A DNA stretch of 64,000 nucleotides from Spirodela intermedia. Its lineage: Eukaryota; Streptophyta; Magnoliopsida; Alismatales; Araceae. Under the pieces are notes generated by a model that saw only the letters and a program-made list of their open reading frames with translations, did not search any database and had not been told where the DNA came from. Numbering within the stretch: position 1 is the first letter of the stretch; each line of letters begins with the position of its first letter. Below, one piece after another: positions 1-64,000 of the stretch. The DNA lies in NCBI GenBank assembly GCA_902729315.2, contig LR746272.1:1929035-1993034 (forward strand), written 5' to 3'. Both the position numbers and the translations under genes were made by a program.

Positions 1-451
1 TTTAAGATCCTCATGTATTCGTTAAAGCTGAAACCTGAATATACCATGGCCTTCGTCCGTGTTTTGAATGGGATGATTTTAGGCGCTTAAATACAGAAGC
101 CAAAATTTGATAGCATGACGAAATCTGATTAGGAATTTGGCAATACGTTCTTTAGTCATGCTTCTTCATTTTTGTATCTTTCTTTCTCTTTTCTTCCACG
201 TACCTTTGTTGGAAATTGTCATCCTTGCTCACATTGCCATACTAATCTTCTCTGCACTTCAATCTGCGGAAAAGGAAGTCTACATTTATTTCCGAGTTTG
301 TGATATTTAGTGGTTGGCACCCCCGCGGCTTTCCCCAACATTTGAGACAGGCTGTATACACATTCACTGTGCTTGTGTTTAGAACTATGGAAGCAAGATC
401 TTTCAGTGTGAACGGTGGCTGACTTTTTCCTAAAATCTTTATTGGCTCCAG

Positions 452-2143
452 TAGCGGTACACAAGCAGACGTCTATGGTCAAGCGGCATCAAACCTCGTT
501 GCTGGAAGTAATCTCGAGGAGACCATCCAACAGATCCTGGACATGGGCGGTGGGACTTGGGACAGGGACACTGTGGTTCGTGCACTGCGTGCTGCTTTCA
601 ATAATCCCGAGAGAGCCGTTGAATATCTATATTCAGTAAGTACTCCCTTTTGTGTGTGGGCACAGTTCTTAACCCCGTGCTCCTATGGATAACTCTTTCA
701 GGATGGAGGACGAGTGGGGGATGAAATCCACCTATTAATCTAAGTTTACTCCTGTTATTGGTTGCCAAACAAATCAACATCTGTCCATATCCCATAGTAA
801 CCTCTCTTGAAGATTTCTCTCCCCTTTTGAAAGTTCTCCCCAGCTGCAGAGGCTTATTTTTTTGTCCTTGACGTTTGTTTGCCTGAATCATACCAGGGTA
901 TTCCCGAGCATGCAGAGGTCCCGCCCGTGGCCCGCGCACCGGCAGCTACTCCAGCTGCTGCAGCCGCCCCAGCGGCAGCAGCGGCGGCGGCGGCAGCGGC
1001 CCCCGCCGCAATCCCTGCGGTTCAGCCCCCACAGCCGCCTACGCAGCCAGCGGTGCCCCCTGGCGGACCCAACGCGAACCCTCTGGACTTGTTTCCCCAG
1101 GTCAGTGTCACCACACCCCAGCTCCTGATCAGCTTACCAAGATCCGTCCAGTGATATGAAAAAAAATACCCTCAACAGGGCCTCCCCAGCTTGGGCGCCA
1201 ACGCCGGCAACAACACCCTCGACTTCCTACGCAACAGCCCCCAGGTGCCTTGAGCAGCCTTTTTTTTATTATTCTTCTTTTTCTTTTTTTGGTTGTGAAT
1301 GGTGACGAATGTTTTATTTATTTTATCAAGATCATCTTATTCTCCCTGCGCAGTTCCAAGCCTTCCGGGCCATGGTGCAGGCCAACCCCCAGATCTTGCA
1401 GGTCTCCCTCTTCCCCTCGGTCATCTATCCCGCACGCCCTCTGATCGACAGACAGGTGTTCTTCTGTCTTTCCTTTTTTTTTTTAAAAATGGTATCTTTC
1501 AGCCCCTCCTCCAAGAGCTGGGGAGGCAGAACCCGCAGCTGGTGAGGATGATCCAGGAGCACCAGGCCGACTTCCTACGGCTGATCAACGAGCCCGTGGA
1601 GGGCGAAGGGTGAGAGATCAGATCATTTCCTTCCTCAATAAATTGCTACATTTCCGAATCGGAAGGAACATCCGAATCACTCATTTTTTTGGATTTTAAG
1701 GAATTACCTGATTTACTCCTTGATCACCCTTCATATACTTGGATCACTGGTTTTCCTCCGCTTACAAAAACCAGAGAATTGTCTTCTCATGGCGACTCTC
1801 TGCAACCCTAATTTTTGTCTCTGCGGAGCAGGAACGTTTTGGGGCAGCTGGCGTCGGCGGCGCAGCAGGCTGTGACGGTGACGCCGGAGGAGCGCGAGGC
1901 CATCGAGCGCGTAAGCGGCGGCGTTAACCCCCCCCCCCTCTCTCTCTCTCTCTCTCGGTTGCCCAAATTTGGATTGGAAGGTCAGCCAGCTGATGAGGGG
2001 CCGCGGGTTTTGATTTTTGGGTGCAGCTGGAGGCGATGGGGTTCGACCGGGCCCTCGTGTTGGAGGTGTTCTTCGCCTGCAACAAGAACGAGGAGCTGGC
2101 GGCAAACTACCTCTTGGACCACGGCCACGAGTTCGACGACTGA
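452..2143 (+). CDS. RAD23: Ubiquitin receptor RAD23, 3' part (5' exons outside the window)
   Basis: RAD23 proteins carry ubiquitinated substrates to the proteasome and stabilise XPC/RAD4 in nucleotide excision repair. Exons read as 452-635, 897-1100, 1179-1244, 1354-1401, 1503-1609, 1832-1910 and 2027-2143 (TGA); all have GT-AG borders and the frame is continuous. The first visible exon encodes UBA1 ([20 protein letters not shown]), followed by an Ala/Pro-rich linker with long alanine runs, then the XPC-binding domain spread over four exons (from [14 protein letters not shown] to [12 protein letters not shown]), and a C-terminal UBA2 ([20 protein letters not shown]) ending DHGHEFDD. The N-terminal ubiquitin-like domain is not seen, so its exons must lie to the left. 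About 235 residues are visible, against roughly 370-400 for plant family members. The family call is certain; the paralogue (RAD23A-D) cannot be decided. Confidence 0.95.
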
Positions 2144-3202
2144 CGGCGGGGCTCGGCGAGACGCCGGCGGCGGCGCCGCTGCCTGCCCCCGCCCCCCCTC
2201 CCCTTTGAATAACGAGGACGCTTTATGATGATGATGTTGTTCATAGGCCGCCCCTTGTGGAAAAGAAAGACAAGATCAGCTGGGATGCAGGGAGCTTCTT
2301 GTTTAGAGTCGTTCGTTTTTTCCCTCTCCCTCTCTCCTCTCTCTCTCTCTCTCTATCGCTCTCCTTGTCTTATTCGTGTTTCTTCACCATGGCAGTAATT
2401 TCATTGCAGCGTAAACAGTACTATGCACATATTCTTATACATAAAAGCCAGCGGAACCGCGGGCCGAGTACTCAAACCTCCACTGATCGGCCGCCGGGTG
2501 GGGTTTTACCTTACCGAGCCTGGCGGCAAATGCATTATGTGTTTTCTTGATGGGCCCCATTATGTGTTCTCAATGAGCTCCATGGCGAGAGCTGTCTCCC
2601 CCAGTGGACGAGACATGAATGGGCATCAAGATCATGGTTTGGCCAGATGTGAAGAAATCACAGAAATCTTCCGTCACTCGTGGGGTCGCTAACAGTGCGA
2701 GTCGAATAATCTTAGAGAGAAGAGAGAGAGAGAGGGAGGGGTAGCCTTACGTCCACGTGTACTTGCGGCGATGAGTTCCTCTCCCCAGAATCATGGCGAC
2801 GTTTTGCCACTGGTCGAGCGATGTACGAAGAAGCTTCCCGAATGAGAAAGTAGAAACAGGAAATCGTAAGAACTCAACAGAAATATGCGGCAGAAAGAGG
2901 GAGGCGGGGTGGAGGGAGGGTTACAGAGGAGGGTTTTCCGGCGAAATGGGCGTGGTTGGAAGAGAGGGAGGGGGCAGCGTAGTACCCGCTTCCACGCTTC
3001 GTGTCGACTAGCGACAGGAGCCCTAATTGTACGCTGCACACACGTGACTCGTTTTGGCTTCTTGGGTGATGCCGGTGAGCAGAAAGGACATGGACATGGG
3101 CGGAAACCAGAGATGGAGGACGCGCCGAGAGAGACGAAGGGAGGTGGAAGCGGCGAGGAATGGCTCCGCCATCCAACTGCTGCATGCAAACAAAGGGAAC
3201 GA

Positions 3203-3233
<31 letters not shown>

Positions 3234-3979
3234 CTCTCGCTCATCGTCACCCCTTACGTCAAATAGGAGGTGGGGGAAGAGGCTGTGGTCCGCTGCGTCC
3301 AGTTCTTCAACCTTCTTATTCGTCTCCTCCTCCTTTGTCGCGTCGCGGTATGCTGCCAGACATTGCATGCGGCTCATGTTCAGTCCCCTACCTCCATTAT
3401 ATCCCCATGGAGTCGAGCTCTGCAGGTACAGATCTCGGAATAAACCTGATCGTCAAATATATGACCCCGCTCTAGCCGTTGTTAAATATCAATCGACCGA
3501 TCGATCGATCGAGAGAGAGAGAGTTGATCTCCGAGAAGGATGAGTGATGAGAAGATGGGGGAGTCTCCGACGCCCGTCGTCTCCACCATGCCATCGACAG
3601 GAGCCGACTTCCGGACCGGCCGGAGAAGACGAAACTCACCTGGCCTCTGCATAGCTGGAGGACAATGGAGCCTCCCATTAAAACAAGGACAGTCGGCCGC
3701 CATTAATTCATCAGGCAGAGCTCGTGGTGCCGTCCCCACCCATCTGACGTCACCCTGACGATTCCCACCCAGATCTTCGGCTCGAATCAGCCCGACCCTC
3801 TGCATGCATGTGTGTTAGTTCGATTCATTTGCATGTCCTGAAGATTATTGGACGCTGTTCCAAATCTTGTTGCGGCGTCAAGGTAGATCTGAGAGATGGC
3901 TTGAACCTTTGGATTGAATAATTTGGATCTCTGGATAAATCTAGTGTACCCAACCATATCCCATTTGACTCGGGATTCG

Positions 3980-4023
<44 letters not shown>

Positions 4024-4750
4024 GGAGATTTTGCACGGAATTTTCTGGAGAACTAAAAAACGTATGTTGTGGTAGGATTTGGAGCTCGTTTAATAAACGG
4101 GAATCTGACAAAGTTGACGGATTTTGCATGAAAGGGAACCAAATAGTTCGTGGAGAGTCGATCATTGACTTGACCAAATCAATTCGAACGTGTGGATTTT
4201 GTCAGAAATAATAATATTATGAAATGGCGATTTAAAATGTATTTCAGAAGATTAATAGAATCTCCGTCTGACTTAGTTAGATACTGATGTGGTCCACATT
4301 CCTCCTTGTTGCTCAATGATGCACATGTAGAACACGTTCTTGCTTATTTTTATATAATTAGGTGTTAATAAAAAATATTTTACTGTGTTAATAATCATAT
4401 AATACAATTGATCGGACGGTGATGTCAGACTTAACTCTCCGAATCAGAGTACCAGTGATCCATCGCCGTTAGACGGCCACTCTGTGGGGGCCCACATTCA
4501 GCCAGACATCACTTGCCTGACCCATCAGATAGCACACATCAAGAGAGAGCGAGAGAGGCTATGACGGTGACGTGGACCCTAGAGGTCAGTCCTCGGTCAA
4601 CCCCTTCGAAAATACAATCAAATAAGGAAAAAATATTTTATCCCGTTCATTTATTTAGTTACTTTATTCACGGGTTTGATCCCCAGGGTCGGAGGTGCAC
4701 TTACAAATAGCAGCTCTGGGTCGAGATCTTGGATCACAGAGGCGGCGGCA
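2144..4750. other. Intergenic region between RAD23 and NPF gene
   Basis: No gene is recognised in these 2.6 kb. The first few hundred bases are probably the RAD23 3' UTR. CT tracts lie near 2335-2355 and 3199-3226, a GA tract near 2712-2734, and a joined TA/GA tract at 3980-4023. The open frames here are low-complexity, with Ser/Leu or Arg/Gly runs from CT/GA repeats, and overlap on both strands without splice-consistent structure. The promoter of the NPF gene should lie in the right part; I saw no convincing TATA box. Confidence 0.6.
3980..4023. repeat. Compound microsatellite (TA)n-(GA)n
   Basis: An uninterrupted TA dinucleotide run passes directly into a GA run within the presumed NPF upstream region. 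Confidence 0.9.
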
Positions 4751-6976
4751 ATGGCGGAGGGGAAGACTGCCGAGGAGAGCCGGGGGATGGAGGGAGCTTC
4801 TCGGGGTGTCCAGATGAGGAAGGGCGGTCTCCGGACAATGCCCTTCATCTTCGGTACTCCTTCTTCTTCTTCTTCTTCTTCTTCTGCTTCTTCTTCTTCT
4901 GCAACTGAAACATTGCGGTGGTGCAGCGAACGAGATAGCGGAGAAGCTGGCGGTGGTGGGCTTCTCAGCGAACATGATCAGTTACCTAACTCAAGAGCTC
5001 CACATGCCGCTGGTCAAGGCCGCCACCACGCTCACGAACTTCGGCGGCACCGCTAGCCTCACGCCGCTTCTGGGGGCCTTCCTCGCCGACGCCTACCTAG
5101 GTCGCTTCTGGACCATCACCGGCGCCTCCGTCATCTACCAGCTGGTACACCGGCCCTCCATCCACCCGTTGCGGCGGCGATACCTCTCCGGCGAAGCCCA
5201 TGAGACTGAGATTATCAGCTGGCTCTTCTCTTCCTCATGGCTGACTACTCCCTCCTCGTCGCAGGGCATGGTGTTGCTGACCCTGTCGGCGGCACTGCCG
5301 CAGCTCCACCCCCCGCCGTGCGCCGGGAACGAACCCTGCAAGGAAGCCTCCGGCGGGCAGCTGGCCGTCCTGTATGCGTCCCTCCTCCTGAACTCCCTCG
5401 GCGCCGGCGGGATACGCCCCTGCGTGGTGGCCTTCGGCGCCGACCAGTTCGACGAAGCCGATCGGAAGCAGAAGACGAGGACGTGGAACTTCTTCAACTG
5501 GTACTACTTCTGCATGGGGCTCTCCATCCTTGTCGCCGTCACCGCCGTGGTCTACGTGCAGGACAATGTCAGCTGGGCTTGGGGCCTCGCCATCCCCACC
5601 TTTGCCATGGCCGCCTCCCTCGTCTCCTTCGTCGCCGGCTTCCCCCTGTACCGCCACCTTGACCCTGCCGGCAGCCCCTTCACCAGGCTGTTGCAGGTCG
5701 CTGTCGCCGCCGCAAGGAAGCGCCGTCTGCCGCCAGTCACCGACTCCACCCCGCTGTACGATAACTCGGAGCTCGACGGCCCCATCTCCCTCGACGGCAA
5801 GCTCATCCACACCGGAAACCTAACGTGAGCTCCTCCGCCTCCGGCACTGTAGAACTCTCCCCCAGCTGTAATTGATGGGGAAGGAGACAATCCTCGGAGG
5901 TTCTCTCCCCCCATGTGCCCGGCCCATCATTGCCCCGTCCACAAGACAGCCGCAGAGTTAATGAGTTCTGACAAGCTTCGGAGGAAAATAAGGAGAAGCA
6001 TCGTCTATTTCTCCAACGTACAGTGCATAGCACCGGCGGAAATGGGGGGAAACTTCGTCGGTTTCCGTCTTTTTTAGTTGACGTGGGGGTTCGTCGTGTG
6101 AGTTGCAGGTTCTTGGACAAGGCGGCGGTGGTGGCGGAGGGGGAGGAGGAGGAGAAGCCCAACCTGTGGAGGCTGAGCACGGTGCACCGGGTGGAGGAGC
6201 TGAAGTCGCTGATGAGAATGGGGCCCATATGGGCGGCGGGGATCCTGCTGATCACGGCGGCGGCACAGCAGGGGACCTTCTCCCTGCAGCAGGCCCGCAC
6301 CATGAACCGCCGCCTGTCGTCCTCCTCCTCGTTCCAGATCCCTCCGGGTTCCATGGCGGTCTTCACCATCCTGTCGATGCTCACCACCATCGTCGTCTAC
6401 GACCGCGCCCTCATCCCCGCCGCGCGGCGAGCCACCGGGCTCCGGCGAGGAATCTCCTACCTGACCCGCATGGGCGTGGGCTTCGCCATCTCCGTCCTCG
6501 CCACGCTCGTCGCCGGCTTCGTGGAGGTGAAGCGGAGGGACGTCGCCGCCACGCACGGCCTGCTCGACCAGCCCCGCGCCACCGTCCCCATCTCCGTCTT
6601 CTGGCTCGTGCCGCAGTACGCGCTGCACGGCATGGCGGAGGCCTTCTCAGCCATCGGCCACCTCGAGTTCTTCTACGACCAGGCGCCGGAGAGCATGCGG
6701 AGCACGGCGACGGCGCTCTTCTGGCTCGCCATCGCCGCCGGTAACTACGCCAGCTCCTTCATCGTCTCCCTCGTCCACCGCTATAGAGCCCACTGGCTGC
6801 CGGATAATCTCAACAGGGGTCGGTTGGAGAATCTCTACTGGATCATCACCTTTCTCCAGCTCCTGAACCTCGCTTATTACGCCGCCTGCGCCCATTACTA
6901 CACCTTCAAGCCCCTGCAACAACGGCAGGCTGGGGACCCCCCGGAGGACTCCGTGGAGCTCCACACCAAGGTGTAG
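4751..6976 (+). CDS. NRT1/PTR family (NPF) proton-coupled transporter, NPF3-like
   Basis: A plasma-membrane-type major facilitator of the NPF/POT family, whose members move nitrate, nitrite, peptides or hormones with protons. Exons 4751-4853, 4927-5144, 5265-5824 and 6109-6976 join to 582 codons, the usual NPF length. The start ATG gives MAEGKTAEESRGMEG, a short acidic cytosolic tail. Exon 2 opens with NEIAEKLAVVGFSANMISYL, which carries the ExxE-K proton-coupling motif of TM1. Further landmarks are GADQFDEADRKQK, FFNWYYFCMG in the N-terminal half and FLDKAAVV at the exon 3/4 joint, the central-loop signature. The C-terminal half holds WLVPQYALHGMAEAF and LEFFYDQAPESMRSTATALF. The hydrophobic profile fits 12 helices. 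Sequence flavour resembles NPF3.1 (nitrite/gibberellin transporters), but the substrate cannot be read from sequence. Intron 1 is only 73 bp and contains a (TTC)n run. Confidence 0.93.
4859..4900 (+). repeat. (TTC)n microsatellite inside NPF intron 1
   Basis: A pyrimidine trinucleotide repeat with a single-unit interruption fills most of the 73-bp first intron and effectively forms its polypyrimidine tract. Confidence 0.85.
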
Positions 6977-7523
6977 CGGCGCCACCGCCGGAGGAAGTGG
7001 CCGTTGCGGTGCGGAATTCAACGTGCTGGCAGAATAATAGCCCGGAGTTTGGGGAAGGCTTCTTCTTCCAGCTGCCACCATCTATCTCCCTAGTAACTAT
7101 ACTCGAGTCTGCAGTCGATTCCAAGGGTATTAATGGGCCCTGCCCACTCACTGGGGAATGTGCAAGAATTGGCCCAATTATGGAATCGGGCCAACGTACT
7201 TGGATCGGATGTGTGTAACCCAATATTAGCCCATTAAAGGCCAGCAGCACCTGATTCGGCCCATTAACCCAAATACTCCTTAATTTGAAAATTATTTAAA
7301 TAGTAACATATTATATTTATGACGTCATATAAGTCAAATCATTAATTTAGCGGGAGGCCCTTTTGGCGGCATCGTTCTCCGAGCTTTTCGCACGTCGGCG
7401 GCCACATCCTCTTCTTCCTCCCCCCCGATTCTCCGGTCGAAACCCTTCTCCGCCATCCTCAACGGCGCCGGCGTCTGCAATCGTCCAGCAGAGAGAGAGA
7501 GAGAGAGAGAGAGAGATAGTCTA
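6977..7523. promoter_or_regulatory. NPF 3' flank and SPRTN promoter region
   Basis: This short intergenic stretch holds the NPF 3' UTR and the upstream region of the SprT-like gene. A perfect palindromic TGACGTCA (bZIP/CRE-type core) lies at 7320-7327, and a GA run at 7491-7516 ends just before the ATG at 7524, in the 5' leader. The promoter role is inferred from position. Confidence 0.45.
7320..7327. promoter_or_regulatory. Palindromic TGACGTCA bZIP-type element
   Basis: An exact 8-bp palindrome about 200 bp upstream of the SPRTN start. TGA- and CREB-type bZIP factors bind this core, but binding here is inference only. Confidence 0.35.
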
Positions 7524-9989
7524 ATGGAGAGACTGGCAGAGGAGGACGTGCTGGACCCCCACCCGGACATCCACGCCCTTTTCTGCTACTACAACTCGCT
7601 CTACTTCGGCGAATCTCTCGGCGCCTGCTCCGTCTCCTGGAGCAGTTCTCGTATGACGAGGTCCGCCTCATTTCTGGTCGCCGTTTCTTCCATCTCTTCT
7701 CTGCTCGGAGTTTGCAGTGTTTCTGGACGGCCATTTTTGGGCGTTTTCCTTCGTCATCGATCTCGCATCCCTGTCGGAATCCGTCCATCCGTCACTACAT
7801 CCGGACTGGACGATATTTGGGGGAATTCACGGGAGATCTATTCGAGGATCCGCTTCCGGACTGCGAGTTCTAGTCGTGGATTTGGGGATCCATTCCGGAC
7901 AGAGCCTAGAGTCAGCATACATTTCTCCGGCGATCTTGCTCCCCGGATCAGATTCTCAAGTATCATCGTCGCCTATAGGTTAACCCTCTGTTCAATCTGC
8001 TTCGAACGATCTACGCCCCTAGTAGTGTCTCGTTGGTGTGGATTAGATCGCCGATAATCCTCCTTGCTCATCATCAGAAATTATTCCGAGATTGAAATGT
8101 GGGTATCGGATGCTTGGGGATGAACACAGTTTGATCACCTCCACACAAGTTTCTTCTTTACTCCTTCAAGCAGCCGGGCTTTATTTCTGCATTTAGAGCA
8201 TTTTACCAACGATTTCTCAGAGGTTCCTTCGTTTCTGCATCGTATGCTTGCAGATCACGTACAGCTTCTTTTGTTCTTCCTAGATTAGTAACAGTCTCCA
8301 TCTCCAATCCTTTCTGAATCGATCTGCCTGTGATCTGTTCGTCGGATGCTATCAAGCCATCTGAAGAAAAAAGGGCACGCAGCGGACAGCATGAAACTGC
8401 GCGTAGGTTGTGATATATAACATCATGGTTTTATTTAATTGCTCGAAATCATTACTCCAATCTCAGGACATTACTACCGTATATCACCGATTATCGATTG
8501 ATCGGCATGAAAAACCATGAATTGCTTCATTTTAGGAACGAAACTTTCCGGCACTGGGGGTTCTTCCATGGCTAATGAATGTCCAGGAACTATGTTCAAA
8601 CCAGGTGTGCAGGTGTCTGCCATTATCGTCCAGGCGGTGGGTGCGAGATCCGCCTCTCCGAACCTCTCCTGAAGTTCCGTCCGACTGCGGATCTGAAGAA
8701 CACCTTGCTTCACGAAATGATCCACGCATTCTTGTGGATCGCCAACCAGAACAGGGATCATAGGTCGTTATATAAACTTTCATACCCTGGTTCTCAATCA
8801 ATCTATCTATCTACCCATCTACAGATATTTATTGAATGCGTTTTTTTTTTTTTTTTTTTTTTTTTTTGTGAAAGCAGCGACCATGGCCCGTGCTTCCAGA
8901 GACTGATGAATGGGATCAACTGCAGCTCCTTGGAAGACCATCAAGTTGGTTAACCAACTGAGCGAGTTCTAAGAAAAAGCTTCTTTCCACAGACTTGCCC
9001 TTTCTCACTGTGTTCAATTGCTTCTCCAGAAACCAGCTGGAGGCTACAACGTGACCGTGTACCACGAGTTCCACGCCGAAGTTGACAAGTACCAAGTCCA
9101 CCGATGGATGGTAATAATGGGATTACGAAAAAAATAATCTCTTTATCTATCTGGGTTTTCTATTTTTTCACCTGATCAAGACTGAAAATCAGCGATTTTG
9201 AGGGTTGACCTTAGATGATAACTGGCTTCTTGTATTGCACTTAGTGTGAATCCTGTGGGGATCTGATCAAGAGGGCCATGAACAGACCTCCCATGGCGAG
9301 CGACTGTATTGGGAAGGTGAAGCATGGTGGGCCTTGCGGCAACCCCTACTGTCATTGGCACAGGTAAGGAGAGATTCAAACTCAACCAACCAATTTCACA
9401 CCATGATTGATTTCCCTCTGGTTTTCACAGCCACAGGGCCTCCTGTTCTGGGAGGTACGTGAAGATCGCAGAGCCCACCGGGTTCAAAGGAAGAAGGGCT
9501 CTGAAGGGTGACGCGCCTCTCGTTCCTAATAATGCCACAAACGAGCTTAAGGTGCGTAAGGTGGACCTGACTGGCTCCCTGAGGACGATAACGAGCTTCT
9601 TCCCTGTCGAAGAAGACAAGAGACCACCCCCTAGAGAGGACCTGAAGGCTATGCTACCAGACGAGGCAGTCCCCAGAGGTAAGAGAAGCCAGTGTTCAGG
9701 AAGAAGAAAACGAAAGTTCACAGAAGCGGGAGAAGGTAACTGCGGCGGGCCGGGGCCAGAGTGCTCCGTCATGAGTGGGTGGCTGCACTGGTACGCAGAG
9801 GAACACGAAGGGGAAGAGGACCCCGAGCCTCTGGTCAACAAGAGAACACAGAGGAGAAAGAAGCAGAAGATGATGCTGAGTAGGGGATTCCCAGAAAAAG
9901 GTGACGATGATGATGGTGATAAAGAAGAAGAAAAACTTCGTTCCAGTGGGGTGGGTAGAATGATTGTTCTGGAAATTCTTGACGACTAG
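7524..9989 (+). CDS. SprT-like (Spartan/SPRTN, Wss1-type) DNA-protein crosslink metalloprotease
   Basis: A zinc protease of the SprT-like family, which cleaves proteins crosslinked to DNA so that replication and repair can proceed in the nucleus. Exons 7524-7660, 8605-8763, 8878-8944, 9030-9110, 9245-9363 and 9431-9989 join in frame to 373 residues. Exon 1 gives the conserved N-terminus (DPHPDIHALFCYYNSLYFGE). Exon 2 carries the catalytic LLHEMIHAFLWIA, an intact HExxH. Exon 3 supplies SDHGPCFQRLMNGIN. Exon 5 holds the zinc-binding CESCGDLIKRAMNR and CGNPYCHWH. The last exon is a Lys/Arg/Glu-rich, probably disordered tail. It contains LRTITSFFPVE, resembling a PCNA-binding PIP box without the leading Gln. 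A T-run of about 27 bases lies before exon 3. The gene is tail-to-tail with the 14-3-3 gene, 217 bp between stops. Confidence 0.93.
8841..8867 (+). repeat. Poly-T run in SPRTN intron 2
   Basis: An uninterrupted run of about 27 T immediately before the exon 3 acceptor, acting as an extreme polypyrimidine tract. Its length is prone to sequencing error. Confidence 0.85.
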
Positions 9990-10206
9990 AAGATTTCTAT
10001 CCCCTTTTTGGCTACCACCGTAAATAGCATAAGATTTCTACTGAAAAGAAATGGAAGGGTGTTCACTGTGATAACTTAACGACCGTCCACAGCTTACATT
10101 TCACGTACGCACTGTATATATATAGCATTGCAGATGAAGAAGAGGCGAAAATGAAAGAGAAAGACAGACTCCGGGGGTAGAACCTGCAGCGGGGGGGGTG
10201 GGAGAA

Positions 10207-13093
10207 TCACTGGCCGCCATCCCCGGGCTCGCGCTTCGGTGCCTCTTTGATCTCGTCCCCCACGTCGTCCTGGAAGCAACTTAGGAATCGTCAACCCACC
10301 ATGGCCACGTGGCATAAGAGTCAACGGATGTGGATGAGCCGGAGGAAAACCAACCGTTATGTCGGAACTCCAGAGGGTTAGGTTGTCCCTGAGGAGCTGC
10401 ATGATCAATGTGCTATCCTTATAAGACTCCTCCCCCAGAGTGTCGAGCTCTGAGATAGCCTCGTCAAAGGCCTGCACAGACAGCAGCTGAGGTAAATCTC
10501 GGGGAGGAGAAAGGAACTATGTTGACTGAACTATCAGAAATCACATAGAATGAGACTCTTAATACAAGGGGATCACAGCCAGCAGACACCATTTCCTTTG
10601 GGGTCCATTCATTGGGTTGACCTCCATTGAGGTTTGCTTCAAGGCCAGGCCAAGGAGTTCAACCCATCAAGCACAAATCTCCATGGTAGGTTTATTTTCG
10701 TCTAGAACCAAGCTCTACTGATTACAGCTATTCTAAACAAATGACGAAGGGCCAAGTGTCAAGTCCCAATAGGAGGGAAATCTTGGAAACACACAAGCGT
10801 TTCTTGAGAGTTTTTTTTTTCCTTTTTTTTTTCTATTTTCTTTTCAATGTTCCCACCCCCTGAAGTCAACTGGCAGGGATCACTTCGGAAATTAGCAATC
10901 TTATATGCTTTCAATGCCTCACTATTAAAAACTCAACAGTTGAATTCCTCACTATAAAAACCACTGAAAAACACAATGGCATGACGTTTTGGGGGGTTTA
11001 GTTATTATAACAAAGCATGGGGGTGAAAAATGTCAAATCAAAAGTTCATCGTCGCAAAAAAAACAAAGCATGCGATGTTCAAAAGAGCATAAAAAATAAC
11101 TAAATAGGCAGGCCTGATGAAAACCTTAAAAAATAAGAGTCTTCCCCGAGAAGTTATTCTTAATGGAGCAAATGGGAGAAACTAAGAGAGGAGATGATGG
11201 GAAATCACAGCATTTTCACTTGACAATCATTTCAATCATATTGTTTTCCAAATGCCTGAGAAGTATCCTTCACAAACTGGATACTCATCGTAACAAATAA
11301 TTTAGCTATACTAGGCTAAACTGAGCATTTACCTAGTAAAACGTAATTGCTGTCATTACACATAGAAACAGCCCGACAACGCCATATAGACTGTAATGAT
11401 GACAAATGTAAACAAAAATGCTCAACATTTCCGCTAAAAGCCTACCCAGAAAGGGTGACCAGAAAATAAACTAATTTTACAACCGGAAACGTCAAAAGAA
11501 ACCGTAGCAATATTTATCACGTTGCACCAGCAGAGAACAAAGTATTCAGTACCACAGGACGATGCAACACTTGTTTGATGTCAGTCATGAACATAATTGA
11601 TTTTATCGCATAAGTTTATTGATTAGATGAAGATCGCACCAAATGGTGATAGCTCATATTAGATGAAAAAATTGACCCTGAAAATTGTAACAAGTAAGAA
11701 ACTAAGAGAAAAGCTTTCCAACGATTCAACAACAAACAAACATGAATAAAAAAAATTGGGCCCAATAATGTTCCTCTGGCTTCTTGGAATCTTGAAAACG
11801 CATTTTGGGACGTTATATGGACCAGTCGTCCAAATAGTAGTAGTATCCTTAAGAGAACAAGTGGCATAAGATTTGAGAAATAGGTTGGTAGAGAAGAATC
11901 CCCTATCTGGTACAAATATGACTGCAAACAGCTCATTTCATACAAATTTTACTCAAAGTTGTTAATAAAACGAAATTTATTTTCTTTCATACCAAAAAAA
12001 TGGAATCTATGAAAATATGTCTATTTTCGGTACATTTACCAGGAAAATATATCCAATGGGCAAAGAAGAATAAAATTTGAGATACAGAAGATACAAAAAA
12101 ATGGGTCTAATGGCAAAAAAAGACCATAAAATCAAGGGATGGCCCAACTGCTAGAATCACGAGGTAGTAGACATAAGCACGAATCTAGCATGGCAATGAA
12201 ACATCATGACAGAAACTTATAATCAACAAGAAAATATTGTAATTCTTTCATAATTACGCGACTTATTTGTTTGGAGAAGAGAAATGACAACACTTACTTG
12301 CTTTGCAAGACTACAGGCACGATCAGACGAGTTCAGAATCTCATAATAGAAAACAGAGAAGTTCAGTGCAAGCCCAAGTCTGATGGGATGCGTAGGCGCA
12401 AGGTCAGCTAACGCGATGTCCTTCAATCATTTAAAAAGAACGTTAGAGAGGGCAACATACCCACCGATACAGAATCAGAAAGTCTGGGAGTAGCAAATAA
12501 ACAAATTCGTGCAAAAGGGTCCACCTGGGCAGATTTGTACGCCAGAAGAGTGTTCTCAGCGGCCTCCTTCCTATCAGCGCCAGTCTTGAATTCAGCGAGG
12601 TACCTGGAAAGATTAGAACAGCTTCAGCGGGCGGAATCTGAAACCGCCACCATGAGGGCCTTCTACTGGATTGGCCATATTCCAACCTGTGATAGTCTCC
12701 CTTCATCTTGAGATAGAAGACCTTAGACTCTGCGGCGCCGGCAGAGGGGATGAGGTGGGACTCGAGCAGTTTCAGGATCCCGTCGCAGATCTTGCTAAGT
12801 TCAGTCTCGATATTCCCCCTGTACTCCTTGATCGTGGCGACGTGATCCTCATTGCCTCGGCTCTCTTCCTTCTGCTCGATGGAGGAGATGATACGCCACG
12901 AAGCACGACGAGCACCGATGACGTTCTTGTAGGCTACAGAGAGGAGGTTGCGCTCCTCCACGGTCATCTCCTCTGCATCCACTGCCTTGACAACTTTCTC
13001 CATGAATTCGACCATCTCCTCGTACCGCTCGGCCTGCTCAGCAAGCTTAGCCATGTAGACATTTTCGTCCCTGGACGACTCAGCCGGCGACAT
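10207..13093 (-). CDS. 14-3-3 protein (general regulatory factor)
   Basis: 14-3-3 dimers bind phosphoserine/threonine motifs and control the activity and location of client proteins such as the H+-ATPase, nitrate reductase and transcription factors. On the minus strand the exons are 13093-12687, 12603-12525, 12420-12298, 10471-10355 and 10269-10207, giving 262 residues, normal for the family. Hallmarks are [60 protein letters not shown] and [15 protein letters not shown]; the phosphopeptide-binding Lys/Arg/Tyr positions look intact. The tail [20 protein letters not shown] is typical of plant non-epsilon isoforms. Intron 3 is long (1.8 kb). The donor after exon 4 (ACG before GTTGGT) is weak, so the junction there is the least certain. 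The gene is head-to-head with the unrecognised gene starting at 14280. Confidence 0.94.
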
Positions 13094-14279
13094 CTTGAGC
13101 TATCTCCACGGAAAAACTCACTTCTCTGTGCCGAAACTTGTACTTCTGCGTATCAAATGAGATCCATTGTAGATTAGAACTGGAGAACTACAAAATAAAT
13201 GTCATTAAATAGGAGAAATATCGACCACCCCCCCCCCCCCACCAGAAATATATCGTTTTTTTAAAAAAAAAATATCAGAACGCGATAGCGGACATTCTCG
13301 CGAAAGATTCAAATATTTATTTGGACAGAGGGAAAAGAACCAAGAGGAAAAAAATCAAGGAAAACTAGGTAAGCTCAAACAATCCGCATTTTCCCCGCAG
13401 AAAAAAAAACGAGAAATGACTCGGAAATTCCACCGACGCTAAAGAAACCATGATCAAACCACGGGATCAGACTGTAACGCCCGATCCACAGACGGATCCT
13501 ACAGCACGAAGAGAAGAGACGGGAAATCTACCGCAACAGCGCAAACCCTAGCTCTCTTCCTGTTGAGAGACCAGTGATGACGAAGGGTAGAGAAAGAGGG
13601 GAAGATGAAGAATCGAGCCTTCAAGTTGCCTCGTCCTATGTCACCGAAAATAATCGAATCAGCAGTTGACACGTAGCAGACGCCAGCCTGACAAAATTCG
13701 GCCCACAACCCCACTGGGCCGTGACGACCGACTGGGCCCACTAAGGAAAAGCAGTCTGCGTTAAAAGACTCGGAACCAGCGCATGACCACGCGGCGACGA
13801 GTGGGTCGGTGTCCGCATGTGGACATTTTAAAATATATTATTTTACAAATGTTACTTTAAATAACCCCTAGAGATTCAGAAATTGGGGAATGGTGCTTCC
13901 TTGCGCGTGAATGCTTTGACGTAGACATATCACGTGATTCCCACGACCGAATAGATAAGATCGACAGCTGGCTGGCCCAACCGTGAGCAAACTCGGAAAG
14001 CGGCGACTCGCTGAACGGCGACGCTGGGGAATCGGTCTGGTGGCCCGGCGAGACGCGGTCAAAGTGAGCCCCACTTTTACGGCGACCAGCCGCCATCTTT
14101 TGACTAACAATATCTATCGCGGACTTGTAGTAATAGTCTGACCGGACTGTTAATCCGCTGGCCCGCGGTTAATCCGAACGGGGTTTTCCTGACCCGTTAT
14201 ACCGAGAATGAACCGGAAATCGACCCGATAACCGACCCAAACTGTTTCTAGCAAACCTAACTACGTCGGCGCTACGGCG
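13094..14279. promoter_or_regulatory. Shared upstream region of the 14-3-3 gene and the gene at 14280
   Basis: About 1.2 kb separate the two divergent start codons. The 14-3-3 leader and possible leader introns should lie in the left half. There is a C-run near 13228-13240. No convincing gene or TATA box was seen. A bidirectional promoter is inferred from geometry alone. Confidence 0.4.
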
Positions 14280-16945
14280 ATGGAGTTGGCCGGCGGATCG
14301 AAGAGAGTCTCTGTGGGACGGGGGAGGGCGCAGCGGAGGCGGCCGGGCGGCGGCGGCGGTCGAGTAGCGAGTGGTGCGCAGTCCCGACATTCCGTCCGTA
14401 AGTTTATAGGGAGAATCCTGATAGGATTCGGCGTGAGTCAATTCCAAGTCTAGCTCAATCGCCCCATCATTTTAGTATTGAACTATCGAATTTATTTTCG
14501 TGATTCGTTTATGATTCTTGTTCCAAATCTTTCAATGTGGATTGTAGTTTCATGTTCCTTTATTTGTGTGGCGACCTTGTTATTTTGTGTTCCAGGTGAA
14601 GCATACAAGATGGTTAAACAAGGTTCTGGTGCCGAAGTGATTTACGATACTTCTCATGCATATGGCCGTAGATCAGGTTCCGGATCATATGCCAATGAAT
14701 GGCGCAACTTCATGGTACGTTGCCTTTAAACGTGTACCCTGTTATTTGATCTTCGTCGTGAGCTGAAATTATGCATCGATCAGAGTATTCTGTTACTGGT
14801 AACCCTATAGGACTTGCGTTTCAAAGATTAAGCAACCATGAGAACTTATGCTTCATAAGGGAGAGTAGATAGGCCCCCCTGGCTGCTGCCAAAAATTGTG
14901 ACATGGGTCCACTTCCGCAGCCTCCTACCGAGAGTTAGAGCCCAGTATTTCGAAAAGCTTCACCACTATGATCGAATGGAATGACGGGTCATATCCTTGT
15001 CTTGCCACCATTGAAATGGAAATAGGAGCTCACTTTTTCGATCTTGCTCCATCACTGTGCATCCTTTTCCGTTGTAGTTACTCTAGTGTTTAATAGTTTT
15101 TCATTTATTCTTTCCGCACCAAATTCTTGATCGTAATTCTTAGAGAATTATAATTCATGTAGTGCCACCGACTCCTTTCAAGTTATTCATCATATTGTCA
15201 ACTTCGATCTTTCTTTTCTCCTTCTTCAGAAATGTCTCCAAGTGCCTCTCAGTTCATGTGGGTGCTATATCGGATCAGTTTTTATAGTGCAGTGGTCATG
15301 CTGCGGCCTCAACTGGTCTAATTGGATGGAGAAAACTTAGCATCCAGTGGCTGCCACTTGGCTATGGTATTCTCACAGAGTGGTGGCTTGCTTAGGGTAA
15401 TGACAAGAGCAAGACATCCTGGTGCATTTGCCAAGGCCCAAATTGCTTTACATCCTTCCTTTTTAGCCTGTGTGATGCAAGTTCGTGGTGTGTGCTCTTC
15501 TCTGTCGAGTTGTGGTCTTCCCACTGGACATGGAAATACTATCTTTCATCCTTGAGTTACTCATGTTTCGTTCTCCCTTTAGTCCACTCTTCATCTTCAG
15601 TTTTTTTGGTCCACATATTGAGAATATGATTGGAGAAGATTATACACTAAGACTGGTGTACTTTTTTGGATTCTCTTTTCCATCCACTCTCCCCATTCTG
15701 TAACCCCGTACACTTTGCTACTTTTTGTCACGTTCTTTTCTTTTGGTTGACTTTTGCCCATATCAGTGGATCAATCCTGTGGTCATCCTCTATTATTCCC
15801 AATGCCCCAGCCTGTTAGACAGTTAGATCTCCTATTTTCGTTGACTTTCTTATCTCATGTGTGCAGTCATCAAACCTCACAGATATGTATCGGAAGGCAT
15901 CAACCAGTGAACCCGCAGACAATTCGGACTCCGAGGAAGAGGAAGTGGATATGATGAAGGTTCTCAAGGACATTGAGTACTTGGGTAGGTCCTTTTATGC
16001 TCACTTTTCTCACTTCAGTCCCAAGAATTTGACTGTGCTCTATCTGATCCTTTGCTGATCCATGCACGTCTGAATCATTGTTTATTATGTTAACCAACAA
16101 TGCAGATTCCGACTTCACTTGATGGTTTTTAGCTGGTTGTCATTGAGATAAACCACTGTTCACTTTAATGCATCCAATGCCGCATGCTCTGATATTCATC
16201 TAATGAGTGGGAGTTTGTAATGAGTTATTCCCATGATCAATAACTATGCGACTTTGTTATGATTCCATGAGCTTGCAAGGATTAAAAAACTAAAAATAGG
16301 TCTAATTTCCGTCTCATTCCAGCAATTCCTTTTATTCCTGAATTGATCCGCCAAACTGCCGCCCAGGTTCATCAACCATGAGCTGGAAGGAGAGGAAAGC
16401 AATGGAGAACCGCAAAGTTGTCTTCTTAGGTGGAAAGGTCAGACGACTCGATGCATTTGGGTCAACCATTCAATTCAAGGCCTGAACCCACTCTCCTGAA
16501 ACCCCGCCTTCTTCTTTGCAGCCTCCGAAGAGACAGAGGCTACCGCTGAGTGTGGCCAAGGTCCCCATGAAGAGGCAGAAGTTGAGAGAAGAGAAGAAAT
16601 TGCAGGAGGTGATTCCCCGCGCCGCTGATCCCACTCTTCATCTGCCTTAGAAATCTCTGCAAGTTCCTCAACGAAGACCCTACACTCTGTCTGCAGGATA
16701 TCCTTCTTGGGCGGTTTCAGAGGAAGAGGCGAGCTACTGAGCAGCATGACAAGCGGAGATCAGAGGGCGGTGTGTTGATGGCCAGTGATGGAGTCTTCAA
16801 GAAGGGCATACTGAACGTGAAGCACCTCCTTGGGGAGCCTAGCCAGCCAAGCAGGGAGGGCACCCGCAGTCTCAAGGCCATTGGCGGCGGGAGAAGGAAA
16901 GGTAAAGGGAATAAGAAGGGGAAGAAGAAAGGGAAGAAGCATTGA
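14280..16945 (+). CDS. Unrecognised basic, nuclear-type plant protein
   Basis: I do not recognise this family. Six exons (14280-14397, 14596-14714, 15867-15984, 16367-16437, 16522-16608, 16697-16945) have GT-AG borders and join in frame to 253 residues, which strongly supports a real gene. The N-terminus is Arg/Gly-rich. Next comes a well-ordered stretch reading IYDTSHAYGRRSGSGSYANE, an acidic patch (SDSEEEEVD), a segment SWKERKAMENRKVVFLGGK, and a basic PPKRQRLPLSVAKVPMKRQK resembling a bipartite nuclear localisation signal. The last exon has FKKGILNVKHLLGEP and an extreme Lys/Gly tail ending GKKKGKKH. The composition suggests a nucleolar or chromatin-associated protein, which is inference. 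The start could instead be a downstream Met in exon 2 (MVKQGSG), since exon 1 is GC-rich low complexity. Confidence 0.72.
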
Positions 16946-18743
16946 AGCTCTCCTCGTCTTCTTCCCTGTGATTCTTGATCGATAGATACAGAGGGTTTTG
17001 GCGATATCTTGGGTTGCTGTACAGATTGTGGGAGATCTCTCCCACGAGGGGATTTGACTTTCTTGGATTTATTTATTTTGTTAGTCAATTATCATCCTCT
17101 TGACTTCCTAAAATGACTTGATGAGCTGCTAAGATATGGCTAATGTGCCCCATTTTCGGAATTTCTTCGTCCACTTGGTGTAGGATAACTTCTTTTGGAA
17201 AGTTTACATTTTATTAAAATATCACAAAAATACAATTTTTACAAGAAATTTGAACCGAAGCAGATAAATTTATGGGTTCCTGTTGGCCTTTACTCTCAAC
17301 TGCGTGCCCCACAATGTTGCTTGACCAGGAGATCTAGTGACGTTGACTGGGGACCAGTCTCTGTCTTCTCTGGCCGCCTTTTATGAGCCATGATATTTAA
17401 TTCTTTATATAGTTGATTTTGTATTCCAAAAATATCATTTATATATATATAGTAAAGCGTACATGCATGCCTGGTCAATGACATTCACTTTGACCGATAA
17501 AAAATAATGAAGAAAAAAATCAAAATTAGCAAGCTCTTGCCAAAATTCCTTAGTCTGCTAGGTGAATGTTTTATGCCGTCATCCACAATCTACTGGTCAT
17601 TGAGAAAATAATGAAGAATTTTCTGAAAATAGTAGCATATTTTTTGCTATTTTTTCTCAATCTACTATTTTTTACCCATTTCATATCATCGTCAACTTAT
17701 TATAATGGTCTCAATACTTTAAAATAAGCTATTTATATCAATATGAATCTATTTTGGGGAATCAATTCCAACTATTCTTATTAAAAGACTAATTATGACC
17801 AAAATAAGTAAAAGTTGTAAATAAATGACGGCCATTAATAAATAAATCAATATAAAAATGGTTAAGGTAACTCGGTTCTTGTGGTCAATTAAAAATGTCT
17901 AGTCAAGATGTGGTTGACACAAAAAAGTTGAATAAATAGATTAATTTGAATAATTAGCACACCATAAAATGAACCCATTTATAATTATTCATAAAATATT
18001 TTTTCCGATTTTTATTTTATAGAAATAATAGTTTTAATCCTCTTGTCATAGAGGGGAGAGGAAATACACTATATATTGTTTTCAATATTTTATTGTCGAG
18101 ATATGCATTAAATAATGATATAAAAAAATAAAGTTACATATTATTCAATAGAGGGACTCGATGCTTAATACTTTTTCTATTGAGAGCTTATGGAGTGATC
18201 CGGGGGGATGCTATCTTGTTCCGGATCTTCAATGGGTCTACTAGACCCGTTGGGCCTGGCTTTAGCGGGGCGTCGGCCACCACAGTATGACGTGGTCGAT
18301 TGCCCACGTCCTGATTCTCACGAGTCCTTTTCTGACATAACATTTAAGACAACGCGGCAGTCCTGATTCGTAATTTTGAATGCAGGATGAGGGGCTTTAT
18401 GGGATTTGACTTTGTATTACCTATTTTATTGTGGTGCGATCCTGGCCGTTGATTCGGTCAATCATTACATGTACGCATCTCGAGGATCGACAGAGGGACA
18501 AGGAAAACCTATCGAAGACGGTCCGAAACCGTCCTGTTCAAAAATCCCCTCCTCTCTCTCTCTATCTCTCTCTCTGTCCATCTAATAGCCGCCCCTCGAC
18601 GGGTTTTTACGTGTCTCCGGCATCTCTACCGATCTGTATTCCTGCGCGAGGGATCTTTGATGTGTTAGGTTTTGGGATTTGTTGATCGAGCTCCATCTGC
18701 GGGGAGAGGAAAAGGAAGGATCGGAGAAGGGCGGCGGTCGGCG
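16946..18743. other. AT-rich intergenic region upstream of the BAH-Agenet gene
   Basis: The left part is the 3' flank of the preceding gene. From about 17.2 to 18.2 kb the DNA is AT-rich with no open frame worth noting. The right 500 bp become GC-richer and contain a CT tract at about 18551-18575, probably promoter and leader of the gene starting at 18744. I see no RNA gene. Confidence 0.5.
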
Positions 18744-19167
18744 ATGGTGAACAGGGCGGGAGGCTATGTGAGGTGGGAGGAGGTCGTAGTCTCCAAAGAC
18801 AAGGGGCGGCGAGAGGTGCACTATTACCTGGAGGACGCCAGCGGCGGGGTGGTTCTGGCGGTGGTGGGGAGGGAGAGGAGCGCCCGGCATATGTCCTATG
18901 CCGTGCCGGCTCTGTTCCTCCGGTCCTGGGGTGCGGATGCCCTGGTAAAGCTCCCGACGGTGCAGCAGTCGCCGACGTCCTCTATGATCTGTAGCACTAT
19001 AGGATCCGCCGCTAGCACCGTGTCTTCGTCGTCCCCTTCACCTCCATCATCCTCTTCGCCGCCCGCGGCCACCTTGTCTCTCAAGTGGCGTTCGAGAAGG
19101 GAGGTGATTGATTGGCTCTCTTCAGCCGTTTCAGGTGGGATCTCTCTCTTCCCCACAACACCTCCCC

Positions 19168-19207
<40 letters not shown>

Positions 19208-22200
19208 GTGACCCCCTGCGCGCTCACGTCTTCCTGTGCCGTTATCCTTCTCTTTGGATTGGAAATATAGGGCGGGGGATGCAAAGATGAATAAGTTGTT
19301 CAATCTTTCTCCCTATCAGGGGGATTTTTTCCCCCCCTTCGTGACCACCCCGTGACAGATTCGCCTTGGATTATTTTTTTCGTTTGGTTTCCGATTTCGA
19401 TTTCGTAGCCTGATCATTAGATTGTGGAGAGATCGTATTCGTTACGAGGTGAAGAGCTATTTGCATATTAGCTGATTTGTGGCCATGCGTGGATGAAATT
19501 GGGATTTTCGAACCTATTTTTGCCCATTCGAACCTCTTGCACCCTCGTGATCTGCGTGTCAGGATTTTGGCGTGTTGATTGATCCGTGAGTTTTCATCCT
19601 ATAACCGGTCCGGGTTGCTATCTGTCCTCGGGGTTCTAGGGTTTGTTGGGGATCCTTTTTGGGGTTATTCTTTGCGTTAACTCTTCGGGTCACGCGTAGC
19701 CACCAAGAAGAATCGCGACCCTCCCCAGCTTCCGTCGGGGCTATAACGTTTCCTTGGCATAACGGATATGGGTTTCAGAACTTCTAAATCGGGGACTTTT
19801 ACTCCTTTTGGTCCTCGTTTTCCTTGTCGATTGTTTTACCCTAGAGTTCTGAATGTCCTATCCCTTGCTGTTGGTGTACTTTTCCACGCCTCACTAGGGC
19901 GCCTTTCATGTAATAATAGTTGATCGGTGGAATCAAAATATCTTCTTCCTGTATTGATCCTCGTGTTTATGTGCCCTGCAGAAAGATTAGGCCCTTTTAG
20001 GCGTTCATGTTTAGTGGCCTGAACTTTTTCCTCAACGTATGTCGTATTACTTGTTGACTTTGTTTCTTCGGGCGAATTTATTTGCGATCTCCTGCCCTCT
20101 GCTTTGAATATCCCGTGTGCTTATATCCCAATGATCTTGTACTTTTAATGTTTCGGTGTCCAGAGGTGTATTCCACTCCGTGCCCTTTGATTATCCGTTC
20201 CGAAGTCTACTTCTTTGGCTTTCTCATCTATGGGGTGGGTTGTAATGATTTGAGCTCGCCTTCAAGTTTTCGGTTGATCAACTGGTTTCTTTTCCTTAAG
20301 AAATACAGCAAGTGTTGGGCACACAATAGTGTATCAACCCATTTAAATGGATAGACTAGACAAAGATACTGAACCACTCCCGATGTCTTCACGAGAACAG
20401 GTGCTCTACTTGTCGGTTGGCAAATCAGCTGGCTGGTGCACCTAAAGAGGCAGAGTTGGGCTAAGCGAAGTTTAATCTCCTAGATGACGATTATTGACGT
20501 GGGTACCGCTCGGAGGAGGATTAAGATGTTGAGAATTGGGATTTAAAGGATGTGATGCCACAGATTGGCTGCTATTCACCAGAAACTGCTTTTCTTGTGG
20601 CTCTAATCCTACCCTTCCGGTGGGAGATCACTTCCATCTCACATGTTGTGCGCTACACAAGAGTTTTTTGGTCTTAGACATGTTTAATTTGATTCGGTAT
20701 TCTGATGAATGGGGACTTTTTCTTGTGAAATTTATCTTATCGTTTTTTTCGGCTTTTTCCCCATTTTTTTTATTTTCCCCTGATTTAATTGATTTTTTTC
20801 AATGATAGGTCGATTCCCTTGTAGATTGCACAAAAGAAAAATTTCAATTTTTAAATAAATGCGCTAAAAATCCTCTTTTTCTGTCTCTATTTATTGTTTT
20901 CCATTGCTGTCAGCTATATATTGACTGATAGTCCAAAAACTTGTGTGGTGGAGCTCCTTTTAGATTATGCTAGTCTATCTCCCATCTGGATTTCATCTGT
21001 GACATGGTTCTTTTATTGACTTCCAACTTTTTTGGGATAAACGTGCTCACATTGTGCTTTCCAATGTACTTGCACCTTCAGGTTCTTTACTCCTTTCGAA
21101 CCCACTAGATGAACTGTGTAACAAAGAAGATGGGGTCATTGCAGATGACAGTGTATGGAAGGTAAATCATGGATTAATGTATACTGCGGTAGTCATATCT
21201 ATACGTTTGTTTATGTTACGATTTTTGTCCGCTCTTTCCGATCCAACGTAACATGATTTTTCCTTCTTATTCTTATCTCTCGTTCTCTTTCTCCCTCTCT
21301 CTATCATTCCAGCTCACGCCCTCTGAGAAGACAAGCCACAGATCGAGAAAATTTTCATGGTTAGGCTCTACCTGGACATGTAGTAAACAAAGAAAGCATT
21401 ACAGTGCTTTCTTTCAGCATGGAATTAAAATCTCTGTAAGTGGTTTTTATTGCTGCCGTTCCCCTGCATATTATCCTCTGCTTCAACCCATTTTCTCATT
21501 TGTGGGACTTTCTTTCTGATACCTCGCATCAGGTTCAGGACTTTGTGTATGTCATGGCCGAAGAGAATAAGAGGCGGGTTGCATATGTTGAGGACTTGTA
21601 TGAGGACCTTAAAGCAAGGAAGAAGGTCGTGGTACGATGGTTTCACCAAATTGATGAGGTTAATGTTATTTTGCCTCCCGATGTTAATGACAGAGAGATT
21701 TTCTTTTCTCTTTGTCTCCAAGATCTCAGTGTTGAATGCCTAGATGGGTTAGCAGCTGTCCTCAGTCCTCAGCATTTTAACAAGTATCTTGATGTGGGAG
21801 TAAACACCCCATGGAAGCCCTTTCTATGCCGTAGGCAGGTTGAGAATGGGGACGTCATCAAGCCTCTTGACATCACGAGTGTCCAGGGCTATTGGAAGCA
21901 GGCGGTTCTCAGATTCATGTTCTCACATGCCAGACTGCATTTAAAGTCAACCGAGTCAACGGCGCTCAACCTCTTTACATCAGATGAAGCTGACACTGGC
22001 AGAGTTTCAGACATCAAGCCCACGCGTAGGAGAGATTTGATCTGTGGGGAAGGTGCCAAGGGGAGCCTTCGGCTTAAATTTAGGCGTTTGGATGAAACCC
22101 ACCACTACCCACCCGCTCCTTTGCCCCCAAAGAAAAACCCTGGCCAGAAGAGGCAGCAGCTGCTCTCTCCTGGCCAATGCATTGAGGTTCTCTCACAGGA

Positions 22201-23238
22201 CAGTGGGTTGAGAGGCTGCTGGTTCCGTTGTGTTATCCTCAAGAGGTGTCAAGACAAGGTGAAGGTCAGGTACACCGACCTTCAAGATGCTGATGGAACT
22301 GGCCCTTTGGAGGTAACAGCTTTCGTCTTTTTTAATTTGTTTTAAAAATTATTCTGGGTAATCCTGACGGGTCAATCTGAGGTGCTTACGAGGGTAAACT
22401 TGATCTTCATATACAGGAATGGATTCTGGCACCAGGAGAAGTTGCAGCTGACAAACTGGGTATCAGGTTGCAGGGGAGGACTACGATCCGCCCCCAACTG
22501 CTGCCTCAGAGCAAAATATCCTCAGCAGTCTTCAATGTCGGGTCCATTGTCGATGCATGGTGGCATGACGGCTGGTGGGAAGGGGTCGTCTTGTCCAGAG
22601 AGGACGATTACACCATTCGTGTGTATTTCCCAGGTGAATTTTCATCCCAAAACGATCCTCCATATAATCTGGCTCAAGAAATCTATTATTTATTATTTAT
22701 TTTGTCTTATTCAGGAGAGCAAAGGACATCTGCATTTGAGCCACAAGACCTGAGACCGTCTCAGGATTGGTTTCACAACAGGTGGAACAGATTGAGAGAG
22801 CGGCCAGATATTGTCAGCTCCTTGCTTTCTGATTCCATCACGGAGGTCAATGGGGAAGACAGTGGGGGTTCTAACCCAGCCCCTCTGCATCGGGAATCGA
22901 ACGTGGATTCTCCGCCTGGGGATGTTGAGGATCCTCCCCGGATGGGGAAGAAGGAAGCAGATGTCCAGGACCTTGCACTGGACGACTTGTTCGGTCGCCT
23001 GAAGTGGAGATCCTCAAGGAAACGATGCGGGCGGGGATTTGCCCGGCGCAGGCAGAACTGGGCAGGAGACAGCGATGGAAGCAGCGACAGTAGCGGCCGC
23101 GGCTCAGCCGGCGACTCTTTGGGTTGCTTGAAGTTCTTGGCGCCGCCTCCATTGATGGCGGATAGCGAGGCCTGCAAGTTCAGAGGGGGCCGTTTGTTCG
23201 ACGACTCCACGGCCATCTCAAACCTGGTCGTGTCCTGA
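18744..23238 (+). CDS. BAH domain plus tandem Agenet (Tudor-like) domain chromatin protein
   Basis: The domain pairing matches the plant group annotated as agenet/BAH-domain proteins; BAH and Agenet modules read histone tails, so a nuclear chromatin-reader role is likely. Exons 18744-19134, 21082-21161, 21313-21435, 21533-22312, 22417-22633 and 22715-23238 join in frame to 704 residues. Residues 1-60 form a conserved lead-in (GYVRWEEVVVSKDKGRREVH). BAH lies at about 165-320 (VQDFVYVMAEENKRRVAYVE, VVVRWFHQIDEV, REIFFSLCLQDLSVECLDG). Agenet 1 is at about 405-465 (LLSPGQCIEVLSQDSGLRGC) and Agenet 2 at about 497-555 (VGSIVDAWWHDGWWEGVVLS). The C-terminus is Ser/Arg-rich and carries a conserved-looking LDDLFGRLKWRSSRKR. 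Intron 1 is 1.9 kb and begins with a CT repeat. It is tail-to-tail with the lipid-transfer gene. Confidence 0.88.
19165..19202 (+). repeat. (CT)n microsatellite at the start of BAH-Agenet intron 1
   Basis: A nearly pure CT dinucleotide run about 30 bp downstream of the exon 1 donor. Confidence 0.85.
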
Positions 23239-23754
23239 GGAGAAGGCGCCCATTTCTCTCGGTCCAAGTTCAGGAGGAGCGGGATCTGATCCAGCGTCTC
23301 TCCTGTTCTCTCCCTGGTACGCTAACATGCTTGAGGTATTCATGGTGCGATGTGCGTTTTTGATCCGTCCCCATGGTTGTTAGGGTTTGTATCTCGGCCT
23401 GGATGAGTCCGGCCAGTTGTATACTTGCAGTTCAGGGTTTAGGTATATCAGGGTGCCTCATTTAGTCTGCACCCATTAGAGGTATAGGGAGTGACCAGTG
23501 AGTGAGGCCTCTGTGATCCAGAGGCCGTGTAATTTTGTTTACTTTTCGCCCCAGTTAAGTTATCTTAGTTGTACTCTAATCTGATCCCCCCCCCCTGTTG
23601 TTGTTCTTCAGCTGTCGCTCTAAATCATTGTGATCTTCTTTCTGGGTGTGAATGCGAAAGATGAGTTTAACCAGATGCCAATGCTCCATTCATGTGGGTT
23701 TCAGATCTTGAAGAAGACACCATCATCTCCGGTGGGGATGAGATGAGATGTTCA
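23239..23754. other. 3' flanks between BAH-Agenet and LTPG genes
   Basis: No gene is visible. The stretch should hold both 3' UTRs of this convergent pair. A short C-run lies at about 23585-23594. Confidence 0.5.
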
Positions 23755-24354
23755 TCAGCAGCAGTGGTTTAGAGCGAAGAAGACGAGGTCCCCCGCAAGG
23801 AGAGAGAGCGCCGCCGCGCCTGCCGATGGCGCGAGCCGGGACCCGGCCGATGGCTGCCTGCTCCGGTCGCCGAGCGGCGGCAGCGTGAGCGTGCCCGCCG
23901 GGCAGACTGCACAGAGAAACAGTGAGAGGGACGAGCAGTCGGTGGTGCTTTCGATGGATGGGCACGGAGCGGCTGTGGCGGAGTACTCACCTGCCGCCGC
24001 TGCCGGAGACGGAGGAACCGCCGGCGGCGACGGGGCCGAGCAGGCGGAAGGGCCCGCCGCGAGGTTGCAGGCCGCCGGCAGCTGCCGCGCCAGCGTGCGG
24101 TTGACGGGGAAGGTGGCGGCATGGTCGAGCGCCGCGCACGCGCACGCCGGCTGCCGCACGAAGACGGCGGCGAGGCCGTCGCAGCACGCGCTGGGCGGCG
24201 CGCGGGCGGCGCCCTGCACATAGGGGAGGCACGGCAGCAGGAGCAGGAGCCGGCCGGAGCAGCCGGCGTCTGTGGGCTGGGCGGCGCTGGGGAGGATGAG
24301 CGCGAGCAGGGCCAGGGTTGCGGTGGCGGCGGAGGTGGAGGACGGAGGGACCAT
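23755..24354 (-). CDS. Non-specific lipid-transfer protein, GPI-anchored (LTPG) type
   Basis: Secreted eight-cysteine-motif protein of the kind that carries lipids or cutin/wax monomers at the cell surface. On the minus strand an intron-bearing reading is 24354-23991 plus 23906-23755; the 84-bp intron has GTGAGT...CAG borders and is a multiple of three, so the frame also stays open if it is retained. Residues 1-25 form a signal peptide (ATLALLALILPSAAQ). The eight cysteines follow in order: C, PC, CC (SACCDGL), CxC (PACACAAL), AAC and SAC. A Pro/Ser/Ala linker and a hydrophobic C-terminal stretch (AGAAALSLLAGDLVFFAL) follow, as expected for a GPI signal, although the protein ends NHCC, which is unusual. 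Spliced length is 171 residues. Confidence 0.82.
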   Translation of the reverse strand: MVPPSSTSAATATLALLALILPSAAQPTDAGCSGRLLLLLPCLPYVQGAARAPPSACCDGLAAVFVRQPACACAALDHAATFPVNRTLARQLPAACNLAAGPSACSAPSPPAVPPSPAAAAGEYSATAAPCPSIESTTDCSSLSLFLCAVCPAGTLTLPPLGDRSRQPSAGSRLAPSAGAAALSLLAGDLVFFALNHCC

Positions 24355-24395
24355 GGTGATTGGTGGTGGTGGAGCGGGGCAGGTTGGTGTCCAGT

Positions 24396-24401
24396 TTTAT
24401 A
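24396..24401 (-). promoter_or_regulatory. TATA box of the LTPG gene
   Basis: TATAAA on the minus strand, about 42 bp upstream of the ATG. This implies a very short leader. Assigned by motif and distance only. Confidence 0.45.
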
Positions 24402-24811
24402 GAAGGCGACGGAGAGATTCCCCCGTGCAGCAGCAACTCCGCATGACTCTGCGATCTCTCACTGGTTCACTCAGTCCTCCACAACAGTCTCTCTCTCTCT
24501 CTCTCTCACATACACACACAAACACAACTCTCTCGCAGTTCAGAGCTTCTGGAATGGGGAGGAATCGAAGGGGTTTTGGCTTAGGTTAAGGTGGGCGTCG
24601 AAGCTAAGCTAGGAAGACTATGTTGGTGGGTGTGGTTACTTTTTTTTTGTAAAGGAAAATAAATTATTGGTATTTTTTGATCAGTTAATACAGATGAAGA
24701 ACAGCCATCAACGTAACCCACTTTTGGTTGATGAAAGGTGTATTTAGAGGTTGCACTGTAAACAGTTGAGAAAGATTATACCTTTATATTATTTTAAATA
24801 CATTAAGAAAG

Positions 24812-24820
24812 TATAAAAAG
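24812..24820 (+). promoter_or_regulatory. TATA box candidate of the HIPP gene
   Basis: TATAAAAAG lies just before a GA tract (24832-24874) that would form the start of a purine-rich leader. The ATG is about 450 bp downstream, so a long leader or a leader intron is implied. Confidence 0.4.
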
Positions 24821-24831
24821 GGGGGAGAGGG

Positions 24832-24874
24832 AGATAGAGAGAGAGAGAGAGGGAGAGAGAGAGGGAGAGAGAGA
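24832..24874. repeat. Interrupted (GA)n microsatellite
   Basis: A GA dinucleotide run with GGGA interruptions directly downstream of the candidate TATA box. Confidence 0.85.
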
Positions 24875-25270
24875 GCGGCGACTAGATTCTTGACCTCACC
24901 TTTGTCTCAAGGTTTTCGGATCCGAAGAATTTTAGAAAGGAAGGCCGGCCGGGGGGTTGGAGAAGAAGAAGAAGAGCTTGCAGAAAGCGCAGTCCCGAAG
25001 GAAACCAGGAAGAAGAGATCCCCCCCCGCCCGGGGGATGGAAAGGCCGCACGCATGGTTTCTTCACCCCTTCCCCCATCAAGAGAATACGATTCCTGGAA
25101 GCCTCCATCAGCGTTAGAGAGATAAAGACCCCCCTCTCCCCGAATAAGCAGGTAATAGTCCTTCCTCGTTAACTCTCTCCCTATCTCTCTCTTTCAAGAC
25201 TCTCCCAAGGCTCAGAGCTCGTTCTCCTTTCTCCAAGAACCCTTCTCTCTCTCTCTCTCTGTGCTCCGTC

Positions 25271-25757
25271 ATGTCAGATAAGGTGCGTGCCCTTTCGCCT
25301 TCTCGCTGTTTCACGTTTCATGGCAAACCAGTGACGCCCTTCTCCTAGCAGTTCTACTGCATGGTCATGAGGATGAGCATCGACTGCAACGGCTGCTACA
25401 GGAAGATCAGGCGAATCCTCCTCAAGATCCACGGTGAGCAGTTCGACCCCAAGATCTGGTTCTCTCCAAGAACCTGGGATCTGATTCTAACTCTGAGGAG
25501 ACGCGAGGGGAGAAGAGCTGGACAGCCATCTGATCGAGAAGGAGGAGGGCCGGGTGAGCGTCTGCGGGGAGTTCGTCCCGCAGGACCTGGCGATCAAGGT
25601 GAGGAAGGCGGTCAACCGCCGCGTGGAGATCCTCGACGTCAAGGAGGTTGACCACCGCGCCGGCGGCGGCGGGGATGGCGGCGATAACGGCGGCAGCGGC
25701 GGCGAACTGAAGAGGAGATCATCGAAGAAGAAGAAGAAGGTCCGGTTCGCCCTCTGA
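25271..25757 (+). CDS. Heavy-metal-associated (HMA) domain protein, HIPP-like
   Basis: Small metallochaperone-type protein with one HMA fold. Exons 25271-25282 (only MSDK), 25352-25433 and 25516-25757 join to 111 residues. The metal-binding loop is intact (MSIDCNGCYRKIRRILLKI; M-x-x-x-C-x-x-C), and the rest of the fold reads VSVCGEFVPQDLAIKVRKAV and RRVEILDVKEVD. A Gly/Asp-rich stretch and a Lys-rich tail (SSKKKKKVRFAL) follow. Family HIPPs end in a prenylated CaaX box, absent here, so this is either an HPP-type member or one with a lost C-terminus. The exon 3 acceptor at 25515 has a poor pyrimidine tract and was chosen because it restores the family segment GELDSHLIEK. The 3' end of the coding region is partly repeated just downstream (25797-25873). 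Confidence 0.8.
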
Positions 25758-25796
25758 ACATGAAGAGACCGTCGCGGTGGGATCGCCGTGGACCGT

Positions 25797-25873
25797 AGGT
25801 CGACCACCGTGCCGGCGGCGGGGATGTCGACGATGACGACGGCTGCGGCGGCGAACTGAAGACGAGATCGTCG
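25797..25873 (+). repeat. Diverged tandem copy of the HIPP 3' coding segment
   Basis: This segment repeats 25645-25724 with substitutions and small indels: shared blocks are GACCACCG, CCGGCGGCGG, GGCGGCGAACTGAAGA and GAGATC. The period is about 152 bp. It lies after the stop codon, so it is not translated in the annotated frame. Confidence 0.75.
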
Positions 25874-26026
25874 CCGCGGTGGAATCAATGTAGATTAAAC
25901 CAGTGCAGGATATCAAACTGTTCTCTGACCCATTGGGCCTTTCCATACGTAAAAAATTATTTTGTGGGCCAACAAATGGGGGCCCAAATGAAAATTGTGT
26001 CCATTAATTAACAATCTTACCTACCT

Positions 26027-26119
<93 letters not shown>

Positions 26120-26513
26120 AGCCCGGCTCATTGAGGCCCATTTAGGCACTTGCCAGAAGTAGTCATCGTGAAACGGTGGTATTAACGTAAATTTAAGAAA
26201 TCGGGAGGGGGGGGGGGCTAGGTACAGCGCAGAATGCCCTGGTTTGGTTTTGGAGGGAAAACCCAGAGAGAGAGAGAGAGAGCGCGAGAGAGAGAGAGAG
26301 CGCGAGAGAGAGAGATGATATAGCTGTAAAGTTCAGTTGCTTGACTCGACCTCCGATGAAGGGAGGGATATGTGATCTGTCAATCTCTCCACTCCCACCG
26401 CCGGCCTCTCATCGGGGGTAATACTGCGTTTTAGCTCATTTGGTGGGCGCTAGTGAAGTTTCAGAGAGCAGTTCTCTGGTTTTCCTCGGGGTAGAAGCCA
26501 TTTCTTCGTGAAG
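25874..26513. other. GA-rich intergenic region upstream of HOP2
   Basis: Contains a long GA array at about 26031-26114, a G-run near 26204-26217, and a second GA/GCGA array at about 26264-26315. The HOP2 leader and promoter lie in the right part. No open frame of interest. Confidence 0.6.
26031..26114. repeat. (GA)n microsatellite
   Basis: More than 80 bp of nearly uninterrupted GA repeats. Confidence 0.95.
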
Positions 26514-29500
26514 ATGCCCCCCAAATCCGACAGTGTGGAAGGTATATTGAACTCTTTTTCAGCTCTTCTTCTTCTTCTTCTAATCGCGTTTTGTTCTTTC
26601 GCCTTCTTATCTCGCGTTTGTGTTATTCTTCGCGTGTTTCATTGTTCTGCCGTCGGAGTTTCATTCCACGTAGTATTGGATGGGACCACTTCCGCAGAAA
26701 TATGGAGAAGATTTACACTCCATTTCTATAACTATTTTTCTGAGTATTTTTCTCCCTCTAGAAATCAATGCTGCCTGTCAGTTTAGGTCGCATTGAATGC
26801 TCCGATATTTTGTGTCGCGAAATGATGTTAAATTAAGCTTTATTTTTAAAATTTTTGGTGGTTATTTTGTCTCGTTAAAACTTGGCTCACTTTCTTTGAA
26901 TTGGGTGGCAGGGATTGTTCTGAACTATGTCAATGAGGTGAGCGTGCGGAACCTAGTTGGAGCTTCTGCCCTCGTGATAGTGCTAAGTTTTTCTCCCGTC
27001 ATTTTCTTCGTTTTCTGGCTAACTCTCTGTATACGTTGTTCCTTCCCCGAGCAGGCTCCCTTTAACTGCTTTTATATTTTTCAAAGTTTATTTTTGCCTC
27101 GTTGGATGTCGGAAAAGGCTTCCTATAAGATGGGTTTTTGATCTGTTCTTACATGGGAAGGGTTTAACTGAAGGTCATGCCCAGTGACGAATGAATTGTG
27201 AAATTGTGATGAAACGCTGAAGGTCATGCCCAAGATGATAACATGCTAGGTGGTAGCGTGTTTTATTCCATGTGGATCTAATCATAAGATAATATCATAG
27301 TTGTTGTTTGAGGACGGCAGAAGCTATTGACCATCTTTTCCCTCGGCTCCTTGGCAGCTCTGAGGCAGTGCTTGACGTAAATCCCTGCTAGTATATCTCT
27401 CATTACGTTATCTGATGCTGATAGCAGTATATCCTACTAGAGTTCATCATGACTAATGAGTTGCTTGTAACACTTTGGGAAGATCTTAGCTGATTATTTT
27501 TTTCATTGATGATGTTAAAAATCATTGATTTGAGTTGACAGTACGCATTAGTTTGAGCAGTAAAGGTGATCGTAAGGAAATGCTGTTTGAATAGATTACC
27601 AACTTTCTACTGTAAAATTACTTTACAGCTCCTGTTTTGTTTTCCTCCTATCCTACTGCAAAATTCTTTAGCCTTCTTAAGTTTCTCTTCTTATCCCTAC
27701 TACATATCCTTTTGTTCTAATTTTTTTGTCTCTCAAAAGACTTATTTTGTGGCTCAATTGATGCCAAGTTTTCTTTGATGACTAATTTGAACTCTTAAAC
27801 GCCGTCGATCCCTAATTATTGTCTATGTTTCGCTAGCGCTTTATAGTTCCTTTTTTGTACCCCAGTGTCTCTGTTAGCGAATTGGGAGACTTTCCGAACA
27901 CAATTATAAAATCTCTGCAAACTGTGGACCGTTAATTTTCACAAGGATTTGCCTCTAATTTAACCCCAGTTAAAGTAACCAAAACTTTCTCCTCGTTGAA
28001 TGTGATGTTTGATGTGGAGTCTATTTTTGTCATAGAGAATTAGCTTACGAAATATATTACTATGTAATTAAATTGCAAAACTGAGAACGATCTAGTTGGT
28101 CAAAGTGGGTTATTGCCTGCAAGCTTGAGATGGACATCACCGTAAATAGGACCTGAAATAAAATGGAAATTAGATAATTTTTTTCTATATCATAAATCAT
28201 TTTTACTGTTAAATTTTCTCAATGATCGGAGAATTCAAAATGATATTATTAAATATTTATCATTTTTTTATGCTTCCCTTTTCATGTTGTGAGCTGTATC
28301 ACACTGATCATGATCGTCAAAATCCGAAAGATAAGGATGAACATTATGTTTGAACTTAAATTATACTAGAAAGCAGACAATGCTCCTGGTAGTTCATTTT
28401 ACCTGCCTACTCTCTTGAACTTCTTACAGCTCATTTTTCTTCTAAGCATGCTGTGCTACCATGTTGAAGAATGAGCTCAACTAAGTTTTTGTAAAACTAA
28501 CCACAACAGTGAATCCTTTGCAGCATATTGCCAGTCGTTTATTGATGGGATAGGATTAAGACGATGGTAATGGTTTTTACAAGGCACTGTCTTGTTGGAG
28601 ACGGAATGTAAATTGGTTGGCAATGTGTCTGTGCTGATTCAAATCCAGCGTGACCAAGAAATTTGCCTGGCTGCTTTTTCTTTCAGTATTGTATGACCTC
28701 TTTTTTTGTAAGTAAAAAAGAAATAACACGACTATGCTCCAGTAATATTGATCCCACTTCAGTTGGCAATTGTTGGATGAACACTGGAAAATCATTCCAC
28801 TGTTTTAAGCCAACCAAGTTTATTGTTATCATAAAAATCCATAATTGGTCCCTGCCATCTCCATGAATTCTATGGCCAAAAATTTCGTTTTCTGATGGAA
28901 ATGGTAAATATTGTGTTAGTTGTGCTCACAAAAGTAGGTGGACCAGATATATAGCCAGGTATTGATTGATGGGACTATACGAAACATGATGGCGTTTATG
29001 AGACGTCTTTCATGTTCCTTGGAGCAGTGAGGACGAAAGAAAAAAGAAGATTCAGGTCGTGTCAGGACACGTGATGAGTATTATTGGATAATAGTGGAAG
29101 ATCACTCACAATTTTCAAGTCAGCATAAATGTTTATGATTAGAACGCTCGATCGTCTGTCTCAAACTGTTTCCATTAGCTAAGATTGTGAATTATTAGCG
29201 TTATTTCGATGAAATTAAGGCTCCATAAAGTGAAGGATATTAAAATATAAAATTTTCAATTCAATGGTTCTAACTAGCTTCAACAACCCAACTTTTTTCA
29301 ATGGTTGGATATGGTAAGAGTTGACTGTCAAAATAGCTGGATTTAATTGTATAGTTGCCACCATTATCGATGGGGAAAAACTGGCTGACGTACATCACAA
29401 TTCTGTTGTATCAAGTCGCAAACGTGATGAGCATTTATAAACTTTCTAAGCTATGCTGTATTTTTTTTTCTATTTAGTAAAGTTTTTAGTTGATAATCAA

Positions 29501-31345
29501 GCTGAATACCTGCTCTATCTCAACTGACTTTTTCTATGTTGCCGAGTAACCTAGGTTCTCTAATGTCATCACAACTTCTCTCGAAGGCATCTTGATTCAA
29601 AGTGGTTGGTTCTGTTTAGCTTCCATATACATAATTGTTCTTGTAACAAATTTTCATTTTGTTCTCAGCAAAATAGGCCACTGAATACTCAAAATGTTGC
29701 CGATGCACTGCAAAAGTACAATCTCAAGAAGGCTGGTATCCAGAAAGCGTTAGATAGTCTGTCGGATAGCGGACAGATATCATTCAAGGAATATGGTAAA
29801 CAGAAGATATACATTGCCCGGCAAGACCAGTTTGACATTCCCAATGCTGAAGAGCTCGACCAGATGAAGAAAGCAAACAGCGAACTTCAAGAAGAGCTCC
29901 AAATTAAGAATAAAACTATTGCGGAAGTTGATGCAGGTGGCAGTACTTCCATTCTTCTTAGTGAAAATTTTAACTCCACTCGAGCTAATATATCTATGGA
30001 CGTTATAATGGCAGAAATTCGAGTTCTCCAGTCAAATTTAACTCTGGCTGAGATACGAACAAAAGAATCCAAGCTGAGAACAGAGGTAACATAATAGTCG
30101 CATATATTTTAGTGTTTTTCAGTTTTAAAACCCCTAATTCTTGTTAAATTATAAAAAACCTTCCTTTTCTGATTCTCGTTCAATCAGAAATAGGTTGCCG
30201 AAATCTGATGTTTTTACAACCAGTTTTCTGTTGCCTGCTGTTATCCCTATCGCGACAAACATTGTTTAAAGTTAGCTAGAACTTACTAGACATAAGAAAT
30301 GATTTTCTAGCTTCCAATGAGCAAACAGCATCACTCTAGATCTAGCTCAGCCTGTATTAGTTGCTCAGATGAGGGGATAATTTCAAGTAAAATCAAAATG
30401 TCTTCTCCTCTCTCCTGCTTTTTAAATTTCTCTCTCCTTTGGCTCTCTGTACGCTTTATGGGGGAGGGGTTGGGTGTTGCGTGTTTGGGCCTAGCCGGTT
30501 GGATTTCTCTCCTCATGTGATGTTGGGTGGAAGGAGAGCTGGTGTCGGAATGGGCCCAGTAGAATGCAGTCTTCCCTCCCAGATATGGAGGAAGTCGGGT
30601 CTTCTTTGACCACCCTGGGAGGGCTGGTCAGACTTGGTCCATGGCCCCAGCTTTGAGGGACATCGGATCAGGCCAGGCCCTTGCTTAGAACTGATTGCCA
30701 AATAAGGAAAGTGTATTTTAGTCATTTAAATGATAGAACGACGCTTAGAAGCATATTCTAAGGGTATTCATTGTTTACAATCCTCATTCAACTCGGATTT
30801 ATTTCTAACATTAGATTTCCTGCATCTTCTTTCTCAATCCAGCAAAAGTTCTTGTTTTTTTTTTTTTTTTGGAAGTCATGGATTTTTTCCTAAAGCCAAG
30901 ATAACCCTAACTACAGACTGTAACGCACCGAAAAATTAATACTCTGAACGATGCAAAAGATTATATTCAGTCTCTTTTACCCATGTCCAGGTGAAAGAAA
31001 TGGAGGAAAAATTGAAGATCTTAGGTGAGGGCACCCAGCTGGTTAATCCAGAGGAAAGGAATTCTGTGGAGGAGACATATTTGGCGAAAATTAATCAGTG
31101 GAGGAAGCGTAAAAGGATGTTCAAGGAGCTATGGGATGCCATAACGGAGAACTCGCCCAAGGACTTGAAAGAATTGAAGGTTCTCCTTCTGCACAGTTCT
31201 ATCCAGACGGCTTAGCAATCTCCTAAGCCTGGTTATATTTTATTCGCAGGAGGAGCTGGGAATTGAGTATGATGAAGATGTTGGGACAAGTTTCCAGTCC
31301 TTCAGCGAATTGCTGGCAAACGGCAAAAAGAGGAAGATACGATGA
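26514..31345 (+). CDS. HOP2: Homologous-pairing protein 2 (HOP2/TBPIP), meiotic recombination factor
   Basis: HOP2 pairs with MND1 to stimulate DMC1/RAD51 strand invasion and to prevent synapsis between non-homologues in meiosis. Exons 26514-26541, 26912-26937, 29669-29936, 30015-30085, 30991-31179 and 31250-31345 join to 225 residues, matching plant AHP2 proteins. The N-terminal winged-helix DNA-binding part reads IVLNYVNEQNRPLNTQNVAD and KAGIQKALDSLSDSGQISFK. A coiled coil follows (DQMKKANSELQEELQIKNKT, AEIRVLQSNLTLAEIRTKES, VKEMEEKLKILGEG), and then the conserved NQWRKRKRMFKELWDAI and ELGIEYDEDVG. Intron 2 is long (2.7 kb). Intron 3 (29937-30014) is only 78 bp, in frame and stop-free, so it could be retained; it was removed because the family is continuous across it. 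The gene is tail-to-tail with plastid E2. Confidence 0.93.
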
Positions 31346-31552
31346 TTTCTCCCGATGTACAGTGCAGATCAAATTAAAAGGTGGCTCTACTCAGCGCCTT
31401 AGGTTTACCGTTTCCAGGTAGACCACTCTTCCCTTCTCAAGAATCGAAAGCCACGAAACCGAACAAAGTTTCTGGTTCCCTGTGAATTTTATCGCCTTTC
31501 CGTCTCTCCTATTCTAAGGATTATCATTTGTAAAAATCCAATGGATATATAA

Positions 31553-31584
<32 letters not shown>

Positions 31585-32478
31585 TTATATATGCACATAG
31601 GAATGATGGATGTATTATTTTTCATGCTTGTTGATGACCAAACTACTTGGGTCTTGACCTTTTTTAGCCTAAACTCAGCCTGATTTAGTTTGAAAATTTC
31701 TGCGCCGCTGACGAAATTATGTGGGTTGAAAAGTTGAAATCTTTGCATATTAACTTGTGAACTAATTTTTTTTTTTTTCAGGAATTAAAAATATGCGGGC
31801 TGATGGAAAATTCCTCGAGGGATCTGGAGCCTCACTGACCTCCTTGTCTCCTCAGTATGCATCAGTTAGTAGAAAGGGCGCCCTTTTTAAGGAGCCCCAT
31901 ATGTTTAAAATTTCTAGATGTGGTTGCTCCAAAAAATAGCACCAGACAGTTTTCACAAGAACACTGTAAATGGTTCATAAAGCAGCTCGTTTTGGTTAGG
32001 GTTCTTCCGAAGGCGCCAGACCAAGATCTCCCCCTTCCCCTTTCAATGACCAGAAACGCTACTACAATTCCATGGAAACCGCGTCTCTTTCATGACAACA
32101 GAAGCCTAATAATTTACTTGATTTTTTTTTTTTTCTTGCAGAAACGAATTCGTCGCCAGAAGTATTTCTTGATGAAATCTGACAGCAACCACTATAGTGG
32201 GGTACTAATTGCATGGAATTTCATGTTTATGATAGCTGTGCGCTGACATTGGAGGTAGGCAATTTATTCAATAGTCAACCTCATACAGAGTGACATGAAG
32301 TCCCTGGTCGTCCACAAAATCGTCAAGATGGTGGTGGGTTTTCCATGGAAAGTTTCCCCGGGGCAACTCTACCACTAGAAAGCATGGGAGAAATGAAAAA
32401 TCTAGTCAAATTATGTGATTACGCCCTGGTTTCTAGTCCCCTCAGCTAGTAAGAAGCCGCACTGCCAAAGTTCTCTCA

Positions 32479-32515
<37 letters not shown>

Positions 32516-32543
32516 ATGATGATGGTGGAGTTGACCCGACTTC
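31346..32543. other. 3' flanks between HOP2 and plastid E2
   Basis: Intergenic region of a convergent pair. It contains a TA/CA microsatellite at about 31549-31584 and a GAT trinucleotide run at about 32479-32526 in the presumed 3' UTR of the E2 gene. No gene recognised. Confidence 0.55.
32479..32526. repeat. (GAT)n microsatellite in the presumed E2 3' UTR
   Basis: A trinucleotide run with one GATTAT interruption, ending 18 bp from the E2 stop codon (minus strand). Confidence 0.85.
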
Positions 32544-33358
32544 CTACAAGGTGAGGCTGTCGGGGTTCTCAACTATCTTTGCAAATGCCTGGAGGAACGC
32601 CGCCAAGTCAGCGCCATAGATGATCCGGTGGTCAGCCGTCACATTCACCTGAAGAAACAGAAGGGGGCCGCATAAATGAAATGATTTTCATCTTGGAATA
32701 GCAACATCCCTACCATATGATGTTATCAATATTGCTATATTCCGGGCAACCCATATGATCAAAGATGGAGGCGAGGCCATCATCAATCAGCACCTCAGTC
32801 ATCAATCAAGCCCATGAGCTCCAAGGAGAAACCCTAGAGAGGATGCCACCAACTACATCCAGATGGAATAAATCCCATGACGAACCCTAGATTTCATACT
32901 AAAAAACCCCCCCATCTGGCCCAGATTTCTTGGCCCGGCATCCATCTTAGTCTATAATATATGCATGATCATTGCCGTCAGATCTCTCACTAATACTAAA
33001 AGATGCAATGAACTGATACATAGCTCTTTGGGTTCTCGAGTAGGGCATGGAATTTACCAGCATTTTGTTCTTCACACTGAAGAAACCATCTGCATCGGCG
33101 ACGACGGTGGGCTTTGATGCTCCAACAGCCATAATCGCACCCTGAATCCAGAAGATCAGATCTCCAACTTATTGACGCATTCCAGGAAAAAAAATTGCAC
33201 ATGATATTGGGCAAGAATTGCACCTGTCCGGGGGGGAGAATTGCATCAAATCTGTCCACACCGAACATGCCCAAATTGGACAAGGTAAATGTTCCTGTAG
33301 AACACCGCAGTGATCCGTCAGCAAAATTGTGAATCTAAAACATGGGCTTAAAAAAAAA

Positions 33359-33422
<64 letters not shown>

Positions 33423-33473
33423 AAGCATGGAAAGAAAGGAATTCGTCAGCAAGATTGTGAATCTAAAACATGA

Positions 33474-33526
<53 letters not shown>

Positions 33527-35342
33527 AATTGTATTCACTAGGTTGGAGCTGTTTAGCACGGGCCTTGCCCACCAGCTCCTTCCATCTTTGGGATAGGAGA
33601 TAAATATCAAACTGCATAATGTTCCCATTAGTTTCAAATGCAGAGATGGGTAACGATCCTTGAAGCCGTCATGAATTTATACAGACCTTATCTGCGTCCT
33701 GAAGAACAGGAGTTATGAGCCCACCATCGATTGCAACAGCAACTGCAATATTGATGCTGCTGTTATAAGTGAAGCTCTTCCCGTCCTTGCAAGTGGAGTT
33801 GACCACGGGATGCTGAGCAAGAGCCATGGCTGCGGCCTTGGCGAGGAGCACAGTCATTGTAACACCCTTGGGCTTAACCTATGAAATTTATTGGCACAAG
33901 AAGAGTTCATCTTTAAAACCAGAATGGATCGTTGACCAGAATGGATAGTTGACCAGCATGGAAGGAAAAATATGTCTAGAACATCTCTGTTGACTTAAAA
34001 AGCGTGAATTTATGGAAGGAGAGAAACCAGGACTGCCTTTGAATTTATTTCCTAACATAGTTCTTGACAGTTCTGGACAGTTTGATGACAAACCGATGGA
34101 AATAAAGCGAAGGCCTGAACTTGCTGCCGGAAATTAATTGCGAGAGAAATCGACAATTTCTGATGACATCACGATCGTAATTGTACAACTTTAGCAAGAA
34201 TGTCGTGTATTTTCACGTTTTTTTTACCGATTTCAAGGTAGAATTACTCAGTAGTTAGATATCATGTGGGCACGAATGTAAGCAAGATGGAGAGAGAAGA
34301 GAAAAACCTTCTCATAGAGGGCGTCCAGGGCGTCTGTCTTCACAGGATAACCCACGCGGAACGTTGGCACAGATAGGCTCTCCACCATGTTCTTCGACAC
34401 AGCCGCCTGCATGGTCGTGAAGGGAACCACGGTGGCACCAGGAATTGGTGGCGCTGGAGCAGCAGGAGGAGCAGCTTTAGGCGCAGGCGCCACTGCCGCA
34501 GCGGTGGCAACCACTGCCGGAGAAGATGGAGGAGGTGAAGAAGCTGCCACCTTGGGTACAATTCCAGCAGCCGCCTCCACATCTGAAGGAGTTACTCTCC
34601 CATACGGCCCAGTGCCCACAATAGATGCAACATCAACCTTGTACTGCTTCGCCAGCTTCTTTGCGTAGGGCGTCAGCACAGTGCTCTTGGGTCCAGCTGC
34701 GACGGCAGGCTTCTCAATCGCCTGCACCGGCGGCGCCGCCACCGCTGCCGCAGGAGGTGGAGGAGGAGGAGGAGGAGAGGGAGGGGAAGGTGGAGGAGCC
34801 TGCCCCTGCGACTGGGCGCGCGCACGAGCCTCTGCGATCTCTTCCTCGGTCTCGGCGAGGAGGCCGATAGGGGCGCCGACGGGGGCGCTCTGCCCTTCCG
34901 AGACGACGATGGCCGCGAGGATGCCGTCGTAGAAGGTCTCCACGTCCATGTCGGCCTTGTCGGACTCCACGACGACGACGCTCTCCCCCTTGGAGAGGCG
35001 GTCGCCCTCAGACTTCACCCAAGACACAATCTTTCCCTCCGTCATGGTGGAGCTCAGCGCCGGCATGAAGATCTCCCGGATCTTGGCGCAGATTTTGGAA
35101 GGGGACCTTCGGGAGCGAGGGCGGAGGAGGGGGACGGCGGCGGCTGCGCGGCGGCGGAGGAGCGGAGCAGCGGAGGAAGAGAGGGACGACGAGAAGGAGA
35201 CGAGGGGGCGGCGGCCATTGCCGGAGGCGGCGGCGGCGGTGGAGGGGACGAGGGAAGACGCCATACGACGAGCTCGGGGTGGGAAGGCGGAGGACCCGAG
35301 GGAGAAGATGCCGTTGTGGAGAGGAGACGGGGTGGGGCTCAT
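32544..35342 (-). CDS. Dihydrolipoamide acetyltransferase (E2) of plastid pyruvate dehydrogenase
   Basis: E2 transfers acetyl groups from its lipoyl arm to CoA, supplying acetyl-CoA for plastid fatty-acid synthesis, and forms the complex core. Minus-strand exons 35342-34308, 33878-33687, 33611-33524, 33294-33224, 33141-33058 and 32648-32544 join to 524 residues. The N-terminus is a Ser/Ala/Arg-rich transit peptide; a second ATG (MASSLVPS, at 35264) may be the true start, giving 498. One lipoyl domain spans about 87-165, with the lipoylated Lys in VVESDKADMDVETF. A Pro/Ala hinge and a peripheral-subunit-binding domain (LTPYAKKLAKQYKVDVASIV) follow. The catalytic domain ends with VTADHRIIYGADLAAFLQAF, containing the active-site His. 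A single lipoyl domain and plastid-type sequence argue against the mitochondrial form. Intron 3 holds GA microsatellites. Confidence 0.92.
33359..33522. repeat. Paired GA microsatellites within a tandem duplication in E2 intron 3
   Basis: Two GA arrays (about 33359-33420 and 33476-33522) each follow a copy of the same roughly 30-bp sequence (33316-33345 and 33444-33473, containing GTCAGCAA and TTGTGAATCTAAAACATG). The unit of about 128 bp was therefore duplicated in tandem. Confidence 0.85.
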
Positions 35343-38040
35343 GCATCCATCATCAGTGATCTCATCCTCTACGGTGAAGTTAAGTCGTCAACCACCTTCG
35401 AGGAGTCCAACTCTTGAGCGTGGAGGCAAAATGGGGAGGCCCGGCCCGGATAAAGCTTTTAAATGGGCATCATCGTACAATGGGCTCTGGGCCGGGAACC
35501 CCATGAAACCCGGGGAACCGAGCTTGGGCCAGCCCAGAAAGGCCTTAGCCAATTTTAAGCAAAACAAATATGATTGAAGCATATTGATCATAAGCTTGAT
35601 ATGAAGGCCAACTTGTGACAATGGTCAAATCTAGGTTAAAACTTCCTCATTGATAAACCACCTTAAAGAAACTAAAACAATACCCTACTTCTCCAATCCC
35701 TCAAGAAGCTGAAGTTTGCTGACCCTTTAAGATGTGACCAATTGGGCATGTTGATAGTCTTAATGCACATTATCTTCATAAAGGGGAATGAAACATGGAT
35801 TCAAGGTTAATATCAACTATCATGAGCTCAATCTCAGCCAAATTCAATGTGCCCAAACTTGGGGAACTAGACAACGAGTTATAGATGCTTTAGATGTTAA
35901 TTCTACAAATTGAACATAACACATGAAAACCAAAAACATGTATATGTAAGCAAGCTACCATAGCTCATCATAGTTTGGCCTTTTACCAATCTAAGAACAA
36001 TGAAGAGTGGATCATTGTTCAAAGTTTTCTTGAATTGTGCTACATGACAACTCAGTGTAAATGTTTTGAGTCAAATAAATTACTAAATTAAAATTTAACT
36101 TATATGTGAAGAATGTTCAATAAAAATAAAAGGGTCATTCTTTGATGAAAAATAAAAAAATGGATTATTTTTATCATGCTAAAAACACAAGTTGTTGAGT
36201 TAACAATACATAAAAAACTAAACTAATTGTGCATGATGAAGATTTAATGTCATTAAAAAATAAGTCAGCACTATTTATCTCAATAACCTTGCTAGAGGAT
36301 AAGTCTTATCAATAGCTTTTAGATGCCATCACATAGGCAAACATTTTGTACAAACTTGAATTAGCCATCATGGAAGAAATGTTAACAGATTTTGATCATA
36401 AGGAGAGCAAAGCAAATGAAGTGGTCAAAGCTTCATGTTAGCTCTTTTCATGTTGTGGTGCATGTTCATAACGTTGATTAAAGACTTTGGAGAAAATGGG
36501 GAAAACATATGCAATTATTTACATAAATAATCATTCTCATCTAAGCTTTATAAGACATTCTAGATGATGAAGTGAGTTGTTCATAAAAAATAACAATATA
36601 TAAAAAGTAATAATTTTTTTTGTTGGAGTTGAAGTGACTAAGTAAAGTACTAAAATGGGGGGGGGGGAGTGAATTAGTTTTCTACATTTTCTTCTGATTT
36701 TATGGCTACGTAAATGTGTTGACATATATTCTAATAGTGTCTATTCAATCTATATGTAAATGGGCCTAAAGCTCTTCCCTTTGTCACATAGTTACTCTAA
36801 TCTCTCTTTCTCACTAGCAATAATGATGGACACATATATCTTTATAACTAATTATTATTATTTAATTCTAGAACTATAGTTGACCTTATAGGCTCAACTC
36901 TTTTAAATAGTATTATTTGATCTCTGCAACAATCTTACCTCTCACAAACTAGTATTGACTCACAACATCATATGCTTAAGTTAATATATACTTCTATTTA
37001 AAGAACACTTTTTACATATAAATTATAACTTTCAACACTTCATGCTTTAGTCTTATCTTCTCTCCACTCACCACTTAAGTTATGTTAGGGCTTAGTAGAG
37101 AGAGACAATATTCAATTAATTTGTTTGATCTGTCAAATACTCTAGATGATTAAGTAAGATGAAGCTTTTACTGTAAATAATCAAGTATAACTTTTTCTTG
37201 AACATTGAGTTTTGGTTATTCTTAGCTCTTTCTTATTATATTTCACTATATCTTTGTCATTTCAGCACATGAAAGTAGTTATATTAATTTAAAAAACTTT
37301 TTATTACTCTAATGGTGCTCTAGTGACCTTCAACTACTTTTTAGTTTTGGAATGCAAAACATTATAGCCTTAAGATATAGTGATGTCTTGAACTTTGAGT
37401 ACACAATTAACTATGTCAACACTATAATGATGTCTCATATATATTCTAAAAAAAACAAAGTCTCAAATGAGATTCAAATGTGATGCATGAGCACTATGAA
37501 TACATAAATATTAGTATAGAAAATATATAAAAAAATAAAGATGCATAAAGATAAATATAACTCAAACTCAAGAAGCAAGCTATGTGAAAGTGAAAACATG
37601 ATGACTGGAATTATTCAAATTAAATTATAGGCAAAATTTGAAATCAAGAACATTGTAGCAATAATGTTGGTTAGATAATAAGAGTGAAAATACATGATTA
37701 GTGCTTGAAACAAGACAAACTTAAGTCTTACATAGTAGTTGAGTTAGATTGCTTGTATAGGGTAAAAATAATAATGAAGAAAGTGTTCACCATGTAATCT
37801 ACATGATGACAAATCAGAATCTTAAGTGGAAAAGAAAAAGCGACAATTGAAATGTCATTTATCTCCAAAAAAATATTTATAGATTTTCTGTAAATTATTT
37901 GCATATTTTGAACCATAGAAAAATTAAAGGCAAGTATCATACATTTTGGATAGTAATATGTAATTAGAGTTTATAGACAAAATGACAAGTTCAATAATAT
38001 TGTCCTAGCTCGACTTTGAAGATAAAGACGTATGTTCATC
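35343..38040. other. E2 upstream region and AT-rich geneless DNA
   Basis: The first 250 bp hold the E2 promoter and leader. From about 35.6 kb the sequence becomes AT-rich with short, stop-filled frames on both strands. A G-run lies near 36656-36668. I recognise no gene, RNA or clear transposon termini. Confidence 0.6.
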
Positions 38041-38047
38041 AATTGGG

Positions 38048-39510
38048 GATTGATAAGTCTTCATTATCATGAGTTAATAATTAGTAAATAATATAGTTTT
38101 AGCCTTAACTCATGATAAATAAATTTATATTTATGTTAAATTCTGAAAAGTAGTTTTTAGTTGATTAACGTGAATTTTTGGCTAATTATGTGATTTTTTT
38201 TATGAATTTATATAATTTGTATAATTCTATTTTTGAGATAAATAAAGAAAAAGAAATTAAAATAAAAAAAGAGTAAAAAGTGGGGACCCGTCGGCCAACC
38301 GGGCTTGTAAGCATGTTGGAAGCGCAGTCGAGGGGAGCTGCAAGCAAGGGCTCAAGTGGCTAGGACTAATAGAGGCACATGTATGCCACTCTCCTTCCAC
38401 GTCACTGGTGGCCAGTTAGTTGTAGGACAAAGAGTAGTCGTACACACGAGAGAAATAGACTAATTACTTGCAAATGTGATATTACTATATATTCGTTCAA
38501 AACTTCGACGCACAAGTGATATGGAACTAAACTTGTATCATACTTTCCTCCGAAAGGCTTTGAAGATTTTAATAACTAAATTACCCCTTAGTTATAATAG
38601 AGATATACTATGATAACGTCACTTGATAAGGGTATTAGAGTACTTATTTCAATCTCTCTCATGCAGGCGGGCAACCGGCACGGGTTGAAATCCTCTCAGA
38701 GTCAAAACTCGTATTTTTATCTAATTATCGCGACTTTCCTACAGATTAACAGTGAATGATTAAGTCACCAAAATCATTTGATCATCGGTAAAAATCTTGT
38801 CAATGTGATTCACGGAGCATTATTACTAAAATTGTTGAACGATTCGCGATAAAAAGATCACGAATCTATTGATTAAATCATCTCCGATTGATCGACGAAT
38901 AAGTCGTTATAAAAAAGAGGACGATATGCCGGAAGACAAGTCGCCACCTCTTGAGAGCTTACTAGATGTGATGAAGAGCCTCCTCTTACCACACAAACAT
39001 GAGGATGAAGCTTCTTAACATGCGCCCCACCTTCATCCAGCTCCTCTCTATTGGGTGACGGCCACTAAAGTGCCACAAAGTTACTGTTTTTCTGCTCCGC
39101 GGGGTGACAGCCGCCAGAGATGATTCGGCGACCTATTTCATTGATATCTAGACTTCGCAAGGAGATTTAGAGATTGCCCACATTATCCTTGTCCAAGAAG
39201 AGACTTTGAGGCTATGGACATTGCACGACGATCCTTCCGAATGCTCAAGATTCTAGTGCATTATCGACACATCGCTGTCACGACGTCAGAATTCTATTTT
39301 TTTATTTTTAACTTAATTTTTACTTCATTTAGTGATAAGTGTGATTTAAATTTATTAAACTATACTTCATTCAATTACGATTATTCTGGCTTTTACAAAT
39401 CTTAATTTGATCAATTAAATCGTCTGTAATCGCTTACGTAAGAATCGTTGAGCAGAATTTTATTTTCGCCCCATTTGTGTTTGTTGAGTGTTGATATTCG
39501 CCGAGCACCC
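38048..39510 (+). mobile_element. Possible LTR-derived island (solo LTR candidate)
   Basis: Within AT-rich DNA, this stretch has GC-richer parts (38281-38420, 38930-39260), a possible TATA motif (TTATAAAAAAGAGG near 38914) followed by a mixed-composition transcribed-looking region, a TG-type start near 38051 and a CA near 39508. No target duplication, primer-binding site or coding domain was found, so this is a weak suggestion. Confidence 0.25.
38064..38118. repeat. Perfect 14-bp inverted repeat (potential hairpin)
   Basis: TTATCATGAGTTAA at 38064-38077 and its exact reverse complement at 38105-38118, with a 27-bp spacer, can form a stem-loop. It lies 16 bp inside a possible LTR-like start (TGATAAG at 38051). 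Confidence 0.75.
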
Positions 39511-41673
39511 TTTTTCCTTTTTTTGTAAATTTTAAATATATTTCATCTTTATTTCTTAGTATAAAATTTATAAAAAAATTGTATTATTTGAAAAAATTCT
39601 GAAAATTACTTAATATTATATTACATCTTTGTGATCGACTTGGAAAATTATCACTATTTTAAGAAGTTTTATTAAATTATAATTGATATATTTGTTCAGA
39701 AATACTAAATATATGAAAATTAATATTTTCTAATTTTATAAATTTTAAATTTACGTGATTTACTATACAACAACTAAGTCACGTCACAGATCTCCATACA
39801 CAAATGTCAAGGATGACACACATGATTTGTAAGACCCAAGCTAAAGTATGATTGAATGATAAAAGCACGTATTTTAAATGTAATAGGTCGTTAGCATAAA
39901 AAATGGACTAAAGCCAAGTCAAATTATTTCTTTTGAGTATGAATCCAATAGTCATATGATTCTACAAAGTATCATCAATATCTAATTTGAATATTTATCA
40001 ATCATATTTAACTTGTGATCAGTCATGATGTATATAGATGGTTCAATAAATTATTCAATAAGTCACTCAATAATAATCCATAAATAAATTTTAATTATAT
40101 GTGTAAAAATAAAATATACATGTTTTAAGTAATATTTTGTAGACAAATTTCAAACTTTGAAGTATTTTACAAGAACCAATAATGACAATTGAAAAGACAA
40201 AGAACTCATTTGTAACTCAAAGACTTTAAAAGGGCCAATACCTAATTAGCTTAGTATTTTTATATTATGTTGGACATATATCCCTTTTTGTATTGTTTAA
40301 TACTATTGAACAGTATCCCAAGATAATATGTATTGATTTTGGAATAAAAAATCTACACATGATAAGATATTTGTCAACTGAGTCAAACCTTTGATAAGGG
40401 AGCCAATCCTCTAATCGTTTGTTTTGTATTGTTTCAAGATTCATTGAGAAAATACTAAGAGGTTGATTGCTGCTTTAATTTAAAGTCTATTAGTTTCAAA
40501 ATCTTAGTTTTCTTCTTATCATTATGAAACTAGAGTTAGGCTTTTTGTAAAAACTTGAAATAAGAGAAAAAAGGTTTTCAGCTACTATGAACTATTGTTC
40601 CAACCTCTAAGTACCTTGAAATTAGATGTCATAAACCCTAAAAAATAACTAATGTTGAATACTTGGGATAAGATAAGAACAATACAAATTAAAGAAAGGG
40701 CCGTAAGGAAAGTAGATGTCTACATGCCTCATACTTTTGTAAAATGTTGCTTAATTTGTGTGTGATTTTCTTGGCTCATCATACATCTCTCCTCAATCAA
40801 CCCATTCTGCATCTAGTCCAACTCAGCTCACCCTCTTAACTAATTAATGTGGTCAATTGAGATGTATACTAGCCATGCATGCCATTGTGCTCTGTCATGC
40901 TCTTTCACTTAATATCACCACCTTGATCATGTTGCAACCTTTATAATTGTTGCATTTATACCCCATGGCATATGCTTAAATAGAGAGGGATGATGGAAGG
41001 AAGAAAGGGATGTGGTGATTACAAAAACAAGGGGATACCTTTTTTTTTATATGATGTTTTAGCTCTTTATCTAGTGATGAGTGACTTGGTACCATCAATC
41101 TTAACTTGAAAATTTAATCTATTTGGATTAAGGGCTTTATATCATGTCATTTTGTTTCTTTAGCGCCAAGAGGTGAGCACAAAATTTTAGGCACTTGGAA
41201 GCCCCTTCTTATTTACAACCATCAATTGACAACTTTTAACCTCCTTTCATGGCACATGAAGAAAATTAAGATATTGAACAGAGAACTCCATATGTTAGAA
41301 TTTCTATCAAATTTAAGCCAATTTTCACCAACTACATGTAATTGGCTTCAGAAACCTTAGAAAATAAATTGATCTCACAATGAAGGTCATACCTCATGAT
41401 TCTAGATGACAAGGGCCAATACAATATTGAGGCTTGACTTGAATGCAATGCAAACTTATTGAAGATGATTTTATTTTGTCGTTGAGGTTCAATGCAAATC
41501 CGTAATTTAATGGATGTTAAGAATTTTCTTGGCTTCTTATAAATCTTAACTTGATCCACACTTGAGAATTCTTTGTTATATTTCGGAATTTTAGATAATA
41601 TTGCCATCAAATTGTTATTGAAGTGAATTAAACAAGAGGCTGTCTGAACACAGCAACCGTTGCTACACCTATC

Positions 41674-41722
<49 letters not shown>

Positions 41723-43072
41723 TGAGTAGAACATTTCGAACCGTACCAAGTCCCGACCTCTGAACATCATTTGGACAAGGCTTGGGCCTCCCACAATTGT
41801 GGCCGGATTTCAATCCCAAGTAAAAATTGGGCTAGGCCTTTTTTAGTTGTCTCTTTCAAATTATAATGTTTTCTGACAAAAAGGGAAACGTCCAATTTTA
41901 TAAATATATAATGTGGGGAATGAATGATGGCTGGATCTGACCCACCACCAAAGATAAGAACAAAAACGTCAAAAAGGAAGATAAATACGTCCATTCGCAA
42001 AAGAAGCGTCACGTGGGCTCAAATTGACCGACAATGATACACCAAGCCCAGGAGCCAGCTCTATCCTACAAGATATTTTCGGAGAACTCTCCAGTTGCCC
42101 CGGCCGCCCCGTTCCGGCGGCTTCTCCACTCTCTACCTCCATCCGGAAGCTAATATCCAGCATAGCGTCCTCGCTCTAGGGCGGCTCCTCCTTCCTCCTC
42201 TCGTTTTTCAAAGACGAGGGCTTGGTTGGGGATGCCTGTGGCATCATGTATTACGAGAGAACGGGTCGACGGTGCCGGTCCTCCGACTATAGCCGAAGGT
42301 GAAGAAGACAAGATGACGAGCATCCTTCGTCTCTCGTACACTTTTCTATTCTCTCTGCGTGCGGTGTCTCCTTTAAACTCCAAAACAGCTTCCTTTCGTT
42401 TTCACCCTCGTGCAGTGCACGAGATCGCCACAGATTCTTCCATCTTTCCGAGTTGGACCAGGATGCCCTACTTCCCCTCAGGGTTGAGTGAAATCCGAGT
42501 GGAGATTAGTTAAATTTGCTTGAATCCCTGCTCAGTCATGCTTCATTTGCAACTCGGGTTAAACAACATTCACCGTGGTGGAACAGACGCGATCTCCTCT
42601 CGCGCCTCTTGGCCCGCTCCACCGTCCCCACTCTCCCGCCTCCCCCTTGGACTCGGGCGAATGCCGAGCGAAAAGGCGCACTGGTTTGGGACCTATTCCG
42701 ATGACTATGGCTCCCCACCCTACTCTAATTCAATTGATTCTTTTCCCCGCTACAAACTACCCAGCTCCCGCGGGGCCCTCCATCCCCCAGTAGTACCTCC
42801 CCCCTTCACGGCTCCCCCCTTCCAATGTTTCCTCTAGGCAAATTATTGAACTTGATCGAGATGTTTAGCAAGTCTGACGCGTCCGGTTAACGGAAGTTGT
42901 TCGCATGAGAGGCAAGGGGACAGATTAGACCAGACCCGTCGCCTCTGTCGTCAGGATGGGTGAGCCTACGGAAAGATCCGCATCTGACGCTACCAATATA
43001 TATGAACTCTGAAGAGATTGTCTGTCTCCCAAGGAAACGCAGTAGAATTCGAGGTGAAGAGAGATTTCCCGC
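39511..43072. other. AT-rich geneless DNA and CXE upstream region
   Basis: From 39.5 to 42.0 kb the DNA is AT-rich with no recognisable frame. A GA microsatellite lies at 41677-41719. From 42.05 to 42.85 kb the composition is GC-richer, but the frames there match nothing I know and change phase repeatedly. A TATATAT motif at 42997-43003 sits 70 bp before the CXE start and may be its TATA box. Confidence 0.5.
41677..41719. repeat. (GA)n microsatellite
   Basis: Pure GA dinucleotide run in AT-rich DNA. Confidence 0.95.
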
Positions 43073-44098
43073 ATGAGGAGGAGGACGGGGGCCGTGCCTG
43101 TAGGTGAGCTGAGGCTGAGCCTCCGCGCCGCCGAAGCCCCCCAACACCAACGCTGCTCCGTCGTCGTCGAGGAGATCGAAGGGCTCCTCCGTGTTTACAA
43201 GGATGGACACGTCGAGAGGTTCCCGGTCGTCCCCGAGGTCCCATGCACGTGGTTGCCGGAGCTGGAAGTGATCTCCGGGGACGTCGTCATCGACCCTTCA
43301 ACGCGCGTGTGGGCGCGCCTCTACGCGCCGATCGCCCCCCCTCGTGGGAAGCTCCCCGCCCTGGTGTACTTCCACGGTGGAGGATTCTGTGTCGGCTCCG
43401 CCGCTTGGAGATGCTACCACGAGTTTCTAGCCAAGGTCGCCTCCCGCGCGGGCTGCCTGATCATGTCGGTCAACTACCGGCTCTCCCCTGAGAACCCCCT
43501 TCCGGCCGCCTTCGACGACGGCATCGCCGCCGTGAAGTGGATCCGGCAGCAGGCCATCCACGGCCAGGAACGGATTCGATGGTGGTGGAGCCGCTGCGAC
43601 TTCGCAAGGGTCTTCCTCGGCGGGGACAGCGCAGGGGCAACCATCACCCACAACGTGTCCTTGCAGATCGGATCGAGACTAAGGGGAGTCGTCCTGATAC
43701 AACCCTTCTTCGGGGGAGAGGCGAGGACTTCGTCGGAAAGCATGGCGGTGCCGCCGGGGTCCGCACTCAACCTGGCGGCCTCCGACGCCTACTGGCGCCT
43801 ATCGTTGCCACCGGGAGAGAGCCGCGAGCATCCCTGGTGCAACCCGCTCGCCGGCGGGGCAGCCGCAAGGCTTGCAAGGCTGATGCTGCCCCCTTACCTA
43901 GTGTGCATAGCGGAGACGGACATACTCCGCGACAGAGACATGGACTTCTGTCGGGCGATGAAGAGGGCCGGGAATACCGTGGAGGCCGTGATGCACGCCG
44001 GCGTCGGGCACGCGTTTCAGGTGCTGAACTCCTCCCGCGTGTCGCAGTCGCGGGCGCAGGAGATGATCTCCCAGCTCAGATCCTTCCTCAGAAGATAG
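43073..44098 (+). CDS. Plant carboxylesterase (CXE), alpha/beta hydrolase-3 family
   Basis: Serine hydrolase related to CXE esterases and the gibberellin receptor GID1. A single uninterrupted exon of 341 codons, the normal CXE size. The oxyanion-hole motif HGGG is at residues 101-104 (LVYFHGGGFCVGSA), the nucleophile Ser186 lies in GGDSAGATITHNVS, the acid is Asp283 in AETDILRDRD, and the His313 lies in GVGHAFQVLNS; all four elements are intact, so it should be an active esterase rather than a GID1-type receptor, which lacks the catalytic His. It resembles CXE17-like proteins (WLPELEVISGDVVIDPSTRV). The substrate is unknown. The strongly GC-rich coding sequence contrasts with the AT-rich flanks. 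It is convergent with the TGA gene. Confidence 0.92.
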   Translation: MRRRTGAVPVGELRLSLRAAEAPQHQRCSVVVEEIEGLLRVYKDGHVERFPVVPEVPCTWLPELEVISGDVVIDPSTRVWARLYAPIAPPRGKLPALVYFHGGGFCVGSAAWRCYHEFLAKVASRAGCLIMSVNYRLSPENPLPAAFDDGIAAVKWIRQQAIHGQERIRWWWSRCDFARVFLGGDSAGATITHNVSLQIGSRLRGVVLIQPFFGGEARTSSESMAVPPGSALNLAASDAYWRLSLPPGESREHPWCNPLAGGAAARLARLMLPPYLVCIAETDILRDRDMDFCRAMKRAGNTVEAVMHAGVGHAFQVLNSSRVSQSRAQEMISQLRSFLRR

Positions 44099-45220
44099 AA
44101 AGCACGTTGTTTTGCCTTCTGAATATTCCCCCTCCCCCTCATCTCCCTCTCTCTCTCATTCCTTCTCTTCCATCGGGGTAATGATTGTGAAGGTCGCGTG
44201 GGAAGACGGAGCGAAGAGTTCTTTACAGAAGCCGCCGTGCACATCCCTCCACGGCTGGTCCACTAGCCGTGGCATATTCCCTGAGCTTCTGGCTGTCCTA
44301 ACAAGCTCTTCTTGTCCATATAAAACTCTTTATAATAAAAAGAGGAGGTGGTTTCATTGAGGATTGTCGACATTAGGGCTTCTTTCGAAATTTTGTTGAT
44401 GTGTCAGAGCTGCCCTAACCATGGGTAGATACCTACCTATGGAGTATTTTATCACGGAGGAGAACCGTGCGGACACTCACGCAACACAACATCTCACATG
44501 GAGGACTTTGATCGGTCAAAGAAGAGGCTCTCTTGTCATAAATGTGCTTTACTTTCAGATTATTTCATATTTAGTCAATGAGTTGAAATTAGGAAAGTTC
44601 TAATTTTGAATCATAGGTTGAGAATTGGTCAACATGATTAGTCTGACCGTGTTAACCCTAGCTTAGATCTATACGTATTTTAAAGACCTAAAGCTTTAAA
44701 ATGAGATTGGATAATGACCTCGATGAAGTCTTGGGTCCACATTAATAGGTCTCACTCAATCATATATAATTGGAGCGAAAGAGATGTTGCCACACAAGTG
44801 GCCATAGAATAGTCACATACCATAATCAGAAATAACTTACGACTTAATGCCGTGACATGTATGAGCATAGAAGGCTATACCCATAGTTCCGAAATAACTT
44901 ACGACTTTTTAGAGAAAATCACTCTATTTTTTGAAGCAAATATTAATTTTCACGACCATATGACTCATAATTTGTGGTGTTCAATATGCAGAAGGCCAAT
45001 ATTTAACCTGTGGCCCTTCAGATAGTATATTGAAAACTTTATTAGTTTATGATTTTCCCCCCAGGGATTAATTCAATGATATTGCTTGTCCTTCACTTTC
45101 AACAGAATAAGATATCATCATGCGAAGCCGTTCAATCCCGGCACAATCATCAACGTCAACGGAATACGACAATTCTATTAAACAAGTTGATCGGAGAAAT
45201 GGAAAGGATTGCCCCGATAG

Positions 45221-45261
<41 letters not shown>

Positions 45262-46235
45262 AAAAGATCAGGGATAATTTATAAATGGAGCACGCCAGTT
45301 TAGTGGAAGCTGCCTATGGGTTTGCCTAATCTCCACAAACCACCTGTGCCGTATGGGTAACTGGTGACGACAATCAAAGAACTGTCGACCCTCGTTCAGG
45401 ACGTCGAGGCCACATGATGAACCTTGGCCCTCATTTGCTTTTTATTGAATTTATGATTTCCACTCAATATGTACTAGCCTAAAGGGGCATATTATTAATT
45501 ATGACTCTCTTTTTGCATTCGAAATCATTGAATTTTCCATAAAAGGTATAATTAATTATTTTATTACTATTGATTCAAAGTTTTTAGATTATGCGGGCCC
45601 AGAGATGTCCTTAATCGGATAAAATTCAACCCAGAGGATCGAAGGAAAACATAAAATATCAAATGCTTGTTCAAGTTATAACCCGCATAAACCCCACCTT
45701 AAATTTATTTTCCTGGCCTTTTCTGAACTGAGCTTTCAAGGTACAGATGGGCGGGGAGATAGGAACAAAATTATAGATCTCAGTTTCGGGCCTCTGGGCC
45801 GGGCATCGGGAAATAGTTGGCCCGGCCCACATACTCTCCTCCGTCGAAGCTAAGAAATCCCCGTCAATTCCCAACGACCGCCAAGAGAAACCCGCCTTAC
45901 CTTCTCTTTCCACCTCCCTTGTCAGCGCGAGACAAATCCAGACGATGCCGCAAAGGCGACTGCTAGTTGGCCGCAGCTTTCGGGGTAGGAATCTTTGCCT
46001 GCCCACCACTACCAGGACAAGAAGAAACTCTCGTTTTGCTCCCATACACAAGAACCCGATGTTGACAGGGTTCCACCACTAGAAAGCGCGATCGCATACC
46101 ATCCTGCCCGCGGAGAAGGAAAGATAATAGATGACAAGAAAACATTAGTAAAGATCATAACTCGGTCGTACAGTCTTTCCGGCTCTCACAGAGATTCCTC
46201 CAATGGTGGAGTTTTCAGTATATATAACTCCTGTG
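44099..46235. other. Intergenic region between CXE and TGA genes
   Basis: Holds both 3' flanks. It contains a GA microsatellite at about 45221-45257. No gene or RNA was recognised; the frames near 45.7-46.1 kb lack any known motif and may lie in the TGA 3' UTR. Confidence 0.55.
45221..45257. repeat. (GA)n microsatellite
   Basis: Pure GA dinucleotide run in the CXE-TGA intergenic region. Confidence 0.9.
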
Positions 46236-48218
46236 TTACTCCCTTGGGCGAGCCAGCCACAGCGAGCTGAGTGCGCGGAGGCGCGAGAAGTAATCGTTGA
46301 TCGCCAGCAGAGCGCGGGCCGCCTGCCGCGTCGTCAGTATCCTCTGCATCTGGTGCAGGGTCTGCTGCCGCAGTAAATCAGCCTTCAAGAGCATAAAAAA
46401 CAGGAAACACAAGATGATTTTAGGGTTTACGCCTTGGTTAGAAGCGTGGCCGGAAAGTTTGGTTCCTCGGTATACCTGGCGGAGGAAGTTCTCCAGGGTT
46501 CCAAGCTTGCCCATGGCGAGCGCCATCTGACCCATGTAACTGGCAACGTTATCAGATCCGGGAGCCGGGCAAAGCGATCCTGAAGCAAGCGTCTCCGCAA
46601 GAGACTGCTGAAGAGCCTCCATTCCCTGCGAGAGAGCATCCTCGGCCTGCTGGGAGGACTGCTGGAGACTACACAGCCCCATCAGCTGCTGATCCGTCAA
46701 GGGCTCCACCTGACTCGCCAGTATCTGGAACGACCATCGTCCTCCAGATGAATCCAAGAAAGTGAAGAAGAATGAAGATAGTACGGGGAATCTGGTCGAA
46801 CCTTGAGGAGTTCCGATGACCGGAAGCCTCCCAGCCACATGAAGCACCTCTCGGCTGGAGTCGTCCACATTCCTGAGAGCATGTGGAATATATTGGATTT
46901 GGCTCCGATACTCTTGAGCTTGAAGACCTCGTCATAGTGCGCCATGACTGCATCGACTAGGAGGCTAAGCTCGTTGTCGCTCACATGAGAATTCACCGCG
47001 ATCCGAAGGTCACCAATCTGCCGCTGGTGCTCGTAGAGCCACCTCGAGTATTCCATATCGAACGTTAAGGAGCCTGAAAGGGTTGGAACAAGACCATAAC
47101 GAACATAATTTGAACGAGAAGAAAAAGCAACTTAAAAAACAATGAACACGATCACATACCACTTCCACCAAGTGAATGACCTTGTTCTCCCAAGCAACCG
47201 TTTGCAACAAAAACGCCCTACCAACATTTGACATATACAACAAACAAAAAACCAGTAATTCTTCGCTTCAAAGTTTTCTCGTCAGACGTTCACAAAAGAG
47301 AACGGGCTCACCTGCTGCCGTGCTCGTTGAAGTTCCTGCTCAAGCTGCAGCAGCTTTAAACGACTACTCTCCAGCTGTTGAACATAAGCCTACCCCAAAA
47401 TAACGAATATACTCGTCAAATGGAGCAACGTACATAACCGGAGAACAGCTTCCACATCAGCTACTGAGGATGGACAAAGGAAACATTACGGAGAACGTAG
47501 CAAACAGTAAAAACATGAAAATGACAAGTTAGCGGTTAACGGGTTGCATATGCTACACAGCCGCTCCTTATCACAGACGTTTGAAGATAACTGCTTCTCA
47601 TTCTAAGTAATAAATCAGACTATTATTGAAGTTAAAACAGTGATCCTTCTGCTTTCCAAACCCTCGCCTTACTCAATTCAACCTTCCATAAATTGCTAAC
47701 ATAGTTCATCGCTGCCGCTCAGTTGCTACCACTTCATTGCTAATAACAGAGGGCAGAAAAGGATGGAGACCCATGACAAGCGATTTCGCTTTCTATTGCT
47801 CCATGGTAATTCAATGCCACTAACAAAATATAAGCATCACAAAAAATCTCTATTTCCTCTTTCGTAGTTCCATGTTACCCTTGAATTCAACCAAAGGTTC
47901 TTGATGTGCACACCCTTGAAAGACGAAGAGCCTTTCCAAAATCTCATCAAAGATGGTAATAACTCTCATCGGTATAGGTAAATAGACCACATGGTTCGTA
48001 AGAAAACTTCAGCTCGAAGAACTTCATGGGGTGTTAGCAGCACCTCTCGTCCTGCATCACTCCTGGTCTTGAGTTTCCTTTGTAGTTGCCCATCAACTAG
48101 GAGGAATACCCACGAAATAACAGACTAATTTTGCATAATTCCATTACTCCATTGTTGAAAGAAGAAATGGCTCTTCTTGGTATGCGGAAGTCGAGCTCTA
48201 TTTGAGAGTTTAGGAGAC

Positions 48219-48306
<88 letters not shown>

Positions 48307-49241
48307 GGCGCTGACCATCGGGAGAACCGGTCTGAGAGTTAATTGTTCTCTCTAATTGAGTCAAATGTTAACCAGTAATCTCAACAGGTACAGAAGAGGA
48401 CTTACGAAGCAAAAGTTCATCAACAGGCACAGTCTGTGGGTACCTATAGAGCGAAGCGCAAAACCGAGGGGTATATTCAAAATCATGTGATCCTTTTTCG
48501 GGGGGGGGGGGGGGCGGCAAAATCAGAGAAGACAAGAAAAATCTGTCCCCGTCTATATCAGTCCATCTCAACGTACGTCCAAGTGAGTGAAATCGGGTTA
48601 GAGCGTCATCTTCGTGTCCCACCAAATTTTGCTCACTTCCAAGAAAAATTAGTTTGATAATGAGAATCTGATAAACACAGTTCGCTTACTTTCCATCACT
48701 AATCAAACTCAAAAAGGCCGCGCGAAAATCTATCGGCGTTACTTACTTTCTTCCTTAGACGGCTCTTCCTTGCAGCCTCACGATTCTGAGCAAGCCGACG
48801 GACTGTCTGAGCCAGAATGAGATCAAAGAGCAGGTCAGCCATACACCAACAAGAGCTTGATATGTTTCAGAGATAGAGCCGCCGGAAGAACCTTCTGGTC
48901 TTCAGATTTCCCCAAGGGTCTTCCGGAGGAGTCCAGAGAGACGGTCGCCCCATCTTGGTCGCCACCGGACTGGCACATGCAGAAGATACCATTAATAGAA
49001 GTTCCAAGAACCAAAACCATGTCGAGCGGATCAGATGATTTGCGGCGACGTGAGGGGTAGAAGATTTTACCGTCTTGTTTCGATCTTCTGCGTCCACTTC
49101 CACAGAGGTCTCCGTAGGACTGGACATTGCCATGCCGGAGTCATCCCAGCTGTCGAACTGCCCCTTCTGCACGCAGAACCGGCCTGGCTCCCCCCCAGCG
49201 GTCTCCGTCGTCGATGTGGTCACGTCAACCGACGCCAATCC
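46236..49241 (-). CDS. TGA-type bZIP transcription factor (clade with DOG1 domain), 5' exon(s) unresolved
   Basis: TGA factors bind TGACG elements and work with NPR1 in salicylate and detoxification responses, or with ROXY glutaredoxins in flowers. Eight minus-strand exons join in frame: 49241-49071, 48969-48892, 48806-48747, 47389-47312, 47217-47160, 47073-46802, 46724-46476 and 46382-46236 (TAA), 370 codons. The basic region is TVRRLAQNREAARKSRLRKK, followed by the leucine zipper (AYVQQLESSRLKLLQLEQEL). The DOG1/TGA domain begins DMEYSRWLYEHQRQ, contains FMWLGGFRSSELLK and YMGQMALAMGKLGTLENFLR, and ends near QAARALLAINDYFSRLRALS. Upstream of the bZIP is a Ser/Thr/Asp-rich N-terminal region (SVDVTTSTTETAGG). 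The start codon is further upstream, between 49.3 and 50 kb, but I could not fix the exon. Intron 3 carries an 80-bp GA array. Confidence 0.9.
48221..48303. repeat. (GA)n microsatellite in a TGA intron
   Basis: About 83 bp of GA repeats. The same array, shorter (60287-60331), marks the left edge of the duplicated copy, so it lies at one border of the segmental duplication. Confidence 0.95.
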
Positions 49242-50000
49242 CTGCCAAACATATGAAGATGTTTGAGTCAATGCTACCTCACAGGATTGCCGAGAGAAAA
49301 GGAAACGAGAAGAAGAGAGAGTACGTGGTGAGCTAAGCCACCGAACTGGAGGGCAGAGGAGGTGACGACGGTGAGGCTGCTGGATGACTTTGGGCTTAAA
49401 ATTGGACCTGAGAAGTTTGAAGGTTGAACACGGCTCATTGAGATTTCGTTTTGTATTATCGGAGGGAGGATGTGGTGAGGGGACTACTCCGGGTGAGATC
49501 GAGGACTGCGTCGACGATATGGTAACCCACCATCGCCGCCTGCTGCTGCTGAGCGTGGTGATGGTGGTGGCTGCCCATGCTGTGAATTCGAGCATTGTTG
49601 CTACTGTTGTCGTCCCCTCTTCTAGTTCATGAACAAGCCAGAACAGATAAGGAGGTAATAAGTACACAAGACATCAACAATGTGGCAAGATTCAAGACCA
49701 AGAAGTGAGAGAGAGAAAGATGGGGAAGAGGGAGGGAGGGAGAGAGTTGGAGAGCGCGCAAGAGTACCCGAGGAATGGAGAGTACATGATGTCGTCGCTG
49801 GGAGTGGAAAATTTGGTGGAAACAAGTCTAAACGAAGTTGTAGGCATGCAAATGGGGTAACGGGGGAAGGTTCAACTTCGGGTTTCATTGTTTCCTTAAA
49901 GCCTCTCTGAGCTTCTCTCTCTAAAGCGCTCCTTCTCTCTCCTGGTCTCGAACTTTCTGTCCATCGCTCAGAAGCGTCGTATCACTTCATATCGGTAGAG
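49242..50000 (-). promoter_or_regulatory. TGA gene 5' exon/leader region
   Basis: Conserved with 61.14-62.3 kb. Minus-strand reading shows a His/Gln-rich frame (MGSHHHHHAQQQQAAMVGYH) near 49580-49520, a Ser-rich frame (LSPKSSSSLTVVTSSALQFG) near 49405-49335 that fits TGA N-termini, and a leader ATG (MKPEVEPSPVTPF) at 49888. These lie in different frames, so introns or disruptions must separate them. I cannot choose the correct start. Confidence 0.4.
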
Positions 50001-52330
50001 AGACGGAGCAAGTATTACTATAAGAGACGAGGGAAGATGACGATCTTCAGGATCTCTATAATAATGTGGAGCCGACGAAAGCCATCGCGTCTCCACCTAT
50101 GCTGAGTTGCGTGGAGGAACGGATCCTGTCACCATCGCGTCTCCTCTCTCTCTCGTCTTCGAGTTCCTCTAGGTGCCCATTTATCTATTTGCCCATTAAA
50201 TCCTCTCTCCCCCTCGCTGTTCATCTACTCACATCTCTAGGAAAAACCCTATGATCTTGTCGAGGTCATCTGATAGGATTTCAGTACTGCTGCTGACGAT
50301 ATACAAGCTGATGCCGGTCCAGGTCTCTCCCTGTCGTCTCGCGACTGTTCTCCCTTACCTCAGACTCCCCTTCCACTGGCTCTCTTTAAATGGACTAACT
50401 CGCCACAGTACTCCTTCCCCGCCTCTCTCTCACTCTAATCTCTCTCCGCATCAGTTCACCATCAATAGAGCTCTGCCACCGTTCGAAGACGAAGAGCAGA
50501 GTTTCAGCTTCCCAACACCCTTACAAGCTATTCATCTCCCTGTCTCCATCTCTTCTCATATTTTCTTTATTCTCGACGGCTCCCCTGCTTCCCCAGGTCT
50601 TGGATTCTGGGAAAGGCTTAAAGCCTGCCGCAACGCCAGATACGGACGCGATGCGACGAGAGGAGTGCAAGGGTTATTTAAGACGCCGAGAACCCGTCTC
50701 CCTCTTCCGGATTATGTAGGGCACTTGAAGTCGACTCCATCTATGGGATGTGACCAGAAACCCGGCAGAGAGAGCTCCTTTTCCTCGCCAGGAAGCAAGA
50801 CTCGAGGAACTCCACTTTCTTGCAGAGATGCTCATCTGGAGCTGCGGAGAAAGCGGGGCGACAGGATATCCCATCAAGTGACGCGGTCCTCGCGGAGCTC
50901 AACTATTCACGTTGGAGCGGAACCGTAGCAAAGGGCTCTTCCTGCTGTGGCGACGTCTTCGAGTAGGGTCGCGCATCCCCATGACATGGGAGGTTCCCCT
51001 TGCCCAAAGCCTGTGAGAGGAGCATTTACGTCATCTGGGATAGCTTCTGGGGACTCGCAGATTTGAAGGTACGTAGCGATTCTTAGGTGTTTACCCAAAC
51101 TCCTGGGGAACGACGGCGGCAGTCCGTTCTCCTCTTCTGCCCCGATATGGCGGCGAGGAGTCATAGGCAGAGTCCCCCAGCCGCTTCTCCCATTTTTCTC
51201 GTGGATTTCGCTCGGCTGGCATCTTATATAGTTTTCCTTAACAAATAGGTGTTCCTTACTCTTTGGAGCTCTGTAAGTACATAAGCTTTCTATTTATATG
51301 ATAACACGATTTTTTTTCAACTTAAGGAACTTCATATCCTTGATATTTTCTTAATTTGAAAGTGATTACATTCGGCCAGAAAAGGAGAAAACGGGCGCCG
51401 TCCAGGGGACACTACTGGTTTTACTTTTATTGAAACCCTATTCCTTCCTGCGCTACACCTCTGAAGCTGATTGGATATCGGGTTAAGATTTATCCTAATT
51501 TTAGTTTCATAACACACTCTTTGTCTTAGTTTAACTTGGACTAATTTAATTTCAGGTTGATCATTGCAAGGATAAGTCAAGTAGGCTAGATTACATTATC
51601 TGATCCAGATAATTAGGTTTCCTTGGATAAACTTGGGAATTTTGACATGTTCTAATGTTAATGAGTTATCGAACTACTACCTAGAGGATACAAAATTGTG
51701 TCTACTATGCTCACTTAGTAAAACTTAATCTCATGACGTAAACGTAAGAAGGTTACTGCATTTTTGAGATCTCTCGTTTCTTATGGGTAACATTTTGATA
51801 ACCAACGATTTAAGATGCTACAAGGGGTGAAATATAATTGATTTTTGGGACATAGACGAGGATAGAAATCTACTTCAGATTCTCCTGAAGTAAAGAGTAT
51901 GTGAATGAAGCATTGAGTGATGGATATGATAGTCAAACTCTCCCTCTGTGGCATGTACTTAAAAGAATAGCCGGGAAGAGTGTTTGAATCCCGCAATTTT
52001 TCATGTTAAAACTCGACACGCAGTTATGTCCTATTTAGAACTGCGGTGTCGTACCCTTTCTGATCCCTTCACAAATGAGCGACATCCAGTAATCTCAACT
52101 AAAAATCACAAATATTACCCAAGATTGAATGCTCCATGATTCACAGGTTCGTCGAAAACATTAGCCATGATTTCACAGGCCTTAATATTACCATAAGTTA
52201 GTTAACGTTCCAGGTTTTGTCGAAAGCAGCAGCTTCTCGATGGAAGAAACCAAGAATGGGCAATGGTAATGGTGATAGGTTCCCTTTTGCAACCGCTATT
52301 TATGGCTGAGAAGCCTTAACCTTATTAGTG
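50001..52330. other. Duplicated TGA upstream DNA and unassigned flank
   Basis: 50.0-51.66 kb is the outer part of duplication copy A. It contains a plus-strand open frame of 225 codons (50251-50928) rich in Ser/Pro/Leu with no recognisable domain. From 51.66 to 52.33 kb I see no gene or repeat match inside the window. Confidence 0.5.
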
Positions 52331-53528
52331 GACTTAATTAAGCGAACTTGAGGGGCCCATTATTCGCGAATTCATGGTCTGATTCTCCGGTGTCCCACTA
52401 TTTCTTGCCTCAACGGATTCCCCACTGACTGGATGCCGTCCCAACCTGAAACGGGAGGGGATCGCTTTGAACCCTTTTCGTGTAATTCAGGTCATGATCT
52501 TATTGGTTGAAAACAACATGAAACAACGCTTGGATTCAAATCGAGTCCGCCGCACAGTGCACAAAACGGAAGTGATAAATCTGAATGCTAGTCAGTATGC
52601 AGTTGCCTAAACTGGAGTCACATGGTCGAAGAAATTTCAACTTTTAGTGTACAGAGGTCGCTATCCCGAAGGATATCGGCGATCTGCATGAAGTCCGGAA
52701 GATCATTACGACGGATTTGGAAACTTTCTGCGCTTGTTAGCGCTCGCATCAACGGTGTCGTACAGCAGTGAAGAAGATCCCGGAGGAAAGGAAGAATTTG
52801 GTTGTCCGAAAATTGCGTTGATGGTCAACGGCGTCGTTGGCAGGTGAATTTGTCTTAGGATGGGTAGGGATAACCTCGATAGCACCGTACTGAGGAGCCG
52901 GTGCAATGGGTTTCCACGCGGGAACTCCTCCAGATCTGGGGATCTCTTGCTGTTTGTTCGTTCTGGCATGCGTATGTTGGCTATATATAGAGAACGAAAT
53001 ATTCACCTGAAACACAGCCAGTCTCGCGTGACAATAGCATTAAAGGATTCGTTATGGCATTCTGATGAAGACGTCCGAGGTTAGACATAGACAGTTGACC
53101 TGAGATTATAATGATGTATACTTCGTTGCTGACGTACGGCTTATTAAAGTTTCCTTCTCTTCTCTTTCGTTGACGAGAATTTGATGATGCCACATAAGCG
53201 AGTAGGTTGGGACGTAGACCGGTAGACTTTCCCCGATTCCTATGGTGAACCATAGATGGATCATAGTTCGACATAGGCGCGCGGAACAGGGCAGAGAGTC
53301 GGAGAGTAAAACGCGGTTCCGGCGGCCCTCAATCTTAGATGAGGAATGAATACCTTTCCTTGCCCTGGGTTTTGCCAACTTTGTGGGTATGATGATGACA
53401 GACTATAAACTGAAGGGCTGTAAGTGAATTATGACCTCCAATGGAGCCTATAAAGTAGGCATTAGAATTAACTTTACTGGTAATCTGAAATAACCTTTAG
53501 TAAGGTATTAATGGAAATTTAGATCAAT

Positions 53529-53900
53529 TGTTGAATCATGAATAATTAAAAGTAAGATAGTGATCACATACTTGGGTATATTCTGACTCAAATATTTGTG
53601 TGGCCCTTTGAATTAGCACAAGTGACTCATCCACACTATGAATTCCTCTCTTGAAATGTTAATATGTTCCAAAAATGATTCTAGATTGGTGTGATCCAAA
53701 GACAACGACTCCTTAAATAGCCAAGAGTTAGTTATCCACTCTAGTTTTTCATCACATAATGATATAATTGCATTTAACTTAGATGATAATACTTAAACTC
53801 TAAATACTTAATTTGCAACATATTATTTTGATAATAATAATTAATTATAATCACATACATAATTTATATATAAATGCCCATATTAAAATTAAATATGACA
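53529..53900 (-). mobile_element. Ty1/copia LTR (3' LTR of a minus-strand element)
   Basis: Begins TGTTGAATCATG and ends ATATGACA (TG...CA), followed by ATCTCTCACTTGAG, which read on the minus strand is a purine-rich polypurine-tract-like sequence next to the RNase H remnant. It is related to the solo LTR at 61242-61686 by its ends and by its middle (AAATAGCCAAGAG against the TATA region there). Confidence 0.7.
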
Positions 53901-54414
53901 ATCTCTCACTTGAGTAAAATATATAATATCCTTATAATTGTATATTATGACATTATGAGTTTACTATTATTACCAAAGCCATTACTAACAATTTAGTTAA
54001 TCAATTGTACTAATTTGACATAGTGTTTTTTTCAATATTTATATGTAATTAAACTTTGTAATAATCACATATTGATATAATTAAAGACATTACCAAGTAT
54101 TAATGTATATTAATGGACTTCAAATATATACATTTCTAATTGATCTAGTTTTACTATGTATGAAGATTAACAAAATAAATTTAGTAGTTAAACAAATATA
54201 AACTTTATTCATATAAGAAATTATCATAGTATGTGTCTATAACTATAAAAGTATGAAAATTATAAACTTTCACTTAAATTACAAATCCTCATGAGGAATT
54301 ACACCTATATCAATGTTGTACTTGTGAAAGACTTTGGGTGAGTAGTTTATTAGTAAGTGAGTCCTACTATGGGTCCCACTTAGGAAATTACTACAATGGA
54401 GTTGTCCAATATGA

Positions 54415-54555
54415 TAAATACGTCTAACGAGTTTCAATCCCTAACAACAAATAACTTGAGGTCTATGTGTTTAGACTTTGTTAAGCTCTAATTATTCTTG
54501 AAATAAATGACATATTTATTATCACAAAATATCTTTAGCAATATTCTAATTTTAT
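54415..54555 (-). pseudogene. Decayed copia RNase H domain, copy 1
   Basis: Minus-strand translation gives ILLKIFCDNKYVIYFKNN, a stop, then SLTKSKHIDLKLFVVRD and another stop. CDN and SKHIDxK are signature positions of Ty1/copia RNase H. In-frame stops and the missing upstream pol domains mark it as a dead fragment. Confidence 0.75.
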
Positions 54556-54570
54556 TCAAAATCTGTGATG

Positions 54571-54687
54571 TAAACTGCTCACCCAAAGCCTTTCAAGTTG
54601 AGAATATCTTCGTTTTATTTTTTATTATTATTATCATAATTAACTCATCAAAATTTCAATAAAATTTAGGACAAAATGTAATTAATG

Positions 54688-54724
<37 letters not shown>

Positions 54725-56164
54725 TTTCATGATAAATTTCAATATGTAATTCTGAACTTGACAACAAAATCACATAAATAAGTTTAAATTTACAAGTTCT
54801 AAATTAAGGTAATTTTAAATATTTCTAAAAAATAAATAATAAATTATAAAATAGTAAACGTATTATCATGTAATTAATGAGAGTTATCACATCCTTTGAC
54901 TTACGTCATTTCTAGACTCTTAGCAATGAAAGTAAAAATCTAATTACTTTAGTGAATGTAAACTCACATTTTTATGTTTATGCTTTGATTTAAATGCTGC
55001 ATCAAAATTTTTATTTTATTTTCCCAAGAAACAATCAATATTCTAACATGTGATCATAAATGTAATAATTTGTATCTAATGATAAACAAGATCCAATCAT
55101 TTCACACATCATTTTATAATTCCTAAGTTTAAGTCATCCTCTTCTTATTTTTAGAATTTTAGAATTCCTTGTTACAAAATCTAGATCAAATTACTATAGA
55201 ATCTATATATCTTAAGTTGTTAAGATAAGACTCAAAAAGAAAATTAATCATTCATGTTCAAACTATCCCTAAGGATACTTCTCTTCTTTTGTACATTCCC
55301 ACATCTATCAATTTGTAAATACTAAATATCAATTATCTTGGGTCTCATTTGATAACAACAATCATGAATGCCAATATTTAGATATATAAATATACTAAAT
55401 ATTTTATTTAAATAATAAAAGATATGTAGCTTTCTTCTTTTCTTTTTATTTTTGTCCTAGTGTCACATGTGGAAGTTCCATGGGATAATTGAGACAACCT
55501 TTTTTCTCTTTTTTGGGCCTTATACTCTATTTGAAAATATAAATAGTTGAAATTTATAAAGTTTCATTTTTTCCTCCTATTAACATGCCTAGCTTCTGCT
55601 CAAAGTGACTACTTCCATAATTTCCTTCATCTAAGTGCTTAGTGCACAAATTTTCAAGTTGTGAAAAATGACAACTTCAGTTTCGTGATCATTTTGTGTA
55701 TTTCATGAGAAATTGAACACTTCAGATGAAAACTTCTAATCTATCTTAACCCAATTCCCTTCAACCTACTTCCTCTATAATATTTAACTATTTCTTGTAA
55801 TATAAAATTTACAAAAACAAAAACAATTAGATTTAGGCTTCCTTCAATTCAAGTTCCATCTATAATATGTGAAATCAGTTTCACCTATTCATGATAGAAC
55901 TTCTGAATTTTTTAAATTTCTATACTTTTAGAATTATCTCATTTTCCACTCTTCACACTTCTAAGAAAAATCAGCATTGTACTCAATGATGTAAAGAAGT
56001 ATAACCCTTATATGTTATTCTTAACATTTAAATTCATAAGAGTTTTAATAAAATTACAGAAATCATGTATATTAAATGAAGACAAAATCAGAAAATATAA
56101 ATTTAAATAGGTAAGGTTAGAGAGATAACACTTACACTTCTTAATTCAATCATCAATTTATTTT
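54571..56164. other. AT-rich repeat-derived DNA
   Basis: Very AT-rich, with a TAA trinucleotide run at about 54690-54722. It may continue the decayed copia interior, but I found no further legible protein motif. No gene seen. Confidence 0.5.
54690..54722. repeat. (TAA)n microsatellite
   Basis: Pure trinucleotide run in AT-rich DNA. Confidence 0.9.
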
Positions 56165-57485
56165 TCTGCAAACTTCATTAAGCATTTGAAGTGACCTTTT
56201 ATTTGCATATTCATAGTCTAATTCTCTAATAGCCCACTCTTTATTACCTCAATAGATTTCTCATGAACTAGATGACCGTCCCAACCTAAAATGGGTAGGG
56301 ATAGCTTTGAATACTTTTTGAGTAATTCAAGTCATTTTCTTATTGGTTGGAAATAGCATTAAGTATAGTTAGATTTAAATTGAAGTTGCTGCAAAGTGCT
56401 AAAAAGAAAGTGATAAATCTGAATGCAAGTTGGTATGTAGTAGGCTAAATTAGAGTCACATGGTGGAAGAAATCTGACTTTTTGTGTACAAAGGTCACAC
56501 TCCTAAAGGATATTGGTAATCTGCATGAAAGTTGGAAGATCATCATGATGGCTTGGGAAATTTTCTACGCATGTTAGTGCCCACATTTATGGTGTTGTTT
56601 AGGAGTGAAGAAGATATTGAAAGAATTAGGTGATTAGAATATTGCTTTGATGGTCAACGACATCGTTGGCAACTAAATTTAATGAGTGCAATGAGTTCCC
56701 ATGTAGGAGTTATGTCTCCTCTATCTCTAGGATTCTCTTGTTGTTAGTCCACTCTACCTTATATTGGATGGCTACATATAGAGAATGAAAGATTCACTTG
56801 AAACACTATTAGTCTCTTGTGACAACAACTTTAAAGGACTTGATATCACTTTTTGATGAAGATATACGAGGTTTTTTATAGATAGTTAACCTAAGATTAT
56901 ATTGATGCATACTTATTTACATAGGTACAGCTTAGTAAAGTATGTTTTATCATCTTTTCAATTGATGAAGATTTGGTGATGTTCACATAAGTGAGTAGGT
57001 TAGGACGAAGATGGTAGAATTTCCTTGATGTCATTCATGAGTAGTAGACTTGATTGATCATAATTTGACATAGGTGTATAGAGCATGACAAAGAGATGGA
57101 GCGATAAACTCAAGATTGGCAAGCCTCATGCTTAGATGGGAATGAAAACCTTTTTGTCCTTGGTTCAGCCAACTTAGATGGGTATAATGATGTTGGCTTG
57201 TAAATTGAAGGATGGCAAATCAATCATCATTTATTATTTCATAAGCTAAATTGATGATGTCTTATAAAACTTAATAATTTTATTTGCATCTTATGAATAA
57301 TGTGAATGTGATAATTTTTTTACATAATTTTAAATACATCATTGTGTTATGAATTTGAAAAATTATGACACAATAGAGCCAACCAACATGCAGTAGAAAT
57401 AATTATTTCTAGTAAAATGAAATATTATGTACAGTTATTTACATAAATCTCTTTAATAAGGTATTGATGAAAATTATAAATTTAG

Positions 57486-57874
57486 TGTTGAATCATGAAG
57501 CATAATTAGGGAAAGATGGCGATTAAGAGATGTATTTGAGTCCTTTTAGACTCAGATGTGGGTGTGGTGTTTTAAATTAACATAAGTGACTCATCCACAC
57601 TATGGCTTACTCTCTTAAATTGATGAGATATTCCAAAAGTTACTCTAGATTTTTGTGATCCAAATACCATGAATTCTTAATTAGCCAAGAGGTGGTTATG
57701 ACTAGTACGTTTTATTTCTCAATTTTACTTATAATAAAAATAAATTTAAGACTTGACCTCTACATATAATACTATTTAACTCATAATGAATCTATTTAAC
57801 AATAAATAAATTTAAATATAATATTATAATACATAATTTATATCTGAATGTCTACATTGAAATTAATTTTAATA
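57486..57874 (-). mobile_element. Ty1/copia LTR, second copy, degraded
   Basis: Begins TGTTGAATCATGAAG like the 53529 copy and can be followed to AATTAATTTTAATA, where the terminal CA has been lost. It precedes the second RNase H remnant. Confidence 0.6.
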
Positions 57875-58389
57875 AATTTTTAGTTGTAATATATAGAATC
57901 TTATTATAAATATATATTATGACCTTATCAATTCATTAAATTTATTAAAACTATTAGTGTCACCTCCAATAATTTAGTCTATCAATTGTATTATTATATG
58001 ATAAAAATAGTTTTCATTATATTTTTATAAAATTACAATTATTAATAATTACATTTATTGATCTAATGAATGACATAGATCACGTATAAATATGTAGTAT
58101 TGAGATTCAAATAAGTACATTTCAAGTTGATTCAATTTTATTTGTGTATAGAGATCAATAAAATAAATTTAGGTTGTCAATCAAACATAATCTTTATTCA
58201 TACTTAAACTAATCATAGGATATGTCTAAAAATTGTAAGCATCTCGAAATCTAACCTTTTACTAAAATCAAAAAACTTCATAAAGAATTACACCTATATG
58301 AATAATGTGCTTGTGAAATACCTTGAGTGATAGTCTCCTAATAAATGAGTTAATGATCGTAGAGTTTGTCCCAATATGCTATATATACA

Positions 58390-58460
58390 TCTAAACAATT
58401 TGAACTCTTTTCTTAATGACTGAGAACTTGATATTTATGTGCTTAGACTTCAAATAGGCC
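58390..58460 (-). pseudogene. Decayed copia RNase H domain, copy 2
   Basis: Minus-strand translation around 58395-58455 gives KSKHINIKFSVIKKRVQ, the counterpart of the SKHIDLK motif in the first copy. Flanking frames are broken. Only this short motif is legible. Confidence 0.6.
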
Positions 58461-58530
58461 AACCTTGGTTATCAAATAGGTTACAATTTTTAGTAATTAT
58501 TTAAAAAATATTTTTGATAAATTAGGTTAA

Positions 58531-60285
58531 TTATAATTCTTACAATATATTTAAGTATTCTATTTCATCACTCAGCCACACCATACATGTTAAGAGATAA
58601 TTATTTAGTATATTGTAAGACGATACCACCACACTCTTTTAAGACTTGAAGAAAGATCCTTAATATTATTTACTTAATCTGTAATATCTACCATAATATT
58701 CACTACTACAATATGATTTAATAGCTTTAATATTTTTATTTAAAAAGTATTAACGTTTTTTTTATATTTTTTAAACATAGTTGGTGATTAAGACTTCTTA
58801 CGAATGAGATATAAATAGTTATGAGAATAATAATTTATGAATGTAATAAAATATTTTTGACTATTCAGAAAGTCTTAGAGAATGTCTCATAGATATTTAG
58901 ACAAATTAATTCAAATATGTCCGAAGTGCAATTGAGACATGTTCTCTGTCTGTTTGTTTGTTATTTCTTGATATAATTGATACATATGTTAACATTATTA
59001 TAGTCAAGTAGGTCAAATATTTCATTGAAGTCAAATATCTTAACTCTCTTTAGAAAAATAGGAAATAATCTCTTTTGTCATAGTGAAGTAAATTTTTTAT
59101 TTTTTACCCCTTGAACTTATGTTAAGAGTTTTAATACATGTGACTATAACATAAAACACATAAAGGTTATCAGTAATAGATAAGCAAAGGGTAACAATGC
59201 AGTTCAAATTTTGAAAGAGATTGAGCTGATTATTTTTAAATAAATAAGAATAAGAAAATTTATTTTTCTAATAAAATTTAACATTTAAATGTATATAACT
59301 TTTTATTAGAATGTGAATCAAATTTAATCTTATTTAAATTTAAATAGTGACCAATCTTTAATAACTGAAATATTCTTGTAGTCACAACTTAATCATCAAT
59401 GATATAAATTGGTACGTTTCAACCAACTTGTTAACCATTAGTTTGCTAAAACTTAAAACAAGATATTACATACATGAAAGTATGAAAATTGTATTTGCCC
59501 CAAATTATCAAAATCTAGTTGAATATTATTAAATAAAAAGGCAAATATTACATATGAAGTTGTTATTGTATTTTGTTATACAAATGAGCCTTGTAGGCTT
59601 CATTTTTGCGTTAGGTAAAGCCAAGCTTTGCTCTTGATAAACATGCATGTTTTAAGAGACTACAAGAAGAATCAAGAGAAGTGGGTGTTGAATTAGTGTT
59701 TTTGGACATCTAATTAATATTATGTTTCTAGTTGCAAGAACTAAGGTTTATAATGCTTTGCTCTTTGAGTACCATGTCCTTAAGTTAGGCCTTTTGAGAT
59801 CCTTAAAGGATAAAAACAGTAGTGCCAATAAGTTTCAGTAATTCAAACTGATATAATTTATAATATATATATATATATATATATATTTTCATCATAAATA
59901 TTCCAGACATTCATGTGACATTTAATGGTCTGATTGTTGGCTTTGAAAGCTTAAATGTTTTGACGATGACAAAGGGTAACATGATAATGTTTGATTGAAA
60001 ATTTTATATTATTTATTAAATGTGAATCACTATAGGTAAAGTAAATAGTTAAAAGATGAAAAAATCACTCAAATATAAAACATAGTGTACTCAACAGAAA
60101 GATAATTGGGAGGAACATGATTCAACAGATAACACATCAAAGTTCAAAGATTTAGATTTTTCATGATTTTCAAAAGGTGAACGAATGTTCATATAGTTTT
60201 AATTTTTGACGAGGACTGCCTAAAATGAAGTATTTGATTGCCGAATATGATGCACGCGTAAGGGTCTGAACGAAATAACTAAATT

Positions 60286-60286
<1 letters not shown>
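58531..60286. other. AT-rich repeat-derived DNA
   Basis: AT-rich with an AT run at about 59863-59885. No gene, RNA or legible transposon protein. It probably contains further decayed copia interior at its left end. Confidence 0.5.

Positions 60287-60331
<45 letters not shown>
60287..60331. repeat. (GA)n microsatellite at the edge of copy A'
   Basis: Counterpart of the 48221-48303 array, about half its length. Confidence 0.95.
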
Positions 60332-60334
<3 letters not shown>

Positions 60335-60689
60335 AGAAAAATGAGGGTGCATTTTAGTATGGTGGTAGCCATCGGGAGAACCGATATGAGAGTAAATCGT
60401 TCTCTAAATGGGTCAAATATCAACCAGCAATCTCAACATACAGGCAGAAACTTACACGGGAAACTTAACGAGGCGAAAGTTTCTCAGCAGGTACAGTATG
60501 TGGGGGCCAATAGGGTGAAGCGAAATAGAGAGGTAAAATCTGGCAGGGCAAGAAAAATCTGTGCATGTCTCTATTAGTCCATTTCAACGCACGTCCCAGT
60601 TGAAATAGGTTGGAGTGTCATCTTCATATATCCCACCAAATTTTGCTCAATTCTAAGAAAAAATAGTTCGAGAATGAGATGATATGTCC

Positions 60690-62270
60690 CAGTTGACCGG
60701 CTGTCTGAGCCAGAATGAGATAAAAAAAATAGGTCAGTCATACATCAAGAAGAGCATAGCAAGCATCAGAAGACAACCGCCGCAAGAACCTTCTGATTGT
60801 TAGTTTTGCCCAAGGGTCTGCCGGAAGAATCCAGATAGACGATCGCCCTCTCCTGGTAGCCACTGGACTGGTGCATGCAGAAGATACTATTAACAGCAGC
60901 TCCAAGAGCGTAAACCATGTCGACCGGATTGGATGATTTGCGGGCGGCATGAGGGGGGGGGGATAAGACGTTACCGTTTTTTTTCGATCTTCTGCGTCCA
61001 CTTTCATAGACGTCTCCATTGGACTAGACATTGCCATGCCGGAGTCATCCCAACTGTCGAACTACCCATTCTGCATGCAGAGCCAGCTTGACTCCCTCGG
61101 AAGCGGTCTCCGTCGTCGATGTGGTCACATCGATAGACGCCAATCTCTGTCAAACACGTGAAGATGTTTGAGTCAATGGCACTGCACGGGATAACCGAGA
61201 GAAGGGGAAAACGAAAAGAAGGTACGGTACGTGGTGAGCTATGTTGAATATGAAGGATCTTGTGTTGATATAGATGGAGAATGACAAAACGTAATGAGAA
61301 TGAATTGAAACCATATCTAAATCTATGAAGGTGCAAGTACGAGGATGATCGTTTTGATCAACATATGGGAGTCGTCCAATGACTTGTTCTAGAGAGATGG
61401 AATGTTCTAAGAGTGAATCATGATGTGTGACTTAAGGATCATGACCCCGTATTTATAGACAAGAGGTGGTTAACCTCTTGATGTCTTTTTCTAATTTAGC
61501 CCATCATAAAATTGAAATAAGACCTGATCTCTATACATATATCTATTTATGACCATACTTACGAGAGAAGTCATAATCTCAAATACTTAAACTTCAATGA
61601 ATCACTTTAAGTGAGATTAATTTAATGATAGTCTCATAATATACAAGTTATATATATCATTATCCACATTGAGATTAATTCTAACAAGCTAAGTCACTGA
61701 ACCCGAGAGTAGAGGAGGTGACGATAGTGAGGCTCCTAGATGACTTTGGGCTTAAAATTGGACCTGAGCAGTTAGAAGGATGAATACGACGCATTGAAGA
61801 TTTCTCAACTATCGGCAGAAAGATGTGGTGAAGGGATTACTCCGGTTGAGATTGAGGACTGCGTCGATCGATGTGATAATCCACTATCGCTGCCTGCTGC
61901 TGCTGAGAGTGGTGGTGGTGGCTGCCCATGCTGCGAATTTTAGCATTGTTGCTGCTGTTGTCGTCCCCTCTTCCAGTTCATGAACAAACCAGAACTGATA
62001 AATAGGTAATGAGAACACAAGATATTAATAATATGTCAAGATTCAAGAACAAGAAAAGAGAGGGGGAGGGAGGGATAGAGTGGAGAGTGGAGAGTACCAC
62101 AGGAAGGGAGAGTACATATTGTCGGCCGGGGGAGTGGAAAATTAACGGATTCAAGTCCAAACGAAGTTGAAGGCTTGCAGATGGGGGGAACGGGGGCGTG
62201 TGCGACTTCGGTTTTTCATTGTTTCCCTTAAAGCCTCTCTTTCTGTTTCTCTCTCTACCACGCTGCATTT
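60690..62270 (-). pseudogene. TGA bZIP 5'-fragment pseudogene
   Basis: Minus-strand remains of the TGA gene's N-terminal exons. The exon with AMSSPMETSMKVDAEDRKKT is legible (about 61035-60975), as is the relic of the following exon (near 60905-60790). Upstream, the SIDVTTSTTETAS stretch (about 61142-61105) is in a different frame, with a stop where the intact gene reads KGQFDSW. The acceptor CAG of that exon is altered. The basic-region exon is almost gone: only its first dozen bases match, then the sequence jumps into the intron. No zipper or DOG1 exons occur to the left. It cannot make a TGA protein. Confidence 0.85.
61242..61686 (-). mobile_element. Solo LTR of a Ty1/copia element with 5-bp target duplication
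   Basis: A 445-bp insert beginning TGTTGAATATG and ending ATTCTAACA (TG...CA; TGTT/AACA inverted ends), flanked by AGCTA at 61237-61241 and 61687-61691. The paralogous site in copy A reads GTGAGCTAAGCC at 49328-49339, with a single AGCTA and no insert, so the empty site is preserved. On the minus strand it carries a TATAAATA box (61450-61457), as expected for the LTR promoter. No internal sequence or second LTR is present, so it is the product of LTR-LTR recombination. Confidence 0.92.
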
Positions 62271-64000
62271 CTCTTCTGGACGAAGCAGGTAATATAAGAG
62301 AGAAAGAGAAGGTGACGATCTCCAGGATCTCTATAATAATGTGGAGCCAGCGAAAGCCCTACTAGCCACCTATGCTGAGTTGCGTAGAGGCACGGATCCT
62401 GTCACCATCGCGTCTCCTCTATCTCTCTCTCTCTCTCCCTCTTCGCGGTCCTACAAAAGATTATTTATCTATTTCTCCATTAAATCCTCTCGCACTCTCG
62501 CTGTTCATCTACTCACATCTCCAGGAAAAACCCTATGATCTAGAAGCTGATGCCGGTCCTGGTCTCTCCCTGTCGTCTCGCGACTGTTCTCCCTTCAGAC
62601 ACCTCCCTTTCCTCGCCTGGAAGCAAGGCTCGAGAAAGCGGGGCGATAGGATATCCCACCAAGTGACGTGGTCCTCACTCAGCTCAGCTATTCAGTTGGA
62701 CCGGAACCCTAACCAAGGGTTCCTGCTATGGCGACCTCTTCAAATAGATTCACGCATCCCTATAACAAGGGAAGTTCCCCCTGGGCTAAGCCTCTGACAG
62801 GAGCGTTTACGTCATCTGGGATAGCTTCTAAGGACTCGCAGATTTATAGGGTACCTAGCGATTCTGTGTTTACCCAAGCTAACCACGGGGAATGACGGCA
62901 GCAGACCGTTCTCCTCTTCTGCCCCGCTGCTGGCGGCGAGGAGTCACGGTACTGATGGGGGCAGGTTTCCCCCTCACTTCTCCCATTTTTCTCGTGGATT
63001 TCACACTGTTGGCATTTTATATAGTTTCCCTTAGCCAATACGTGTTGCTTCCCCTTCGAAGTTCCGTACATACCTATGCTTTCTATTTAGTTCTGGTTGT
63101 TGATTAAAAAAATTTATTTTTCAAACTGACTGATGTTCCTACCAATCTAAGCAAAGGGAATTAGACCCGAAAAGGAGATAAAACGGGCACCGTCCAGGGG
63201 AAACTACCTTTTTATGCTCGGAATATCAGGATGGAAGAAAATGAGTGAAAAATTTCAAAAACATTTATTTATGAAATAATCAATTTAAACTAATATAAAA
63301 ACAATACCATGGTACGAAACATGTGATGATAAACTCAAGATAACCCTTAGCTAGCTATCTCTAGCTCATTTAAACGGACACCACTATTTCACACATTTTG
63401 TTCAAATATCATTTTATTCCACATTTTATAAATCATATTCTGCGTACGAATTGAAATGGAAATAGATATCTTATTAAAACCATTTCATAATTTAATGTTA
63501 GTACAAATGAATTTCTAATGAATGTAAACGTTTCATAGTCCTGATAATGACAATTAATGGATTCGGTTCATATCTCAAACTCTTGGTGCAAATCATGTCT
63601 TTCTCATATTGATGTCTTTAAGCTTTGATTCACAATAATATTCACATATAATATCAAAAGTCATTAGACCACTCAACTGCAGCCTTAACATCATGCTCCA
63701 AACTAAATAGATAAATGCATCAATATATCAATATATATGGTTTTTTTAACCTTTTTAAAAAACCTTATTTTCTTCTCTACTACACAACTCTAGAGCTGAT
63801 TTCATAACCGGGTTGATATTTTAATTTATCCTGCTTTTAGTTTGATGACATGCTCTCTCTTTGGCGTACGTTAACTTGGGCTAATTTAGGTTCAGTTTGA
63901 TCAAAGCAACAATAAGTAACCTAGATTACGTTATCCGACTTATAGATCATTACGGTTACTTTGGATAAACCAGGAAAACTATTTACATGGAGGTCACAAA

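Follow-up and report, generated by a model that had tools for sequence, protein, structure and literature searches.

Two diverged copies of one gene region, one of which carries a transposon-like insertion, raise the question of what was inserted and whether insertion followed or preceded the duplication. We addressed this question for a stretch of 64,000 nucleotides of Spirodela intermedia DNA (C9:1929035-1993034, hereafter the window), in which a reading made from the sequence alone had placed a solo LTR at 61237-61691 and had proposed that a TGA block was duplicated first, that an element then inserted in copy A', and that it finally recombined to a solo LTR.

The LTR, its target duplication and the empty site

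The features at the insertion are the following.

61242..61686, minus strand: solo LTR of a Ty1/copia-type retrotransposon (445 bp, TGTT...AACA; limits from flank alignment)
61237..61241, no strand: target-site duplication AGCTA, left copy (flank alignment)
61687..61691, no strand: target-site duplication AGCTA, right copy (flank alignment)
61450..61457, minus strand: TATAAATA box within the LTR (read in the sequence; putative function)
49331..49335, no strand: empty target site, a single AGCTA in paralogue A (flank alignment)

The sense of the element is minus, and the TG...CA ends with TGTT/AACA tips (61242 and 61686), the 5-bp AGCTA on both sides (61237-61241 and 61687-61691) and the minus-strand TATAAATA box (61457-61450) named in the sequence-only reading were all found; the span given there was right but takes in both 5-bp repeats, with the LTR proper at 61242-61686. 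In the alignment of the two copies that had been called for, block A matched the left flank as far as 61241 and the right flank from 61687 onwards, and the two matches met at the same single AGCTA. It is exactly at this AGCTA that the copies cease to be similar and become similar again, and the uninterrupted paralogous sequence previously noted at 49328-49339 was borne out, containing one AGCTA at 49331-49335. A chance TSD-like 5-mer was considered and rejected: on the plus strand of the window, 136 intervals of 400-500 bp read TGTT...AACA, and an exact 5-bp flank match was present in only one of them, the window LTR, against about 0.13 expected by chance (1/1024 each).

Neither a primer-binding site nor a purine tract was detected beside the window LTR (both scored 10, the 99% levels from 1000 random sequences being 20 and 24, respectively), and no interior remnant was found at the site. 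Given that neither sequence adjoins it, the element is a solo LTR, with TG...CA ends, no internal region, a matching target-site duplication and the same sequence as paired LTRs elsewhere in the genome. It is like the solo LTRs of plant Ty1/copia retrotransposons in its TG...CA ends, its 5-bp target duplication, the lack of an interior and the existence of full-length relatives with a tRNA-Met primer site. No structural difference from them was seen; here the empty site happens to survive in a paralogue 12 kb away.

Relatives of the LTR in the genome

A search of the genome (136.5 Mb, 32 contigs) with the window LTR gave at least 41 matches, a lower bound given that 40 of 157 first-look candidates were scored; one is the window's own copy, 39 have 79-86% identity to it, and the last is partial, at 69%. 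A census of 41 LTRs was then compiled, with the window copy included, an extra usable LTR from L016 added, and the 69% copy and two partial L023 fragments left out. By scores above the 99% levels, a primer-site sequence followed 10 of the 41, a purine-tract sequence preceded 17, and 14, the window copy among them, had neither; as the sample favours LTRs closely related to the window copy, it yields no genome-wide solo-to-complete ratio. L042 scored over both levels (40 and 25) and was placed with the 10 primer-site LTRs. L033, with a primer-site score of 18, was placed with the 14, yet AGTGGTAT comes directly after it, and it is therefore probably a 5' LTR.

Among the 14, exact in-register 5-bp flanks were found in four (the window copy, L009, L045 and L050) and flanks alike at 4/5 in register in two (L019 and L032). 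Two more (L017 and L034) had exact flanks with a 3-base shift at one end, and six (L013, L030, L033, L036, L044 and L047) had no clear flank repeat, L036 matching only with both ends shifted; shifted matches are each the best of 49 tries and hence weak. L045 and L050, which have common flanks, are probably one insertion seen twice. Both L045/L050 and L046/L049 are LTR pairs with similar flanks in which one member lies on a large contig and the other on the small C19 or C20, and they represent either recent segmental duplicates or unmerged haplotypes. At L044 (C1:10629600-10630943), two family LTRs, one of them the partial copy at 69%, lie in opposite orientation within 1.3 kb.

For the proposed search for full-length elements, long flanks (about 9 kb) were taken for 11 loci, 9 of them on both sides, the C18 locus on one side and the C6 locus L027 whole, and two LTR pairs were found, on C6 (L027) and C13 (L015/L016). 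The sequence is thus not confined elsewhere to non-LTR repeats, since family LTRs bound full-length copia elements. The L027 element, about 6.9 kb long, has its LTRs at 2085 and 8500 and is flanked on both sides by the TSD GATGC, with TGGTATCAGAGCC following the first LTR as primer site and AAGTGAAAGAT preceding the second as purine tract; the TATAAATA box is present in both LTRs. Five pieces of this element were scanned for domains, of which three separate ones matched Pol_BBD (1.4e-7), SH3_retrovirus (6.7e-16) and RVT_2 (2.6e-13), and two near the 5' end gave no domain match. The SH3_retrovirus piece (5976-6278), an SH3-like domain that we take to belong to the integrase end, lies ahead of the RVT_2 piece (6998-7318), the order that would be expected with integrase before reverse transcriptase in a Ty1/copia pol, and no match was obtained for the integrase core. 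The L027 copy is broken, its coding sequence being split into short pieces spread over more than one frame. The C13 pair has the flanks CCTCA and CCTCG, alike at 4/5, and reverse transcriptase (RT) matches lie between its LTRs.

The same genome contains a tRNA-Met gene whose 3' end, reading GGCTCTGATA, is complementary to the family primer site (TGGTATCAGAGCC). Based on the Pol_BBD, SH3_retrovirus and RVT_2 domains, the tRNA-Met primer site and the purine tract of these relatives, the LTR family is Ty1/copia. Use of a tRNA-Met primer by most copia groups and 5-bp target duplications in 93.4% of the plant elements surveyed are stated in excerpts of PMC6317226. Four RT matches of equal score also occur on C6 at 8959551, 8986682, 9013811 and 9040940, a spacing of 27.1 kb that suggests near-identical 27-kb units in tandem, or a repeat in the assembly.

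The TGA-type gene, its broken copy and the tandem array

The insertion lies in the second of two paralogous blocks.

48240..51296, minus strand: block A, TGA-type bZIP gene, 5' part, including the bZIP basic-region exon (predicted gene model from exon pieces)
60287..63089, minus strand: block A', diverged, broken duplicate of A holding the solo LTR (alignment, exon comparison)

The block A exon with the bZIP basic region reads TVRRLAQNREAARKSRLRKK on the minus strand and matches two profiles, bZIP_1 at 1.3e-5 with 25.6 bits, which is short of the 27.6 cut-off, and bZIP_2 at 1.4e-4 with 22.3 bits, which lies at its cut-off. A DOG1 domain at 46799-47020, the only one inside the window among the 14 listed genome-wide, is on the same strand and is taken to be part of the same gene; bZIP and DOG1 together presumably mark this gene as a TGA factor. 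In A', most of the bZIP exon is deleted, and the exon preceding it has a stop directly before FDSWDDSG in that frame and a one-base frameshift upstream. A' is therefore a pseudogene fragment of the TGA-type bZIP gene. The earlier view of a duplicated TGA block was correct in that A and A' are duplicates, but A' is a pseudogene fragment within a larger tandem duplication that extends past the window.

The presumed acceptor of the A' exon preceding the bZIP exon lies some 90 bases downstream of the insertion point, so the solo LTR presumably sits in an intron of A'. Disruption of a working gene by the LTR is not supported, A' being a broken copy. The genome search with A returned only A itself, three A' pieces and, weakly, two stretches of some 50 bases. 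About 490 bases of A (50357-50846) are opposed to about 36 bases of A' (62596-62631), reflecting an insertion in A or a deletion in A'. Open frames reading SLSLSL occur near the edge of both copies (48125-48367 and 60170-60432), which suggests (GA)n microsatellite runs.

The duplication is direct and in tandem: 48240-53426 pairs, in pieces, with 60287-65723, beyond the window end. The B part occurs a third time as B' (56172-58350), between the A-B and A'-B'' units; this copy is about 70% identical to B, and B'' is 76% identical to the first 1095 bases of B. The local array in direct orientation thus reads A-B (48240-54362), B' and A'-B'' (60287-64000 plus L067), and B' may be the remainder of a third unit with its A part lost. 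The array also contains older fragments of the same copia family.

53482..54566, minus strand: older copia-family 3' fragment (pol end, purine tract, LTR remnant) in block B (alignment)
57465..58450, minus strand: corresponding older 3' fragment of the same family in B' (alignment)
58528..59364, minus strand: further internal piece of the same family adjoining B' (alignment)

The fragments in B and B' are at matching positions, align with scores of 404 and 399 where shuffled sequences reached at most 187 and 216, and are apparently one insertion copied by duplication. It seems, then, that one family insertion is older than the B/B' duplication and that the solo LTR is younger than the A/A' duplication. 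When the fragment was looked for in B'' by BLAST, the one match paired B' 57201-57496 with B'' 65703-65987 and ended some 30 bases beyond the edge of the LTR; B 53301-54700 had no BLAST match in B''. A local alignment of the fragment to B'' reached 188.8, the highest of 60 mononucleotide shuffles being 156.6, and was not counted given that the sequence is AT-rich and such shuffles are weak controls. B'' either was without the older copia insertion, lost it, or holds a much-decayed remnant.

Order of events and its alternatives

Starting from the observed LTR identity, exact junctions, empty site and decay of A', we infer that duplication of A was very probably followed by copia insertion in A' and then by LTR-LTR recombination to a solo LTR. 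A tandem segmental duplication would have copied the 5' part of the TGA-type bZIP gene and its upstream region, and copy A' would have decayed, a step that is placed neither before nor after the insertion. A Ty1/copia retrotransposon would have integrated in the presumed A' intron and generated the 5-bp AGCTA duplication, and homologous recombination between its two LTRs would then have removed the interior and one LTR, leaving the 445-bp solo LTR with both target-site duplications intact and copy A retaining the site without insertion. LTR elements are not known to excise cleanly, and duplication before insertion is therefore the simplest order; with its exact junctions and the empty site in A, the locus supports the order proposed in the sequence-only reading.

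Divergence, by which that reading meant to date the insertion against the duplication, was indecisive. A/A' K2P values in four segments were 0.205, 0.177, 0.174 and 0.182 (about 0.09-0.10 per copy), the LTR pairs of the two full-length elements gave 0.148 and 0.163, and the window LTR had a terminal branch of 0.099, which is an upper bound only on insertion age; L016, the relative closest to it, differs by K2P 0.14, or about 0.07 per copy. The LTR and A/A' values overlap once halved per lineage (0.099 versus 0.174-0.205), and the order of events thus rests on the empty site.

A terminal branch of 0.099, roughly half the A/A' divergence, also fits an insertion before or during the duplication, as a heterozygous allele, with the duplication joining empty and filled alleles so that A looks empty. 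We consider this unlikely, as it requires a filled and an empty allele to have exchanged unequally while the insertion was still polymorphic, and the branch caps the insertion age from above, the nearest relative pointing to about 0.07 per copy. Short inverted tips are found in other element types as well, which would allow a non-LTR repeat or a small DNA transposon resembling an LTR; with 27 of 41 family members joining a copia primer-site or purine-tract sequence and two LTR pairs bounding whole elements, this is in effect refuted. Direct integration of an LTR-sized copy, for example a one-LTR intermediate, with the full element never at the site, would produce the same final structure and leave no interior trace, as seen here. 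It is nonetheless very unlikely, because the family has full-length copies and because LTR-LTR recombination is the well-known route, described in PMC7251063 as a general process that removes elements in plants.

With duplication, insertion into A' and LTR-LTR recombination as the best reading, this case is ordinary in kind though unusually clear in its record. The TATAAATA box of the window LTR is intact and the LTR reads in the TGA gene's direction. It is extremely unlikely that the solo LTR keeps promoter activity and drives an A' pseudogene transcript affecting TGA gene expression; if it did, that transcript would share sequence with the intact TGA gene and alter its expression. A search of titles and abstract openings found no literature on this locus. 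In Spirodela polyrhiza, of the same genus, about 8 solo LTRs per complete element are reported (Michael et al., as cited in an excerpt of PMC7645714), a high ratio also cited in an excerpt of PMC10989885, and these solo LTRs represent the same outcome of LTR-LTR recombination. The window LTR adds one more example to the reported solo-LTR excess in Spirodela and leaves the general view unchanged. It offers a clean teaching case, in which insertions of one copia family seemingly predate (the B/B' fragments) and postdate (the A' solo LTR) local duplications, with the empty site alongside.
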